Source of the DNA: Clostridiales bacterium
GTDB taxonomy: Bacteria > Bacillota > Clostridia > Lachnospirales > Lachnospiraceae
Reading direction: 5' to 3'
Assembly (NCBI GenBank): GCA_021199255.1
Contig: JAJQIK010000008.1
Coordinates: 1 to 56,057, forward strand
Length of the DNA: 56,057 nt
This document shows, one piece after another, positions 1-56,057 of the stretch. Under the pieces are notes generated by a model that was given only the letters and a program-made list of their open reading frames with translations, had not been told where the DNA came from and did not search any database. Positions within the stretch are counted from its first letter, which is position 1. Each line of letters starts with the position of its first letter. Made by a program: the position numbers and the translations under genes.

Positions 1-123
1 TTGTTGCGAAGAGGCGGCGAGAAATCCGTGAAGACGGTTTCTCGTCTGCCATCAGACAAATTTGTGACGCTCCGGCACAAATTTGAGTGTGAAAAATCAG
101 CATATCAATGTGATTTTTCACAC
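1..123 (+). repeat. Composite palindromic repeat, copy 1 (cut by window edge)
   Basis: Three consecutive hairpins are visible. A GAGAAA/TTTCTC stem (17-45) has inner arms CCGT/ACGG around a GAAG loop. A CAAATTTGTG/CACAAATTTG stem lies at 57-85. A GTGTGAAAAATCA/TGATTTTTCACAC stem lies at 87-123. The preceding GCAAC/GTTGC hairpin is cut by the window edge. The copy runs straight into copy 2, forming a tandem pair. Confidence 0.85.
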
Positions 124-298
124 TAATCACCATTTCTGAGCAACTTGTTGCGAAGAGGCGGCGAGAAATCCGTGAAGACGGTTTCTCGTCTGCCATCAGG
201 GCTATTTGTTTTCGCCCAGAAACAAATAGCCAAATCCACTTCCAGAGGATTGTGAAAAATCAGCACATCAGTGTGATTTTTCATACTAATCACCATTT
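124..298 (+). repeat. Composite palindromic repeat, copy 2 (tandem with copy 1)
   Basis: Five hairpins in order: GCAAC-TT-GTTGC (140-151); GAGAAA..TTTCTC with CCGT/ACGG inner arms (162-188); GGCTATTTGTTT/AAACAAATAGCC (200-231); an optional AATCC/GGATT stem (233-251); TGAAAAATCA/TGATTTTTCA extended by CAC/GTG (253-283). The unit ends within one base of the stop codon of the ABC gene at 299. It contains the second-hairpin sequence GGCTATTTG, whereas copy 1 carries CAAATTTGTG at the same place. Confidence 0.88.
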
Positions 299-2053
299 CT
301 ACAAAGCAAACTGGCTATTATACAACTGCGCATAGAAGCCGTTTTGCGCCAGCAGCGTCTCATGATTTCCCTGCTCGATGATATTGCCGTCCTTCATCAC
401 TAAGATCACATCTGCCTCCCGGATAGTGGAAAGTCTGTGCGCCACTATAAAGCTGGTTCTCCCCTTCATCATCGTGGCAAAGGCCTGTTGGATTCTGATC
501 TCCGTTCTGGTATCAATGGAGGAGGTAGCTTCATCCAATATCAGCATGGGCGGCAGGCACAGCATCACCCGGGTGATACACAGAAGCTGCTTCTGCCCCT
601 GAGACAGGCTGCCGCCATCTTCACCGATTACGGTGTCATAGCCCTCCGGCAATCTCTTAATAAAGCTATGGGCATGGGACGCCTTGGCGGCCGCAATGAT
701 TTCCTCCTCGGTAGCGTCCGGTTTTCCCATGATAATATTTTCCCGGACGGTTCCTGACTTAAGCCACGTTTCCTGCAGCACCATACCATAATTAGCCCTC
801 AGGCTTTTTCTGGTCACATCACGGATATCCGCCCCGTCCACGCAGATTTTTCCTTTGTCTACATCATAAAAGCGCATTAAAAGATTAATAACCGTAGTTT
901 TGCCGCAGCCCGTAGGCCCCACGATGGCCACGTGCTGTCCTGGCCGCACCGACAGGTTGAAATCTGTGATCAGTTGCTTTTCCGGCACATAGGAAAATGC
1001 CACATGCTCTAAATCCACTTTGCCGGATACCTCTGTCAGAATCCGGGCATCGTCCTTCTCCGGCGTCTGCGGTTCTTCCTCAATCAGCTCAAAGATCCTG
1101 GCCGCACATGCCAGCGCATTCTGCAGCTCCGTTACCACGCCCGATATCTCGTTAAACGGTTTCGTATATTGGTTGGCATAGGTCAGGAAGCAGGAAAGCT
1201 GTCCTACGCTGATGCCGCCCCGGATAGCATAGAGCGCTCCGGTTACCGCCACGCCCGCATAGACCAGATTATTGACAAATCTTGTGGACGGGTTGGTAAG
1301 GGAGGAAAAGAAAATCGCTTTCAGGGAATACTTTTCCAGTCTGCCATTGACTTCATCGAAATCCGCCAGCGCCTCGTCCTCATGGGAAAAAGCCTGCACC
1401 ACCTTCTGATTGCCGATCATTTCTTCAATCAATGCCGTCTGCTCTCCTCTGGTCTCCGACTGCATCTTAAACATGGCGAAGGTTTTTTTGGCAATGAAGC
1501 CCGCCACAAAAAAGGACAGGGGCGTTATTACCACTACCACCCCGGTAATGGCCACGTTCACGCTGAGCATAAATCCCAATGTGCCGAAAATGGTAATCAC
1601 CCCGGTAAAGAACTGGGTAAAGCCCATCAGCAGCCCGTCCGCGAACTGATCCACATCAGCCACGACGCGGCTTACGATTTCTCCATAGGAGTGCGCGTCT
1701 ATATATTTTAAGGGCAGGATTTCAATCTTGCGGAAAGCATCGTTACGGATATCCTGCACAATCCCATAGGTCATCTTGTTATTGCATACATTCATAATCC
1801 ACTGCGCCGCCGCCGTCCCCGCGATGACCCATGCCATTGTCCTCAGGATCACGAAGATTCCCGCAAAATCCACTTTTCCCTGATCAATAATAAGATCCAC
1901 AGCCCGCCCTGTCAAAACAGGCAGATATAGAGTCAGCGTCACCGTGACCGCCGCCATCAGAATAGATGCCGCCAGATAAAACCAATATTTCCTGATATAA
2001 TGTAAAACCTTGCCAACGGTCTCTTTTTGTCCTGTTGTCCCTGCGCCAGCCAT
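299..2053 (-). CDS. ABC exporter half-transporter, catalytically complete NBD
   Basis: A type IV ABC exporter subunit (584 aa) with an N-terminal six-helix membrane domain (about residues 20-310) and a C-terminal nucleotide-binding domain. Visible motifs: Walker A GPTGCGKTT, signature LSQGQKQ, Walker B ending LILDEATSSID with the catalytic Glu present, and the switch His in AHRLST. It follows the other half-transporter by 27 bp on the same strand. The partner has degenerate Walker B and switch residues, so the two probably form an asymmetric heterodimer of the BmrCD/TM287-288 type. The substrate (drug, lipid or peptide) cannot be read from the sequence. Start ATG at 2053 is preceded by an AGGAGG-like site. 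Confidence 0.93.
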   Translation of the reverse strand: MAGAGTTGQKETVGKVLHYIRKYWFYLAASILMAAVTVTLTLYLPVLTGRAVDLIIDQGKVDFAGIFVILRTMAWVIAGTAAAQWIMNVCNNKMTYGIVQDIRNDAFRKIEILPLKYIDAHSYGEIVSRVVADVDQFADGLLMGFTQFFTGVITIFGTLGFMLSVNVAITGVVVVITPLSFFVAGFIAKKTFAMFKMQSETRGEQTALIEEMIGNQKVVQAFSHEDEALADFDEVNGRLEKYSLKAIFFSSLTNPSTRFVNNLVYAGVAVTGALYAIRGGISVGQLSCFLTYANQYTKPFNEISGVVTELQNALACAARIFELIEEEPQTPEKDDARILTEVSGKVDLEHVAFSYVPEKQLITDFNLSVRPGQHVAIVGPTGCGKTTVINLLMRFYDVDKGKICVDGADIRDVTRKSLRANYGMVLQETWLKSGTVRENIIMGKPDATEEEIIAAAKASHAHSFIKRLPEGYDTVIGEDGGSLSQGQKQLLCITRVMLCLPPMLILDEATSSIDTRTEIRIQQAFATMMKGRTSFIVAHRLSTIREADVILVMKDGNIIEQGNHETLLAQNGFYAQLYNSQFAL

Positions 2054-2080
2054 ATCGCATGTCCTCCTGTTCTCTGTAGG

Positions 2081-3832
2081 CTAAAGCCTTTCCGTCCCGC
2101 CGGTCTGTGAATAGTAGATTTCCTGATAGACCTGACAGTTCGCCAGTAATTCCTTGTGGGTTCCCATACCCACCACTTCGCCGTCGTCCAGCACAATGAT
2201 CTGATCCGCATATTGAATGGAGGAAGCCCTCTGGGATACAATAAACACCGTCATATCCGCGTCCAGATTCTGAATAGCCTTACGGAGCGCGGCGTCCGTA
2301 GCATAATCCAGCGCCGAAGCGCTGTCGTCCAGAATCAAAATCTCCGGCTGACCCACTAAGGCTCTGGCGATGGTTAATCGTTGTTTCTGCCCGCCGGACA
2401 GATTTCTGCCCCCCTGGGCAATCTGCGCGTCCAGCTTTCCCGATTTCTGTTCCACAAAATCTTTCGCCTGCGCCGTCTCCACCGCCCGCCACAGTTCTTC
2501 TTCCCCGGCGTCCTGCTTTCCCCACAGCAGATTCGCCCGAATCGTTCCCTGAAAAAGAACGGCTTTCTGTAACACAACGCCCACCTTCCGCCGCAGCTCT
2601 TCCATGGAATAATTGCGGACGTCTTTCCCGTCTACCAATACCGCACCGCCAGAAGCATCATAAAAGCGCGGAATCATATTGACCAGGGAGGATTTGCCGG
2701 AGCCGGTGCCGCCGATAATCCCCACAGTCTGTCCCTTTGGTACCCTAAAATCAATATCCGACAGGGACTCGGCTCCCGCGCCTGCGTAAGCCAGATGTAC
2801 GTGGCAAAATTCCACCGCGTACCTCTTTTCCGGTTCCGAGCCTGCCTCCCGTACAGGGTCTGCTGGCAGGTTCTGCTCCCATGCCATAGAAGAACGAAGC
2901 TTCAACACATGATCGATTCGGTTCGCGCATGCCAGCGCTTTGGTAATCGTGATAATCAGATTGGCCAGCTTTACCAGTTCGATTAGAATCTGGGACATAT
3001 AATTGACCAAAGCAACCACTTCTCCCTGGGTGATGCTTCCCTCATTGACCCGCACCGCCCCGGTATAGATCAGGACGATCGTCGCCACGTTGACGATAAT
3101 ATATGTGACCGGATTAGTCAACGCCGATATTCTGCCCACGAAAAGCTGCATATCGGCAAGCTTCCGGTTCTTTTCCTCATAGCGCTCGATTTCTTCTTTT
3201 TCCTTATTAAAAGCACGAATCACTCTGACACCGGTCAAATTTTCCCTGGTAGCGCTTAATACCTGATCTAACTTGGCCTGCACCGTTTTATACATGGGCA
3301 TGGTGAGCATCATGATGCCGAACACTACCACGGACAGAAGGGGAATCGCCACCACAAAAATCAGCGCCGCCTTTACATCGATGGTAAACGCCATAATCAT
3401 AGCGCCGAAGACGATAAAAGGAGAGCGCAGGAACAGCCGCAGGAACATATTGACACCATTCTGCACCTGATTGACGTCGGAGGTCATGCGCGTGATCATG
3501 GTAGAGGTGCCCAGCGTATCGATTTCCGTGAAGGAAAGGCTCTGGATATGCGCGAACAATTCATGCCGCAGTCTTGTGGAAACGCCCACCGCCGCTTTCG
3601 CCGCAAAATACTGCGCCGTGACGGAACAGACCAGCCCAATAATTCCCAGTAAAATGAGCAGTAGTCCCATTTTCAGCACATAGGGCACATTTGCGCCCTG
3701 AATCCCCTGATCAATAATTGCCGCCATGACAAGCGGTACAAACAGCTCGAAGGTTGCCTCAAGCATCTTAAAAAGCGGCGCCAATACCGTTTCCTTTTTA
3801 TAATTTCTCAAATAAACCCATAAATTCCTCAT
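2081..3832 (-). CDS. ABC exporter half-transporter, degenerate NBD
   Basis: The 583-aa partner half-transporter: membrane domain at about residues 15-310, then an NBD with Walker A GGTGSGKSS and signature LSGGQKQ. The residue after Walker B is Asp, not Glu (LILDDSASALD), and the H-loop histidine is Gln (SQRASS). These are the changes known in the non-hydrolysing site of heterodimeric exporters, so this gene and its downstream neighbour are inferred to work as one transporter. The Shine-Dalgarno AAGGAT and the spacer before ATG at 3832 match the boundary sequence of the palindromic repeat just upstream. Confidence 0.93.
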   Translation of the reverse strand: MRNLWVYLRNYKKETVLAPLFKMLEATFELFVPLVMAAIIDQGIQGANVPYVLKMGLLLILLGIIGLVCSVTAQYFAAKAAVGVSTRLRHELFAHIQSLSFTEIDTLGTSTMITRMTSDVNQVQNGVNMFLRLFLRSPFIVFGAMIMAFTIDVKAALIFVVAIPLLSVVVFGIMMLTMPMYKTVQAKLDQVLSATRENLTGVRVIRAFNKEKEEIERYEEKNRKLADMQLFVGRISALTNPVTYIIVNVATIVLIYTGAVRVNEGSITQGEVVALVNYMSQILIELVKLANLIITITKALACANRIDHVLKLRSSMAWEQNLPADPVREAGSEPEKRYAVEFCHVHLAYAGAGAESLSDIDFRVPKGQTVGIIGGTGSGKSSLVNMIPRFYDASGGAVLVDGKDVRNYSMEELRRKVGVVLQKAVLFQGTIRANLLWGKQDAGEEELWRAVETAQAKDFVEQKSGKLDAQIAQGGRNLSGGQKQRLTIARALVGQPEILILDDSASALDYATDAALRKAIQNLDADMTVFIVSQRASSIQYADQIIVLDDGEVVGMGTHKELLANCQVYQEIYYSQTGGTERL

Positions 3833-4000
3833 ACTAATCCTTCATTCCGGAGCGTATGCGACGGGGCGACGCAAATGTCAGATTTGCGTCTGCCATCAAT
3901 CAAATTTGTGACACTCCGGCACAAATTTGTGTGTGAAAAAATCAGTGCATCAGCATGATTTTTTCACACTAATCCCCATTTCTGAGCAACTTGCTGCGAA
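3833..4000 (+). repeat. Composite palindromic repeat, copy 3 (sequence-divergent stem)
   Basis: It has the same architecture as the other copies, but the second hairpin is wholly different in sequence: GACGCAAAT-GTCAG-ATTTGCGTC (3868-3890) replaces the GAGAAA/TTTCTC stem. It is followed by CAAATTTGTG/CACAAATTTG (3901-3929) and GTGTGAAAAAATCA/TGATTTTTTCACAC (3931-3969), where an extra A is matched by an extra T. A truncated second unit (GCAAC-TT-GCTGC) follows to about 4000. The remaining 77 bp to the LCP gene hold only a weak CAGCAG/CTGCTG pairing. Confidence 0.85.
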
Positions 4001-4077
4001 GCGGCTTCTTTATCACACGCACAAACAGCAGCCCGCACAGGAACTGCTGTCATTTATTATCTCCGCAATAGCCGTTC

Positions 4078-5343
4078 TTATTGCGTATATTCTTTCGTCT
4101 GTTCTTCTATTTCAGCGCTGATGCTCTGCACCTGCTTAGAGGGCGTATACTGTTCCTCCGGATAGAGAAGCTCATGAAGATATCTTACATTTTCCTCCAG
4201 CGTATCGGGAATGACACAGCTCCCTTTACTTCCGATATTAGCGCCTGCCCGGTCGGACTCAAAGGGAAATCCGTCGCTGGCAACCACGCGATAACCTGCC
4301 ACACTTCCCAGCACCTCCAGTACTTCATCTACCTTTAGAGATGTTTCCACCTGAGGCAGCACAGCGTTGACCATATCGGTTAATTCACTGATGGAGGCCT
4401 CTTTTGCCTTCTCCACCATGGCGGTAAGCACATCTCTCTGCCGCTCCGCGCGCCTGAAGTCATCGCCCTTTGTATATCGGATCCTGCAGTAAGCGGTTGC
4501 CTGCATACCGTTTAGCAGTTGCACGCCGCTTTCCTCTATGGGAATATAGCTGACCCCCATCTCCTCCGCCATGGTAAGCTGATAATTATTTAAATGGGTG
4601 ATTTCCGAGTCCGTCACTTCCATTTCAATGCCGCCCAGCGCGTCGATCGCGTCGATCAGTCCGCCAAAGCCCACTGTGACATAATCGGTAATATCCAAAT
4701 CCATATTGATATTCAGCATACTGATGGCCTGTTCAGGGCCTCCCTGGGCATAGGCTGTGTTGCATTTATTATAACTGTCGTTACTCAGATTCAGATAAGT
4801 ATCCCGAAAAACTGATATCAGCTTGATCTCCTGCGTATCCTGATTGATACTGGCGATAATAATGGTGTCGCTCCTGGTGCCCTTGCCCAGCTCGCCTTCT
4901 CTGGAATCCACTCCAAAAAGGGCAATATTGCGGTATCCCTTCTCCGTGCTCGCTTCCTTTTCCTGCTGACTCTCCACGACCTCTTCGTTAATCGCAATAT
5001 ACTCCGTATCAATATTCTTGCGGTCAACCTCTCCTGTCGCCATGGTCACAATATACAATACGCCCACCGCTATCAGCAGGAGGCAGATTTCTGCAATCAG
5101 AAGCGGAACATTCCTAACAAGCTTAGGTCTTTTCCTGCCGCCCCCCGACGTACTCTGCACATCCTGCGCTGCTTCATTCTGTGGCGCTTTACCTTGTGCT
5201 GTTTCGTTCTGTGGCGCTTTGCCTTGTGCTGTTTCGTTCTGTGGCGCTTCGTCCTGCGCCATATCCTGCGTATTTTTTATCTCCCCGGCCTCTGTAAGCT
5301 GGTCGGCGGAATCCTGTGTCTGCTTATCCATAGTATTCTCCAC
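4078..5343 (-). CDS. LytR-CpsA-Psr (LCP) family cell-wall glycopolymer transferase
   Basis: 421 aa. LCP enzymes attach teichoic-acid-like or capsular polymers from lipid carriers to peptidoglycan outside the cell. Seen: an acidic, Gln-rich cytoplasmic N-terminus with near-perfect 10-residue repeats (APQNETAQGK, about residues 33-62), a basic stretch and one membrane helix (about 78-100), then the LCP domain with the conserved DSRE...RSDT segment near residue 145 and the basic RYTKGDDFRRAERQR helix near 300 that contacts the lipid pyrophosphate in this family. Start ATG at 5343 has GGAG eight bases upstream. It stands alone between radA and the ABC genes. The family call is firm; the polymer transferred is unknown. 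Confidence 0.92.
   Translation of the reverse strand: MENTMDKQTQDSADQLTEAGEIKNTQDMAQDEAPQNETAQGKAPQNETAQGKAPQNEAAQDVQSTSGGGRKRPKLVRNVPLLIAEICLLLIAVGVLYIVTMATGEVDRKNIDTEYIAINEEVVESQQEKEASTEKGYRNIALFGVDSREGELGKGTRSDTIIIASINQDTQEIKLISVFRDTYLNLSNDSYNKCNTAYAQGGPEQAISMLNINMDLDITDYVTVGFGGLIDAIDALGGIEMEVTDSEITHLNNYQLTMAEEMGVSYIPIEESGVQLLNGMQATAYCRIRYTKGDDFRRAERQRDVLTAMVEKAKEASISELTDMVNAVLPQVETSLKVDEVLEVLGSVAGYRVVASDGFPFESDRAGANIGSKGSCVIPDTLEENVRYLHELLYPEEQYTPSKQVQSISAEIEEQTKEYTQ
5171..5250 (-). repeat. 30-bp tandem repeat inside the LCP gene
   Basis: Two almost identical 30-bp units (5181-5210 and 5211-5240, one base different) are flanked by partial units. They encode the APQNETAQGK decapeptide repeat of the cytoplasmic tail. 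Near identity at the DNA level suggests recent slippage, so copy number may vary between strains. Confidence 0.85.
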
Positions 5344-5367
5344 GTCAGAGCAATTTACTGCGATGAC
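5344..5367 (+). repeat. Possible relic of the palindromic module
   Basis: A hairpin GTCA-ga-GCA-attta-c-TGC-ga-TGAC directly precedes the LCP start codon. Its flank (TTCTCCACGTCAGAGCAA) resembles the module boundary (ATCTCCATTTCTGAGCAA). A related sequence recurs at 51843-51858. The rest of this 163-bp gap is AT-rich, with a TTACATTT direct repeat and no recognised element. Confidence 0.4.
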
Positions 5368-5506
5368 TCATCCTGTTATGATCTTGTTACACCCTAAAAC
5401 GATATAACGCCGTATCCAGAATATCCTACCACAAAAAAGCCTTTTTGAACATAGAAAAAGGAGAAATATTAATTTTATTTACATTTCTGTTACATTTTTG
5501 TCATAT

Positions 5507-6874
5507 TTAGATATAATTCATCGCATCCTGCACGGTTTTGACCCCTATGATTTTTACGCCGTCCATTGCTTTGACCTGCGTCCGGTTGACCTCCGGCAGA
5601 ATACAGGTCGAGAAGCCCAGCTTTACTGCTTCGCTGACTCTCTGGTTAGCCATGGATACTCCCCGCACTTCGCCGCTTAAACCGATTTCGCCAAAGACAA
5701 TGGTTTTATCATCGATTACCTGATTCTTAAAGCTTGATACGATCGCCATCGCGATTCCCAGATCGATCGCGGGTTCGTTAATCCGCATACCGCCCGCCAG
5801 ATTCACATAAGCGTCGCAGCCCGACATCTGTACGCCTACTCTTTTTTCCAACACCGCCATGAGAAGATTGACTCTGTTAAAATCCGTTCCCATCGCCTGC
5901 CGTCTGGGAATCCCGAAATTACTGTGGCAGACCAGCGCCTGAATCTCCAGCAGAATCGGCCGGGTTCCCTCCATAGAGCAGGATACCACGGAACCGCTGG
6001 CACCCTCCGGCTTCCCGCTGAGCATAAACTCGGAAGCGTTTTTTACCTCCGCCAGCCCCTCCTCCTTCATCTCAAAAACCCCGATTTCATTGGTAGAGCC
6101 GAATCTGTTCTTGACGGCTCTGAGAATCCGGTAAGACGCGTGTCTGTCTCCCTCAAAATACAAAACCGTATCCACCATATGCTCCAGCACTCTGGGGCCG
6201 GCCACCGTCCCCTCCTTAGTCACATGTCCCACAATAAAGATGGATACATTCAGCCCCTTGGCAAGCTGCAGAAATACATTCGTGGACTCCCGCACCTGGG
6301 ATACGCTGCCCGGCGCCGCGGAAATCTCCTCATGATACATGGTCTGGATAGAATCGATGATCACCACGTCCGGCGTCATGCTCCGTATGGTATTCTCAAT
6401 GCTTTCAAGGCTGGTCTCGCACAGAAGCTGCAAATGATCCGAAAATTCTCCGATCCGGTTGGCTCTGATCTTGATCTGACGCAGGGATTCCTCACCGGAA
6501 ATATACAACACTTTACGGCTGTCCGCCGCCATATATCTGCACACCTGCAGCAGCAGGGTTGATTTACCGATTCCCGGATCGCCGCCTACCAGCGTCAGGG
6601 AACCGGGTACAATACCGCCGCCCAGCACTCTGTCCAGCTCCGCCATATGGGTTGTCATACGTTCCTCTTCCCGCAGGCTAACCGCAGACAGGCTGGAGGG
6701 ACGCGCCCCTTCCTTCCTGCGCATACCGCCGCCTGCGCTCCCTGAGCCCACGGCGGCTTTCTCTTCTACCATGCTGTTCCATGCCTTACAGCCGGGGCAC
6801 TGGCCCATCCATTTGGCGGATTCATATCCGCAGTTTTGACAGAAAAACACTGTCGCCGTCCTACTCTTCGCCAT
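5507..6874 (-). CDS. radA: DNA repair protein RadA
   Basis: 455 aa, the usual length. RadA is a hexameric DnaB-like motor that promotes branch migration in homologous recombination. All expected parts are present: N-terminal four-Cys zinc finger (CQNCG...CPGC, residues 13-31), Walker A GGDPGIGKST near 100, the RadA-specific KNRFG motif near 255, and the C-terminal Lon-protease-like domain, which lacks protease function in this family. Start ATG at 6874 has AGGGAG upstream. It follows the small acidic protein gene by 62 bp on the same strand. Confidence 0.97.
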   Translation of the reverse strand: MAKSRTATVFFCQNCGYESAKWMGQCPGCKAWNSMVEEKAAVGSGSAGGGMRRKEGARPSSLSAVSLREEERMTTHMAELDRVLGGGIVPGSLTLVGGDPGIGKSTLLLQVCRYMAADSRKVLYISGEESLRQIKIRANRIGEFSDHLQLLCETSLESIENTIRSMTPDVVIIDSIQTMYHEEISAAPGSVSQVRESTNVFLQLAKGLNVSIFIVGHVTKEGTVAGPRVLEHMVDTVLYFEGDRHASYRILRAVKNRFGSTNEIGVFEMKEEGLAEVKNASEFMLSGKPEGASGSVVSCSMEGTRPILLEIQALVCHSNFGIPRRQAMGTDFNRVNLLMAVLEKRVGVQMSGCDAYVNLAGGMRINEPAIDLGIAMAIVSSFKNQVIDDKTIVFGEIGLSGEVRGVSMANQRVSEAVKLGFSTCILPEVNRTQVKAMDGVKIIGVKTVQDAMNYI

Positions 6875-6936
6875 ACTGACTCCCTCACGTTAGCTGTTTT
6901 TCAATGACGAAACGCCTCTGTCTCCTGCTGCCGCTG

Positions 6937-7350
6937 TCACAGCTTTACGATCTGAACGGGCACCTCCCCCGCGTTGGCCAGCTCTATGCTGATGCTCAGT
7001 TTACCGCCCAGATTGGTTTTCATCTTTCCGATATTGACGTCGTCCACAAGTACCTTATACTCCGTATCTTCTTCCAGTCCGACTGTGATCTGCGCATCTT
7101 CATCAGCCTCTACCACAAAGGCAACTCCCTTTTCCGTCTCCGTAAACTGCGTAACGCTGGTTCCCGGTTCCGATTCATAGGCGAACATCCCGTTCTTCTC
7201 TAACTTGGTCAATTCCCGGAAGGTCTTAACCTTATACAGGTCTCCGCCATGCTCATAATCCTCTACCTTTGCCTTGGCGTCCAGCTTATGGTTGCCAAAA
7301 CTGATTGCACCGCTTTCCTCGGTGCGCAGTAACTCTTCTACTACAGCCAT
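6937..7350 (-). CDS. Conserved small acidic protein, function unknown
   Basis: 137 aa, acidic, predicted cytosolic, with no signal peptide or membrane helix. Similar short proteins in Lachnospiraceae are often labelled endosialidase, but no catalytic motif of that enzyme is visible and I give no function. The pattern of alternating hydrophobic residues suggests a mostly beta fold with two similar halves. The start ATG has a strong AGGAGG upstream, and the gene begins 22 bp after clpC ends, so it is probably in the same transcript. Confidence 0.8.
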   Translation of the reverse strand: MAVVEELLRTEESGAISFGNHKLDAKAKVEDYEHGGDLYKVKTFRELTKLEKNGMFAYESEPGTSVTQFTETEKGVAFVVEADEDAQITVGLEEDTEYKVLVDDVNIGKMKTNLGGKLSISIELANAGEVPVQIVKL

Positions 7351-7372
7351 TGTGTTTTCCTCCTAAGTCTCG

Positions 7373-9829
7373 CTATGATTTATCATTGTGTACTGTAAAC
7401 ACTATCTTTTTATTCTTAAGCCCCACGGTTACTTTATCTCCCCGCTTCACACTGCCGGAAAGGATTTCCTCCGCCAGCGCGTCCTCGATTTCCGATTGAA
7501 GGGCTCTTTTCATCGGTCTGGCTCCCATCTTGACGTCCATATGCTTCTCGATCAGATATTCCTTCACAGAAGCGCTGATGGTCAGTTCAATCTCCATCTG
7601 CTCCTTGCAGCGTTTCCTCAGATTACCGGAAAGCAGGGAAACAATCTGCTTCATGTTATCCTTATTCAGCGGATGGAACACCATAATCTCATCAATCCGG
7701 TTAATAAATTCCGGCTTGAAAAGACGCTTGACCTCTTCCATCACATTGGACTTCATCTTATCATAATTCTGGGCTTCCGTCTGCGCCGCGCCGAAGCCCA
7801 GATTCTTCGGGTCAATGATACGCTGGGCGCCCGCGTTGGAGGTCATAATCAGAATGGTATTCTTAAAGCTTACCTTTCTGCCCTTGGAATCCGTAATATG
7901 CCCATCGTCCAACACCTGCAGCAGAACATTAAACACATCCGGGTGCGCTTTTTCAATCTCATCAAACAATACCACCGAATAAGGGTTCCGGCGAATCTTT
8001 TCCGATAGCTGCCCGCCCTCTTCAAAACCCACATAGCCCGGAGGGGAACCGATCATCTTGGACACCGAATGACCTTCCATATACTCCGACATATCCACGC
8101 GGATCAGCGCATTTTCCGAGCCAAACATGGCTTCCGCAAGGGCTTTGGAAAGCTCCGTTTTGCCCACGCCGGTAGGCCCTAAGAACAGGAAAGAGCCAAT
8201 GGGACGGTTGGGATCCTGTAGACCCACTCTGCCTCTGCGCATAGCCTTGGCAACCGCCGTGACGGCTTCCTCCTGGCCGATGACGCGCTTGTGGAGAATC
8301 GTTTCCAGCTTCAGCAGCCGCTCGCTCTCTTTTTCCGCCAGCTTTTTCACCGGAATTTTCGTCCAGAGCGCCACGACCTCGGCAATCTCATTCTCGCCTA
8401 CGACATAGGCACGCTTCTCCTCTTCCTTCTCCAGCCTTTTCACGAGCCGGTCGTATTTCTTAATGCAGGCCTCCTGCTTTTTCTTCAGCTCCGCCGCCTG
8501 CGTAAAGGCTTCCATACGGATAGAACGCTCTATCTGCAAATCTATTTTCTTGATTTCATCGGACAGCTCCTTCATCTGATCCGGCCGTTTTGCGACTTGG
8601 AGCCGCACAGCCGCCGACGCTTCGTCAATCAGATCGATGGCCTTATCCGGAAGATTCCGGTCGTTAATATATCTGGCCGACAATGCCACCGCCGCGCTGA
8701 TGGCTTCCGGAGTAATGGTCACGCGATGGTGCTCTTCATATTTATGGGCGATCCCGCGCAGAATATTCTCCGCTTCCTCCAGAGTAGGCTCCTCTACCGT
8801 TACCGGCTGGAATCTTCTCTCCAGAGCCGCGTCCTTTTCTACATATTTACGATATTCCGCTATGGTTGTAGCGCCGATTAATTGAATCTCGCCCCTTGCC
8901 AGCGAGGGCTTTAAGATATTGGAAGCGTCGATAGCCCCCTCCGCGCCCCCCGCGCCGATAATGGTATGCATTTCATCGAGAAAGAGGATCACATTGCCGT
9001 CCTCGATCACTTCCCTGATGACTCTCTTAATTCTTTCCTCGAACTCGCCGCGGTACTTGCTGCCCGCAACCATGCCTGAAAGATCCAGCGTCAGCACTCT
9101 CTTATCCTGCACGGTAAAAGGCACGTCGCCCACCGCAATCCGGGCCGCCAGGCCTTCCACCACCGCAGTCTTACCCACGCCCGGTTCCCCGATCAGGCAG
9201 GGGTTATTCTTGGTTCGCCTGCTTAAGATCTGGATGACACGGGTAATCTCGTCTTCTCTGCCAATCACCGGATCTAATTTGCCTGCCCTGGCCAGCGCCG
9301 TCAGATCCCGGCTGTACTGCTCCAGCGTGGAAGCGCCGCTTTTCTTCTTATTCTGCTTTCTGCTTAAATCTTCCTTATATAAAGAGCCGTCCTCGCCCAT
9401 AGCCACCAGCACGTCCACATATAGCTTCTGCACCGATATGCCCATGGTATTTAACAGCCTGACCGCTACATTCTCGCCTTCCTTTAAGAGCGCCAGCAGA
9501 ATATGCTCTGTTCCCGTCTTTTCACTGTGAAAACGCTCCGCCTGCCTGTGGGCTTCCTCAAGAATACTCTGCGCCCTAGGGGAATACCCGTCTCTCTCGG
9601 CGAGCAGCACGGAGCTTTCGGGAGCGATCAGATCCTTAATCATCTCTTTGAGCTGCGCCGGGTCCACTTTATTATTCTGTAGAACGGTCGCCGCTACTCC
9701 TGTATTTTCACGGAGCAGGCCAAGAAGGATATGCTCGCTTCCCACATAACTCTGTCTTAAGCTTTTGGCTGCTCTCTCGGCTAACATCAATGCTGCTTTT
9801 GCCTTATCTGTAAATTGTGGCTGCATCAA
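7373..9829 (-). CDS. clpC: AAA+ unfoldase ClpC
   Basis: 818 aa. This Hsp100 unfoldase feeds substrates to ClpP. Domain order: N-terminal double Clp repeat (about 1-145), first AAA+ module with [10 protein letters not shown] and DEMHTIIGAGG, a short coiled middle segment with a UVR-like KKKQEACIKK stretch (about 415-460) that separates ClpC from ClpB, and a second AAA+ module with [10 protein letters not shown]. The usual Firmicute operon ctsR-mcsA-mcsB-clpC is not seen. Instead the start codon overlaps the stop of a GntR-type regulator by 4 bp. A CtsR gene or site could lie elsewhere; I saw no repeat resembling a CtsR operator close by. Confidence 0.96.
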   Translation of the reverse strand: MMQPQFTDKAKAALMLAERAAKSLRQSYVGSEHILLGLLRENTGVAATVLQNNKVDPAQLKEMIKDLIAPESSVLLAERDGYSPRAQSILEEAHRQAERFHSEKTGTEHILLALLKEGENVAVRLLNTMGISVQKLYVDVLVAMGEDGSLYKEDLSRKQNKKKSGASTLEQYSRDLTALARAGKLDPVIGREDEITRVIQILSRRTKNNPCLIGEPGVGKTAVVEGLAARIAVGDVPFTVQDKRVLTLDLSGMVAGSKYRGEFEERIKRVIREVIEDGNVILFLDEMHTIIGAGGAEGAIDASNILKPSLARGEIQLIGATTIAEYRKYVEKDAALERRFQPVTVEEPTLEEAENILRGIAHKYEEHHRVTITPEAISAAVALSARYINDRNLPDKAIDLIDEASAAVRLQVAKRPDQMKELSDEIKKIDLQIERSIRMEAFTQAAELKKKQEACIKKYDRLVKRLEKEEEKRAYVVGENEIAEVVALWTKIPVKKLAEKESERLLKLETILHKRVIGQEEAVTAVAKAMRRGRVGLQDPNRPIGSFLFLGPTGVGKTELSKALAEAMFGSENALIRVDMSEYMEGHSVSKMIGSPPGYVGFEEGGQLSEKIRRNPYSVVLFDEIEKAHPDVFNVLLQVLDDGHITDSKGRKVSFKNTILIMTSNAGAQRIIDPKNLGFGAAQTEAQNYDKMKSNVMEEVKRLFKPEFINRIDEIMVFHPLNKDNMKQIVSLLSGNLRKRCKEQMEIELTISASVKEYLIEKHMDVKMGARPMKRALQSEIEDALAEEILSGSVKRGDKVTVGLKNKKIVFTVHNDKS

Positions 9830-10215
9830 TCTTCCATCCCTTTCCCGTAATCTTCATAGATTTCATCTATAAGAGCATGCACTTCTTCTCTGGAAATATT
9901 CTTACAACTTGCCTTCGCCAGCGTAACGATCAGCTCTCTCCGAACGTCCTCCAGCGCCTGCATTTTATTGACGTCCACGGCGATCACCGCGCCTTTTCTG
10001 CGGTCTACCTTGACATAGCCCTCCTGTCTTAATACCGTGTACGCCTTGTTGACCGTATGCATATTGATTCCGATATCGTCCGCCATCTGTCTGACCGATG
10101 GAAGCATATCGCCTTCCCGGAACCTGGAGGTCGCGATTCCCATAATAATCTGGTTTCTCAACTGCATATAAATTGCTTCATCACTATTAAAATCTATTTC
10201 TATGAACATTTCCAA
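9826..10215 (-). CDS. GntR family regulator, YtrA type, coupled to clpC
   Basis: 129 aa: N-terminal winged helix (QLRNQI...LPSVRQMADDIGINMHTVNKAYTVLRQEGYV, about residues 18-70) and a short helical tail, as in the YtrA subfamily, which lacks a large ligand domain. The gene overlaps clpC by 4 bp (ATGA), so the two are translationally coupled. YtrA-type regulators usually control ABC-transporter operons; pairing with clpC is unusual, and the regulator may replace CtsR here (inference). Start could be ATG at 10215 or the in-frame ATG two codons later. Confidence 0.9.
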   Translation of the reverse strand: MEMFIEIDFNSDEAIYMQLRNQIIMGIATSRFREGDMLPSVRQMADDIGINMHTVNKAYTVLRQEGYVKVDRRKGAVIAVDVNKMQALEDVRRELIVTLAKASCKNISREEVHALIDEIYEDYGKGMED

Positions 10216-10222
10216 TCAATCC

Positions 10223-11554
10223 TTAGAAATCCTTATCATCCATATTTAAAAATTCAAACTCAAAATCATCATCGTCTATGAGGAAATTTTTAGCCTTGCG
10301 CTTGGGCGCCGTCTTCACCGGTACCTTTACGTCCGGTTCTTCCTCATAGGTCACTTCCTGCATCACGGTTTTTTCCTGCGGCCGCTGCCTGGTCAGGGCT
10401 TCTTCCCTGCCTGCTTTCCTGCGGGTCGCCCTTTCAGCTTTCTCCGCCGGCTCCTCCGCCTCCCGTTCTGCCGCCCCGGCGCGTTTTCTTACCGCCGCAG
10501 GCTTTATCGGCTCTTCCTCAGGCTCCTCCGCTTCCTCTTCCTCATCTTCGTAATCCTCATAATAAGCGTCCCGAAGCTTAAACGCCATAATAATAACCGC
10601 AATCGCCAGCGCCACCGCCAGTACCACGAGCACAACGATTACAATGCGCTGCTTCACTACCGTATCCGTATCTGCGGGCGTAGTATCCGCCATCGCCTGC
10701 TCCGCCGCCTCTAAAAGCTGCTCCAGCTTCTGGCGGCTGGCCGATTCGCTGTCGCGGTTATCGTACAGATACCAGGCATATCCGTCGCCGTCCTGTTCGT
10801 ACTTTAATTCAAAATCATGATTGACCTCTTCTGTCTCCTGCTCCTCTACCGGCTCCTCCTCTGTTTCTTCCTCCACCGGAAGCAGGTCGCCCAGAGATAC
10901 CAGATCGTAGCGGACAAAGCCTGTTTTTTCAGACCCGTCGGAGCCGGTAAAGGTTACATAATACCATTCCTTTCCATCGCTGCCGTCGGATTTTCCGCTT
11001 ACTACCACCTGTTCGCCCTCCGCCAGCGTAGCCACCACTCCGTTACTGGTGGAAGGGGCTGTCCTGATCTTCGCCGCCTGCACGGAAATAACGGCATACT
11101 GTGGATCCATGGCGGTGTCCGGCTGTACCTCCGCGCCGCCTGTGGCAGCACCGGTATCCTCCGTACCGCTGGTTTCGCTCGCAGACGTTGTCTGGCTGTC
11201 CGCCGTATCTTCCGTCTGGGTGGTATCGGCGCTGTCCCCATCTGCTTTCTCTACCAGATCGGAACGAATATAGCCCAGCGTATCCCCGTCCACATACACC
11301 TGATACCAGACTGTACCGGAATCGTCGGTCGCCTCGTCTTTGATCGTGACCGTAGTGCCCTGTGCGGAGCTGCCAATCACACTGCTGGTAACATCCGCCT
11401 CCTCGCGTATTTTCGCGGATTCCACAATCACCGTCCCCGTAGAGTCCGCCAGGCTGACGCTGGAATAACGCCAAACCAGCGCCAATACGCCGACTACTGA
11501 TAAGCCCCCTAATAAAAACCGTTTTCTCATAAGCATACTCATTTGTATAACCAT
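10223..11554 (-). CDS. Bitopic membrane protein with two SH3b domains
   Basis: About 443 aa from the ATG at 11554 (an upstream ATG at 11590 is also possible). Order: hydrophobic N-terminal segment, SH3b-like domain 1 (TVIVESAKIREEADVTSSVIG), a Thr/Ser/Asp-rich linker, SH3b domain 2 (AKIRTAPSTSNGVVATL), an acidic Glu-rich stretch, a strong membrane helix (VIVVLVVLAVALAIAVIIM), and a long, highly charged cytoplasmic tail ending in acidic and Phe residues. Bacterial SH3 domains commonly bind peptidoglycan, so it may report cell-wall state to the cytoplasm (inference). It lies 7 bp upstream of the GntR gene. No enzyme domain is seen. Confidence 0.85.
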   Translation of the reverse strand: MVIQMSMLMRKRFLLGGLSVVGVLALVWRYSSVSLADSTGTVIVESAKIREEADVTSSVIGSSAQGTTVTIKDEATDDSGTVWYQVYVDGDTLGYIRSDLVEKADGDSADTTQTEDTADSQTTSASETSGTEDTGAATGGAEVQPDTAMDPQYAVISVQAAKIRTAPSTSNGVVATLAEGEQVVVSGKSDGSDGKEWYYVTFTGSDGSEKTGFVRYDLVSLGDLLPVEEETEEEPVEEQETEEVNHDFELKYEQDGDGYAWYLYDNRDSESASRQKLEQLLEAAEQAMADTTPADTDTVVKQRIVIVVLVVLAVALAIAVIIMAFKLRDAYYEDYEDEEEEAEEPEEEPIKPAAVRKRAGAAEREAEEPAEKAERATRRKAGREEALTRQRPQEKTVMQEVTYEEEPDVKVPVKTAPKRKAKNFLIDDDDFEFEFLNMDDKDF

Positions 11555-11619
11555 GCCTTTCTTTTGATCAAGCTTCCCTGTATCTTTCAAACAACCGGAA
11601 AAGCAGGCGTCCTTCCCTG

Positions 11620-12108
11620 TTAACGCTCCCTGGTAAAACGCTTGGAGCCTTCTTCCCCGACCGGCTTCTGCGTACTGAAGCCGGAGAAGCCGCCCTTATG
11701 CTCCATTCTTGCCTGAGATTCCAGATTTCTATGGTAATTGATCTCGCATTTGGGGCACAAGCGCCCGCCGCGAATACTTGCGCCGCACATTTCGCACTGT
11801 AGAAAAGCCTTGGAAGTCGGCGCAATCTCCAGACGGGACTCCTTTAACATATCCCGGATGGATTTCTGGCTGACGCCGGTCGCCTCAGACGCCTGCGCCG
11901 CCGTCGCGCCATGGTGCTTCTCGATATAATTGCGTACCTTGCCGTAATCGTCATATTCCAGATGGCCGCACTTCTCGCACTGATACTCCCCTACTCCCTT
12001 AAAAACCATGATCTCGCCACACTTTGAACAATACGTGGGTCTGTTATAAGTATTGATTTCCAAATATTCCTTGCGGAACTGTTCTACTTTCTCTGCTCTG
12101 TCTCCCAT
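11620..12108 (-). CDS. Zinc-ribbon HTH protein (YvyF-like)
   Basis: 162 aa with two zinc-ribbon pairs, CSKCG...CEKCG (about residues 22-45) and CEMCG...CPKCE (about 105-122), around a short helix-turn-helix (AAQASEATGVSQKSIRDML). This resembles the flagellar-operon protein YvyF/TIGR03826, but no flagellar genes are in the window, so the role is open; DNA or RNA binding is likely. Start ATG at 12108 has AAAGGGGA upstream. It is followed by the SH3 gene on the same strand. Confidence 0.78.
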   Translation of the reverse strand: MGDRAEKVEQFRKEYLEINTYNRPTYCSKCGEIMVFKGVGEYQCEKCGHLEYDDYGKVRNYIEKHHGATAAQASEATGVSQKSIRDMLKESRLEIAPTSKAFLQCEMCGASIRGGRLCPKCEINYHRNLESQARMEHKGGFSGFSTQKPVGEEGSKRFTRER

Positions 12109-12139
12109 TCAAACAATCCCCTTTCTAAGCAGGAGCCGT

Positions 12140-12160
12140 TGACCCCTACGAGCTGCAGGG
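12140..12160. other. Intercistronic hairpin after purD
   Basis: ACCCCT/AGGGGT stem with an inner CTGCAG-like palindrome, lying just beyond the purD stop codon. No T-run follows on the minus strand, so it may stabilise or attenuate rather than terminate. Confidence 0.45.
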
Positions 12161-12165
12161 GTGTT

Positions 12166-13437
12166 CTATACCTCGTCAATAGCCTTTCCGATATCGGTTC
12201 TCATGTATTTGTTCTCAAAGGTTACCCATTGGGTTGCCTCATACGCATTGGCTCTCGCCTCCTTCAACGTAGCGCCTGTGGCTGTCACGCCCAGAACACG
12301 CCCGCCGTTGGTGACGATCCCCTGGTCTGTCAGCTTCGTCCCCGCATGGAAACAGTAATACCCTTCTTTTCCGTCGAACTTCTCCAGTCCTTTAATGGGA
12401 AAGCCCTTCTCATAAGCTACCGGATACCCTTCCGACGCCAGCACCACACAGACCGCCGCGTTGTCCTCGAACTCCAGGTCGATCTGATCCAGCGTGCCGT
12501 CGATACAGGCTTCCACCACTTCAATCATATCATTTTTCATACGGGGCAGTACCACCTGCGCCTCCGGGTCGCCGAATCTGGCGTTATATTCCAGCACCCG
12601 CGGTCCCTTGTCTGTCAGCATCAGGCCGAAGAAAATAACCCCCTTAAAGGGTCTTCCCTCCGCCGCCATGGCATCCACAGTAGCCTGATAAATATATTTC
12701 TTACAGAACGCGTCCACTTCCTCGGTATAGAACGGGCTGGGTGAAAAATTCCCCATGCCGCCGGTATTTAATCCCTGATCCCCGTCCAGCGCGCGCTTGT
12801 GATCCTGTGCAGAGGACATGATCTTAATCGTCCTGCCGTCTACAAAAGAGAGCACGGACACTTCCCGTCCCGTCATAAATTCTTCAATCACCATGCGGTT
12901 GCCGGCGGAGCCAAACTTCTTATCTTCCATAATCGTTTTGACGCCAGCCCTTGCTTCCTCCAGCGTCTCGCAGATAAGGACGCCCTTGCCTAATGCCAGG
13001 CCGTCCGCCTTTAAAACCACCGGCATCGGAGCCGTCTCCAGATATGCCAGCGCTTTCTGCGGATCGTCAAAATTCTCATAGGCCGCCGTGGGAATATGGT
13101 ATTTCTTCATCAGGTCTTTGGAAAAAGCTTTGCTGCCCTCCAGAATCGCCGCGTTTTTGCGGGGGCCGAATACCCGCAGCCCTGCCGCTTCCATTTGGTC
13201 TGTCAGGCCTCCCACCAGAGGATCGTCCATACCGATTATGGTCAGGTCGATCTGCTTTTCCTTCGCAAAATCTATTAATTTATCAAATTCCATAGCGCCG
13301 ATGGGCACGCACTCCGCGATCTGCCCGATCCCCGCGTTTCCCGGCGCGCAATAAATCTTCTCTGCCTTCGGGCTTTTAGCCACGCTGACCGCTATGGCAT
13401 GTTCCCTGCCGCCGCTTCCTACGATCAATATTTTCAT
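12166..13437 (-). CDS. purD: Phosphoribosylamine-glycine ligase
   Basis: 423 aa from the ATG at 13437 (MKILIVGSGGREHA). Longer upstream readings lack family similarity, and AGGAAG sits 7 bp before this ATG. GAR synthetase joins glycine to phosphoribosylamine, step two of purine synthesis. ATP-grasp features are visible: the N-terminal Gly-rich loop, the KADGLALGKGV segment, and the metal-binding NARFGDPE signature. Last of the local pur genes (purE, purM, purN, purD in transcription order). Confidence 0.97.
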   Translation of the reverse strand: MKILIVGSGGREHAIAVSVAKSPKAEKIYCAPGNAGIGQIAECVPIGAMEFDKLIDFAKEKQIDLTIIGMDDPLVGGLTDQMEAAGLRVFGPRKNAAILEGSKAFSKDLMKKYHIPTAAYENFDDPQKALAYLETAPMPVVLKADGLALGKGVLICETLEEARAGVKTIMEDKKFGSAGNRMVIEEFMTGREVSVLSFVDGRTIKIMSSAQDHKRALDGDQGLNTGGMGNFSPSPFYTEEVDAFCKKYIYQATVDAMAAEGRPFKGVIFFGLMLTDKGPRVLEYNARFGDPEAQVVLPRMKNDMIEVVEACIDGTLDQIDLEFEDNAAVCVVLASEGYPVAYEKGFPIKGLEKFDGKEGYYCFHAGTKLTDQGIVTNGGRVLGVTATGATLKEARANAYEATQWVTFENKYMRTDIGKAIDEV

Positions 13438-13519
13438 CTGGTACTTCCTGCCTTTCCTGTGGAGTTTCTCTGTCTCCGTTTTTCTTCGTTGCTTCCGGCA
13501 GCCGCCTCTTTTCAAACCG

Positions 13520-14146
13520 CTACTCGGATAAATATACCCTGCCGTCTGATACAGTCACCTGTCCGTTGGCGATGAGGTTGATACACCACGGCAGGATCAC
13601 CCATTCCGCTTCTTCCATGACTCTGCGCTGCAGGATTTCCGGGGTGTCCCCCTCCTGTACGGTCACGGCTTTCTGCATGATGATCGGCCCGGTATCCGTC
13701 CCTTCGTCCACGAAATGAACCGTCGCGCCGGTAATCCTGACTCCCCGCGCCAGCGCCGCCTCATGCACCTTCAATCCGTAATAACCCGTACCGCAGAAAG
13801 AAGGAATCAGGGATGGATGGATATTGATAATCCGATTCTCGTACTTGCGGATCAACTGTTTCGGCAATACCACAAGAAAACCGGCCAGCACGATCAGATC
13901 CGGCTGCGCCTCATCAACAGCCCGCAGCAGAGCCGCATTAAATTCTTCTCTGTCCTCATAATCCCTGGGCGCTATACACACCGCGGGAATACCCGCCTGC
14001 TTTGCCCGCTCCAGCGCATAGGCGCTTTTATTGTTGCTGACCACCCTTACGATTTCGGTATTAATGATGCTGCCCTGCTCCACACCGTCTATAATGGCCT
14101 GTAGATTCGTTCCACCGCCGGACACGCACACCAGTACCCTAAGCAT
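13520..14146 (-). CDS. purN: Phosphoribosylglycinamide formyltransferase
   Basis: 208 aa from the ATG at 14146 (MLRVLVCVSGGGTNLQA), with GTGAGG upstream. An ATG at 14170 lies inside repeat-derived sequence and is less likely. It transfers formyl from 10-formyl-THF to GAR. Catalytic residues seen: Asn and His in IINIHPSL and Asp in VDEGTDTG. It is separated from purM by a palindromic repeat, whose edge forms the leader of this gene. Confidence 0.96.
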   Translation of the reverse strand: MLRVLVCVSGGGTNLQAIIDGVEQGSIINTEIVRVVSNNKSAYALERAKQAGIPAVCIAPRDYEDREEFNAALLRAVDEAQPDLIVLAGFLVVLPKQLIRKYENRIINIHPSLIPSFCGTGYYGLKVHEAALARGVRITGATVHFVDEGTDTGPIIMQKAVTVQEGDTPEILQRRVMEEAEWVILPWCINLIANGQVTVSDGRVYLSE

Positions 14147-14164
14147 TTGTTTCCTCACTTTAAT

Positions 14165-14316
14165 CTCCATTCCTGAGCGTTAGCGACGGGGCGAAGAGAA
14201 AGCCACGAAAGTGGTTTCTCTTCTGCCATCAGAGCCATTTGTTTTCGCCCAGAAACAAATAGCCAAATCCTCTTTCAGAGGATTGTGAAAAATCAGCATA
14301 TCAATGTGATTTTTCA
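14165..14316 (+). repeat. Composite palindromic repeat, copy 4 (between purM and purN)
   Basis: Hairpins: GAGAAA-g-CCAC-GAAA-GTGG-TTTCTC (14194-14222), where both arms differ from the CCGC/GCGG form together; ATTTGTTT/AAACAAAT (14237-14260); AATCCTC/GAGGATT (14266-14284); TGAAAAATCA/TGATTTTTCA (14286-14316). The purM stop codon (TGA, 14314-14316) is the last triplet of the final stem. The copy therefore lies inside what should be one pur transcript. Confidence 0.88.
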
Positions 14317-15345
14317 TACTAAGATAACCTCTTTCTCTCCCCTTACGACTCTGCCTACCACATAGGCCTTTTCGCCTGCCGCCTGAATAGCCTTGACGGT
14401 TTGGTCCGCGTCTTTGCTTTCCACGGCCAGCACCATGCCAAGACCCATATTATAAGTATTATACATCATCTTCTCTTCCAGGCTGCCGGTTTTTTGCAGC
14501 AACTGAAAAATCGGAGGGATCGGATAACTGTCCTTTTGCATCTCCGCCGCCGTGCCCTCCGGCAACATTCTGGGAATATTCTCATAAAAGCCGCCGCCTG
14601 TGATATGGCTGCAGCCCTTTATCGTCACACCAGCCTCCTTCACCAGACGCAGCGCCCTGACATAAATCTTCGTAGGCATAATCAGCGCTTCGCCAAGCGT
14701 CATTCCCAGCTCGTCATAGTAAGTGTTAAGGCTTTCCTTCGTCATTTCAAAGACCTTGCGCACTAGGGAAAACCCGTTGCTATGTACGCCGGAAGAAGCA
14801 ATGCCGATCAACGTATCTCCCTCCCTGATATGCTCTCCCGTGATCAGATCCTTCTCGTCTACCACGCCAACCGCAAATCCTGCCAGATCATACTCGTCCT
14901 CCGGCATCAGCCCCGGATGCTCCGCCGTCTCACCGCCGATCAAAGCCGCGCCCGCCTGCTTGCAGCCCTCCGCCACGCCTTTGACGATTCCGGCGATCTT
15001 CTCAGGATAATTTTTGCCGCAGGCAATATAATCTAAGAAAAACAAAGGTTCCCCGCCCGCGCAGGCCACATCGTTGACACACATCGCCACGCAGTCGATT
15101 CCGACGGTATCGTGCTGATCTAACAGGAACGCCAGCTTGATCTTAGTCCCCACGCCGTCCGTGCCGGATAATAATACCGGCTTCTCCATGGTCTTCAGCT
15201 TCTCCATGGAAAAAGCGCCCGAAAAGCCGCCCAGGCCGCCTAACACCTCCGGCCGCACCGTCTCCTTCACATATTTTTTCATCAGTTCCACCGACTGGTA
15301 TCCGGCTTCAATATCAACGCCTGCTGTCTTGTAATCCATTGCCAT
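14314..15345 (-). CDS. purM: Phosphoribosylformylglycinamidine cyclo-ligase
   Basis: 343 aa, the usual length. AIR synthetase performs the ATP-dependent ring closure of FGAM. Family segments seen: GGFSGAF near residue 40, [11 protein letters not shown] near 60, GGETAEHPG near 138 and the C-terminal [13 protein letters not shown]. Start ATG at 15345 is preceded by GGAGG. It follows purE by 52 bp. The stop codon falls inside palindromic repeat copy 4. Confidence 0.97.
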
Positions 15346-15397
15346 TGTTTTCCTCCGCGTATTGTTTTGTGTTGTAAGCTAATCCTTTCAGAAGCAT

Positions 15398-15898
15398 TTA
15401 ATAATTCTGATATCCCACTTCCTGTAATCTGGCGTCCTTGCGCTGAACGCTTTCCTTCAGGCTCTTGGTATATTCCTTCAGCCGCTCTAACAGGGCGGGA
15501 TCTGAAGCCGCCAGAATCTTCGCCGCCAGAATCCCCGCGTTTAGTCCGCCGTTAATGGCCACTGTGGCCACCGGGATACCGGAGGGCATCTGTACGATTG
15601 AATACAGGGAATCCACACCGCCTAAATCAGAAGTTTTCATGGGAACGCCGATTACAGGCAGCGGAAAAATCGCCGCGCACATTCCCGGCAGATGCGCCGC
15701 CTTGCCGGCTCCCGCAATCATAACCTTAAATCCCCTGCTCTCCGCGCTTTTGGCATACGCGAAAAACTCATCCGGTTCTCTATGGGCGGAAAGGATCGTC
15801 ATCTCATAAGATATGCCGAGCTCCTCCAAAATATCCGCCGCTTTAGCCATAACAGGCATATCCGAATCACTGCCCATTACAATTCCTACCTGTGCCAT
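15398..15898 (-). CDS. purE: N5-carboxyaminoimidazole ribonucleotide mutase
   Basis: 166 aa from the ATG at 15898 (MAQVGIVMGSDSD), with GGAGG six bases upstream. Class I PurE moves the carboxylate of N5-CAIR to C4. Seen: GSDSDMPVM, the catalytic SAHREPDE segment and the AGAGKAAHLPG loop. No purK lies next to it. First pur gene after the M29 peptidase gene. Confidence 0.96.
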   Translation of the reverse strand: MAQVGIVMGSDSDMPVMAKAADILEELGISYEMTILSAHREPDEFFAYAKSAESRGFKVMIAGAGKAAHLPGMCAAIFPLPVIGVPMKTSDLGGVDSLYSIVQMPSGIPVATVAINGGLNAGILAAKILAASDPALLERLKEYTKSLKESVQRKDARLQEVGYQNY

Positions 15899-15960
15899 AT
15901 TTTCCTCCATTCCGAAGCGTTTACGCTCTTTACACTTTCCTTCAGTGTACTAAATTTTCT
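15899..15960 (+). repeat. Divergent or mini palindromic module upstream of purE
   Basis: It shares the module boundary (TCCTCCATTCCGAAGCG) and position directly upstream of a start codon, but has its own hairpins: AGCG-TTTA-CGCT (15916-15927) and TACACT/AGTGTA (15931-15949). It may be a degenerate or independently diverged unit. Confidence 0.45.
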
Positions 15961-15988
15961 ACCGTTGCGCAACCTTCTTTTGTGAACG

Positions 15989-18076
15989 TCAGCGGAATGC
16001 CCTGTTCAGTTCCTCACACCCCGGCAGCACAAATTGACCGTCCTGAATAATACAGATTTCCTCTCCCGTCCTGGTCAGAACCGACAGCCTGCCCAGTTCA
16101 TCATAGGGAATGGTAATATCCGTATGACACTGAAAATATGCCTTACTGACATCTGTGTCACGTAAAACTGACACCTCGTTATCTCTGGCAATAATTTCTT
16201 TTCCGTCAGGATTATAAACCTTCACGTCCTCCGCGTGGGAATAACAGGTATCGCCCACGGCAAAATGAGGCCCCGTCTTTTCGGCAATCAGAATCGGCAG
16301 CTTATCCTCTATGCCGTATTTGCGCGCCGCCACATAGGCCGTCGTATTGGTTCCAATGGCAAATTCTCCGATTGGCAGCGTGTCATGATGGTACAGTACA
16401 TTATCCTTGATATACTTACGGTTTTCTTCAGCCGTCGGGAAATTACCGCACCCATAATCCACGACCATACCGTCCTGGAAACGCAGCCAGATGTCCTTGT
16501 ATTCCAGCTCGTTCAGAAACACCCGCGTTACATGAAGCAGTCCTTCCGTCCCCTGCAGCACCGGAGAAGTAAACACCTCCCCCACCGGAATGTTTACGTC
16601 CGCCACACAATTCTCAAAATTTGTCTGCTTCGCCGGTTCCTGCAATTCGTGCAGCCTGACCGTCATATCCGTTCTGTTGGCGCCGCGTCCTTTGACCTTA
16701 ACAGTCAATCCCAAATCCAGCGTATCGATGATAATTTGCTGAATCCTCTGATAGCGCTTATAATCCAGCGTGTTAATCCTTACGATATCGTCAAAAATTT
16801 CCGCATATTGGGAACCGATATCCGGCACCGGGAAAGCAATGATCGTAAAGCTCCGTTCCTCGCCCTTCAGATACTGATTTTGCAGCGCTCCCGCCCTGCT
16901 CCCATATTCCACGGAAAGCTTCTGCTGCTTCTCCGACAGCTTACAGGCGCTCTTTTTGGTTTCCGGCACAAAGGGCTTCTCCCCAAAAATCTCCACCACC
17001 GCGGGGCCGCCGTGCTCCGCCGCTTCCTTTTGCCACCGTTCGTAAGCGTTCTTCATACATTCCAGCTTCCGTTCCGTCAACAGCTTATCAAGCACCAGCG
17101 CCTGGTCTTCCTTATGGTCATAATCAAACTGCTTATTGGGGTTGGCGCCGGAAAAACCGTTCTTGCTGACGCTTCTTCCCTGAAAAATATTGCTGCCCGC
17201 CCGATAGATCGTGGATTGCAGACCCATCCGGTCAAAATTTAAGATTGCCTGACGGATCATCTGCTCAAATCCAAGATGATACCGGATATTGACCGTCCGC
17301 TTAAGCGAAAGATCTTTATTGCCCACCTCAAAGCCGATACGGTAGCCCTCCGTGCAGGTATCCGCCATCAGCCGTATCCTCTCCTCCGGCAGTCCGTTGA
17401 GATGCCGCGCCGTCTCAAGCTCATTGTCCGTAATATATTCCCCGAAATAATACAGATAGCGCAGATCGGACAAGTCGCTTTCCATAATAATGCGGCGGGC
17501 AAAATCCCGGTCGGCGCAGACCAACTGCGCAATCCGTTCCGCCGATTCCGTTTCATAATAATCGCTCACATACCAGTAAAGAATCTGGCGGACACTCTCC
17601 TCTTCGACGCAGGTCTCCTCCTGTCCGGCACAAACGAACGCCTGATAGACCTCCAGCAAAAGCTCCATGCGGATTACCATAGCGGATCGGTTCTGCTCAT
17701 AGGCCGCCGGGATCAGCCCCCTCAGCTCCGCATACAGAAAGGACAGCATCCGTCCCATTGACTCACCCAGACAATTTACTGCATAATCCGGATTGGCGTA
17801 GCTTTCCCCATAATGCTCCGGCAGAATATCCTCATACAGTTCCCGATTCTGCAGCTGCAGCTGGCTCAGGGACATCTCCCTCAATCCGCCGCTCTCTACC
17901 AGCAGCCATGTCTCATGCAGCTTCACCGCAAAAGAACTCATCTTATTAAAAAAGGCGCAAAATGGCTCTGCGCACATTGACTCATTGGGTATCTCCCGGA
18001 TACGCTCCAACGCCAGAGCATATCGCTCCATCTCCCAATCATCTTTGTCCTGTTCATTGCTATAAAAATCTTCCAT
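15989..18076 (-). CDS. M29 family aminopeptidase, long form
   Basis: 695 aa from the ATG at 18076. The open frame continues 25 codons upstream, but those codons are palindromic-repeat sequence. The C-terminal 350 residues carry thermophilic aminopeptidase (M29) features: GEVFTSP with a metal-ligand Glu, the GMVVDYGC strand, IGEFAIGTN with a second Glu, and EKTGPHFAVGDTCYSHAED with ligand His and Asp. M29 enzymes are usually near 400 aa, so the first 340 residues form an extra helical domain of unknown role. SD TGGAG, supplied by the repeat edge, precedes the start. The peptidase family is well supported; the substrate is not known. Confidence 0.9.
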   Translation of the reverse strand: MEDFYSNEQDKDDWEMERYALALERIREIPNESMCAEPFCAFFNKMSSFAVKLHETWLLVESGGLREMSLSQLQLQNRELYEDILPEHYGESYANPDYAVNCLGESMGRMLSFLYAELRGLIPAAYEQNRSAMVIRMELLLEVYQAFVCAGQEETCVEEESVRQILYWYVSDYYETESAERIAQLVCADRDFARRIIMESDLSDLRYLYYFGEYITDNELETARHLNGLPEERIRLMADTCTEGYRIGFEVGNKDLSLKRTVNIRYHLGFEQMIRQAILNFDRMGLQSTIYRAGSNIFQGRSVSKNGFSGANPNKQFDYDHKEDQALVLDKLLTERKLECMKNAYERWQKEAAEHGGPAVVEIFGEKPFVPETKKSACKLSEKQQKLSVEYGSRAGALQNQYLKGEERSFTIIAFPVPDIGSQYAEIFDDIVRINTLDYKRYQRIQQIIIDTLDLGLTVKVKGRGANRTDMTVRLHELQEPAKQTNFENCVADVNIPVGEVFTSPVLQGTEGLLHVTRVFLNELEYKDIWLRFQDGMVVDYGCGNFPTAEENRKYIKDNVLYHHDTLPIGEFAIGTNTTAYVAARKYGIEDKLPILIAEKTGPHFAVGDTCYSHAEDVKVYNPDGKEIIARDNEVSVLRDTDVSKAYFQCHTDITIPYDELGRLSVLTRTGEEICIIQDGQFVLPGCEELNRAFR

Positions 18077-18242
18077 ACTAATCTCCATTTCTGAGCAACT
18101 TGTTGCGAAGAGGCGATGAGAAATTCGCGAAGGCGATTTCTCATCTGCCATCAGGGATATTTGTTTTCGCCCAGAAACAAATATCCGTGTGAAAAATCAG
18201 CACATCAGTGTGATTTTTCACACTAATCTCCATTTCCGGAGC
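18077..18242 (+). repeat. Composite palindromic repeat, copy 5
   Basis: The clearest full unit. Hairpins: GCAAC-TT-GTTGC (18095-18106); GATGAGAAA..TTTCTCATC with TCGC/GCGA inner arms (18115-18145); GGATATTTGTTT/AAACAAATATCC (18155-18186); GTGTGAAAAATCA/TGATTTTTCACAC (18187-18223). Each stem holds paired substitutions relative to other copies. The unit is flanked by direct repeats of ACTAATCTCCATTTC (18077 and 18221), abuts the peptidase start codon on one side and ends near the DUF6142 stop codon on the other. Confidence 0.9.
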
Positions 18243-18250
18243 GTCTCCCG

Positions 18251-18574
18251 CTAAAGGGCATAGGCTCCCGCATACAAAATCGCGCTAATGACTGCTAGAG
18301 TCAATATATTCAAGCCGATTCCAAGATACGTAAACAGATAGTATTTATCCGGCTCCGACTTGGAAATCACTCCCAGGATAATACCCGCAAAGGCAAACAG
18401 CATCACCAACATCACGGCTGCGCCATACTGCAGGGGGACATCGCCCTCCAGCCTGTAACTCATCCAAATGGCGTATGCCAGCGTGGCCAGTGAAATCACT
18501 CCCAGAATCGTGGACATAATACCTTTCTGCGAGTGCTCTTTATTGGTAAAAATATAACTGTTCTTCTTACTCAT
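18251..18574 (-). CDS. DUF6142-like small membrane protein
   Basis: 107 aa. A short charged N-terminus (MSKKNSYIFTNKEHSQKG) is followed by three hydrophobic helices (about 20-38, 48-68 and 80-102). It resembles Lachnospiraceae small membrane proteins of the DUF6142 type. It is followed downstream by palindromic repeat copy 5 and the peptidase gene, and preceded by another very small membrane protein gene. Function unknown. Confidence 0.78.
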   Translation of the reverse strand: MSKKNSYIFTNKEHSQKGIMSTILGVISLATLAYAIWMSYRLEGDVPLQYGAAVMLVMLFAFAGIILGVISKSEPDKYYLFTYLGIGLNILTLAVISAILYAGAYAL

Positions 18575-18661
18575 AGTAAGCCCCTATTCCGCGAATCTTA
18601 TCCGTTAGAAAATGGGTATCTTCGCCCTGCCGAAAACACCCATTCGCCTCTCCTTCGCATC

Positions 18662-18814
18662 TTAAAATAAAATTTTATTCCTGCCCGCCAGAAGCTTGGC
18701 TCCCGCAATAATCAGTAAAATACCGCTGGCTGCGCCTACCACCAGCGCCACAACACCCAATGCAATATTCATTGCGCCGGCGCCGCCCATCGTCTTATAG
18801 GTCTTTTCTTCCAT
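18662..18814 (-). CDS. 50-residue single-pass membrane protein
   Basis: A short ORF: MEEKTYKTMGG, then a hydrophobic, Gly/Ala-rich segment (about residues 15-40), then a basic end (LLAGRNKILF). AAGGAAGG lies about 9 bp before the ATG at 18814, which argues that it is translated. Small proteins of this form are seen in Lachnospiraceae. Probably one membrane helix. It lies between pyrE and the DUF6142 gene on the same strand. Confidence 0.72.
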   Translation of the reverse strand: MEEKTYKTMGGAGAMNIALGVVALVVGAASGILLIIAGAKLLAGRNKILF

Positions 18815-18861
18815 TCTGATAACCTTCCTTTCCCATACCGTCCGTATTATGTCCGCTGTTT

Positions 18862-19539
18862 CTATTGTACGCCATACTGTGCATAATATGCGTCAATTGC
18901 CGCTTTCAGCGTATCGTCAATATAAATTTTCCCCTTATACGGCTTCTGATAAAGGTATTCCACCACATCTTCCATGCTGACAATCGCATGCGCCTCAAAT
19001 CCGTATTTATCCCTGATCTCCTCCAGCGCGCTTCCGGTTCCCGCCAGGCCTCTTTCCATACGGTTTAAGGACACCATCAAACCCGTAATTTCCACATCTG
19101 CCTGCGCTTTGATAATCGGATAAGTCTCCTCAATGGATTTCCCGGAAGTGGTCACATCTTCAATCATGACTACCCGATCCCCGTCCTTCAGCTTACTGCC
19201 AAGCAGGATGCCTGTATCGCCATGATCCTTTACCTCTTTTCGGTTGGAGCAATATCGGATTTCTTTTCCATACAGTTCGCTGATCGCCATGGTCGTAGCC
19301 ACCGACAACGGAATCCCCTTATAGGCAGGTCCAAACAACACGTCAAAATCCAGTCCATAATGGTCGTGAATCGCCCTGGCATAATATTCGCCCAGCCTGC
19401 GGAGCTGCGCTCCGGTGACATAAGCGCCCGCGTTCATAAAAAAGGGGGATTTCCTGCCGCTTTTTAGTGTGAACTCGCCAAACTTGAGCACCTGAGAGTC
19501 TACCATGAACTCGATAAATTCCTGCTTATACTGTTCCAT
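18862..19539 (-). CDS. pyrE: Orotate phosphoribosyltransferase
   Basis: 225 aa. It converts orotate and PRPP to OMP in pyrimidine synthesis. Seen: the FTLKSGRKSPFF N-terminal segment, FGPAYKGIPL, and the PRPP-binding VVMIEDVTTSGKS motif. GGGAGG lies 12 bp before the start, somewhat far. It follows pyrF on the same strand after a 176-bp gap holding a CCTATTGATTG direct repeat (19555-19590) and nothing else recognised. Confidence 0.96.
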   Translation of the reverse strand: MEQYKQEFIEFMVDSQVLKFGEFTLKSGRKSPFFMNAGAYVTGAQLRRLGEYYARAIHDHYGLDFDVLFGPAYKGIPLSVATTMAISELYGKEIRYCSNRKEVKDHGDTGILLGSKLKDGDRVVMIEDVTTSGKSIEETYPIIKAQADVEITGLMVSLNRMERGLAGTGSALEEIRDKYGFEAHAIVSMEDVVEYLYQKPYKGKIYIDDTLKAAIDAYYAQYGVQ

Positions 19540-19715
19540 TTGATCTTAAAGCCTCCCTATTGATTGGTTTTCTGTCTCCTATTGATTGCCTCGCCTTTTT
19601 CTTTCCGGACTTGTCCCGGCATTGCAGCCCTCCCGCGTGAAATTGAAAAGGCCTGTCCGAACATTTACCCTAGATTTTATCACATCAACTCTATATTTTC
19701 AATTACTATTCCTCC

Positions 19716-20657
19716 CTACCGGTTGGCCAGCGCCGAGGCAATATCTGCTTTCATATCCAGTACCGCCGCCCTGGAGGCTTCGGCAAAGTTCTCTTCGCCG
19801 TATCCGGCATACTTTTCCTGCTGGTATGCGGCGATAATTCCTCTGGAGGAATTTACAATCGCCCCCAGCCCGTCTTCATTGAAGAAATGCACCAGATCGG
19901 CGCCTTTGCCTCCCTGGGCTCCATAGCCGGGCACCAGAATAAAGGACTTGGGCATCACCCTGCGCAGCGCTTTTCCCATTTCCGGATAAGTGGCTCCCAC
20001 AACCGCGCCGATATAGCTATAGGTATCCCCCATACAGTCAGCGCCCCACTGCGCCACTTTCTCGCCTACTATTTCATACAGCGGTTTTTCCGTGCCGTCC
20101 TCGCATTTCACCAGACGATCCTGGAACTCGCCGCTGCTTGGATTAGAGGTTTTGACCAGAATAAACAGACCCTTCTTTTCTTCCCTGCACACCTTGATAA
20201 AAGGATTTACGCCGTCGGAGCCCAGATAGGGGTTGACTGTGACGAAATCCTCATTGAAGCCGTAATATGCGTTGGCTCCCACCTGCACTCTGCCAAGATG
20301 CCCCACCGCATAGGCTTCCGAAGTGGAGCCGATATCGCCCCGCTTGATGTCGCCGATCACTACCAGCCCTTTTTCCCTGCAATAGGACACCGTCTTCTGA
20401 AACGCCTGTAATCCTTCGATGCCGAACTGCTCATACATGGCGATCTGGGGCTTGACCGCAGGCACCAGATCACAGATGGCGTCTACAATCTCCTTATTAT
20501 AAAGCCAGATGGCTTCCGCCGCGCCCTGTAAGCTTTCTCCGTACTCCGCATAAGCCTTCTGCTGAATATGCCGGGGCACATACTTTAACATAGGGTCTAA
20601 TCCCACCACGATAGGCGCTCCTGTTTGCTGAATCTTTTGGACTAATCTGTTAATCAT
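19716..20657 (-). CDS. pyrF: Orotidine 5'-phosphate decarboxylase, long form
   Basis: 313 aa from the ATG at 20657 (MINRLVQKIQ), with GGAGGA upstream. Length and the IVVGLDP start match the longer (type 2) subfamily. The catalytic Lys-Asp cluster is seen as VIGDIKRGDIGST. It decarboxylates OMP to UMP, directly after pyrE in the pathway. The remaining pyr genes are not in the window. Confidence 0.96.
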   Translation of the reverse strand: MINRLVQKIQQTGAPIVVGLDPMLKYVPRHIQQKAYAEYGESLQGAAEAIWLYNKEIVDAICDLVPAVKPQIAMYEQFGIEGLQAFQKTVSYCREKGLVVIGDIKRGDIGSTSEAYAVGHLGRVQVGANAYYGFNEDFVTVNPYLGSDGVNPFIKVCREEKKGLFILVKTSNPSSGEFQDRLVKCEDGTEKPLYEIVGEKVAQWGADCMGDTYSYIGAVVGATYPEMGKALRRVMPKSFILVPGYGAQGGKGADLVHFFNEDGLGAIVNSSRGIIAAYQQEKYAGYGEENFAEASRAAVLDMKADIASALANR

Positions 20658-20689
20658 ACTCTTCCTCCATCTCTGCTCTGTAATCAATA

Positions 20690-20770
20690 GAATCCGTGGC
20701 GCTTCGGCACAAATTCCCCTCATATCTCCGCAAAAAAGGCGTTGTACCTTTCCGGCACAATGCCTCTCTT
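20690..20770. other. Possible remnant of the palindromic module
   Basis: The stretch GTGGCGCTTCGGCACAAATT resembles the second hairpin of copies 1 and 3 (GTGACGCTCCGGCACAAATT), but the pairing arm is missing. It lies between the Nudix-like gene and pyrF. Confidence 0.25.
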
Positions 20771-20787
20771 ATCACGCTTTGCACAGA

Positions 20788-21192
20788 CTATAACGCCTTG
20801 CCCTCTAAATCCTTCAATACATATTGGTTCTCAATATACTGCGGAATCTCTTCTCTGGTCACCCATATATACTCGCCAAATTCCTCCGGCAGCACGATGT
20901 TTTCCTCATCTGCCTCCGCAATAGAACAAATATAAGCGATCCCGACGCACTGGGTATCCCCCAGCATACTGGACCATGTATACTCGATCTTCTCAATCCT
21001 GCCTTCCACGGAGAGCAGCTCATGAATCGCCCCCAGCACCGTGTCGTCCGGCGACTGTCCGTGCTCTACCTCTGCGTCGATAAATTCCCACACAAAAGGA
21101 TCTGGTATACGGTCGTCCACCCATCTCTTGAGCAAAAGGTACTTGTTGTCCTGTTTAATAATACCTTTTACACGCAAAAAAGTATTTCTCAT
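20788..21192 (-). CDS. Nudix-fold protein with a degenerate Nudix box
   Basis: 134 aa. The beta strands (VKGIIKQDNKYLLLKRW, FVWEFIDAEVEHGQSPDD) fit a Nudix fold. The box, expected as G-x5-E-x7-RE-x2-EE-x-G, reads AEVEHGQ...IHELLSVEG: the first Glu is Gln, Arg is His, the metal-binding EE pair is SV, and the spacing differs. Metal-dependent hydrolysis is therefore doubtful; a binding or regulatory role is possible. It is followed by pyrF on the same strand. The only visible SD-like sequence is weak and distant. Confidence 0.72.
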   Translation of the reverse strand: MRNTFLRVKGIIKQDNKYLLLKRWVDDRIPDPFVWEFIDAEVEHGQSPDDTVLGAIHELLSVEGRIEKIEYTWSSMLGDTQCVGIAYICSIAEADEENIVLPEEFGEYIWVTREEIPQYIENQYVLKDLEGKAL

Positions 21193-21273
21193 ATCTTTAC
21201 CATGCCTTTCTCTCCTGCATGAAATGCATTGCTTTTGTTAAATAGTACCATTGGCTCATTTAATTGTCAATTC

Positions 21274-22341
21274 TTATCTGGTCTGTAAAAATTCATATTC
21301 CCGCTGAGCCTCCTCATCGTCAGGATAGGCTTTGAGATAGCTGTTCATCAGCGCCGCCGCGGTTTGATATTCCCCCATATATTCATAGGTCACGATTTCA
21401 TTAAACTTCAACGTCTGCATCATGCCGTTGTCTTCGATATTCATAGCCGTCTGGAAAGCCGAAAGCGCCAGCTCATACTCTCCCATCTTCATTCGGCACA
21501 GCCCCAGTTGATTATAGATTTCCGCCCTGGTCTGGTCGTTCTCCGTATATCCTGCGTAAATACTGGACGCATAGTTATAATCCCCCAGCGCCTCATAAGT
21601 TCTTCCCAGATACAGCGCCGCGCCGTAATCCGTCTCAGTTTTTAATTGGGTCAGGTAGCTGCGGGCATTCTCGTAATCTCCCAGATAAAAGCAGATTCGT
21701 CCCATATCGTAATCCGACATAGACTTTTCATTCTCTTCCATGGCGTTTTGCAAATACACCTGCCCCGCTTCACGGTAGCCATATTCCTCCAGAACCATAT
21801 AGATTTGTATCAGCTGGTCATAATTCTGTTGATCCAGCGCAATGGCCTCATCAAAATCCGCCTGCGCCCCTTCAAAATCGGTCTGGGACAGCTTCACACA
21901 GCCCCGCAGATAATAGGCGTCCTTCTCCTTAGGGCGCAGCGCCAGAATCCCGTCGTACACGCCCACGGCCTCCGCCGCCTGCCCGTTCTTATAATAAGCC
22001 GTGGCAAGATAATAATTCATGTCGAAATCCATATCCTCCACGCTTCCGTCGCCCAACCGCAGAGCCGCCTCCAAATACAGGACGGCATTTTCATAATCCG
22101 TCATTCCCATATAGGCAATTCCCATGCCCCGGTAAAGCAGCCTTGTATCTTCCCCCTTCTCCTCGGCGGCGGCAAAATACTCCAGCGCACTCTCATAATC
22201 CAGCGCTTCCACCGCCGCCATGCCCTGCGCCGTATAATTGATTTCCTCCTGCGCGCCGCAGCCGCCAAGCAGGATTCCCGCCAGCAGCAGCGCCGCCGCG
22301 CAATTTATTTTTATCGTCTGTCTCTTATCGCTATTCTTCAT
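21274..22341 (-). CDS. TPR-repeat lipoprotein
   Basis: 355 aa with a lipoprotein signal (LLLAGILLGGCG, Cys near residue 28) and eight to nine tetratricopeptide repeats across the mature part (for example YFAAAEEKGEDTRLLYRGMGIAYMGM). Predicted to be anchored outside the membrane as a protein-protein scaffold. Partners are unknown. It is preceded by a 378-bp gap containing an inverted palindromic repeat copy. Confidence 0.88.
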   Translation of the reverse strand: MKNSDKRQTIKINCAAALLLAGILLGGCGAQEEINYTAQGMAAVEALDYESALEYFAAAEEKGEDTRLLYRGMGIAYMGMTDYENAVLYLEAALRLGDGSVEDMDFDMNYYLATAYYKNGQAAEAVGVYDGILALRPKEKDAYYLRGCVKLSQTDFEGAQADFDEAIALDQQNYDQLIQIYMVLEEYGYREAGQVYLQNAMEENEKSMSDYDMGRICFYLGDYENARSYLTQLKTETDYGAALYLGRTYEALGDYNYASSIYAGYTENDQTRAEIYNQLGLCRMKMGEYELALSAFQTAMNIEDNGMMQTLKFNEIVTYEYMGEYQTAAALMNSYLKAYPDDEEAQREYEFLQTR

Positions 22342-22578
22342 ACCGTACCGATTCTTCTCTTAATTTTTATCCTTTGGCCTGTTCTCTTCCTATCGTTTCC
22401 ATCATACCACACCCCGCCGCCGAATCCAAGGGCGTCCGGCTTTTTTCCAAGGCGCTTTGCTCTTCTGCCAGACATTTCCTTTGGGGAATCCTTCTCTGGA
22501 CGCTTCCAGTCAAAAAAGAACGCAAACTCCACAGCCTGCGCTCCAAAATTGCGGATTCTATTTCCCATCTTCCCCAAG

Positions 22579-22700
22579 AGGATTTGGCTATTTGTTTCTG
22601 AGCGAAAGCAAATGGCCCTGATGGCAGACGAGAAACCGCCTTCGCGGATTTCTCGCCGCCGCTTCGCAACAAGTTGCTCAGAAATGGGGATCGTGTCCTG
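22579..22700 (-). repeat. Composite palindromic repeat, copy 6 (inverted, shortened)
   Basis: Opposite orientation to all other copies. GGCTATTTGTTT pairs with AAGCAAATGGCC (22586-22617, including a T-G wobble), followed by CGAGAAACCGC/GCGGATTTCTCG (22629-22655) and GCAAC-AA-GTTGC (22666-22677), then the boundary CTCAGAAATGGGGAT. The GTGTGAAAAATCA hairpin is absent. It lies in a 378-bp gap (22342-22719) between HPt and TPR genes; the rest of that gap shows nothing else I recognise. Confidence 0.85.
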
Positions 22701-22719
22701 CCGCCGGATCACCGCCCGC

Positions 22720-23070
22720 CTATGATAAAGCCGTAATCACTTCCACCGCCTTACGGTACTCCCGCTCCGCCTCCGCCAGATAATTCCCGATGGCCTGCTC
22801 GTCATAAGGCGCTTTGCGCAGCTCCTCCGTCAGCGGAACCACAGAATCCAGAATCCCCGTCAGACCAAGGTTGGCGCAAAGCCCTTTGACCGTATGGGCA
22901 TATTTAAACGCTTCCGGCCAATCCTTCTCCGACGCCTTCTGCTCCAGCCCCTCAAAGCTCTGATCAGCCAGAAATTTCTTCAATATCCTGAGATAAAAGT
23001 CCTCTTTCCCCAGAAAGCGCTCCAACACCTCATCATACGGAACCTTTAACGCCGCTAATTCCTCTCTCAT
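22720..23070 (-). CDS. Stand-alone HPt phosphotransfer protein
   Basis: 116 aa from the ATG at 23070 (MREELAAL), with AGGATGG upstream. A four-helix HPt domain with the phospho-acceptor His in KYAHTVKGLCANLG, about residue 61. It relays phosphate between receiver domains. No hybrid kinase is nearby. It is divergent from a PAS-GGDEF gene, so a link to c-di-GMP control is possible but unproven. Confidence 0.85.
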   Translation of the reverse strand: MREELAALKVPYDEVLERFLGKEDFYLRILKKFLADQSFEGLEQKASEKDWPEAFKYAHTVKGLCANLGLTGILDSVVPLTEELRKAPYDEQAIGNYLAEAEREYRKAVEVITALS

Positions 23071-23213
23071 ATTCCATCCTTTCGGCCTGTCCACGCCCAG
23101 TCCTGCTATCCGCCAATTACCGCTTCTGCACGGATAAACCTTCTTTTCCAGTTTACGGTATTTTCCCGCAAATAACAAGCCTTTTTCCAGCTTTTTCGTT
23201 TTATGCGCGATAT

Positions 23214-23241
23214 TTGATTATTCAGGAAAACGTGCTATAAT
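23214..23241 (+). promoter_or_regulatory. Sigma-A type promoter of the GGDEF gene
   Basis: TTGATT (23214-23219), a 16-bp spacer and TATAAT (23236-23241) lie about 45 bp before the ATG at 23285. Confidence 0.65.
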
Positions 23242-23284
23242 TAATTTATTATTTATCAGCTTCTTGATCGGAAAGGAAACGCAT

Positions 23285-24526
23285 ATGTATCATTGCAATC
23301 TTCAATTTTATTTGATCGGACAGATGGGAAATGGAGCCGAAATCATCAAGGCTACCTCTCCCCTTGAACACTTTTCCCACTCGTTTATAGAACATGGCCA
23401 GCCGCAGGACGCTGCCCTTGCCCAATCGGACGTTATTTTCGCCAATTTGCAGGGCTTTGATGGCAGAAAGCTTCTGGAACAGATTCTCTTACATAAAAAG
23501 GAAACGGCCGAGGTGATTCTGCTGGCCGAAGGAGAGCAGAAAGCGGAGCTCACCGCCTTTGACCCGGCGCAGATAACGGATATCTGGACGCTGCCCCTGA
23601 CCGGGGACGAGCTGCGCTTCCGCTTCCTGAGATGGCAGCAGGCCTATAAGCTGAAAAAGGATCTCTGGCTCGCCCAAACTTATCTGGATACTACCATTAA
23701 CAGCGTTCCCCACCTGATTTGGTACAAGGATAAAGTGGGCGCTCATTTAAAAGTCAATCAGAGCTTTTGCAGGGCGGTCAACAAGACCCGGGAGCAGATT
23801 GAAGGCAGGGGGCACTATTATATCTGGGGCATAACGCCGGACGAATATGCCAAAGGGGAATATATCTGCATGGAATCGGAATATGAGGTCATGGAGAAAA
23901 GGCAAACCTGCGTTTTTGATGAAAACGTTAAAATCAAGGACGATATGCGGAAGCTGAAAACCTATAAATCCCCGCTGTTTGATCTCGACGGGAGCGTTAT
24001 GGGAACGGTAGGCGTGGCAACCGACGTCACCCAGGAGCGCCTTTACGAGCAGATGATTATCAACAACGCGAACACCGACTTTCTGACCAGCCTTTACAAC
24101 CGCCGGTATGTCTACGAGTATGTGGAAAAAAATAAAAATCTGCCCATTACCATCTACTATCTTGACCTTGACAACTTCAAAAGCGTCAACGACAAATTCG
24201 GCCATCAGGAGGGCGACCGGGCGCTGCTGATCGCCGCGGAAGTACTACAGAATTGTATGCCGGAGGATATGGCCGCGCGGATCGGCGGCGACGAGTTTAT
24301 GGTGATCCGAATCGGCGCGCAGACCGCCCAGGAAATTGAGGAAAAGAGACTGCTTCTTCAGCAGAAGCTGGACGAAGCCTTTGCAAAGCACGAGCATTTC
24401 AAAGGGATTTCCGCAAGCATCGGAACGGCATACTCCGAAGACAAAAATATCAACGTGGACGCCCTTGCCGGAGAAGCGGATACTTTCATGTATCGCGAAA
24501 AATACAGGAAGAAACAGGCGCACTGA
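23285..24526 (+). CDS. PAS-GGDEF protein, probable diguanylate cyclase
   Basis: 413 aa from the ATG at 23285, preceded by GGAAAGGA (an ATG at 23264 lacks a good site). Order: an N-terminal receiver-like region (about 1-120, no clear phospho-Asp pocket), a PAS domain (about 130-245, NSVPHLIWYKDKVGAHLKVNQSF), and a GGDEF domain with intact RIGGDEF near residue 335. The RxxD product-inhibition site expected upstream of GGDEF reads MPED, so feedback inhibition is probably missing. The product would be cyclic di-GMP. Divergent from the HPt gene. Confidence 0.9.
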   Translation: MYHCNLQFYLIGQMGNGAEIIKATSPLEHFSHSFIEHGQPQDAALAQSDVIFANLQGFDGRKLLEQILLHKKETAEVILLAEGEQKAELTAFDPAQITDIWTLPLTGDELRFRFLRWQQAYKLKKDLWLAQTYLDTTINSVPHLIWYKDKVGAHLKVNQSFCRAVNKTREQIEGRGHYYIWGITPDEYAKGEYICMESEYEVMEKRQTCVFDENVKIKDDMRKLKTYKSPLFDLDGSVMGTVGVATDVTQERLYEQMIINNANTDFLTSLYNRRYVYEYVEKNKNLPITIYYLDLDNFKSVNDKFGHQEGDRALLIAAEVLQNCMPEDMAARIGGDEFMVIRIGAQTAQEIEEKRLLLQQKLDEAFAKHEHFKGISASIGTAYSEDKNINVDALAGEADTFMYREKYRKKQAH

Positions 24527-24555
24527 CAGATGGGACGTGCTCCCGTTCCCCAGAT

Positions 24556-26442
24556 TCACCCCGGCAGACTGTCCTCCACGCACAGCGCTCCATATCCCGC
24601 CCGCGCATTGGGATAACTGCCCTCTCCCCGAATCGGCCTGGCGCCGCGCCTTAAATAAGCTTTCACCTTTTCCCCGTACAGATAGGGATCGTTCCCCTCT
24701 ATGACGCCCCACTGCATCAGAAGCGCGGCTGCGCCCGTCACGAAGGGAGCCGCGAAGGAAGTGCCGGTGACAGGCGTATATCCCCCGTCTCTGTCCGGCG
24801 CCAGAATATTAACGCCGGGCGCCACCAGATCCGGCTTTACAAAGGAATCGGAGGTACGGCTGTTGACCTGCTCCTGATAAAGATATCCCCTGCCGGAGAA
24901 GTCCGCATAAGCCTCATAGACGATATCATAAGCGCCTACAGTAATGACCTTAGACGCCGTAGAAGGAATGGTCAGCGTCACGTCCGGCGTTGTCCTGACA
25001 AACCGGGTATCTGTGTTCCGCACCGTTTCCGACGGCAGATAAAAGGTATAATTGCCGGTAACTGTCCGTACCGGACGCAGCAGGAATGTCCAGACTCCCC
25101 CGTTGACATATCTGTTATTTCCCGTCGGCAGTAGGTCGAAATAGATTTCCTGACTGGTCAGATAAGGAGCCGGTTCTCCATTATATAGCAAAATTTCAGT
25201 CTGTTCCAACAGATAAATCTGTTTACCGGGTCGGTCAGTATCCACGGTAAAGGATTCCCCGGAGGGAGATATCAGCGTTACCAGATACCGGTCTGTATAT
25301 TCCTTCCAAAGCTGCACATTAATTCCCTGTTCATAAGCTCCTATGACAAGCTCCACAGGTGTCATATTTTCTGTGACAGGATTGTCAATTACATTGACTC
25401 TTCCGGTCGTTCCCGTTTCACTCCCTCCCGTCACCGCTACGCTGCCTCCCACATGTCCGCCGGAGGCTCCTTCATTTCCGCTTCCTACACAGATCACATT
25501 TCTGCCGATTTCCGATAAATTATCCAGAAATCTTTCCAACAGGGAAGTGCCGTTATGAGCGCCGTAGGTATTGCCGAAGCTAAGATTGACCGCCAGCGGC
25601 ATCTGCAACTCCAGCGCCTTGTTGACCACATAGGTTAACGCCCTCATCAGCTCCGTGGTTCTGGGAAAGGAGTCCGCCCTGGGCGTTCCGAGACGCACGA
25701 TGAGCAGCTCGCTTTCTCTGGCGACCCCCGCATAGGCAAGCCCCTTTCGCCCGCCGTTGCCTGCCGCGATTCCCGCAACGGCTGTGCCATGGCCGGAAGT
25801 ATCCGTGCTGGGCACCAGCAGATTGCCCTCTGCCGCGGAGGAAGCGTTCAAGGCTTGATTGATCTGCTGCCCATTAAATTCTACACCTGTCTTGAAGCCT
25901 TCCGGCGGGGCATACTCTGCCCGGCTCGTCTCCGACGCCATACCTCCCTGCATAATCCGCTCCCAGACTTCCCCGGCGTCTAAGGTCTGATCCCACAGAT
26001 AGCGGATTCTGGTCGTCCCGTCGGAATTTCTGAAATCCTGATTTCGATAGGCAATGCCCGAATCGATCACCGCCACCAGCACTCCCTTTCCGGTAAGCTG
26101 ACGAAACAGCATGCCGCCCGGCGTATAGCAGGAAGCGGTATTGCCCTCTATATCCGTGAAAAACAGCCGTTTGGGTTTCTCCACATACTCAATTTGCTCT
26201 GTTTCGGCCAGAAGCGTCATCTGGGATTCCGGCACGGTCAGAATCCCGTATCCTGCAATCAGTTCCTCCACAATAATCCCTCTGTCCGCCAGCGCCTGTA
26301 GGGAACCATGGTATTTGACGATCACTTCCCATGTCTTTTCTTCTATATCGTATCCCACATTGAGCTCCAGCGACCGTTCTCTCTCTGCGGCCGGAGTATC
26401 CAGCGCAAGATTCAGTAAATTCTCGTTTTTCTGGGAATCCAT
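24556..26442 (-). CDS. S8 subtilisin-like protease, Csp-like
   Basis: 628 aa with an intact catalytic triad: Asp in VAVIDSG, His in TSGHGTAVAG, Ser in GTSFAAPFVTGAAALL. A large insertion with beta-rich sequence separates His and Ser, as in the Csp germination proteases of Clostridia. There is no signal peptide; the first 100 residues look like a prodomain. Start ATG at 26442 has AAGGCGG upstream. A role in spore germination or peptide turnover is inference. It ends 29 bp from the convergent GGDEF gene. Confidence 0.88.
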   Translation of the reverse strand: MDSQKNENLLNLALDTPAAERERSLELNVGYDIEEKTWEVIVKYHGSLQALADRGIIVEELIAGYGILTVPESQMTLLAETEQIEYVEKPKRLFFTDIEGNTASCYTPGGMLFRQLTGKGVLVAVIDSGIAYRNQDFRNSDGTTRIRYLWDQTLDAGEVWERIMQGGMASETSRAEYAPPEGFKTGVEFNGQQINQALNASSAAEGNLLVPSTDTSGHGTAVAGIAAGNGGRKGLAYAGVARESELLIVRLGTPRADSFPRTTELMRALTYVVNKALELQMPLAVNLSFGNTYGAHNGTSLLERFLDNLSEIGRNVICVGSGNEGASGGHVGGSVAVTGGSETGTTGRVNVIDNPVTENMTPVELVIGAYEQGINVQLWKEYTDRYLVTLISPSGESFTVDTDRPGKQIYLLEQTEILLYNGEPAPYLTSQEIYFDLLPTGNNRYVNGGVWTFLLRPVRTVTGNYTFYLPSETVRNTDTRFVRTTPDVTLTIPSTASKVITVGAYDIVYEAYADFSGRGYLYQEQVNSRTSDSFVKPDLVAPGVNILAPDRDGGYTPVTGTSFAAPFVTGAAALLMQWGVIEGNDPYLYGEKVKAYLRRGARPIRGEGSYPNARAGYGALCVEDSLPG

Positions 26443-26475
26443 GCTATTGCACCGCCTTATTAGATAGCTGACGCT

Positions 26476-26481
26476 ATTATA
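26476..26481 (-). promoter_or_regulatory. Candidate -10 of the subtilase gene
   Basis: TATAAT on the minus strand about 35 bp before the start codon. No good -35 is seen at the expected distance. Gap 26443-26768 otherwise holds the divergent AraC promoter and leader. Confidence 0.4.
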
Positions 26482-26598
26482 CTTTTATTATTATCCTATG
26501 CTTCCGCTTCCTCCGATTTCCTTTTATTTTCCTCCTTCCCGCATATTTAGGCGCTTTTAACGAAGCTTATAGTAATTTTGATCTTTGAGGATTTTCTT

Positions 26599-26627
26599 TG
26601 ACTTGGCATTATTCCTGTGCTAATATA
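26599..26627 (+). promoter_or_regulatory. Sigma-A type promoter of the AraC gene
   Basis: TTGACT (26599-26604), a 17-bp spacer and TAATAT (26622-26627). The predicted transcript has a leader of about 135 nt with three hairpins. Confidence 0.7.
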
Positions 26628-26680
26628 TTTTTAATAATTGCACGAATTGCAGAAATCGGCGCATGAATTGGCCGAAGCCC

Positions 26681-26768
26681 CGCGCGCTTTGGAAAGCTTC
26701 CATGCGCGCGCCACATAAGCATAACGCCGCCGAACCGGCGGAAATCTGACGAAGGAGCCTCAACAGGC
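26681..26768 (+). promoter_or_regulatory. Structured leader of the AraC gene
   Basis: Three hairpins: CGCGCGC-TT-TGGAA-AGC-TTCCA-T-GCGCGCG (26681-26710), CCGCCG-AAC-CGGCGG (26727-26741) and GCCT-CAAC-AGGC (26757-26768). The last lies exactly between the Shine-Dalgarno AAGGAG (26752-26757) and the ATG. Without it the spacing would be 11 bases; folding shortens or blocks it. Confidence 0.6.
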
Positions 26769-27773
26769 ATGGACACACTTACGATAACGAATCAGCAAAC
26801 AGAAGAAGCAGACAATTGCCCCGATACGGCGAGATATTATGAAGATCTGCATGAGAACAAGCATTTTGGCACGCCGGACTATCCTGTCGGCGTCTATTAT
26901 CTGGATCTGCGCCAATCTTACATGCACAAAATCCGCTGGCATTGGCACGAGGAAGTAGAAATTATAATTATTAACGACGGCATTGCGGAGGTATCCACTG
27001 ACGACTCCGCCTATCAGATCAAACCGGGACAGGGAATCATGATCAATCAGAACGTGCTGCATTCCATTTATTCTCTAAACGACCGGAACTGCACCTTCTA
27101 TTCGATTGTGTTTCACCCTGATTTTCTGTTCGGACACAAGGTGGATTCCCTTCACGCAAGGTTCCTGCTGCCGATACAAAGTTCCCAGTTGTTTAAAGTG
27201 ATGGTATTAGACGAGAAGAATCCCTGGCACGAGCGTATGATAGACGCGTTGAATGAAGCGATTGCCGCTAATCTGACGAAGCCCTTCGGCTATGAGCTTG
27301 CTACCAGAAGCTACCTGTGCCGTTTCTGGGCGGAGCTGGTCAGCGGGCTGCCCAAAATGACCCCGGCTGCCGCTCCCTCCGCCCACGCGTCCTTAGATGA
27401 ACAGCGTGTCAAGCAGGCCATGCTCTATATTCGCACGCACCATGCGGAGCCCATTTCTCTGGAGGATATTGCCGGCAGCGTCCATATCAGCAAAAGCGAA
27501 TGTTGCCGCTGCTTTGCCCGCACGCTGCAAATGTCGCCCTTCGAATATCTGATGAAGTACCGTATTTTCGAAGCTACCAGAAAAATGTCGGACAACCCCG
27601 GCTCTCCCATGTCCATCGCGAATCTGGCGTCCTCCGTCGGTTTTAATAACACCAGTTATTTCAACAAACTGTTTAAGCAATATTTAGGCTGCACTCCTAC
27701 CTATTATAGAAATCATAAGCTTCTTTCAGGCGCGGAAACAAACGCCAGCCCCTTCAACATTCCTCTGATATGA
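26769..27773 (+). CDS. AraC family regulator with cupin sensor
   Basis: 334 aa. The N-terminal part has cupin-like features (HKIRWHWHEEVEIIIINDG, IKPGQGIMINQNVLHSIY, about residues 55-110). The C-terminal AraC DNA-binding domain has two HTH motifs (ISLEDIAGSVHISKSECCRCF and SIANLASSVGFNNTSYFNKLFK...TPTYYR). Such regulators usually sense sugars and activate nearby transport or glycosidase genes, but none are adjacent, so the targets are elsewhere. Its leader is strongly structured. Confidence 0.93.
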   Translation: MDTLTITNQQTEEADNCPDTARYYEDLHENKHFGTPDYPVGVYYLDLRQSYMHKIRWHWHEEVEIIIINDGIAEVSTDDSAYQIKPGQGIMINQNVLHSIYSLNDRNCTFYSIVFHPDFLFGHKVDSLHARFLLPIQSSQLFKVMVLDEKNPWHERMIDALNEAIAANLTKPFGYELATRSYLCRFWAELVSGLPKMTPAAAPSAHASLDEQRVKQAMLYIRTHHAEPISLEDIAGSVHISKSECCRCFARTLQMSPFEYLMKYRIFEATRKMSDNPGSPMSIANLASSVGFNNTSYFNKLFKQYLGCTPTYYRNHKLLSGAETNASPFNIPLI

Positions 27774-27836
27774 CGCCCGCCGTGCGCGTCGGACCATTCC
27801 CCGGTCAGCTTGTCCTGGCTCTGCAGCAGCCGGAGC

Positions 27837-28436
27837 CTACTCTGCGTCCTGCAGGATATCCCGTATGGTCTGCATGGAGAGATCCAACGAGGCGATTTCG
27901 TCCGCGCAGCGCTTCAGCTCGCTGCGGATCAGCCCTTCATGGGGAACGTTCTTCTTATATTTGATCTGATGCTCCAGCGTAGCCCAGAAATCTATGGCTA
28001 TGGTACGAATCTGTATCTCCGCGCGAAATCCCCGGTTTTTCCCTTCCGCAAGCTGCACCAGAATATGATAGCTGCGGTAGCCGTTGGCCTTCGGATAGGC
28101 ATAATAGTCCTTTTCTTCCATGATTTGCAGCAGCGGCTGCGTCTTCAGCCACTTCACCAGACGGTACACATCGTCCGCAAAAGCGCATACCACCCGCACC
28201 CCCACGGCATCATAGAGTTCGGAAAGCGCTGCCTTCCCAGAGGGTTCCAGACCATGCTTTTCCAGCTTGCGCAGCATACTGTCCGGCTCTTTGATCCTGG
28301 AGCAGCAATAAACTACCGGCTTCACGCCTTCTTTTTCCTTCGCGGTAGCGGAATAATGGGTAACCAGTTCCAGCAGCTTCCCTTCCACCTCTTTCATGAT
28401 CTCATAAGAAGAACCGTAAAACTCTTCGTATGTCAA
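27837..28436 (-). CDS. Small alarmone synthetase, RelA/SpoT domain
   Basis: 199 aa. A synthetase-only RelA/SpoT domain, without HD hydrolase, TGS or ACT parts. Seen: SRIKEPDSMLRKL (ATP side), ELYDAVGVRVVC, KANGYRSYHI and AEIQIRTIAIDFWATLEHQIKYK. It should transfer pyrophosphate from ATP to GTP or GDP, giving (p)ppGpp. The start codon is TTG at 28436, supported by GAGGTGAGG a few bases upstream; the next ATG lies 13 codons in. Its promoter shares a box with the neighbouring two-component genes. It lies convergent to the AraC gene. Confidence 0.93.
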   Translation of the reverse strand: MTYEEFYGSSYEIMKEVEGKLLELVTHYSATAKEKEGVKPVVYCCSRIKEPDSMLRKLEKHGLEPSGKAALSELYDAVGVRVVCAFADDVYRLVKWLKTQPLLQIMEEKDYYAYPKANGYRSYHILVQLAEGKNRGFRAEIQIRTIAIDFWATLEHQIKYKKNVPHEGLIRSELKRCADEIASLDLSMQTIRDILQDAE

Positions 28437-28521
28437 TCAATCCTCACCTCTTTCACAATCGCAGCGCGGCGGCTTCGTCCATATTCCCTGCCGCTTCCGC
28501 CGCTCGCGCCAACCTGTTCCC

Positions 28522-28554
28522 AGTATACCCCTGAAAGCTTAAGCTAAGTTAAAA
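28522..28554 (-). promoter_or_regulatory. Alarmone synthetase promoter with shared regulatory box
   Basis: Minus-strand TTTTAACTTAGCTTAAGC (28537-28554) overlaps the -35 position, then 10 bases, then TATACT (28522-28527). No consensus -35 exists, which suggests activation. The box matches one before the response regulator at 14 of 16 positions, and the TTAAG-N10-TATACT arrangement is identical at the VTC promoter. Confidence 0.6.
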
Positions 28555-28573
28555 GCATGTCCCCCGCAAAAAC

Positions 28574-29800
28574 TTACAAAGGCAGCACCACCAGAATCTG
28601 GAAGGAATGGCCGTCCTTTGTGGTCGCCTGAATTTTACCGCCGTGAGCCGTAACGATGGCCTTTGCCACGGACAAGCCTATTCCATGGCCGCCCGTCTGC
28701 GAATTACGGGACAGGTCGGTACGGTAAAAACGCTCAAACACATGGTTTAGATTCTCACAGGATACCTCTGTCGCGGTGGTATTAAACACAGTCAAATGCA
28801 GCGATTTCGACTGCTTCACAAAATCCAGCGCAACCTTTCCCCCGGCGGGGGAATATTTCAGGGCGTTGTCCATCAAAAGCGTGACCAACTGTTCCACGGC
28901 TTTGCCATTGCCGTTCATGGAAAGCATAGGCTGAATATTACAGGTAAATTCTTTATCCTGCTGCATGGCAAGTGTTCGGAAGGGAAGCGCCGCGTCCGCT
29001 ACCACCTCGGACACCGGGAAATCGATTTTGGGCATGGTATCCCCTGCCTCCTCCATGCGCGCGAGCATAACCAGCTCATTGGTCAGCTTGGTGAGTCGTT
29101 TGGTCTGCTGCTGTATGTCCGCCAGGCACTCGTTTTCCCCCAAATCCATCTCCAGAACGTCTACATTGGCATTGATAATCGTCAGGGGCGTCTTGATTTC
29201 ATGTCCCGCGTCGGTAATGAAGCGCTTCTGCTTTTCATAGCTTTCCGCAATGGGACGGATAATCCGTCCGGCAAAGAAAAAGATCACGAAGAAGACGACC
29301 ACAAATCCCGTCAGCGCCATACCTACGCTGATCAGCAGAAATCGCCAAAAGGAATTTAATTTCCGCCCACAGTCAAGAAAAGTAATCCGTACGTTCTCCT
29401 CCTCATAGCTCACCACATACCGGAAATCCTCCAGGAACCCATGCTGCGCGCCGGAGGCAAGCACGCTTTGGCCATATTCTATGGCCATCTCGGCGTCTAT
29501 CGCCGCAATACGGCTTGTCTCCAACTGTACCACGCTTCCGTCCTCGTTCAGCAGCACCGAAAAAAACCTGGACTCATAGGGGATTTCCGGAGACATATCA
29601 CGGGGCAGCCGTTCTCTCGGATTATCTTCAAAATCAGGAAAAGCGCCTTTATTCTGGGACAGCAGCGACAAGACCTCGTCAGCGTCGCTGATCACCGTAT
29701 TATAATTAAGAAGGTTCATTCCCACTATGATAACCATCAGCAGCGCAAAAAGCGAGGTCATGGACAAGACAATAAATTTTAACCGCAGTTTTCCGATCAT
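28574..29800 (-). CDS. Sensor histidine kinase of an OmpR-type system
   Basis: 408 aa. Two membrane helices (about 10-30 and 150-175) bracket an extracellular sensor of about 120 residues. HisKA holds the phospho-acceptor in DAGHEIKTPL (about residue 197), and the ATPase domain has LLMDNALKYSP and GGHGIGLSVAKAIV. The start overlaps the regulator stop by 4 bp. The stimulus is unknown; the sensor domain shows no family I recognise. Confidence 0.94.
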   Translation of the reverse strand: MIGKLRLKFIVLSMTSLFALLMVIIVGMNLLNYNTVISDADEVLSLLSQNKGAFPDFEDNPRERLPRDMSPEIPYESRFFSVLLNEDGSVVQLETSRIAAIDAEMAIEYGQSVLASGAQHGFLEDFRYVVSYEEENVRITFLDCGRKLNSFWRFLLISVGMALTGFVVVFFVIFFFAGRIIRPIAESYEKQKRFITDAGHEIKTPLTIINANVDVLEMDLGENECLADIQQQTKRLTKLTNELVMLARMEEAGDTMPKIDFPVSEVVADAALPFRTLAMQQDKEFTCNIQPMLSMNGNGKAVEQLVTLLMDNALKYSPAGGKVALDFVKQSKSLHLTVFNTTATEVSCENLNHVFERFYRTDLSRNSQTGGHGIGLSVAKAIVTAHGGKIQATTKDGHSFQILVVLPL

Positions 29801-30468
29801 GTATTTTCCTCCAGCGCATATCCCGCATTTCTGAACGCCTTGATTTGAATGGTGGCGTGAAGCGCCGCCAGTTTTTTGCGCAGATAGGAAATATACACCC
29901 AGACTACGTTGATTTCCGCTTCGCTGTCAAAGCCCCAGATCTTTTCCATAAAACGCTCCGTGGAAATAATATGGCGGGGATTGGATATGAGAAGCTCCAT
30001 CATCTGAAATTCCTTATTGGCCAGACGAAAACTGCCTGTAGGCGACGCCAGTTCGAAGGTGGCGCGATCCAGCGTAATATTTCCAAAATTCCATTTGGAA
30101 TTGCCTGCGCTCTGGCTTCTGGTAATGGTGCGCAGGGTCGCCAGCAGTTCCTTTGTGTCAAAAGGCTTCGTCAGATAATAGTTGGCGCCGCTGTCCAGCC
30201 CCAGCACCTTATCGTCTACCTCCGACTTCGCCGTCAGCAGGAGTACGGGAATGGGATTCCCCTGGGCGCGTATCTTCTGCAATACCGTAATCCCATCTAC
30301 CTTCGGCATCATAATATCCAGAACGGCGGCGTCATAATTGCCCGATTCAAGATACAACAGCGCGTCCTCGCCGTCATGTACCGCGTCAACGGAATAATTA
30401 TTCTTTTCAAAAATTTTGACGATGACCCTTGCAAGGGAATGTTCGTCTTCGGCAAGCAAAATTCTCAT
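29797..30468 (-). CDS. OmpR/PhoB-type response regulator
   Basis: 223 aa: receiver (DDs at the start of the domain, phospho-Asp in AVLDIMMPKVDG near residue 51, Lys in YYLTKPFD) and a C-terminal winged helix with VVWVYISYLRKKL. Start ATG at 30468 follows GGAAG. It is the first gene of a two-gene operon with the kinase, divergent from the VTC operon. Regulators of this class bind short direct repeats, and repeated TTARC-like units lie before this gene, the alarmone synthetase and the VTC gene. Confidence 0.95.
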   Translation of the reverse strand: MRILLAEDEHSLARVIVKIFEKNNYSVDAVHDGEDALLYLESGNYDAAVLDIMMPKVDGITVLQKIRAQGNPIPVLLLTAKSEVDDKVLGLDSGANYYLTKPFDTKELLATLRTITRSQSAGNSKWNFGNITLDRATFELASPTGSFRLANKEFQMMELLISNPRHIISTERFMEKIWGFDSEAEINVVWVYISYLRKKLAALHATIQIKAFRNAGYALEENT

Positions 30469-30532
30469 AAAGCAACTTCCTTTCTATCTTTATATAAGGT
30501 ATCATATCATAAAATATACTTTATGCCATCAA

Positions 30533-30550
30533 CATTAAGCGAAGCTAAAA
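30533..30550 (-). promoter_or_regulatory. Candidate response-regulator box (autoregulation)
   Basis: Minus-strand TTTTAGCTTCGCTTAATG, about 65 bp before the regulator start codon, made of TTAGC-TTCGC-TTAA units. It matches the box at the alarmone synthetase promoter closely. A possible TATATT -10 lies downstream on the same strand. Confidence 0.5.
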
Positions 30551-30584
30551 CCGCGTCCGGAAGAAAAAGAAAAAAAATCGAAAA

Positions 30585-30617
30585 TTTTTAGTTCAGTTAA
30601 GTTTCGGCCTTTATACT
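30585..30617 (+). promoter_or_regulatory. VTC operon promoter with shared regulatory box
   Basis: TTTTTAGTTCAGTTAAG (30585-30601), 10 bases, then TATACT (30612-30617). The -35 region is not consensus. Layout and spacing equal those of the alarmone synthetase promoter. The start point would fall near 30624, which rules out the ATG at 30619 as the start of the VTC protein. Confidence 0.6.
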
Positions 30618-30645
30618 GATGCCTAAAGAAGAGGAGGAAACGTTT

Positions 30646-31365
30646 ATGGCAATTCAAACAGTATTTAAAAGATATGAACTGAAATACATGCTCACACCAG
30701 GGCAAAAGGAGAAGGTCCTGAAAGCCATGGAGCCTTATATGGCGCTGGATCAATACGGACGCACCACCATCCGCAATATTTATTTTGATACAGATTATTA
30801 CCGCCTTGTACGCCGCTCCATCGAAAAACCGGCGTACAAGGAAAAGCTTCGTATCCGCAGCTACAGCCAGGCGGCTCCTGACAGTACGGTGTTTGTGGAA
30901 TTAAAGAAGAAATACGATCAGATAGTATATAAGCGTCGGCTCTCCCTGCCGGAGAAAACCGCTATGCAATGGGTCTGCGACGGGCAGGACTGCGGAAAAG
31001 CTTCCCAGATATCGGAGGAAATCGATTACTTCCTCTCCTATTATGAATCTCTTCATCCCGCCGTATTTCTTTCCTATGAGCGGGAAGCGTATTTTTCCCG
31101 CGACAAAAGCGATTTCCGCGTGACCTTCGACGATACGATCCTCTGCCGTCAGGAAGATCTGTCCCTGGAATCCGAAGTATACGGTACTTCTTTGTTGAAG
31201 CCCGGCAGAACTCTGATGGAGATTAAGTGCTCCGCAGGAATCCCCCTGTGGATGGTTCGCGTCTTATCTCAGGAACAGGTGTACAAAACCTCGTTTTCCA
31301 AGTACGGAACCGCCTACGAAACAATTATTTTACCACAATTAAAGGAGGCTGCTATCTATGCTTAA
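30646..31365 (+). CDS. VTC-domain (polyphosphate polymerase-like) protein
   Basis: 239 aa from the ATG at 30646, with AGGAGG upstream. A CYTH/VTC tunnel-fold domain with the expected basic and acidic residues: FKRYELKYML, IRNIYFDT, KLRIRSY, VFVELKKKY, IVYKRR, YEREAYF, LMEIKCS. In yeast VTC4 this fold makes polyphosphate from ATP; for the bacterial proteins the activity is inferred. It overlaps the DUF4956 gene by 8 bp. Bacterial neighbours usually include DUF4956 and CotH proteins. Confidence 0.9.
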   Translation: MAIQTVFKRYELKYMLTPGQKEKVLKAMEPYMALDQYGRTTIRNIYFDTDYYRLVRRSIEKPAYKEKLRIRSYSQAAPDSTVFVELKKKYDQIVYKRRLSLPEKTAMQWVCDGQDCGKASQISEEIDYFLSYYESLHPAVFLSYEREAYFSRDKSDFRVTFDDTILCRQEDLSLESEVYGTSLLKPGRTLMEIKCSAGIPLWMVRVLSQEQVYKTSFSKYGTAYETIILPQLKEAAIYA

Positions 31366-32053
31366 TACACTATTTACAGGATTATTTGATTCCGATATTA
31401 CCCCGGTTATCAGCGTAAGCGATTTTCTGCTCTGTCTGGTATTTTCCCTGATGCTCGGTCTGGTTATGGCGTTTACTTATATGTACCGCTCCCGTTATAC
31501 CAAAAGCTTTGTGGTGACCCTGGCGCTTCTGCCCGCCGTCGTGTGCATCATTATCATGATGGTCAACGGCAACGTGGGAACCGGCGTAGCGGTTGCCGGC
31601 GCGTTTAATCTGGTGCGTTTCCGTTCGGCTCCCGGAACCGCCAAGGAAATCGGCACCCTGTTTCTGGCAATGGGCGCCGGATTAATCGCAGGCATGGGCT
31701 ATCTGGGATTCGCCACGCTGTTTACGGTGATTATGTGCGCCATCTTTATCCTCTACAACAGGCTTGACTTAGGCACGAAGAAAAACACCGCGACCTATAA
31801 AACCTTCAATATTACTATCCCCGAGGATTTGGACTATTCTGATGTATTCGAGGATATTTTCGAGGAATATACCTTTTCCCATGATCTGGACCGCGTGAAA
31901 ACCACGAATATGGGCAGCCTGTTCCGCCTTACATACAACGTATCGCTTCGGGACGCGTCCAGAGAAAAGGAAATGATCGATAAGCTCCGCTGCAGAAACG
32001 GCAATCTGGAAATCACGGTCTCCAAGCAGGAGACAAACGCCGCGGAGCTTTGA
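31358..32053 (+). CDS. DUF4956 membrane protein
   Basis: 231 aa with four hydrophobic segments (about 20-45, 50-72, 75-100 and 105-130; conserved GAFNLVRFRSAPGTAKEIG lies between two of them) and a cytoplasmic C-terminal domain of about 95 residues. AAAGGAGG precedes the ATG, which overlaps the VTC gene. DUF4956 and VTC proteins are frequent partners, so it may be the membrane component for export or anchoring of the product (inference). Confidence 0.9.
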   Translation: MLNTLFTGLFDSDITPVISVSDFLLCLVFSLMLGLVMAFTYMYRSRYTKSFVVTLALLPAVVCIIIMMVNGNVGTGVAVAGAFNLVRFRSAPGTAKEIGTLFLAMGAGLIAGMGYLGFATLFTVIMCAIFILYNRLDLGTKKNTATYKTFNITIPEDLDYSDVFEDIFEEYTFSHDLDRVKTTNMGSLFRLTYNVSLRDASREKEMIDKLRCRNGNLEITVSKQETNAAEL

Positions 32054-32072
32054 CAGGAAGGAGGCATCTGAC

Positions 32073-34253
32073 ATGATGAAAAAAATAATTCCCTGGCTTG
32101 TCGCTCTGTCCATGCTGGCAGGCGCGCTCAGCGGATGCGGGAATACCGATACCTCTGTGGAGACTTCCGGCAGCGAAAGCGCGGAAAATGACGAAAGCGG
32201 CGCGTCCTCCACGGGAACCGCGGAGGAACAAAGCGACGCCGATATGTTTACCGCACGGGATTACGAAATAGGATATGACGAGAGCGACAGCGTCCTCATT
32301 CAATTAAACGGCGATTCCGCTTCCGCCAGCTCAGACAGCGTAGAGATTTCAGGCTCCACGATTACGATTACGGAGGAAGCCACCTATATCCTTACCGGTA
32401 CGCTGGACGACGGCATGATCATCGTAAACGCGCCGGATTCCGCCAAGCTCCAACTGGTTTTCAACGGCGTAAGCATCCACTGTGAGACCTCGGCTCCGCT
32501 CTATATTCTGGAAGCCGACAAGGTGTTTGTCACGCTGGCGGACGGCTCCGAAAACACCCTTTCAGGCGGTGAAACCTTTACTGCCATAGATGACAACAAT
32601 ATTGACGGCGCCGTTTTCTCCAAACAGGATCTGACCTTTAACGGCTCCGGTACGTTAACGGTATCCTCCCCTGCCGGCCACGGCATTGTCTGCAAGGATG
32701 ATCTGGTATTTACCAGCGGCACGTATGTGATCGATTCCGCATCCCACGGGCTTGACGCCAATGACAGCGTAAGAATCGCCAACGCTGCCATTACCATCAA
32801 TGCCGGCAAAGACGGCGTCCACGCGGAAAATTCTGACGATTCTTCCCTGGGCTTCGTATATCTTGCCAGCGGTACGCTGGAGATCGAAGCCCAGGGCGAC
32901 GGCATCAGCGCCGGAGCCTATATGCAGATAAACGACGGTACGTTCGATATTGTGGCGGGCGGCGGCAGTGAAAACGCGTCCAGACAATCTTCCGACTCCT
33001 GGGGATTTTTCAAGGGCAGCCCCTCAGGCGCCTCCGCCACAACAGAGGACGAGGACAGTAGCAGCAGTATGAAAGGCCTGAAGGCCACCGGCACGCTTCT
33101 GATCTCGGACGGTACCTTTACCATCGACTCAGCAGACGACGCCGTCCACTCCAACGCCTCTATTACAATCAACGGCGGAACCTTTGAGATTGCCACCGGC
33201 GACGACGGTTTCCATGCCGACGAAACCTTAACGGTTACCGCAGGAACCATCTCTATCAGCGAAAGCTATGAGGGACTGGAGGCGCTGGATCTGGTCATCA
33301 GCGGCGGCGATATTAATCTGACAGCCAGCGACGACGGCCTGAATGCCGCAGGCGGCACGGATTCCAGCGGTACAGGCGGTATCCGCGGAGACGACAGCTT
33401 CGGCGGCAACAACGCCGGCCAGCAGGAATTTTCCGATGATGAGAATAACCAAAATAGTCAAGATAAACCTGACAGCCAGAGCGCTCCCGACGACCAGAAT
33501 ATACCTGATGCTCCCGACGGACAAAGCGCTCCCGGCGGACAGAATGGCGACGCTCCCGACGGGCAGGGTGCTCCCGGCGGACAGAATGGTTCTGGCGCTC
33601 CCGGCGGACAGAATGGTTCTGGCGCTCCCGGCGGACAGAATGGTTCTGGCGCTCCTGGTGACCAAAGCAGTCAAACTGTACTGGACGGGCAGCAGATGCA
33701 GGCCAGACAGGACAACAGTGAACAGAGTATACAGACGAAGCAGGACAGCACAGGCAGCGACAGCGGACAGACCCGTCAGGGCGGCCGCGGCGGCATGGGC
33801 GGTATGGGCGGTATGTCCTCCTCCTCTAACGGCAGCATTGAGATTTCCGGCGGCACCATCTATATCCAGGCCTCCGGCGACGGCATTGACGCGAACGGTT
33901 CGCTGACGATCTCCGGCGGTACCATCACTGTTTGCGGTCCCACACAGGGCGATACGGCCACTCTGGACTATGATACCAGCGGCATCATTACAGGCGGTAC
34001 CTTTATCGGCACCGGCGCTACCAGTATGGCGCAGACCTTCAGCGACTCCGAGCAGGGCGTAATCACCGTAAAGGTAGGCAACCAATCGGCGGGCACCACT
34101 GTCACGCTGACAGATCAGGAGGGCAACACGATTATTTCCCATACCCCTGAGTTGTCCTATGCCATAGTGATTATCAGTACGCCGGACATTGTTTCAGGCG
34201 AAACTTATACGCTCACGGTAGGCTCGTCCTCGCAGGAAGTGGAAGCAGACTAA
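32073..34253 (+). CDS. Carbohydrate-binding-domain lipoprotein with collagen-like insert
   Basis: 726 aa. A lipoprotein signal (LAGALSGCG, Cys near residue 22), an acidic Ser-rich linker, then many beta-helix-like repeats rich in ISGGTI/ITINGGT turns, as in the Cthe_2159-type carbohydrate-binding domain. Residues about 445-590 are a Gln/Gly/Pro-rich insert containing GAPGGQNGS units. The end returns to beta repeats (GSIEISGGTIYIQASGDGIDANG). Likely surface-anchored and binding acidic polysaccharide. Last gene of the VTC operon, 19 bp after DUF4956, with AAGGAGG. A CotH kinase-like gene often found in such operons is absent. Confidence 0.85.
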   Translation: MMKKIIPWLVALSMLAGALSGCGNTDTSVETSGSESAENDESGASSTGTAEEQSDADMFTARDYEIGYDESDSVLIQLNGDSASASSDSVEISGSTITITEEATYILTGTLDDGMIIVNAPDSAKLQLVFNGVSIHCETSAPLYILEADKVFVTLADGSENTLSGGETFTAIDDNNIDGAVFSKQDLTFNGSGTLTVSSPAGHGIVCKDDLVFTSGTYVIDSASHGLDANDSVRIANAAITINAGKDGVHAENSDDSSLGFVYLASGTLEIEAQGDGISAGAYMQINDGTFDIVAGGGSENASRQSSDSWGFFKGSPSGASATTEDEDSSSSMKGLKATGTLLISDGTFTIDSADDAVHSNASITINGGTFEIATGDDGFHADETLTVTAGTISISESYEGLEALDLVISGGDINLTASDDGLNAAGGTDSSGTGGIRGDDSFGGNNAGQQEFSDDENNQNSQDKPDSQSAPDDQNIPDAPDGQSAPGGQNGDAPDGQGAPGGQNGSGAPGGQNGSGAPGGQNGSGAPGDQSSQTVLDGQQMQARQDNSEQSIQTKQDSTGSDSGQTRQGGRGGMGGMGGMSSSSNGSIEISGGTIYIQASGDGIDANGSLTISGGTITVCGPTQGDTATLDYDTSGIITGGTFIGTGATSMAQTFSDSEQGVITVKVGNQSAGTTVTLTDQEGNTIISHTPELSYAIVIISTPDIVSGETYTLTVGSSSQEVEAD
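33572..33655 (+). repeat. Tandem repeats encoding a collagen-like stretch
   Basis: Three near-identical units of about 27 bp encode GAPGGQNGS. Looser GAPDGQ/SAPGGQ units extend upstream to about 33470. The near identity of the DNA marks a slippage-prone tract inside the lipoprotein gene. Confidence 0.8.
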
Positions 34254-34265
34254 GCCAACAGGCAT

Positions 34266-34294
34266 CAGCATCTCCTGTCCATCAGGAGATGCTG
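34266..34294. other. Hairpin at the convergent lipoprotein/nth junction
   Basis: A perfect 12-bp stem CAGCATCTCCTG/CAGGAGATGCTG with loop TCCAT, containing the nth stop codon. It could serve both transcripts. Neither side has a T-run, so intrinsic termination is uncertain. Confidence 0.55.
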
Positions 34295-34923
34295 CCGCCA
34301 AACCGGCAGAGATCCCACAGACAGCACCTGTCGCAGCCGGGTGCGGTTCTGGCGGTACACACTGCCCTGCCATGATACACCAGCCGATGGCAGAAATCGC
34401 TTCCCTCTTCCGGCGGAATAATCTTCCACAGAGCCATCTCCACCTTCTTCGGTTCCTTGATCTGATCCACCAGTCCAATTCTGTTGCAGAGACGAATACA
34501 GTGCGTGTCCGTAACGATGGCGGGTTTTCCGAACACATCGCCCATAATCAGGTTGGCGCTTTTGCGCCCCACTCCCGGTAGCTTTAGCAGCGCGTCGAAA
34601 TCCTCCGGCACCCTGCCCCCATACTCTTCCTTCAGCATTTTCATACAGGCGCTGATGTCTCTCGCCTTACTATTGCCCAAGCCGCAGGGACGCACGATTT
34701 TCTCGATCTCCTCCACCGGCGCCGCCGCCAGCGCGTCCACATCCGGGAACCGTTCATACAGCTTCTCCACTACCACGTTCACTCTGGCGTCGGTACACTG
34801 CGCCGCCAGCCTTACGCTGACCAACAGCTTCCATGCCTCGTTATAATCTAACGTACACCCCGCGTCGGGATATTCCCTTTTCAATCTTTCTATCACCGCA
34901 AGGGCTAACTCTTTCTTTCTCAT
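34282..34923 (-). CDS. nth: Endonuclease III
   Basis: 213 aa from the ATG at 34923, with GAGGGGAG upstream; it overlaps the tag stop by 4 bp. A bifunctional glycosylase/AP lyase acting on oxidised pyrimidines. HhH motif LLKLPGVGRKSANLI, catalytic Lys within it and Asp in VTDTHCIRLCNRIGL. Four Cys of the iron-sulphur cluster are present, but the first gap is CX7C rather than the usual CX6C. Last gene of a three-gene repair/phosphatase cluster. Confidence 0.94.
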   Translation of the reverse strand: MRKKELALAVIERLKREYPDAGCTLDYNEAWKLLVSVRLAAQCTDARVNVVVEKLYERFPDVDALAAAPVEEIEKIVRPCGLGNSKARDISACMKMLKEEYGGRVPEDFDALLKLPGVGRKSANLIMGDVFGKPAIVTDTHCIRLCNRIGLVDQIKEPKKVEMALWKIIPPEEGSDFCHRLVYHGRAVCTARTAPGCDRCCLWDLCRFGGSIS

Positions 34924-35510
34924 CTGCTCTCCCCTCTGGGCACACGCCGTTCCCGGCACAAAAAGCACCCCTCCTCATGGGAATCAATCACTCCTACCGC
35001 CTGTAAATACGAGTAAATAATGGTAGTCCCCACAAATTTCATGCCCCGTCTGCGCAGGTCGCCGGAAATCTGGTCGGAAAGAGAGGAACTGACCCTGTCG
35101 TTCTCGTAGATCACCTGATGATCCGTATAGCTCCACAGATACGCCGCAAAGCTTCCGTACTCCGCCGCGATTTCCCTGAAAATTCTGCTGTTATTAACCG
35201 CCGCGCGCAGCTTTAAACGGTTGCGGATAATCCCCTTATCCTGCAGCAGCGCTTCCAGCTTCGCATCATCATAGGCGCATATTTTCTCCAGATCAAAGCC
35301 GTCCAGCGCCTGACGGAAGGCCTCCCTCTTATTCAGCACGCACTCCCAGGACAAACCCGCCTGAAAAGACTCCAGCAGCAGCATCTCGTACAAACGGCTA
35401 TCCTCATGAACCGGCACGCCCCACTCCCTGTCATGGTACTGTATGTACAACGGATTTTTGGGATTGACCCAATGGCATCTGGGTCTGTGATCCGCATATT
35501 CCCTTTCCAT
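34920..35510 (-). CDS. tag: DNA-3-methyladenine glycosylase I
   Basis: 196 aa from the ATG at 35510, with AGGAGAAGG upstream; a TTG at 35534 opens the frame but is a weaker start. Tag removes 3-methyladenine. Seen: CHWVN...YHDREWGVP at the N-terminus, the FQAGLSWECVLNKREAFR segment, and the zinc-binding residues (N-terminal Cys and His with a C-terminal H-x3-C-x2-C, SHEEGCFLC). Coupled to nth downstream. Confidence 0.95.
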   Translation of the reverse strand: MEREYADHRPRCHWVNPKNPLYIQYHDREWGVPVHEDSRLYEMLLLESFQAGLSWECVLNKREAFRQALDGFDLEKICAYDDAKLEALLQDKGIIRNRLKLRAAVNNSRIFREIAAEYGSFAAYLWSYTDHQVIYENDRVSSSLSDQISGDLRRRGMKFVGTTIIYSYLQAVGVIDSHEEGCFLCRERRVPRGESR

Positions 35511-35530
35511 TTTTCCTTCTCCTCTTAAGG

Positions 35531-36163
35531 TCAACCGCGTTCCGGCTTTCCTTCATAGAAAATTTTCCCCTCTTCCGTCACTTCCGCCCTGCCGTCTTTT
35601 ACTTCTACTATCGTGACGGCGCAGTTTCGATGGAGCCCGCCGCTCCAGAAATCCTTAAGCGGCGTCCGGCGGATATTGGCCAGCAGCGCTTTCAGCGCGC
35701 AGCCGTGGGTAGAAACCAGAAGCCTGCTGTCCGCGTATGCCGGGTTGCCCGTGATTTCTGCCCAAAATTCTCCCGTCCGCGCAATAATATCCTGAAAGCC
35801 TTCCCCCCTCGGCGGCGTTGCGTACCGCTCCGGCGCGTTAAAAAAAGAAAGGAAATCCGCGTCCGGAATATTGAAATGCTCCGCCCCATAGCATAATCCT
35901 TCATATTCCCCGAAACCGATTTCCTGTAGCCTGCTGTCCGTATAAAAGGGACACTTCCTGTCGCCCGCGATGATTTCCGCAGTCTCCCGCGCTCTGCCCA
36001 GGGGCGAGGAAAACACAGCGTCAAAGCCGACGTTTGCCAGAGCCTGCCCCGTCTCCTGCGCCAGCCTCCTGCCATATTCATTTAAAGGGATATCGCTTTG
36101 CCCCTGTAGGCGTTTCTGTTTATTCAGATCTGTTTCCCCATGCCGAATGAAATAAATGGTCAT
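35531..36163 (-). CDS. Histidine phosphatase family protein
   Basis: 210 aa. Phosphoglycerate-mutase-like fold: catalytic RHG in YFIRHGETDLN, Arg in SSPLGRARETA, Glu in IGFGEYEG, second His in STHGCALKAL. The substrate is not predictable; family members act on sugar phosphates, cobalamin precursors or other small phosphates. It lies 3 bp after prfA and just upstream of tag. Confidence 0.9.
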   Translation of the reverse strand: MTIYFIRHGETDLNKQKRLQGQSDIPLNEYGRRLAQETGQALANVGFDAVFSSPLGRARETAEIIAGDRKCPFYTDSRLQEIGFGEYEGLCYGAEHFNIPDADFLSFFNAPERYATPPRGEGFQDIIARTGEFWAEITGNPAYADSRLLVSTHGCALKALLANIRRTPLKDFWSGGLHRNCAVTIVEVKDGRAEVTEEGKIFYEGKPERG

Positions 36164-36166
36164 CGC

Positions 36167-37252
36167 TTATCTCCCCTGGCTTTCATTCATTTTCGCCAGC
36201 TTCGCCGCCTGATCCGCCGCGATGCAGGCGTCCAGAATTTCCTGAATATCGCCGTTCATAACCTTATCCAGCTTATAAAGGGTCAGGTTAATCCGGTGAT
36301 CCGTAACGCGTCCCTGGGGAAAATTATAGGTTCTGATCTTCTCAGAGCGGTCTCCGGTTCCAATCTGGCTTCTGCGCATCTCCGCCTCCGCGTCGTGGCG
36401 CTGCTGCTGCTCGATATCATAGAGCTTCGCCCGAAGCAGTGCAAAAGCCTTGGCTTTATTCTGAATCTGGGACTTCTCAGTCTGGCTGTAGACCACGATA
36501 CCGGAGGGATAATGGGTCAGCCTCACCGCGGAATCCGTGGTATTGACGCACTGGCCGCCGTTACCGGAGGCACGCATGACGTCGATACGAATATCCTTAT
36601 CCTCAATCACAATATCAATATCCTCGTCCACCTCCGGCATAACCGCCACGCTGATGGTAGAGGTATGAATCCGCCCGCCCGACTCCGTCTCCGGCACACG
36701 TTGTACGCGGTGTACGCCGCTCTCATATTTCAGCACGGAATAAGCGCCCTGGCCGGTTACCATAAAAGTAACGCTCTTCATTCCGCCAATGCCGATTTCC
36801 TCCACTTCCGCCGTCTCCACCTTCCATCGGCGGCTCTCCGCATAATGGACGTACATTCGATAAATTTCCGCTGCAAAAAGCGCGGCCTCATCGCCGCCCG
36901 CGCCCGCCCGGATTTCCACGATAACATTTTTATCATCGTTAGGATCCTTGGGAAGCAGCAGGATTTTCAGTTCCCGTTCCAGCTCTTCCACACGCTTCTT
37001 GGCCGTGGCCAGCTCTTCCTTTAACATTTCCTTCATATCAGGATCTGATTCCTCATCCAGCATCATCAGGGAATCCTCAATATCCTGATTGCACTTCTTA
37101 TATTCCTTATAAGCCTCCACAATAGGGGTCAGGTCGCTCTGCTCCTTCATCAGCGCGCGAAAACGCTCCTGATTCTCCGTCACCCCCGGCTCGCTCAGCT
37201 CATTCATAATTTCCTCAAATTTTCTGAGCAGATCATCCAACTTATCAAACAT
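36167..37252 (-). CDS. prfA: Peptide chain release factor 1
   Basis: 361 aa, the usual length. RF1 reads UAA and UAG and triggers peptide release. The GGQ motif stands in [18 protein letters not shown] (about residue 234). An N-terminal coiled region and domain 2 precede it. Start ATG at 37252 has AGGAGG. It follows prmC, whose product methylates the Gln of GGQ. Confidence 0.98.
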
Positions 37253-37292
37253 AACTACCTCCTGTTTCCTCCGTCATCTGCGCAGATGACGC

Positions 37293-38198
37293 TTAGGCTC
37301 TCCAGCCGTATACCACCCGGTCTTCTCCCGCCAAATCCCTGACCACTTCGATTCCCTGAAAGCCTGCCTGTTCCAGAATCTCCGCCACGTCGGCCGCCTG
37401 ATCGTATCCGATCTCATAGTAAAGCATACCGCCGCGGTTCAGATATTCCCTGGCTCGTCCTGTAATCTCCCTGTAGAAATACAGTCCGTCCTCCCTGCCG
37501 TCCAGCGCCATCAGCGGTTCATGCTCCCGCACCTCGGGCATCAGCGTATCAATAACACTCGTTCTTATATATGGAGGGTTGGATACGATCCTGTCAAACC
37601 TTCCGGGCCATGCTCCGTCCGGCGTCTCCCCGGCACAGGCATCCAACGCCTGAAACAAATCGCCCTGAACAAATACCGCGTCCATCTCCGGTCTTTTTTG
37701 CTTCAGCCGGGCATAGTTTTCTCTGGCCACCGCCAACGCCTCTTCGGACAAATCCACGCCCACCCCGGCGCAGCCATTGGAATACTGCAGCAGGCTTAAC
37801 AGAATACACCCCGACCCGGTACACATATCCAGTATGCGCATACCGTCATGGAGATTTTTCATCACTTCCTCCACCAGCGTCTCCGTATCCTGCCTGGGCA
37901 CCAGCACTTTTTCATTGACTTTAAAAGTCAACCCCATAAATTCCTGCTCCCCGGTCAAATACTGCAGCGGCGTATGCCGTTCCCGCTCCGCCAGAAAAAG
38001 GCGGTATCTTGCGCGCTCCTCCTCTGACACTTCCCTGTCCCCGTGGACGAGCAGCGTATTTCTGTCCGTACCGCAGACATATTCCAAAAGCAGCCTGGCG
38101 TCTAAAGCAGCCTCGGCAATGCCGGCCTTTCCCAGACGGGACGCCCCTTCTTCATAAACAGCCCGATAAGCGGCTTTTCCCTGATCTTCCATGCGCAT
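37293..38198 (-). CDS. prmC: Release factor glutamine methyltransferase
   Basis: 301 aa. SAM-dependent methyltransferase with the NPPY catalytic motif (IVSNPPYIR) and SAM-binding ILDMCTGSGCI. It methylates RF1 and RF2 on the GGQ glutamine. Start ATG with GAGG; 8 bp from the DUF1385 gene, upstream of prfA, as is common in Clostridia. Confidence 0.97.
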   Translation of the reverse strand: MRMEDQGKAAYRAVYEEGASRLGKAGIAEAALDARLLLEYVCGTDRNTLLVHGDREVSEEERARYRLFLAERERHTPLQYLTGEQEFMGLTFKVNEKVLVPRQDTETLVEEVMKNLHDGMRILDMCTGSGCILLSLLQYSNGCAGVGVDLSEEALAVARENYARLKQKRPEMDAVFVQGDLFQALDACAGETPDGAWPGRFDRIVSNPPYIRTSVIDTLMPEVREHEPLMALDGREDGLYFYREITGRAREYLNRGGMLYYEIGYDQAADVAEILEQAGFQGIEVVRDLAGEDRVVYGWRA

Positions 38199-38206
38199 TT
38201 GACGCC

Positions 38207-39214
38207 TCAGCTCTCCTCTTCCTCCGGTTCGTCCACCAGCCAGGAATCATCTACCTCATATCCAAACGTCTCATACAGATACGCCTTCCAGTCAAACACA
38301 GCTTCCACCGCGGCGATGGCGACCTCCGCCATGCTCTCGTCCGGTTCCCTGGTGGTTAACCGCTGCAGCCACATTCCCGGCGCGGAAATGATTCTGACCA
38401 AAATATTGCCGCTGCGTCCCGCCAGACGGATTATTTCATAGGAAATACCCGCGATAACCGGAATCAGCGCGATACGAATCAACACGCGGTAAACGGGATT
38501 CTCCACTCTGATAAAGAAAAACAGCACAACGCTGACTAACATCACAAAAAGCAGGAAGCTGGTTCCGCACCGCTTATGCTGCCTGGAGCTCCGCATCACA
38601 TTCTTAACGGTCAGCGGGCGTCCTTTCTCGATACAGTTAATGCACTTATGCTCCGCGCCATGGTACATATAAACCCGCCGGATATCTTTCATCAGGGAAA
38701 TCCCAATGACATATCCGACGAAAATCACAATACGCAGCACGCCCTCTATCAGCGCCATAAAGGAATCGCTTCGGATATATTCCTCGAAAAGCGACGTTAC
38801 GTAATACGGGAGCACCATGAAAATACCGATTGCCAGAACCAGCGATAAGACCATCACGATACCGCTGAACACCTTCTCCGCCTTATCCTGAAATAATTTA
38901 CGGAACACCTTATCGGCAGCCGTCTCCTCCGCCTCCGCGTCCTCATAAAAGGAGGCTGAGAAATTCAGGCTCCTCATTCCCAGAATCAGAGAATCCAGAA
39001 ACTGAAAAATGCCCCTGATAAAAGGAATATTCATCAGCTTGCTCCCGTGAATGATCCCCGTGTAATGCTCCACCTCTACTTCAATCTCTCCATCAGGCTT
39101 TCTGACCGCCACCGCGTACTGATCCTTGTTTTTCATCATAATGCCCTCAAGTACTGCCTGACCGCCGATGCCGGAATATTTCATATTCTTCTTTCTGCTC
39201 ATCCTGATACCCAT
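38207..39214 (-). CDS. DUF1385 membrane protein
   Basis: 335 aa. An N-terminal GGQAVLEGIMMK motif typical of DUF1385, then several membrane helices (about 110-140, 145-170, 210-235, 240-260) and conserved MYHGAEHKCINCIEKG near residue 190. Function unknown. Conserved position between rpmE and prmC. Start could be ATG at 39214 or four codons later. Confidence 0.92.
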   Translation of the reverse strand: MGIRMSRKKNMKYSGIGGQAVLEGIMMKNKDQYAVAVRKPDGEIEVEVEHYTGIIHGSKLMNIPFIRGIFQFLDSLILGMRSLNFSASFYEDAEAEETAADKVFRKLFQDKAEKVFSGIVMVLSLVLAIGIFMVLPYYVTSLFEEYIRSDSFMALIEGVLRIVIFVGYVIGISLMKDIRRVYMYHGAEHKCINCIEKGRPLTVKNVMRSSRQHKRCGTSFLLFVMLVSVVLFFFIRVENPVYRVLIRIALIPVIAGISYEIIRLAGRSGNILVRIISAPGMWLQRLTTREPDESMAEVAIAAVEAVFDWKAYLYETFGYEVDDSWLVDEPEEEES

Positions 39215-39240
39215 ATCCTTTTGCTCTGAAGGGTGAGAAG

Positions 39241-39272
39241 AAAAAGGTTGAGATATTCACCTCAACCTTTTT
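39241..39272 (-). terminator. Rho-independent terminator after rpmE
   Basis: A perfect 12-bp stem AAAAAGGTTGAG/CTCAACCTTTTT with an 8-base loop, and on the minus strand a T-rich tail (TTTTTCTTCT). It lies 9 bp after the rpmE stop codon. Confidence 0.9.
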
Positions 39273-39280
39273 CATCACTC

Positions 39281-39487
39281 TTATTTGCTTGCCACACCAT
39301 ACTTCTTATTGAACTTATCAATACGTCCTCTAGCCTGTGCCGCTTTCTGCTGACCTGTGTAGAATGAATGACATTTGGAACAAACTTCTACGTGGATCTC
39401 AGGTTTGGTGGAACCTGTCACAAATGTGTTGCCACAGTTGCATGTTACTGTTGCCTGATAATATTCAGGATGGATTCCTTCTCTCAT
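39281..39487 (-). CDS. rpmE: 50S ribosomal protein L31, zinc-binding form
   Basis: 68 aa from the ATG at 39487 ([10 protein letters not shown]), with GAGGTG upstream; the longer open frame lacks similarity. Cys residues of the C+ form are present (TCNCGNTF and VCSKCHSF). Followed directly by a strong terminator. Confidence 0.97.
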
Positions 39488-39638
39488 ATCTTTCACCTCT
39501 TCTAAAATTAAAAAGTAGCTGTTCCTCATCCCATGCCGTCTTAAACCGACAGCCTCTACATTGTAGCATAGTAAATAGGGGGATGCAAGCCCTTTTTCAT
39601 AAGTCCGCACAAATTTTATCATAAATTTCTGTGAAAAC

Positions 39639-41135
39639 TTAAATATATTTCAATTTCTTAACCATATTGACCAATTCAAAATTATTCCGTGTCTTGGAAA
39701 ACATATCCAGCAGCCTCTCCACAGCCTCATCCGGCTTCTGGCCGTTTAACGCCTTACGGATAATATTGATCGCCTCCAGCTCCTCCGGCGATAAAAGCAG
39801 ATCCTCACGTCTGGTGCTGGATTTAGGAAGATCGATGGCGGGGAACACTCTTTTCTCCGATAATTTGCGATCCAGGACGATCTCCATATTGCCGGTTCCC
39901 TTAAATTCCTCGTAAACCACGTCGTCCATTTTGCTTCCCGTCTCTACAAGAGCCGTGGCCAGAATGGTTAAGCTGCCTCCCTCCCGCATATTGCGGGCAG
40001 CGCCGAAAAAGCGCTTGGGCATATGCAGAGACGCCGGGTCCAGTCCGCCGGACAGGGTACGCCCGCTGGGCGGAACCACCAGATTATAGGCTCTGGTCAG
40101 ACGGGTGATGCTGTCCAAAAGAATCACTACGTCCTTGCCATGCTCCACAAGGCGTTTCGCACGCTCCACAACCATTTCGGATACTCTCTTGTGATGCTCC
40201 GGCAATTCATCAAAGGTAGAATAGATCACCTCTACATTGGGGCCTTCGATCGCTTCCTTGATATCCGTTACCTCCTCGGGACGCTCGTCGATCAACAGAA
40301 TAATCAGATGGGCGTCCGGCGCCGTTTGGGTAATCGACTTGGCCACTTCCTTTAATAAAGTAGTCTTACCGGCCTTGGGCGGAGACACAATCATGCCTCT
40401 CTGCCCTTTGCCCACAGGGCTCATCAAATCCATAATACGCATGGCGACCGATGCCCCCGGCGTCTCAAGCTTTAAGCGCTCATTGGGGAAAATGGGCGTC
40501 AGATCTTCGAAATTGGGGCGTCTCATAGCCGCCTCCGGGCTGTAGCCGTTGATCGATTTTACATATAATAACGCGCTGAACTTCTCGTTCTGCGTTTTAA
40601 TTCTGGTATTCCCCTCCAGAATATCCCCCGTCTTCAGCCCGAAACGGCGAATCTGGCTGGGCGCTACATATACGTCGTTTTCACCGGGCAGATAATTCTC
40701 GCAGCGGATAAATCCAAACCCGTCGCTCATAACCTCCAGAATCCCTTTGGCGGTAACGCCGCTGTCTAGCTCGGAGGGATACCTGTCTTCCTCTCCCTGG
40801 GAAGCCGTCTCAGCCCGCTTCGCCATAACAGGCTGGGTAGTGTTGGATGTTCCCGCGCCATGGGAAGCGCTGTTCTGGGTTCCCATACCGTGGCGGGAAG
40901 CGCCGCCCGCCCCGCCTGTACTGCGGCGTACGCCGCCGCTGCGCCCGTCCCCGCCATTTGGCGTCGGCGGCGCGGCTTTGGCCTGCTCCTTACCGGCAGC
41001 CTTATCCTTCTCGTCCTCCGCCAGCATCGCTTCCACAACCTGAGCCTTCTTCATCGTGGAAATTCCTTTAATGCCCCTTGCCTTCGCAATCTCCTTGAGA
41101 TCGGCCAACGCTAATGATTCATACTTTTCTCTCAT
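39639..41135 (-). CDS. rho: Transcription termination factor Rho
   Basis: 498 aa. An RHO_N helical domain ([15 protein letters not shown]..., residues 5-40), then a Gly/Ala/Thr-rich insert of about 75 residues, a cold-shock-like RNA-binding domain ([17 protein letters not shown]), and an RecA-type motor with Walker [11 protein letters not shown] and the Q-loop region. The low-complexity insert lengthens it relative to E. coli Rho (419 aa), as often seen in Firmicutes and Actinobacteria. Start ATG has GGAGG. Confidence 0.97.
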
Positions 41136-41399
41136 AAATTCCTCCCGTATTTACAATATCCGTATTTTATCATTCTAACCTTCATACTGCTACCCGGCGC
41201 GCATCTATGGACTGCCCAACCGGATTATTTCTTTTTCTCAATCTTTCGTCTAGGGGTTTTTACCTGATATGACTTAGAAAATGATCTGCTATGTATTTCG
41301 CTGTATTCTGGGCTTATTATACACCATGTTTCCTGAAATAGAAAGAGTTTTTTCCTAAAAAAAGCGAATCCGTGGCGAATAATCCGTTTAAACTGAATA
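41136..41399 (-). promoter_or_regulatory. rho leader and candidate promoter
   Basis: A minus-strand TATAAT (41316-41321) lies about 180 bp before the rho start codon, giving a long leader; a consensus -35 is not evident. Long leaders fit the autoregulation known for rho. I see no riboswitch or repeat in 41136-41399. Confidence 0.4.
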
Positions 41400-41428
41400 T
41401 TGCAGAGAAAAGATAAATCATATATGAT
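41400..41428 (+). promoter_or_regulatory. Sigma-A type promoter of the malic enzyme gene
   Basis: TTGCAG (41400-41405), a 17-bp spacer and TATGAT (41423-41428). The predicted start point near 41435 supports translation from 41460. Confidence 0.65.
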
Positions 41429-41459
41429 GGAACTTAACAAAATGAAACGAGGTACTCCC

Positions 41460-42614
41460 ATGACAACAAATGAAAAAGCTCTATTATTACATGAAAAGTG
41501 GAACGGTAAGCTGGAAACCGTCTCCAAAACTCCCGTCAAATCCAGAGAGGATTTAGCCCTGGCCTATACGCCGGGCGTAGCCGAGCCCTGCAAGGTGATT
41601 GCAAAAGACCCTGAGGCCGCCTATACCTATACCTGGAAATCCAACACGGTGGCCGTCGTATCGGACGGCAGCGCGGTTCTGGGCTTAGGCAATATCGGCC
41701 CCTACGCGGCCATGCCCGTTATGGAAGGAAAGGCCGTGCTGTTCAAGGAGTTCGGCGGGGTCAACGCGGTTCCCATTTGTCTGGATACTCAGGACACCGA
41801 GGAAATCATCAAAGCCGTAACCTATCTGGCTCCGGGCTTCGGCGGTATCAATCTGGAAGACATCAGCGCCCCCCGCTGCTTCGAGATCGAAGAACGGCTC
41901 AAAAAGCTTCTTCCCATTCCTGTTTTCCACGACGACCAGCACGGCACCGCTATTGTGGTTCTCGCGGGAATCATCAACGCCCTTAAGGTAGTGGGCAAGC
42001 AGAAGGAAGACTGCAAAGTGGTCGTAAACGGTGCGGGCAGCGCCGGCGTAGCCATTACCAAATTACTCTTAACCTATGGTTTCCCCAACGTCATTATGTG
42101 CGACAAGGTGGGCATCATAGGCAAGGAGACCGAGGGACTCAACTGGATGCAGCAGAAAATGACCGAGGTTACGAACCCGCATCAGGAAAAGGGAACCCTG
42201 GCGGACGCCTTAAAAGGCGCCGATATCTTTATCGGCGTATCCGCCCCGAATATCGTAACACCCGATATGGTTTCCTCCATGCAGAAGAATTCTATTCTTT
42301 TCGCCATGGCCAACCCGGTGCCGGAAATCATGCCGGACGCGGCAAAAGCCGCCGGCGCCAGAGTAGTCGGCACAGGCCGCTCCGACTTCCCCAATCAGGT
42401 CAATAATGTAATTGCCTTCCCCGGCATCTTCAAGGGCGCGCTGGAGGGACGTGCCGTACAGATCACGGAGGAAATGAAGCTGGCAGCCGCCCGCGCCCTG
42501 GCCGATCTGGTGCCGGAAGCGGAATTGCAGGAAGACAATATCCTGCCGGAAGCCTTTGACCCCAAAGTAGCGGAGGCTGTGGCCGAAGCCGTAAAATCTC
42601 ATATTAAACCGTAA
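41460..42614 (+). CDS. Malic enzyme (malate dehydrogenase, decarboxylating)
   Basis: 384 aa from the ATG at 41460, with GAGGT upstream. Oxidative decarboxylation of malate to pyruvate. Seen: YTPGVAEPC, the metal-binding EDISAPRCFEIE and FHDDQHGTAIV, and the Rossmann motif GAGSAGVAI. Short, bacterial-type enzyme without a phosphotransacetylase domain. Cofactor preference is not determined. Confidence 0.95.
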   Translation: MTTNEKALLLHEKWNGKLETVSKTPVKSREDLALAYTPGVAEPCKVIAKDPEAAYTYTWKSNTVAVVSDGSAVLGLGNIGPYAAMPVMEGKAVLFKEFGGVNAVPICLDTQDTEEIIKAVTYLAPGFGGINLEDISAPRCFEIEERLKKLLPIPVFHDDQHGTAIVVLAGIINALKVVGKQKEDCKVVVNGAGSAGVAITKLLLTYGFPNVIMCDKVGIIGKETEGLNWMQQKMTEVTNPHQEKGTLADALKGADIFIGVSAPNIVTPDMVSSMQKNSILFAMANPVPEIMPDAAKAAGARVVGTGRSDFPNQVNNVIAFPGIFKGALEGRAVQITEEMKLAAARALADLVPEAELQEDNILPEAFDPKVAEAVAEAVKSHIKP

Positions 42615-42645
42615 GCGTCCCGGCTTAAGGGAAGGAGCAAGGAAA

Positions 42646-43590
42646 ATGACAAAAGACGACTGGCACGGCAAGCCCTACTATTCTCTGGATGCTTACTGTA
42701 AAAATACCTATGGCGAGAAGCTGTACAAAATCGCCCTCAACGCCGGACTAAGCTGTCCCAACAGGGACGGCACGCTGGGCGTGGGCGGCTGCATCTTTTG
42801 CAGCGCGGGAGGCAGCGGGGACTTCGCAGTCAGGATCGGGGACGATCTGTCCGTCTCCCGGCAGCTTGCCGCCGGCAGGGCGCTTTTGCGCGGCAAACGA
42901 ACCGGGCGGCGTTATATCGCCTACTTTCAGGCTTATACGAACACCTACGGTTCTCCCGCTTACCTGAAACGGATTTATGAGGAAGCGCTGAGGGAGCCCT
43001 CAGTGGCCGGTATTTCCATCGCCACCAGGCCCGACTGCCTGCCGGAAAATATACTGACTCTATTGGTCAATCTTAAAGAAAAATTTCCTGACAAGTTTGT
43101 CTGGATTGAGTTGGGGCTACAGACTATTCATGAAGAAACCGCCCGTTTTATCAGGCGCGGATATCCTTTAGAGGTATATGACATGTGCGTCGCCAGATTA
43201 CGGCAGGCAGATATTCCGGTGATTACCCACATCATTCTGGGGCTGCCGGGCGAGACAAGAGAACATGTGTTATCCACCATCGCCCATCTCAACGACAGTG
43301 GGATTCAAGGCATTAAATTACAACTGTTACATATCCTTAAGGGAACCGACCTGGCGTCTTTATACCAACAGGGCTCCTATGTACCGCTTACCCGGCAGGC
43401 TTATCTGGAGCTCCTCATCGACTGTCTGGAGCATCTGAGCCCTCATATCGTGGTACACCGGGTAACCGGCGACGGTCCTGAAGATTTATTGCTGGCGCCG
43501 CTGTGGAGCCGCAATAAGCGGGACGTCCTCAACAGCCTGCATCATACCATGAAGCTGCGCGCCGCCTTTCAGGGGCGGAAAATGATGTAA
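42646..43590 (+). CDS. TIGR01212 family radical SAM protein
   Basis: 314 aa. The radical SAM cluster motif is the extended form typical of the YhcC/TIGR01212 family (CPNRDGTLGVGGCIFC), followed by GLQTIHEETARFIRRGYP and HIILGLPGET. The reaction is unknown; nucleic-acid or tRNA modification has been suggested for relatives. 31 bp after the malic enzyme gene, with AGGAG. Confidence 0.93.
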   Translation: MTKDDWHGKPYYSLDAYCKNTYGEKLYKIALNAGLSCPNRDGTLGVGGCIFCSAGGSGDFAVRIGDDLSVSRQLAAGRALLRGKRTGRRYIAYFQAYTNTYGSPAYLKRIYEEALREPSVAGISIATRPDCLPENILTLLVNLKEKFPDKFVWIELGLQTIHEETARFIRRGYPLEVYDMCVARLRQADIPVITHIILGLPGETREHVLSTIAHLNDSGIQGIKLQLLHILKGTDLASLYQQGSYVPLTRQAYLELLIDCLEHLSPHIVVHRVTGDGPEDLLLAPLWSRNKRDVLNSLHHTMKLRAAFQGRKMM

Positions 43591-43609
43591 ACTAAAAACA
43601 ACAGAGGAA

Positions 43610-43634
43610 AGAGCGAACCATAATGTCTCGCTCT
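43610..43634 (+). other. Intercistronic hairpin
   Basis: AGAGCGA/TCGCTCT stem with an 11-base loop between the radical SAM gene and the DUF4364 gene. No T-run follows. Confidence 0.45.
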
Positions 43635-43669
43635 ATGCGCGAAAGGACAGCGCAGAAATGAGGTAAGCT

Positions 43670-44185
43670 ATGAAACAGGATTCCTTAACGCTCTATAAAT
43701 TAATCATACTCTATATGCTGGATCGCGTAACCTTCCCCCTGACCAAAGCGCAGGTCAGCGATTTTATTCTGGAAAAGGAATATACCAATTTCCTTACGCT
43801 ACAGCAGGCCACCGCGGAACTAACCGACACGGGGCTGGTTGCAGCGGAATCCAACCGCAACCGCACTTATCTGGAAATTACAGAGGAGGGGCGAAAGACC
43901 CTGTCCTTCTTCGGCAGCCGCATCAACCACTCCATCAAAAGCGAGATCGACGCTTTCCTGCGCGATCACGAGGTGGAAATGCGCAATGAGGTATCGATCC
44001 TTTCCGACTATAACAGAGCCTCCTCCGGCGAGTACGAAGCCCATCTGAAGGCCAAAGAAAAAGGCGTTACCGTCGTCGAGGTCACCTTGTCTGTCCCCGA
44101 TGAAGATACCGCCTCCGCAATCTGCGCCAACTGGCAGCAGAAAAACCAGGAAATCTATCAATATCTGATCCGCAAGCTGTTCTAA
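43670..44185 (+). CDS. DUF4364 family protein
   Basis: 171 aa. The N-terminus looks like a winged helix (LILYMLDRVTFPLTKAQVSDFILEKEYTNFLTLQQATAELTDTGLV), and the C-terminus is alpha/beta. Predicted cytosolic, possibly DNA-binding; the family has no assigned function. ATG has GAGGT upstream. It ends 10 bp from the convergent DUF5722 gene. Confidence 0.88.
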   Translation: MKQDSLTLYKLIILYMLDRVTFPLTKAQVSDFILEKEYTNFLTLQQATAELTDTGLVAAESNRNRTYLEITEEGRKTLSFFGSRINHSIKSEIDAFLRDHEVEMRNEVSILSDYNRASSGEYEAHLKAKEKGVTVVEVTLSVPDEDTASAICANWQQKNQEIYQYLIRKLF

Positions 44186-44195
44186 AAGCGTCTTA

Positions 44196-46334
44196 TTAAT
44201 GGGCGGTAATGATCTCGCTCCAACTGGAAACGCCGATCACCCGCAGGGCAAAATCCGTATACTTGGCGGACTCCTCCGTATCCACATATTTAAAGGCATT
44301 GTAGATAGATTTACGGCTGCCGCCCTGGGTACTGATTCCCAAAGCCAGCCCCTGCGCCACCTCGGATGCCGCGTCCGTCTCACGGGACAACAGCATACTG
44401 TCGATATACTGATTCGCTTCTATAATCTTATAGGCATACACAAAAGAGGCCGCCTGTAAATCCTGCCCGGAAGAAGAGGTGTATCCCATTTCGCTTAGGA
44501 TCACGTGCCTTACCTCCCCGTCCTCCGTCAGATACTCTTCCTTCTGCAAATAATCCGTAAGCACATGGATATTCTTAATGGAAAGAACCGGCGTCGTCTC
44601 AGAATCCAGCACATAGGAATTGGCTTTGCCGCTGGTGCTCCATGCCTTAGCGCTGGTCAGCGGATAATTATAGGGGTGCTGAGCCACGCCCCAGTCAATA
44701 TTGCCATATTCCGAAATATATTCGTTAAAGCTGTCCAGAATCTCTTTAGAGCCATATCCATTGTTGGAATACAGGCTCTTGCCCCACTGCTGATCCAGAG
44801 AAATATATACTCTGGCATTGCCGTTAATGCTCAGGATCGCGTTGTAAAAGATGCGGAAAGCCTTGCCATATTCCTCCACATAGCTGTCCGTATCCATATA
44901 TTCTATATAATTCCACTCGCTTCTGGCATTAATCTCATTGCCGATTACCCAGTTCATGACTTTACCGTGTCCGCTACCGGAATAACGGTTCGCCAGAAAG
45001 GAAGCCACCGCCGCAATATATTCCGTGCCCTCCTCATCTGTGGCGTTAAAGGCATAATAAGGCGCGCTGCCGCCGCTTCTCGCCTTGGGATGGATCAGCT
45101 CCATATAACTGGTATTCATATCGTTTAAAATAATGGCCGTTGTGGTAATCCCTTTATTCGTCAGAGTGGAAAAAATATAATCGTACTCCGCCACGACCTG
45201 TCCGTTAAACGCGTAGCTTCTGCCATTATAGGTATAATAAACCGTGGGATAATAAGCGTTCGTGGTATTGCCCAGGATTCTGCTCAGGGGAATATTGTAC
45301 GCCGCATGCTTTACGCCCAGGTCGTCCAGTTCAGAGCCGCTAAGCTTCTCCGGGTCTACCAGCAGCCCCTTCTTGGAGGTAGTGCTGCTAAAGGAAGGCG
45401 TATACTTGGCAATCGCTTCCGGATTGGTGATATAGCGCGGTTTGCTGATTGCCAGAAACGCCCCGTCCTTCTTAACCGCTATCACAAACTTGGAAAACAG
45501 GCGTGAGCTTACCGTGTTATAATTCAAATTGACTGAAAAAGTCAAATCTACGTCCTTCTGTTCTTCCATGATATACTCGTCGCCGGTAATCCCGGATTCA
45601 TAACTCTTTTCCTCGAACAGATAGTAATAACCGTCGTCGCTGATTGCCACGGCGTCCGCCGACATGGTCACATCCACCTTGCCGGTCTCCGTATTGATGA
45701 CGCAGCTTTCTATTGTGGCAAAATCCTCCGCGTTTTCCTCGGTTACTTCAATCTCCGGCGGCCTATTCTGAATACCGTCTATCATATAGCGGGCCGCGTC
45801 CACCAACGCCTTGGTTGTATCCTTCCCGGCGTTCTGCTTCACGCTGTCCTTTCTGTGCTGGGTCTTGCTGTATTCCGCCAGGGCTACCGCTTCCGTATGT
45901 ACCATGGCTTCCACCGCCTCATTTTCCAGCGTTTTCTGCGTCACATAACGGTGAATCCAAAGTCCGCTGCCTGTTCCTGCCAGCGCGGCGCCCAGAATAC
46001 ACACAGCAATTATGATTGCCATCTTCTTTCTGTTAATGGGCTTTTTCGCATCTTTTTGGGATTCTTCAATGGTATAGGTTTCCTCCACTACGATGGTGCG
46101 TTCTACGGCGCCTTTTTCATTAACGGTCACCGATTCTTCCATCGTCACAGACTCTTCCAGAACCTGCCCCTTTTGTTTCTGTGCCCTGAGCTTTGCCTTT
46201 TCTTCCCGCAGCTGCTGTTTCATGCGCCGCTTTCTGGCTTTGGCTTTTTTCCTGTTTTCCGTTGCTTTTTCCTTATCGATAACTCGTCTTCTCTTCTTTT
46301 TCTTCGGGTTGTCCACTTTATCATTTTTCGCCAT
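44196..46334 (-). CDS. DUF5722 protein, membrane-anchored glycosidase-like
   Basis: 712 aa. A very basic N-terminus (about residues 1-60), an acidic linker, one membrane helix (about 105-128), a beta-rich region (about 200-325) and a TIM-barrel-like domain. WVIGNEIN could hold the acid/base Glu and VILSEMGYT the nucleophile, as in clan GH-A glycosidases. Predicted type II membrane protein facing outside. The start overlaps the rarA stop by 14 bp. The substrate is unknown and activity is not established for the family. Confidence 0.85.
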   Translation of the reverse strand: MAKNDKVDNPKKKKRRRVIDKEKATENRKKAKARKRRMKQQLREEKAKLRAQKQKGQVLEESVTMEESVTVNEKGAVERTIVVEETYTIEESQKDAKKPINRKKMAIIIAVCILGAALAGTGSGLWIHRYVTQKTLENEAVEAMVHTEAVALAEYSKTQHRKDSVKQNAGKDTTKALVDAARYMIDGIQNRPPEIEVTEENAEDFATIESCVINTETGKVDVTMSADAVAISDDGYYYLFEEKSYESGITGDEYIMEEQKDVDLTFSVNLNYNTVSSRLFSKFVIAVKKDGAFLAISKPRYITNPEAIAKYTPSFSSTTSKKGLLVDPEKLSGSELDDLGVKHAAYNIPLSRILGNTTNAYYPTVYYTYNGRSYAFNGQVVAEYDYIFSTLTNKGITTTAIILNDMNTSYMELIHPKARSGGSAPYYAFNATDEEGTEYIAAVASFLANRYSGSGHGKVMNWVIGNEINARSEWNYIEYMDTDSYVEEYGKAFRIFYNAILSINGNARVYISLDQQWGKSLYSNNGYGSKEILDSFNEYISEYGNIDWGVAQHPYNYPLTSAKAWSTSGKANSYVLDSETTPVLSIKNIHVLTDYLQKEEYLTEDGEVRHVILSEMGYTSSSGQDLQAASFVYAYKIIEANQYIDSMLLSRETDAASEVAQGLALGISTQGGSRKSIYNAFKYVDTEESAKYTDFALRVIGVSSWSEIITAH

Positions 46335-47658
46335 GGGCAGCTTCTTCCTTTATCCGTTTCATATATTCTTTTATTTTGGCCTCATAGCCATTGTCTGTAG
46401 GCTCATAAAACCGTTTCCCGACCAGCTGATCCGGCAGATACTGCTGCGCTACATAGTGGTTGGGATAATCATGGGCATATTGATAGCCAATACCGTGCCC
46501 CAGTCTGGCCGCGCCCTTATAATGGGAGTCCTGCAAATGCCCCGGTATAGGCAGGCTGCCGCTTGACTCCACCTCCCGCGAAGCCGCGTAAACCGCTTCG
46601 CACGCCGCGTTGCTCTTCGGGGCGCAGGCCACATAAGAAGCCGCCTGGGACAGAATAATCTGCGCCTCCGGCATACCGACCCTTTCCACCGCGAGGGAAG
46701 CGCTGACCGCCACATTCAATGCCATCGGGTCTGCATTGCCCACATCCTCCGCCGCACAGATCATAATACGGCGGGCAATAAACGTCACGCTTTCTCCCGC
46801 GTACAGCATACGGCTCAGATAATAGACCGCCGCGTCCGGGTCAGAGCCTCTCATGCTCTTAATAAAAGCGGAAATTGTATCATAGTGGTTATCTCCGGTT
46901 TTATCATATCGGAGCGCCCTCTTCTGAATACACTCCTGAGCCACCTCCAGGGTAATATGTATCTTGCCGTCCTCGCTGCGGTCGGTAGTCATAACGCCCA
47001 GTTCCACCGCATTCAAGGCGTGTCTCGCGTCCCCGCCGGATAATTCCGCCAAAAACTCTTCCGCGTCTTCCTCGATCACGGCATCATAAGCGCCCATGCC
47101 CTTTTCCTTGTCATACACGGCTCTTTGAATCAGTAGCTTGATATCTTCTTTGGATAACGGTTGTAATTCAAATACGATAGAGCGGGAAATCAACGCCCCG
47201 TTGACCTCAAAATAAGGGTTTTCTGTGGTAGCGCCGATCAGAATCAGAGTACCGTCCTCCACAAACGGCAGCAGATAGTCCTGCTGACCCTTGTTAAAAC
47301 GGTGAATCTCATCGATAAACAGAATTGTTTTCTTGCCGTACATGCCGCTTAGATTCTTCGCCTTTTGCACGACCTCTTCCATATCCTTCTTCCCCGCGGA
47401 CGTGGCGTTGATCTGGGTAAATTCGGCGCTGGTGGTGTTGGCAATCACCTTTGCCAGCGTGGTTTTGCCTGTGCCGGGCGGACCGTAAAAGATAATGGAA
47501 CTGAGCTTGTCCGCGCGAATCGCGCGATAGAGCAGCTTATCTTTTCCAATAATATGCTGTTGTCCTACCACTTCCTCTAAGGAAGTGGGGCGAAGCCTTG
47601 CCGCCAGGGGAGATTCCTTCTCCTGACTCGTGCTCCGCATATATTCAAACAAATCCAT
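46321..47658 (-). CDS. rarA: Replication-associated recombination protein RarA
   Basis: 445 aa from the ATG at 47658 (MDLFEYMRST); AGGAC lies upstream. AAA+ ATPase related to clamp loaders: LRPTSLEEVVGQQH, Walker A GPPGTGKTTL, Walker B LFIDEIHRFNKGQQD, sensor GATTENP. It acts at stalled replication forks. It overlaps the DUF5722 gene, an unusual partner. Confidence 0.96.
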   Translation of the reverse strand: MDLFEYMRSTSQEKESPLAARLRPTSLEEVVGQQHIIGKDKLLYRAIRADKLSSIIFYGPPGTGKTTLAKVIANTTSAEFTQINATSAGKKDMEEVVQKAKNLSGMYGKKTILFIDEIHRFNKGQQDYLLPFVEDGTLILIGATTENPYFEVNGALISRSIVFELQPLSKEDIKLLIQRAVYDKEKGMGAYDAVIEEDAEEFLAELSGGDARHALNAVELGVMTTDRSEDGKIHITLEVAQECIQKRALRYDKTGDNHYDTISAFIKSMRGSDPDAAVYYLSRMLYAGESVTFIARRIMICAAEDVGNADPMALNVAVSASLAVERVGMPEAQIILSQAASYVACAPKSNAACEAVYAASREVESSGSLPIPGHLQDSHYKGAARLGHGIGYQYAHDYPNHYVAQQYLPDQLVGKRFYEPTDNGYEAKIKEYMKRIKEEAAHGEK

Positions 47659-47823
47659 AACCAATTCCCGTCCTTGCCCTATGGAAAGCATGGCCAGCTT
47701 TCGCATACGCTTCCTATATCTTATCATTTCCAGCCGCTAAGCGCAAATATAATATACGGAAAACCTGCCGAAAACTTACCCGGAAACCAGTCTGGAAAAC
47801 TTTTCCGAAAAAATGAGGGAATT

Positions 47824-48546
47824 TTAATCAAATAAAATTTCATCCACTGTCACAAACTCATAGCCCTGCGCCGTCAACTCGTCGATAATCTCAAAGGCTG
47901 CCGTCACAGTGGTCTTGTACTGGTCGTGGAGAAGAATAATATCGTTCTCTTCCGCCTTAGAGATCACCTTCTGCACAATACAGGAAACGTTGTCGCTGCA
48001 CCAATCCATCGGGTCTATCGTCCACAATACCGGAAACATGGTCAGCTCCGCCTCTATACTCTTGTCCCAGCTTCCGTAAGGAGGCCTGACATACTGTGTT
48101 TCTTCCCCTGTTATTTCCCGGAGCACCTCATTGGTCTTAACCAGCTCCTCAATATAACGCGCCCGGTTCTCCTGTCCCAGCTGCATATGGCTATAGGTAT
48201 GATTGCCGATCAAATGACCTTCGCTATGCATCCGCTTTACCAGTTCCGGATAAGCCTCCGCCTGCTTTCCCATTACGAAAAAGGTGGCTCTTACGCCCCG
48301 TTCCTTCAGCCCGTCCAGAAGCTGCTCCGTATAGTAAGGATGGGGGCCGTCGTCAAAGGTAATGGCAATCTTAGGGCTGTCTGCAGAAGCATCCGCCGAG
48401 TCCTTGCTGTTTTTATTCGTAACATTTGTTATGTTGTTAACGGTTGTTCTCATTTTGTCCCCCTGTATCAAGATTCCCGCCGTCCCCGCCAACACCGCGG
48501 CCATCAGCAGGAGCGTCGCCGCGGCCATCTTACCCTTCACACTCAT
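47824..48546 (-). CDS. Polysaccharide deacetylase (NodB domain)
   Basis: 240 aa with an N-terminal membrane anchor or signal (residues 8-28) and a NodB domain: TFDDGPHPYYT (catalytic Asp), HLIGNHTYSHMQL (metal His pair) and RPPYGSWD. It probably deacetylates cell-wall or other N-acetylated glycans outside the membrane. It follows the ASKHA gene after an 86-bp gap in which I see no feature. Confidence 0.93.
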   Translation of the reverse strand: MSVKGKMAAATLLLMAAVLAGTAGILIQGDKMRTTVNNITNVTNKNSKDSADASADSPKIAITFDDGPHPYYTEQLLDGLKERGVRATFFVMGKQAEAYPELVKRMHSEGHLIGNHTYSHMQLGQENRARYIEELVKTNEVLREITGEETQYVRPPYGSWDKSIEAELTMFPVLWTIDPMDWCSDNVSCIVQKVISKAEENDIILLHDQYKTTVTAAFEIIDELTAQGYEFVTVDEILFD

Positions 48547-48632
48547 ATTCGTCCAGCCCTTCCATCCGCTTCCTACTTATATATTTATGCAAAAGGCTCT
48601 AAACTATGAAAAGGGCGGCGCTATTCCTCCGC

Positions 48633-50354
48633 TTACCCTTCAGGGCATAAATTCATGGAACGCAGGTACAGACCCTCAAAGCCTTCCTGCCTGGCCAGAT
48701 TGATGCTGTCTATGGAAGCGATTCTCTCTTCCAGCGCCCTGCCGTCGGCAGTCCCGCAGGCGAAAGCCCGCGCCAGCCTGCAGGCGCCCGCCAAAGAAGC
48801 GTTTCCCACCGCCTGCACCCTTCCCCGCAGCCGTGCGGGCAATAATCCAATCTGAAAAGCCGCTTCTGTATCCAGATAATATCCAAACCCGCCTGCCAGA
48901 TACACCCGATCCACGGCCGGTGCGCCCAACGCGTCCCACAGAATCTCCGCCCCGGCTCGCACCGCCGCCTTGGCAAGCTGCAAATTACGGATATCCTGAG
49001 GCCGTATCAAAAGAGCGTCTTGCTTCCACGGCATCATAACGCCCGTTTTGAAATAAGGCTCCGCCAGCAGTCCCGTCTCGTCCAGAACCCCCTTCTCCAG
49101 CATCGCCGCAGTAACCGCAATCATATCCGTACCAATGATCTGCGCGCCCGCGCCGCCTTCAAAAGCCGGACCCGCGGCGGTGGCCGTCACAAGCATACGG
49201 CTTCCGTCCGTAATCGCCATCTCGCCATTGGTCCCCAGATCAATCAACATGCGGACGCCCCCCGTCTCCTCCGGCGGATCATCCCGAAGCGCCGGGCGGG
49301 CATTTCCCAAATCTCCTCCCAGCATATCCAAGGTGTAGAGCCCGGCTACTATATCGCCGCCCACAAAGGCGCTGACCACCGGAGCCACATAGACAGGCAT
49401 ATCCCAGGCCGGACAGCGAATTTCCCGCAGTCCCCCAATGGCCGGGGTAAAAGGGCTGACCCCCAAGGAGGCCATATCGCACCCAAGCAAAAGCTGCTCC
49501 ATAGCCGTATTTCCGGCAATGCACATACATTTGATCTGTTTGGCAACACTCGTTATTATTTCCCTATTTTCCCCTGTGTCCGGAAGATACGCTCCGCTGT
49601 GCCGCCCTTCCAGCGTCTTCGCGAATTGAAGCAGCCCGCGCTTCAGCACCTCCCATACGATCCTTTGCATGACCTCTCCATGCCCCTCACAGGATGCCTG
49701 GATTCTGGATAACACATCCGCGCCGTAGCTTCTCTGGGGATTCATCTCGCAGTAGGTATCCGTCGCCGCGCCTGTCTCAATATCATACAGCTCCATGGCG
49801 ATGGTCGTAGTTCCCAAATCCACCCCTACCACATAGAACCTTTGCGCGCAATCCTCCTGCCGACATTCTCCGCTGTTTAATTCTATAACATGCGGTTTTC
49901 TATTTGCAGAACATTCTTTTTGTTGACTATTCTGGTCATTATTTTCTGACAGACCTATCGTTTCTGTCACAATCGAAACCGCTTTCTCTTCCTCTAAGGC
50001 TAAACGAATAACACAGTCTCCCTTAGGCCTTGACAGACACGCCAGTCGATATCCCTGTCTGAGCTCCTCCGGCTCCAGCATGCTTCTTTCCAATGCGGTC
50101 GGCATCGTAACGCCCTTAATATATTGAACCTTGCATCTGCCGCAGCTCCCTCTGCCTCCGCAAAAGCTGCCGCTGACCAATCCCGCTTTCAGCAAAGTCG
50201 ACATCAGTGTCGCGGAAGAATGATGTGTCACAATAACAGGCTGCCTTTTGAATCCACCCTGCTCTTCATCCATCCTGTTATTCAATTTTTCGTTACATTC
50301 GGTAACGATTGTTACCTTAATTTCATCAGACAAACTGGTTTTTCCCCTCGTCAT
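48633..50354 (-). CDS. Ferredoxin/ASKHA-domain protein (RACo-like)
   Basis: 573 aa as drawn. A [2Fe-2S] ferredoxin domain (CGGRGSCGRCKV with a further Cys in RLACLS) is followed by an ASKHA ATPase fold (VVGVDLGTTTIAMELYD, IDLGTNGEMAI, VYLAGGFGYYLD). Relatives reactivate corrinoid proteins of methyltransferase systems by reducing the cobalt; no corrinoid protein is nearby. The start is uncertain: ATG 50354 has no good SD, whereas TTG 50333 follows GAGGGG by about 10 bases and overlaps the DUF4250 stop, so it may be the real one. Confidence 0.87.
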   Translation of the reverse strand: MTRGKTSLSDEIKVTIVTECNEKLNNRMDEEQGGFKRQPVIVTHHSSATLMSTLLKAGLVSGSFCGGRGSCGRCKVQYIKGVTMPTALERSMLEPEELRQGYRLACLSRPKGDCVIRLALEEEKAVSIVTETIGLSENNDQNSQQKECSANRKPHVIELNSGECRQEDCAQRFYVVGVDLGTTTIAMELYDIETGAATDTYCEMNPQRSYGADVLSRIQASCEGHGEVMQRIVWEVLKRGLLQFAKTLEGRHSGAYLPDTGENREIITSVAKQIKCMCIAGNTAMEQLLLGCDMASLGVSPFTPAIGGLREIRCPAWDMPVYVAPVVSAFVGGDIVAGLYTLDMLGGDLGNARPALRDDPPEETGGVRMLIDLGTNGEMAITDGSRMLVTATAAGPAFEGGAGAQIIGTDMIAVTAAMLEKGVLDETGLLAEPYFKTGVMMPWKQDALLIRPQDIRNLQLAKAAVRAGAEILWDALGAPAVDRVYLAGGFGYYLDTEAAFQIGLLPARLRGRVQAVGNASLAGACRLARAFACGTADGRALEERIASIDSINLARQEGFEGLYLRSMNLCPEG

Positions 50355-50499
50355 AATGATAATCAATCTTAGCCAATTTGGATACGAGCTCCGTCTGATC
50401 GATCTCCAGATCCTCACAAAGAGCTTCGAGATTTCCATAGAAATCCCGAAGCTTCAAATTGATAAAACTCAATAACATTACCGGATCGTTCGGTATCAT
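50326..50499 (-). CDS. DUF4250 small protein
   Basis: 57 aa: it begins MIPNDPVMLLSFINLKLRDFY and ends IDYHYDEGKNQFV, the pattern I know for DUF4250. AGGAGAG lies just before the ATG at 50499. Predicted small helical cytosolic protein; function unknown. It directly precedes and partly overlaps the ferredoxin/ASKHA gene, so the two are probably coupled. Confidence 0.85.
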   Translation of the reverse strand: MIPNDPVMLLSFINLKLRDFYGNLEALCEDLEIDQTELVSKLAKIDYHYDEGKNQFV

Positions 50500-50596
50500 G
50501 CTTCTCTCCTTCTCTTTCTCAGCGCTGCCGGCAATTACGCAAGCGTGTCTGCAGCGACGACGTCATTGGTGCAATGCCGCAGCCAAGAACTGAAAC

Positions 50597-51685
50597 TTAT
50601 GTTAATTCCATGGCAACGGAATATCCGCTGCCATCGCTTTCCACACGCGCCATGCTGCCGCAGATCAGGGGTATCATGGGCGGCAAATGCCCGATATCCA
50701 CATCCAGAAGCACCGGCACATTATATTTTTTCAGCGTCTCACAGACCGCCTGATAGTGATCGATACCAAATTCTACGGCCTCCATGCCAAGCCGCGGCCT
50801 GCCGATCAGAAAGCCGCTGCAATGCTCAAACCACCCTCCATGCTCCATCTGCCACATGGCGCGGCGGATTCCCATCAGATTCAAATCGCATGCTTCCAGA
50901 AACCAGAGAATACCGTCCTCCTTATATTGTTCCGCGAACTCCGCCACACGATCATATTGGGTTCCAATCAGATTCACCAGGCAATCCATACAGCCCCCCA
51001 GAAGTCTTCCGGAAAAGGCGATGGAAGGCTGCATGGAATCCTTAGACTCCCGCCCTTTTCCCGCCAGACTCTCAATATTTGTATTGCCGTCCGGCAGCAT
51101 ATATTTGATTTCCGTCTTTTCCGTCAGATGATAGGCAGCCAGGGGCTGCGCCTCATCCTTCAGGGATTCCTTTTCCCATCTGTCATATCCCTGCATGGTA
51201 AGCTTTTCGCCCCGCAGCAGAGCCATCGCGTCCCGCAGTGAAGCATGGGGCGGTTCCATGCCGAAAGCGGCCGCACAGGGTCCGTAGACAGAAGCCGTAT
51301 CGCACAAGGTTGTCAACAAAAATGTAAAATTGGTATTATCCGAATATCCCATATACCATTTCGGCTTTGCCTGCCTGAGCTTTTGAAAATCCACATGATC
51401 CAGAATCTCACACATCAGCTCGCCGCCGCCGCAGGAAATCAGGCAGTCGTTGGTATCGCTGCAATAGTATTCCGTCAGCTCCGTACCGCACCTTTCCGGC
51501 GTATTGCTGATACCCACGCCCGACTGCTCATAGCAGTTGGACCCCAGCTCCAGCCGGAATCCCGCCTGTCTCCATTTCTCCTGCGCATGCAGGAACCCGC
51601 TCTGATAGGGCTCCACCGCGCAGCCAAAAGAGGGGGCTACAAAGCCTATGACGCCGTCTGCCTGTAAAAATTGTGGGTATCTCAT
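50597..51685 (-). CDS. S66 family peptidase (LD-carboxypeptidase/MccF-like)
   Basis: 362 aa. Catalytic Ser in MGYSDNTNF, with Glu and His as in the family (DVDIGHLPPM near the C-terminus). Relatives cleave peptidoglycan tetrapeptides or microcin C-type compounds. No signal peptide, so it is probably cytosolic. The leader and SD (GAGGATTAGATTGAATG) come from the edge of palindromic repeat copy 7. Confidence 0.92.
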   Translation of the reverse strand: MRYPQFLQADGVIGFVAPSFGCAVEPYQSGFLHAQEKWRQAGFRLELGSNCYEQSGVGISNTPERCGTELTEYYCSDTNDCLISCGGGELMCEILDHVDFQKLRQAKPKWYMGYSDNTNFTFLLTTLCDTASVYGPCAAAFGMEPPHASLRDAMALLRGEKLTMQGYDRWEKESLKDEAQPLAAYHLTEKTEIKYMLPDGNTNIESLAGKGRESKDSMQPSIAFSGRLLGGCMDCLVNLIGTQYDRVAEFAEQYKEDGILWFLEACDLNLMGIRRAMWQMEHGGWFEHCSGFLIGRPRLGMEAVEFGIDHYQAVCETLKKYNVPVLLDVDIGHLPPMIPLICGSMARVESDGSGYSVAMELT

Positions 51686-51686
51686 T

Positions 51687-51843
51687 CAATCTAATCCTCA
51701 TTTCTGAGCAACTTGTTGCGAAGCGGCGGCGAGAAATCCGCGAAGGCGGTTTCTCGTCTGCCATCAGGGCTATTTGCTTTCGCTCAGAAACAAATAGCCG
51801 TATGAAAAATCAGCATACCAGTGTGATTTTTCATACTATCCTC
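51687..51843 (+). repeat. Composite palindromic repeat, copy 7
   Basis: Hairpins: GCAAC-TT-GTTGC (51708-51719); CGAGAAA..TTTCTCG with CCGC/GCGG inner arms (51730-51756); GGCTATTTG/CAAATAGCC (51768-51799); GTATGAAAAATCA/TGATTTTTCATAC (51800-51836), where the usual GTGTG/CACAC pair has become GTATG/CATAC on both arms. A relic-like CAAT-TT-ATTG segment follows. The unit abuts the S66 start codon. Confidence 0.9.
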
Positions 51844-51894
51844 CATGTCAGGGCAATTTATTGTGGGCTATTATTCACGGGCTGACCGTATAAG

Positions 51895-54480
51895 TCAACC
51901 CTTTTTGCGCGCCGCCAGCGTTCCCTTTTCCAGCTCGATCAATATGGTATCCTTGGCTGCCACCTGATCCGCCAGTATCAGCTTCGCGGACAGGGTTTCC
52001 ACATACTTCTGGATATACCGTTTCAAGGGTCTGGCTCCGTAAACCGGGTTATAGGCGTTTTCCACGATGTAACGCTCCGCCTCCGGCGTCAATTCAATCC
52101 GCAGCTCTCTGTCCGCCAGCCTCCGGTTCAAATCCTCCACGATTAAACTGATAATACCGCCGATGTTTTCTTTCGTCAACGGTTTAAACAGAATCGTTTC
52201 GTCCAGACGGTTCAAAAACTCCGGCCGGAAATGGTTTCTCAAATCTCCCATCACCTGCTGCTCTGCCTCCGCCGTAATATTACCACTGTTATCGATTCCA
52301 TCCAGCAGATAATCCGCCCCGATATTAGACGTCATAATGAGAATCGTATTTTTAAAATCCACGGTTCTTCCCTGAGAATCCGTAATACGCCCGTCATCCA
52401 GAACCTGTAAAAGTACGTTAAAGACATCAGGGTGCGCTTTTTCAATCTCATCAAAAAGAACTACCGAATAAGGCTTTCTTCTGACTGCCTCGGTCAACTG
52501 TCCGCCCTCTTCATATCCCACATATCCGGGAGGGGCTCCAATTAATCTGGAGACAGAATATTTCTCCATATATTCACTCATATCAATACGCACCATATTG
52601 GCCTCGTCGTCAAACAGGGACGCTGCTAAGGCTTTGGCCAGCTCCGTCTTGCCGACTCCTGTCGGCCCCAGAAAGAGGAAAGAGCCAATCGGTTTCGTGG
52701 GGTCCTTGATTCCCGCCTTGGAACGGATAATCGCCTCGGTGACCTTGGTAACGCCTTCCTCCTGCCCGATCACACGCTTATGCAGCTCCTCATCCAGATG
52801 CAGCGTCTTATTTCGCTCGCTCTCGGTCAGCTTAGCCACCGGGATTCCTGTCCACCGGGATATAATCCGGGCGATCTCTTCGTCAGATACGCTCTGATGC
52901 ACCAGCGATAATTCTTCCCCGCCGATTCGTTCTTCCTCTATTTCCAATTGCTGCTTCAACGCCGGCAGCCTGCCATAGCTTAACTCCGCCGCTTTCTCAT
53001 AGTCGCCGTCCCGCTGGGCAATCTGAATCTGGCTGTTGACCTCGTCGATTTCCTCACGAATCTTAGACAGCTTCTCCACAGAGGCTTTTTCATTTTCCCA
53101 CTGTGCCATGCGGTTTTGCAATTCTTCTTTTAATTCCGCCAATTCCTTCTGCAGCCGCTCCAGACGCTCCCGGCTCAGATGATCGTCTTCCTTCTTAAGC
53201 GCCGTCTCCTCAATCTCAAGCTGCATGACCTTACGGCGCAGCTCATCCAGCTCTGTGGGCATAGAATCCAGCTCCGTTTTAATCAGGGCGCAGGCCTCGT
53301 CTACCAGATCAATCGCCTTATCCGGCAGAAATCTGTCGGAAATATACCGGTTCGACAATACCGCCGCGCTGACCAGCGCATTGTCCATAATCTTAACTCC
53401 ATGGTATACCTCATACCGCTCCTTCAGCCCCCGCAGAATAGAGATGGTATCCTCCACCGTAGGCTCATCCACCATAACCGGCTGGAAACGCCGCTCCAGC
53501 GCCGGGTCCTTCTCGATATACTGCCTGTATTCATCCAGAGTGGTAGCGCCGATACAGTGCAGCTCTCCTCTGGCCAGCATGGGCTTCAGCATATTGCCCG
53601 CGTCCATGGCGCCGTCCGTCTTACCGGCTCCCACAATAGTATGCAGCTCGTCGATAAATAGAATAATCTGGCCGTCGCTGTTTTTCACATCGTCTAATAC
53701 CGCTTTTAAACGTTCCTCAAACTCTCCCCGATATTTGGCGCCGGCCACCAGAGCTCCCATATCCAGCGAAAAAATCTTCTTATCCTTAAGTCCCTCCGGC
53801 ACATCCCCCTGCACGATACGCTGTGCCAGCCCTTCCGCCACAGCCGTTTTGCCAACTCCCGGCTCGCCGATCAGCACCGGATTATTTTTGGTTTTTCTGG
53901 AAAGAATACGAACCACATTGCGGATTTCGTTGTCCCTGCCAATGACAGGGTCCAGCTTCTGGCTCCGCGCCTGCTCCACCAGATCCTGTCCATACTTCTC
54001 CAGCGTATCATAGGTGGCTTCCGGATTATCGCTGGTCACCCGCTGGTTGCCCCTCACCGTGGACAACGCCTGCAGGAAACGCTCTCGGGTAATACCGAAC
54101 TCCCGCAGAATCTCTTTCAGCTCTTTATTGGGATGCTTGATCATGGCCAAAAACAGATGCTCTACAGACACATATTCATCGCCCAATGCCTTCGCTTCGT
54201 CCTCCGCCCCGATCAGAACCTTATTCAGATCCTGTCCGATATAAATCTGGCCTCCCTGCACCTTAGTCCGCTTCTGCAGCGCCTGCTCCGCGCGGTTTAC
54301 AAAATATTCCTTCTGTATCTCCATCTTCTCAATCAGCTTCAGAATCAAACTGTCGTCAATGGTCAACAAACTTAATAACAGGTGTTCTTCTTCAATTTCC
54401 TGATTGCCATATTCATACGCAAGCCTCTCGCAGCCTTCCACTGCCTGCATGGATTTCTGTGTAAATTTTGTTAAATTCAT
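51895..54480 (-). CDS. clpB: Disaggregase ClpB
   Basis: 861 aa, the usual length. Hsp100 disaggregase acting with DnaK. Order: N-domain (1-145), NBD1 with [10 protein letters not shown], the long coiled-coil middle domain (about 405-525) that marks ClpB rather than ClpC, and NBD2 with [10 protein letters not shown]. Start ATG has GGAGG. Expression: CIRCE operator and a sigma-A promoter about 300 bp upstream; the leader contains palindromic repeat copy 8. Confidence 0.97.
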
Positions 54481-54482
54481 AA

Positions 54483-54675
54483 TAACCTCCTATTCTGAGC
54501 TAAAAGCGTCGGTACGACGCTTGTGCGAAGAGGCGATGAGAAATCCGCGAAGGCGGTTTCTCATCTGCCATCAGGGCTATTTGTTTTCGCCCAGAAACAA
54601 ATAGCCAAATCCTTTTTCAGAGGATTGTGAAAAATCAGCACATCAGTGTGATTTTTCGCACCAACCTCCTATTCT
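54483..54675 (+). repeat. Composite palindromic repeat, copy 8 (in the clpB leader)
   Basis: The first hairpin is replaced by an unrelated one, AAGCGTCG-GTA-CGACGCTT (54504-54522). Then GATGAGAAA..TTTCTCATC (54535-54565), GGCTATTTGTTT/AAACAAATAGCC (54575-54606), AATCCT/AGGATT (54608-54626) and TGTGAAAAATCA/TGATTTTTCGCA with a wobble pair (54626-54660). It lies downstream of the predicted clpB start point, so it would be transcribed as leader RNA. Confidence 0.88.
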
Positions 54676-54737
54676 GCAAATGCAGCCTCTCCTGCCGGAT
54701 CAATCCTTATCTAATCGGTCAGCATTTGCACGATCTG

Positions 54738-54754
54738 TTCTATTATTAATAGAA
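54738..54754. other. Palindrome in the clpB leader
   Basis: GTTCTATTA-TT-AATAGAAC-like inverted repeat between promoter and repeat copy 8. It may be an RNA hairpin near the 5' end or an operator. Confidence 0.4.
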
Positions 54755-54771
54755 CGTTATTGTATGATTTA

Positions 54772-54800
54772 ACAATATCACCTTAATTAGCACTCGTCAA
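54772..54800 (-). promoter_or_regulatory. clpB: clpB promoter
   Basis: Minus strand: TTGACG (-35, 54795-54800), a 17-bp spacer, TATTGT (-10, 54772-54777). The -35 lies inside the CIRCE spacer, so a bound repressor would block RNA polymerase. The predicted start point is near 54765, giving a leader of about 285 nt. Confidence 0.75.
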
Positions 54801-54813
54801 CGGAGAGTGCTGA
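54787..54813. promoter_or_regulatory. CIRCE operator (HrcA site)
   Basis: TTAGCACTC-N9-GAGTGCTGA, one mismatch from the CIRCE consensus TTAGCACTC-N9-GAGTGCTAA. Known ligand: the heat-shock repressor HrcA. It overlaps the clpB promoter. Confidence 0.93.
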
Positions 54814-54871
54814 TAAAATTGTAAACTTTTTCTAAAATTTGTGGCAATCATTTTTGATGGATAATTGAAAC

Positions 54872-55711
54872 TTATCTCGTTATCAGACTGACAAGCTCAT
54901 AATAATTAGCATCCTTAATTACGTCAAAATGATAATTGTCGCCGAAGTAGTGATTATCAGGAATATCCTCGCAAAGAACAAAACCTTCATCATTATAAAA
55001 TCCATTGTTTAAAAACACCTTAACAAATTCCAGTTCCGCATCTGTAACCGTCTCATCATTGTAAAGGACATTCCAGCATGCCATTCCGAAATAATTCGAG
55101 TAATAGTAACCCTTTCCTCCAAATTCCATGGCGGCATTATTTTCAAACATACGGTTCAATATATCTATATCCCCGGAAGTTAACGTCCTCCCAATCATTT
55201 CATCCAGGTAAAACTCCATGCTATTATTTGTGCCCGTATGTTCGTATTTTCTCGCGTCATCGAAAACAGCTCCATATTTAAGTGCCATTTCAACCAAATC
55301 ATAGTCTCCTTTACTCAGTCCAAAATCAATCATTCCATTGAGATTAGCATCAAGGCAATAAATCAAATTCGGAGTATCTAATAAGAGTTCTTCAATGGCC
55401 TCAAGATCCGAGTCGGTTACGGTATCTTTTTTAATCAGTTCATAAAATTCCAATTCTTTTTTGCTGGAAATTACTGCTTTTGAGCCATCATAAAGCGTTA
55501 CTGTTGATATCATTTGGATAAGGCTATACAGAGCCACGCATAGAATCGCAGGCGACATACATAAAATACCCAGTATCATAAACGCACCTGAGGCTTTCCT
55601 CTTTCGTACCTTTCTTCCTATTGCAAGAATAAAAAATACAATTGATAAAAATATACCTATTCCCAATACTAACAGGATGATACCCAGTATCACTATGCCT
55701 ATGAACGCCAT
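54872..55711 (-). CDS. Unrecognised membrane protein with repeat-like C-terminal region
   Basis: 279 aa, not recognised. Two hydrophobic segments (about residues 5-32 and 40-70) precede a region with ankyrin-like features: spaced units such as LLLDTPNLIYCLDANLNGMIDFGLSKGDYDLVEMALKYGAVFDD. The C-terminal part probably faces one side of the membrane. Its ATG follows the stop of the interrupted upstream ORF (TAAATG), so the two were or are coupled. AT-rich relative to the rest of the window, hinting at acquisition by transfer. No function assigned. Confidence 0.65.
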   Translation of the reverse strand: MAFIGIVILGIILLVLGIGIFLSIVFFILAIGRKVRKRKASGAFMILGILCMSPAILCVALYSLIQMISTVTLYDGSKAVISSKKELEFYELIKKDTVTDSDLEAIEELLLDTPNLIYCLDANLNGMIDFGLSKGDYDLVEMALKYGAVFDDARKYEHTGTNNSMEFYLDEMIGRTLTSGDIDILNRMFENNAAMEFGGKGYYYSNYFGMACWNVLYNDETVTDAELEFVKVFLNNGFYNDEGFVLCEDIPDNHYFGDNYHFDVIKDANYYELVSLITR

Positions 55712-55936
55712 TTATTTGTAGTCCTTCGCCTTTTCTTTTGCCGTTTTCTCTAACCCCTGAATGTTTTCAAATAAGCTTGTTCCCGCATTGTCTAATAACG
55801 TTCTGCCACCGGAAGTAAGAATAGCTTTTTGTTACTCAAGACATACATATTGTTTGTTTCTTTCTACACTTTCAGGCTTTATGCAGAGATAATGACCGCA
55901 TGCACTTTTTTCTTTTAGAAATTCAAAATTTGACAT
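55712..55936 (-). pseudogene. Short ORF interrupted by one in-frame stop
   Basis: Starting from the ATG at 55936, which has AGGAGTG eight or so bases upstream, a 34-residue ORF ends at TAA (55832-55834). The same frame then continues 39 codons to TAA at 55712-55714, touching the next start codon. Together they would be a 74-residue protein. Either the gene is broken, or these are two very small ORFs, or this is a junction from a deletion. Not recognised. Confidence 0.5.
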
Positions 55937-56057
55937 ATCATCCACTCCTGTCTGTATTTATTTGCTGCTATTCGGCAGCACTCAAAGCTCAATGAGCTCG
56001 ACAAACTGGAATATGAATCATTTTATACTTCAAATTACTTTCTCTATGCTTTTGAAC
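55937..56057. other. Intergenic end of window
   Basis: AT-rich; holds a TGCTGC/GCAGCA hairpin (about 55962-55980) without a T-run. No gene is supported. Confidence 0.4.

Follow-up and report, generated by a model that had tools for sequence, protein, structure and literature searches.

What is the short folded sequence at 18081..18223, and why should something so elaborate stand immediately before a gene? The window (the whole stretch of 56,057 nt analysed here) holds eight such sequences, which a sequence-only reading had described as a family of modular palindromic repeats whose stems change in pairs, so that the fold is kept. All eight copies are present where that reading placed them, copy 3 with another H1 and copy 8 with another first hairpin, as it had stated, and the description as a modular palindromic family stands. 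The orientation has to be revised, as gene sense is the strand opposite to the one that had been read. The main point was missed because the reading followed the strand antisense to the genes: in most copies the repeat is linked to a start codon, its ends carry a Shine–Dalgarno sequence (SD) and a start codon, and it inserts at TA.

Along the strand first read, the unit consists of TA, ATCYCCATTYC, a 5' module hairpin with a GAGC..GCGA core, GGC-H1-GCC, ATCAG, H2, H3 and TA, with an optional AATCC..GGATT hairpin between H2 and H3, and the element mostly measures 130-165 nt. By eye, the 5' module core might accommodate tandem G.A pairs. In copy 5 the element body of 143 nt (18081..18223, minus strand; ends placed by analogy with the filled and empty sites described below) lies upstream of the gene starting at 18076. 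Its gene-side TA (18079..18080) and far TA (18224..18225) are assigned from the sequence and from the same filled/empty pairs. The 5' module hairpin with its GAGC...GCGA core (18091..18111) and H1 (18112..18149) follow from the predicted fold and the alignment of copies, H2 (18155..18186) from the predicted fold, and H3 (18187..18223), which extends to the element end, from the predicted fold and the H3 pairing test. The ATG of the M29-peptidase-like gene (15989-18076) lies at 18074..18076 on the minus strand, 2 nt past the TA, and is preceded by an SD carried by the copy itself (18081..18086, minus strand, sense GGAGAT). At its other end the copy carries a start codon of its own (18219..18221, minus strand, sense GTG), 2 nt past the far TA, and before this start stands an SD-like sequence, in sense GGAAATGGAGAT (18226..18237, minus strand), which appears to be left over from the end of another copy. 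ORF calling extends proteins into the element, so that the frame 15989-18151 gains the false N-terminus MADEKSPSRISHRLFATSCSEMEIS from the repeat; the true start of the gene is most likely 18076.

The other copies repeat this arrangement with variations. Copy 1 (1..123, minus strand) is cut by the contig start and stands in tandem with copy 2 (126..286, minus strand), which has the extra AATCC..GGATT hairpin; the TA at 124-125 is common to both. Copy 3 (3837..3969, minus strand), with the other H1 type, lies upstream of an ABC transporter (2081-3832), and copy 4 (14163..14319, minus strand) between purM and purN, the latter with GTG at 14158. Copy 6 (22586..22693, plus strand; 22579-22700 as first read) has the opposite orientation, no H3 and no adjoining start codon. 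Copy 7 (51694..51836, minus strand) lies upstream of an ORF at 50597-51685, with TTG 2 nt and ATG 6 nt past the TA. Copy 8 (54485..54661, minus strand), with the other first hairpin, lies upstream of the gene at 51895-54480, which is probably ClpB-like; its far-end codon is GCG, so the start carried by the element is lost there. Elsewhere in the window, tandem units at 33462-33661 encode a repetitive stretch, and two genes at 7373-9829 and 51895-54480, presumably Clp-type ATPases, account for two other long direct repeats.

How widespread is the family? In its own genome (3.08 Mb in 93 contigs) BLAST gives 46 matches (40 of the 89 first-look candidates being scored), nhmmer gives 50 over the window and 30 fetched own-genome loci, fragments included, and an H3 query adds three further places with 40 of 58 candidates scored; this genome has at least 50 hits. 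Within the genus, 35 of 60 genomes carry the family, own included (E<=1e-4, some matches being single modules). In a sample of Lachnospiraceae the distribution is patchy, with 13 of 150 genomes and 12 of 149 genera positive, own included (E<=1e-8). A copy of the own genus and a copy of another genus share 94% identity, and the family has probably moved between genera. Copies stand at or near contig ends, at window position 1 and on own-genome contigs C57, C53, C21 and C54, and the repeat family therefore breaks assembly.

Is it the fold that persists, rather than the letters? The fold energy of copy 5 lies 9.6 s.d. below shuffles on the strand first read and 7.3 s.d. below on the other. That stem arms change in pairs, as had been claimed, is confirmed in agreement by an H3 test and by the alignment of 111 full copies. 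The H3 test used 28 of 38 distinct H3 sequences, all of 37 nt, leaving out 8 of other length and 2 of 37 nt, while 26 of 124 copies were unparsable for H3. Pairing holds in 97.3% of cells against 87.7% in shuffles, and both sides have changed in 36 cells against 7.7, values reached by none of 500 shuffles in either case; with slid partners pairing falls to 29-57%. By cruder counts, the 6 doubly changed pairs are reached by 32 of 500 shuffles and the 14 further pair types by 24 of 500. Among the 111 full copies, double changes are kept in 20 of 28 consensus pairs (for example, UA 49/GC 49/AU 9 in the 5' module and AU 55/CG 51 in H1), and 2947 of 3091 cells are Watson-Crick, cell counts which are not independent events since the sequences are related. 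Wobbles on the strand first read comprise 69 G.T cells against 18 A.C, or 35 against 17 when collapsed by column and genome, a bias that is a hint only, because the structure was predicted on that strand, which itself favours G.T. It points weakly to the strand complementary to the mRNA; on that reading the fold might belong to a mobility intermediate rather than to an mRNA leader. The earlier view of a fold kept by paired change, comparable to BOX or ERIC and matching no family that could be named, agrees with these results. As that view proposed, the fold may be kept by selection on RNA or cruciform structure or by an enzyme that recognizes structure.

The position of the copies is more telling once they are read in gene sense. 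We considered 124 copies with the gene-side end resolved (49 from the own genome, 75 from the genus), a start being scored from ORF length, without gene calls, as an ORF of >=40 aa within 20 nt. A start codon lies within 20 nt in 102 copies (ATG 90, GTG 11, TTG 1), and in 86 of the 124 the arrangement is exactly TA-NN-start. In five of the 102, all of them inner units of tandem copies, the codon scored belongs to the following unit; setting these aside leaves 97 copies, with 81 at 2 nt. By the same criterion 27% of random TA sites have a start, as do 20 of 120 places on the element's other side, and when ATG and an ORF of >=60 aa are demanded the figures are 91 of 124 copies against 10.5% of random TA sites. 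Regardless of any ORF, (A/G/T)TG stands 2 nt past the TA in 99 of 124 copies. Among rows from other genera (24 of 33, the 9 others being of the own genus, and best-matching loci only), the start is at 2 nt in 17 of 24 and within 7 nt in 23. The genes adjoined at their starts include purN and the ClpB-like gene; at 51692 the TTG at 2 nt was counted, and the likely start is the ATG 6 nt away. Entry is at TA, mostly at TA-NN-start, and in one orientation to the gene.

What do the two ends carry? On the gene side, in gene sense, the element closes with GGRGAT, an SD, followed by TA, two bases and the start codon. An SD tetramer precedes the gene start in 87 of 88 copies with a start at 1-3 nt, at a spacing of 4-6 nt in 85, and an anti-SD duplex of <= -4 kcal/mol is found there in 100% of cases against 60% of shuffles; in many copies CTC or CTCC immediately precedes the GGRG. 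The far end reads TA-NN-codon-AAA, with TA-NN-(A/G/T)TG in 107 of 111 aligned copies (GTG 61, ATG 23, TTG 23, CTG 0). The four without a start codon have GCG twice, once in window copy 8, GGG, and in one case TGA through misalignment. Within 18 nt before this codon an SD tetramer occurs in 81 of 96 distinct copies, 67 of them at 4-6, against 56% of shuffles, and is missing in 15 of 96; the anti-SD duplex of <= -4 kcal/mol gives a modest contrast, 89% for the copies and 72% for shuffles. A number of the upstream SDs, apparently 18226-18237 among them, are remnants of older copies and not host sequence. The ends of the element mimic its target: the gene start faces the element's GGRG-type SD, and on the other side the element's NN-(A/G/T)TG-AAA adjoins upstream host sequence that mostly has an SD.

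Direct comparison of filled and empty sites bears on the insertion itself. The joined flanks of 11 copies from two close genomes, G006 and G034, were searched in both, and six have an element-free orthologous place. Site B is exact, the empty allele reading GGGGAGGG-TA-ATATGG and the filled one GGGGAGGG-TA-[GTGTG...GGGGAT]-TA-ATATGG. Sites A and C fit a TA insertion with one substitution; at site D the place fits, with few changes and a length difference of one base; site E carries two additional bases, and its dinucleotide is altered; and site F aligns poorly on the old-SD side. The empty sites A, B and D have an SD directly before the spot and ATG directly after it. In the filled state, A, B, D, E and F have ATG 2 nt past the TA, but at site E this ATG is followed by an immediate stop and the ORF starts 13 nt away, so that E is not at a gene start; site C reads TA-AT-ATT and is not at a gene start either. 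The target rule therefore seems to be a DNA sequence and not only real gene starts. The comparison fits a recent insertion at TA which at three sites would have separated an old SD from its ATG, and the TA at both ends could be either a duplication or a common core. Similar flanks had hinted at a target-site duplication of 11-17 nt, an idea dropped because the filled/empty pairs show at most TA, and integron-like cassettes were rejected on the conserved order of neighbouring genes.

Absence of the element is also seen at places occupied in the window. The sites at 3833, 14165 and 18077 have no element in the syntenic genome G045 (~79% identity), and at the 14165 site, in the 20 relatives inspected out of 80, the sequence upstream of purN reads by eye as purM's end with no element. 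Among 80 named loci fetched by purN, profile matches with E<1e-7 occur in three, L060 (UBA7196), L062 (UBA3282) and L070. Tandem runs with common unit junctions, in L292 (G030) and L052 (G008), fit a new copy having entered the end of an older one.

We consider it probable that the family is a non-autonomous mobile repeat whose targets are translation-initiation regions and which restores such a region on either side of itself, making its insertion nearly silent. The interrupted gene is probably still translated, and the anatomy fits a nearly neutral insertion, in which the old SD would pass to the element ORF and the element SD to the gene. Ribosomes might thus proceed from the old SD through the short element ORF to the new SD, or re-initiate, and so reach the gene; if they stay on the message, insertion within housekeeping operons would be tolerated. 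The hairpins, mainly H3 and, at the opposite end, the 5' module, may be handles for an enzyme acting in trans, which would recognize the hairpin ends together with the target, and this service could be why the fold is kept by paired changes. The tandem copies would be accounted for because the unit junction, GGRGAT-TA-NNRTGAAA, itself looks like a target.

Could the position at gene starts instead reflect which copies survive? Insertion might occur at TA or similar sites with little preference, and copies between SD and start might persist because the gene now relies on the element SD, so that the copy can no longer be lost (entrapment). The good spacing of that SD in 85 of 88 copies would be expected on such grounds, most sampled copies are undated, and two of the young sites, C and E, lie away from gene starts. 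Five of the six young sites (A, B, D, E and F), however, have ATG 2 nt past the TA, with long ORFs opening there at A, B, D and F, and the (A/G/T)TG triplet occurs in more copies (99 of 124) than the 86 that also have a long ORF. Selective survival also predicts copies away from genes in numbers, and 22 of 124 is few. We regard this explanation as unlikely, and retain targeting of initiation regions as the better account.

What kind of enzyme might move the repeat? REP/RAYT repeats and IS200/IS605 MITEs have hairpin ends without inverted termini, and the present family shares this feature. A repeat derived from IS200/IS605 or RAYT and moved as folded single-stranded DNA by a Y1 transposase since lost would explain the lack of terminal inverted repeats (by eye), the hairpins near both ends, the single orientation and the wobble bias, and the Y1 domain (PF01797) does match in two sets of genomes, in 7 of 18 and in 6 of 16, copy-rich ones included. 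Yet PF01797 has no match in the own genome (G000) or in several other copy-rich genomes, and the Y1 loci fetched from relatives have unlike ends and no family-profile match above 4.1 bits. The target, TA with a variable NN before ATG, also differs from the contiguous tetra- or pentanucleotides used by the Y1 family, and a Y1 origin appears rather improbable to us.

Other enzymes fare no better as resident mobilizers. The IS110 DEDD domain (PF01548), which a bridge-RNA derivative would call for, exceeds its cut-off in 8 of 18 genomes and not in G000, the IS630 DDE domain (PF13358) is absent from G000 and matches in 3 of 17 genomes, in 2 of them over the cut-off, and resolvase-family enzymes, which a serine-recombinase cassette would call for, are present in 14 of 16 genomes, with 14 matches in G000, but have none in the copy-rich G135 and G168. 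A resident mobilizer of the Y1, IS110, IS630 or resolvase type was rejected on this ground, each being absent from some copy-rich genomes. In G000 a PF01548 match under the cut-off (C54:53006-53239) lies inside a 1420-aa ORF, which we guess to be a RuvC-type nuclease such as Cas9, and similar large ORFs occur in several relatives. No autonomous longer copy with an internal ORF was found among 20 (mostly H3-only matches) plus 3 loci (C10, C68 and C54), all of them complete but diverged copies, tandem copies, copies cut by contig ends or copies with deletions; with 40 of 89 and 40 of 58 first-look candidates scored, the unscored ones could hide one. A group II intron, which would begin with GUGUG, was rejected on the lack of an Rfam match and on a foot that varies (GATTG, GGTTG).

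Is the family then a relative of known interspersed repeats? In the parts of PMC3049150 drawn on here, BOX, RUP and SPRITE of Streptococcus pneumoniae are short, dispersed, folded and mobile, BOX is modular and can hold expressed ORFs, with the start codon in boxC and without good SD candidates, BOX and RUP have terminal inverted repeats, and nothing is said of insertion between SD and start codon. The present family is likewise short, dispersed and folded, but by eye has no terminal inverted repeats. Enterobacterial ERIC/RU-1 and related units are described, in the portions used of PMC2229807 (see also PMC2759123), as MITE-like, intergenic and 127-168 bp long, with discussion of MITE ORFs; in the text of PMC2229807 covered here, TA is given as the insertion site of RUP and neither 'start codon' nor 'ribosome binding' appears. 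A TA site is thus common to RUP or IS630-type MITEs and the present family, whereas inverted ends define the former and the latter ends in ATCYCC.. and GTRTGAAAAATC..; of the marks of IS630/Tc1-type MITEs, the family has the TA target and lacks terminal inverted repeats and, in its own genome, a related transposase. The sequence of ERIC/RU-1 differs from that of the present family. In general kind the element resembles BOX and ERIC, being short, folded, mobile and present in many copies. It is a small interspersed folded mobile repeat, set apart by a target rule; searches of open-licence papers in PubMed Central gave no description of such an element or such a rule.

A regulatory role would give the fold a different meaning. 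The repeat might be a leader family—an attenuator, a thermometer or a protein-binding 5' UTR—spread as a regulon, with the mRNA fold controlling access to the SD. The copies lie mostly 5' of genes in mRNA sense, the folds are strong on both strands, and the CTC or CTCC before GGRG in many copies could cover the SD. Against this, the genes adjoining the window copies are of unlike kinds, three of the sites have no element in G045, and the wobbles lean towards the strand complementary to the mRNA. Rfam gives no match at gathering score in the window, and around copy 5, up to E 5, only two miRNA matches (E 0.27 and 1.2). We find a regulatory leader distinctly improbable, and the mobile repeat rebuilding initiation regions remains our preferred interpretation.

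The element's own start codon raises the question of whether a peptide is made for its own sake. Of the 89 ORFs followed from there, 34 stop early, another 34 end at the junction, 13 continue beyond the gene start and 8 are without a stop for 600 nt; of the junction-ending ORFs, 15 have the stop just before the gene start and 11 an ATGA overlap. It is very improbable that the element is a small gene for a peptide VKNHTDVLIFHT..MADANLRFASPRR..NAPEWR. In favour of one, sense frame 0 has 74 stops, where the two remaining sense frames have 286 and 231, and is open through in 52 of 97 copies. It is matched, however, by antisense frame a0 (51 of 97); palindromes hold frames open on the two strands alike, there is variation in module types and frames, and the 34 early stops fall in some copies at codon 5 or 14-16. 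A fixed coding role was rejected on the early stops and the equally open antisense frame; we therefore regard the start codon and SD, not the peptide, as the parts that matter.

What would such an element mean? We suggest, tentatively and at somewhat less than even odds, that its attachment site is the translation-initiation region itself (SD-TA-NN-ATG), that its ends re-create both initiation regions, and that it is served by a class of enzyme not yet recognized for such a function, which would make its transposition translation-transparent. Self-splicing introns and inteins spare the genes they enter by removing themselves. If the interpretation preferred here is true, the repeat represents another solution, which is to enter the gap between SD and start and rebuild initiation on both sides, and very many genic target sites would be available to it in each genome. 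The family would be an orphan mobile system whose sharp target rule should help in finding its enzyme. It would account for false N-terminal extensions and for spurious small ORFs when gut genomes are annotated, and offers natural translation devices.
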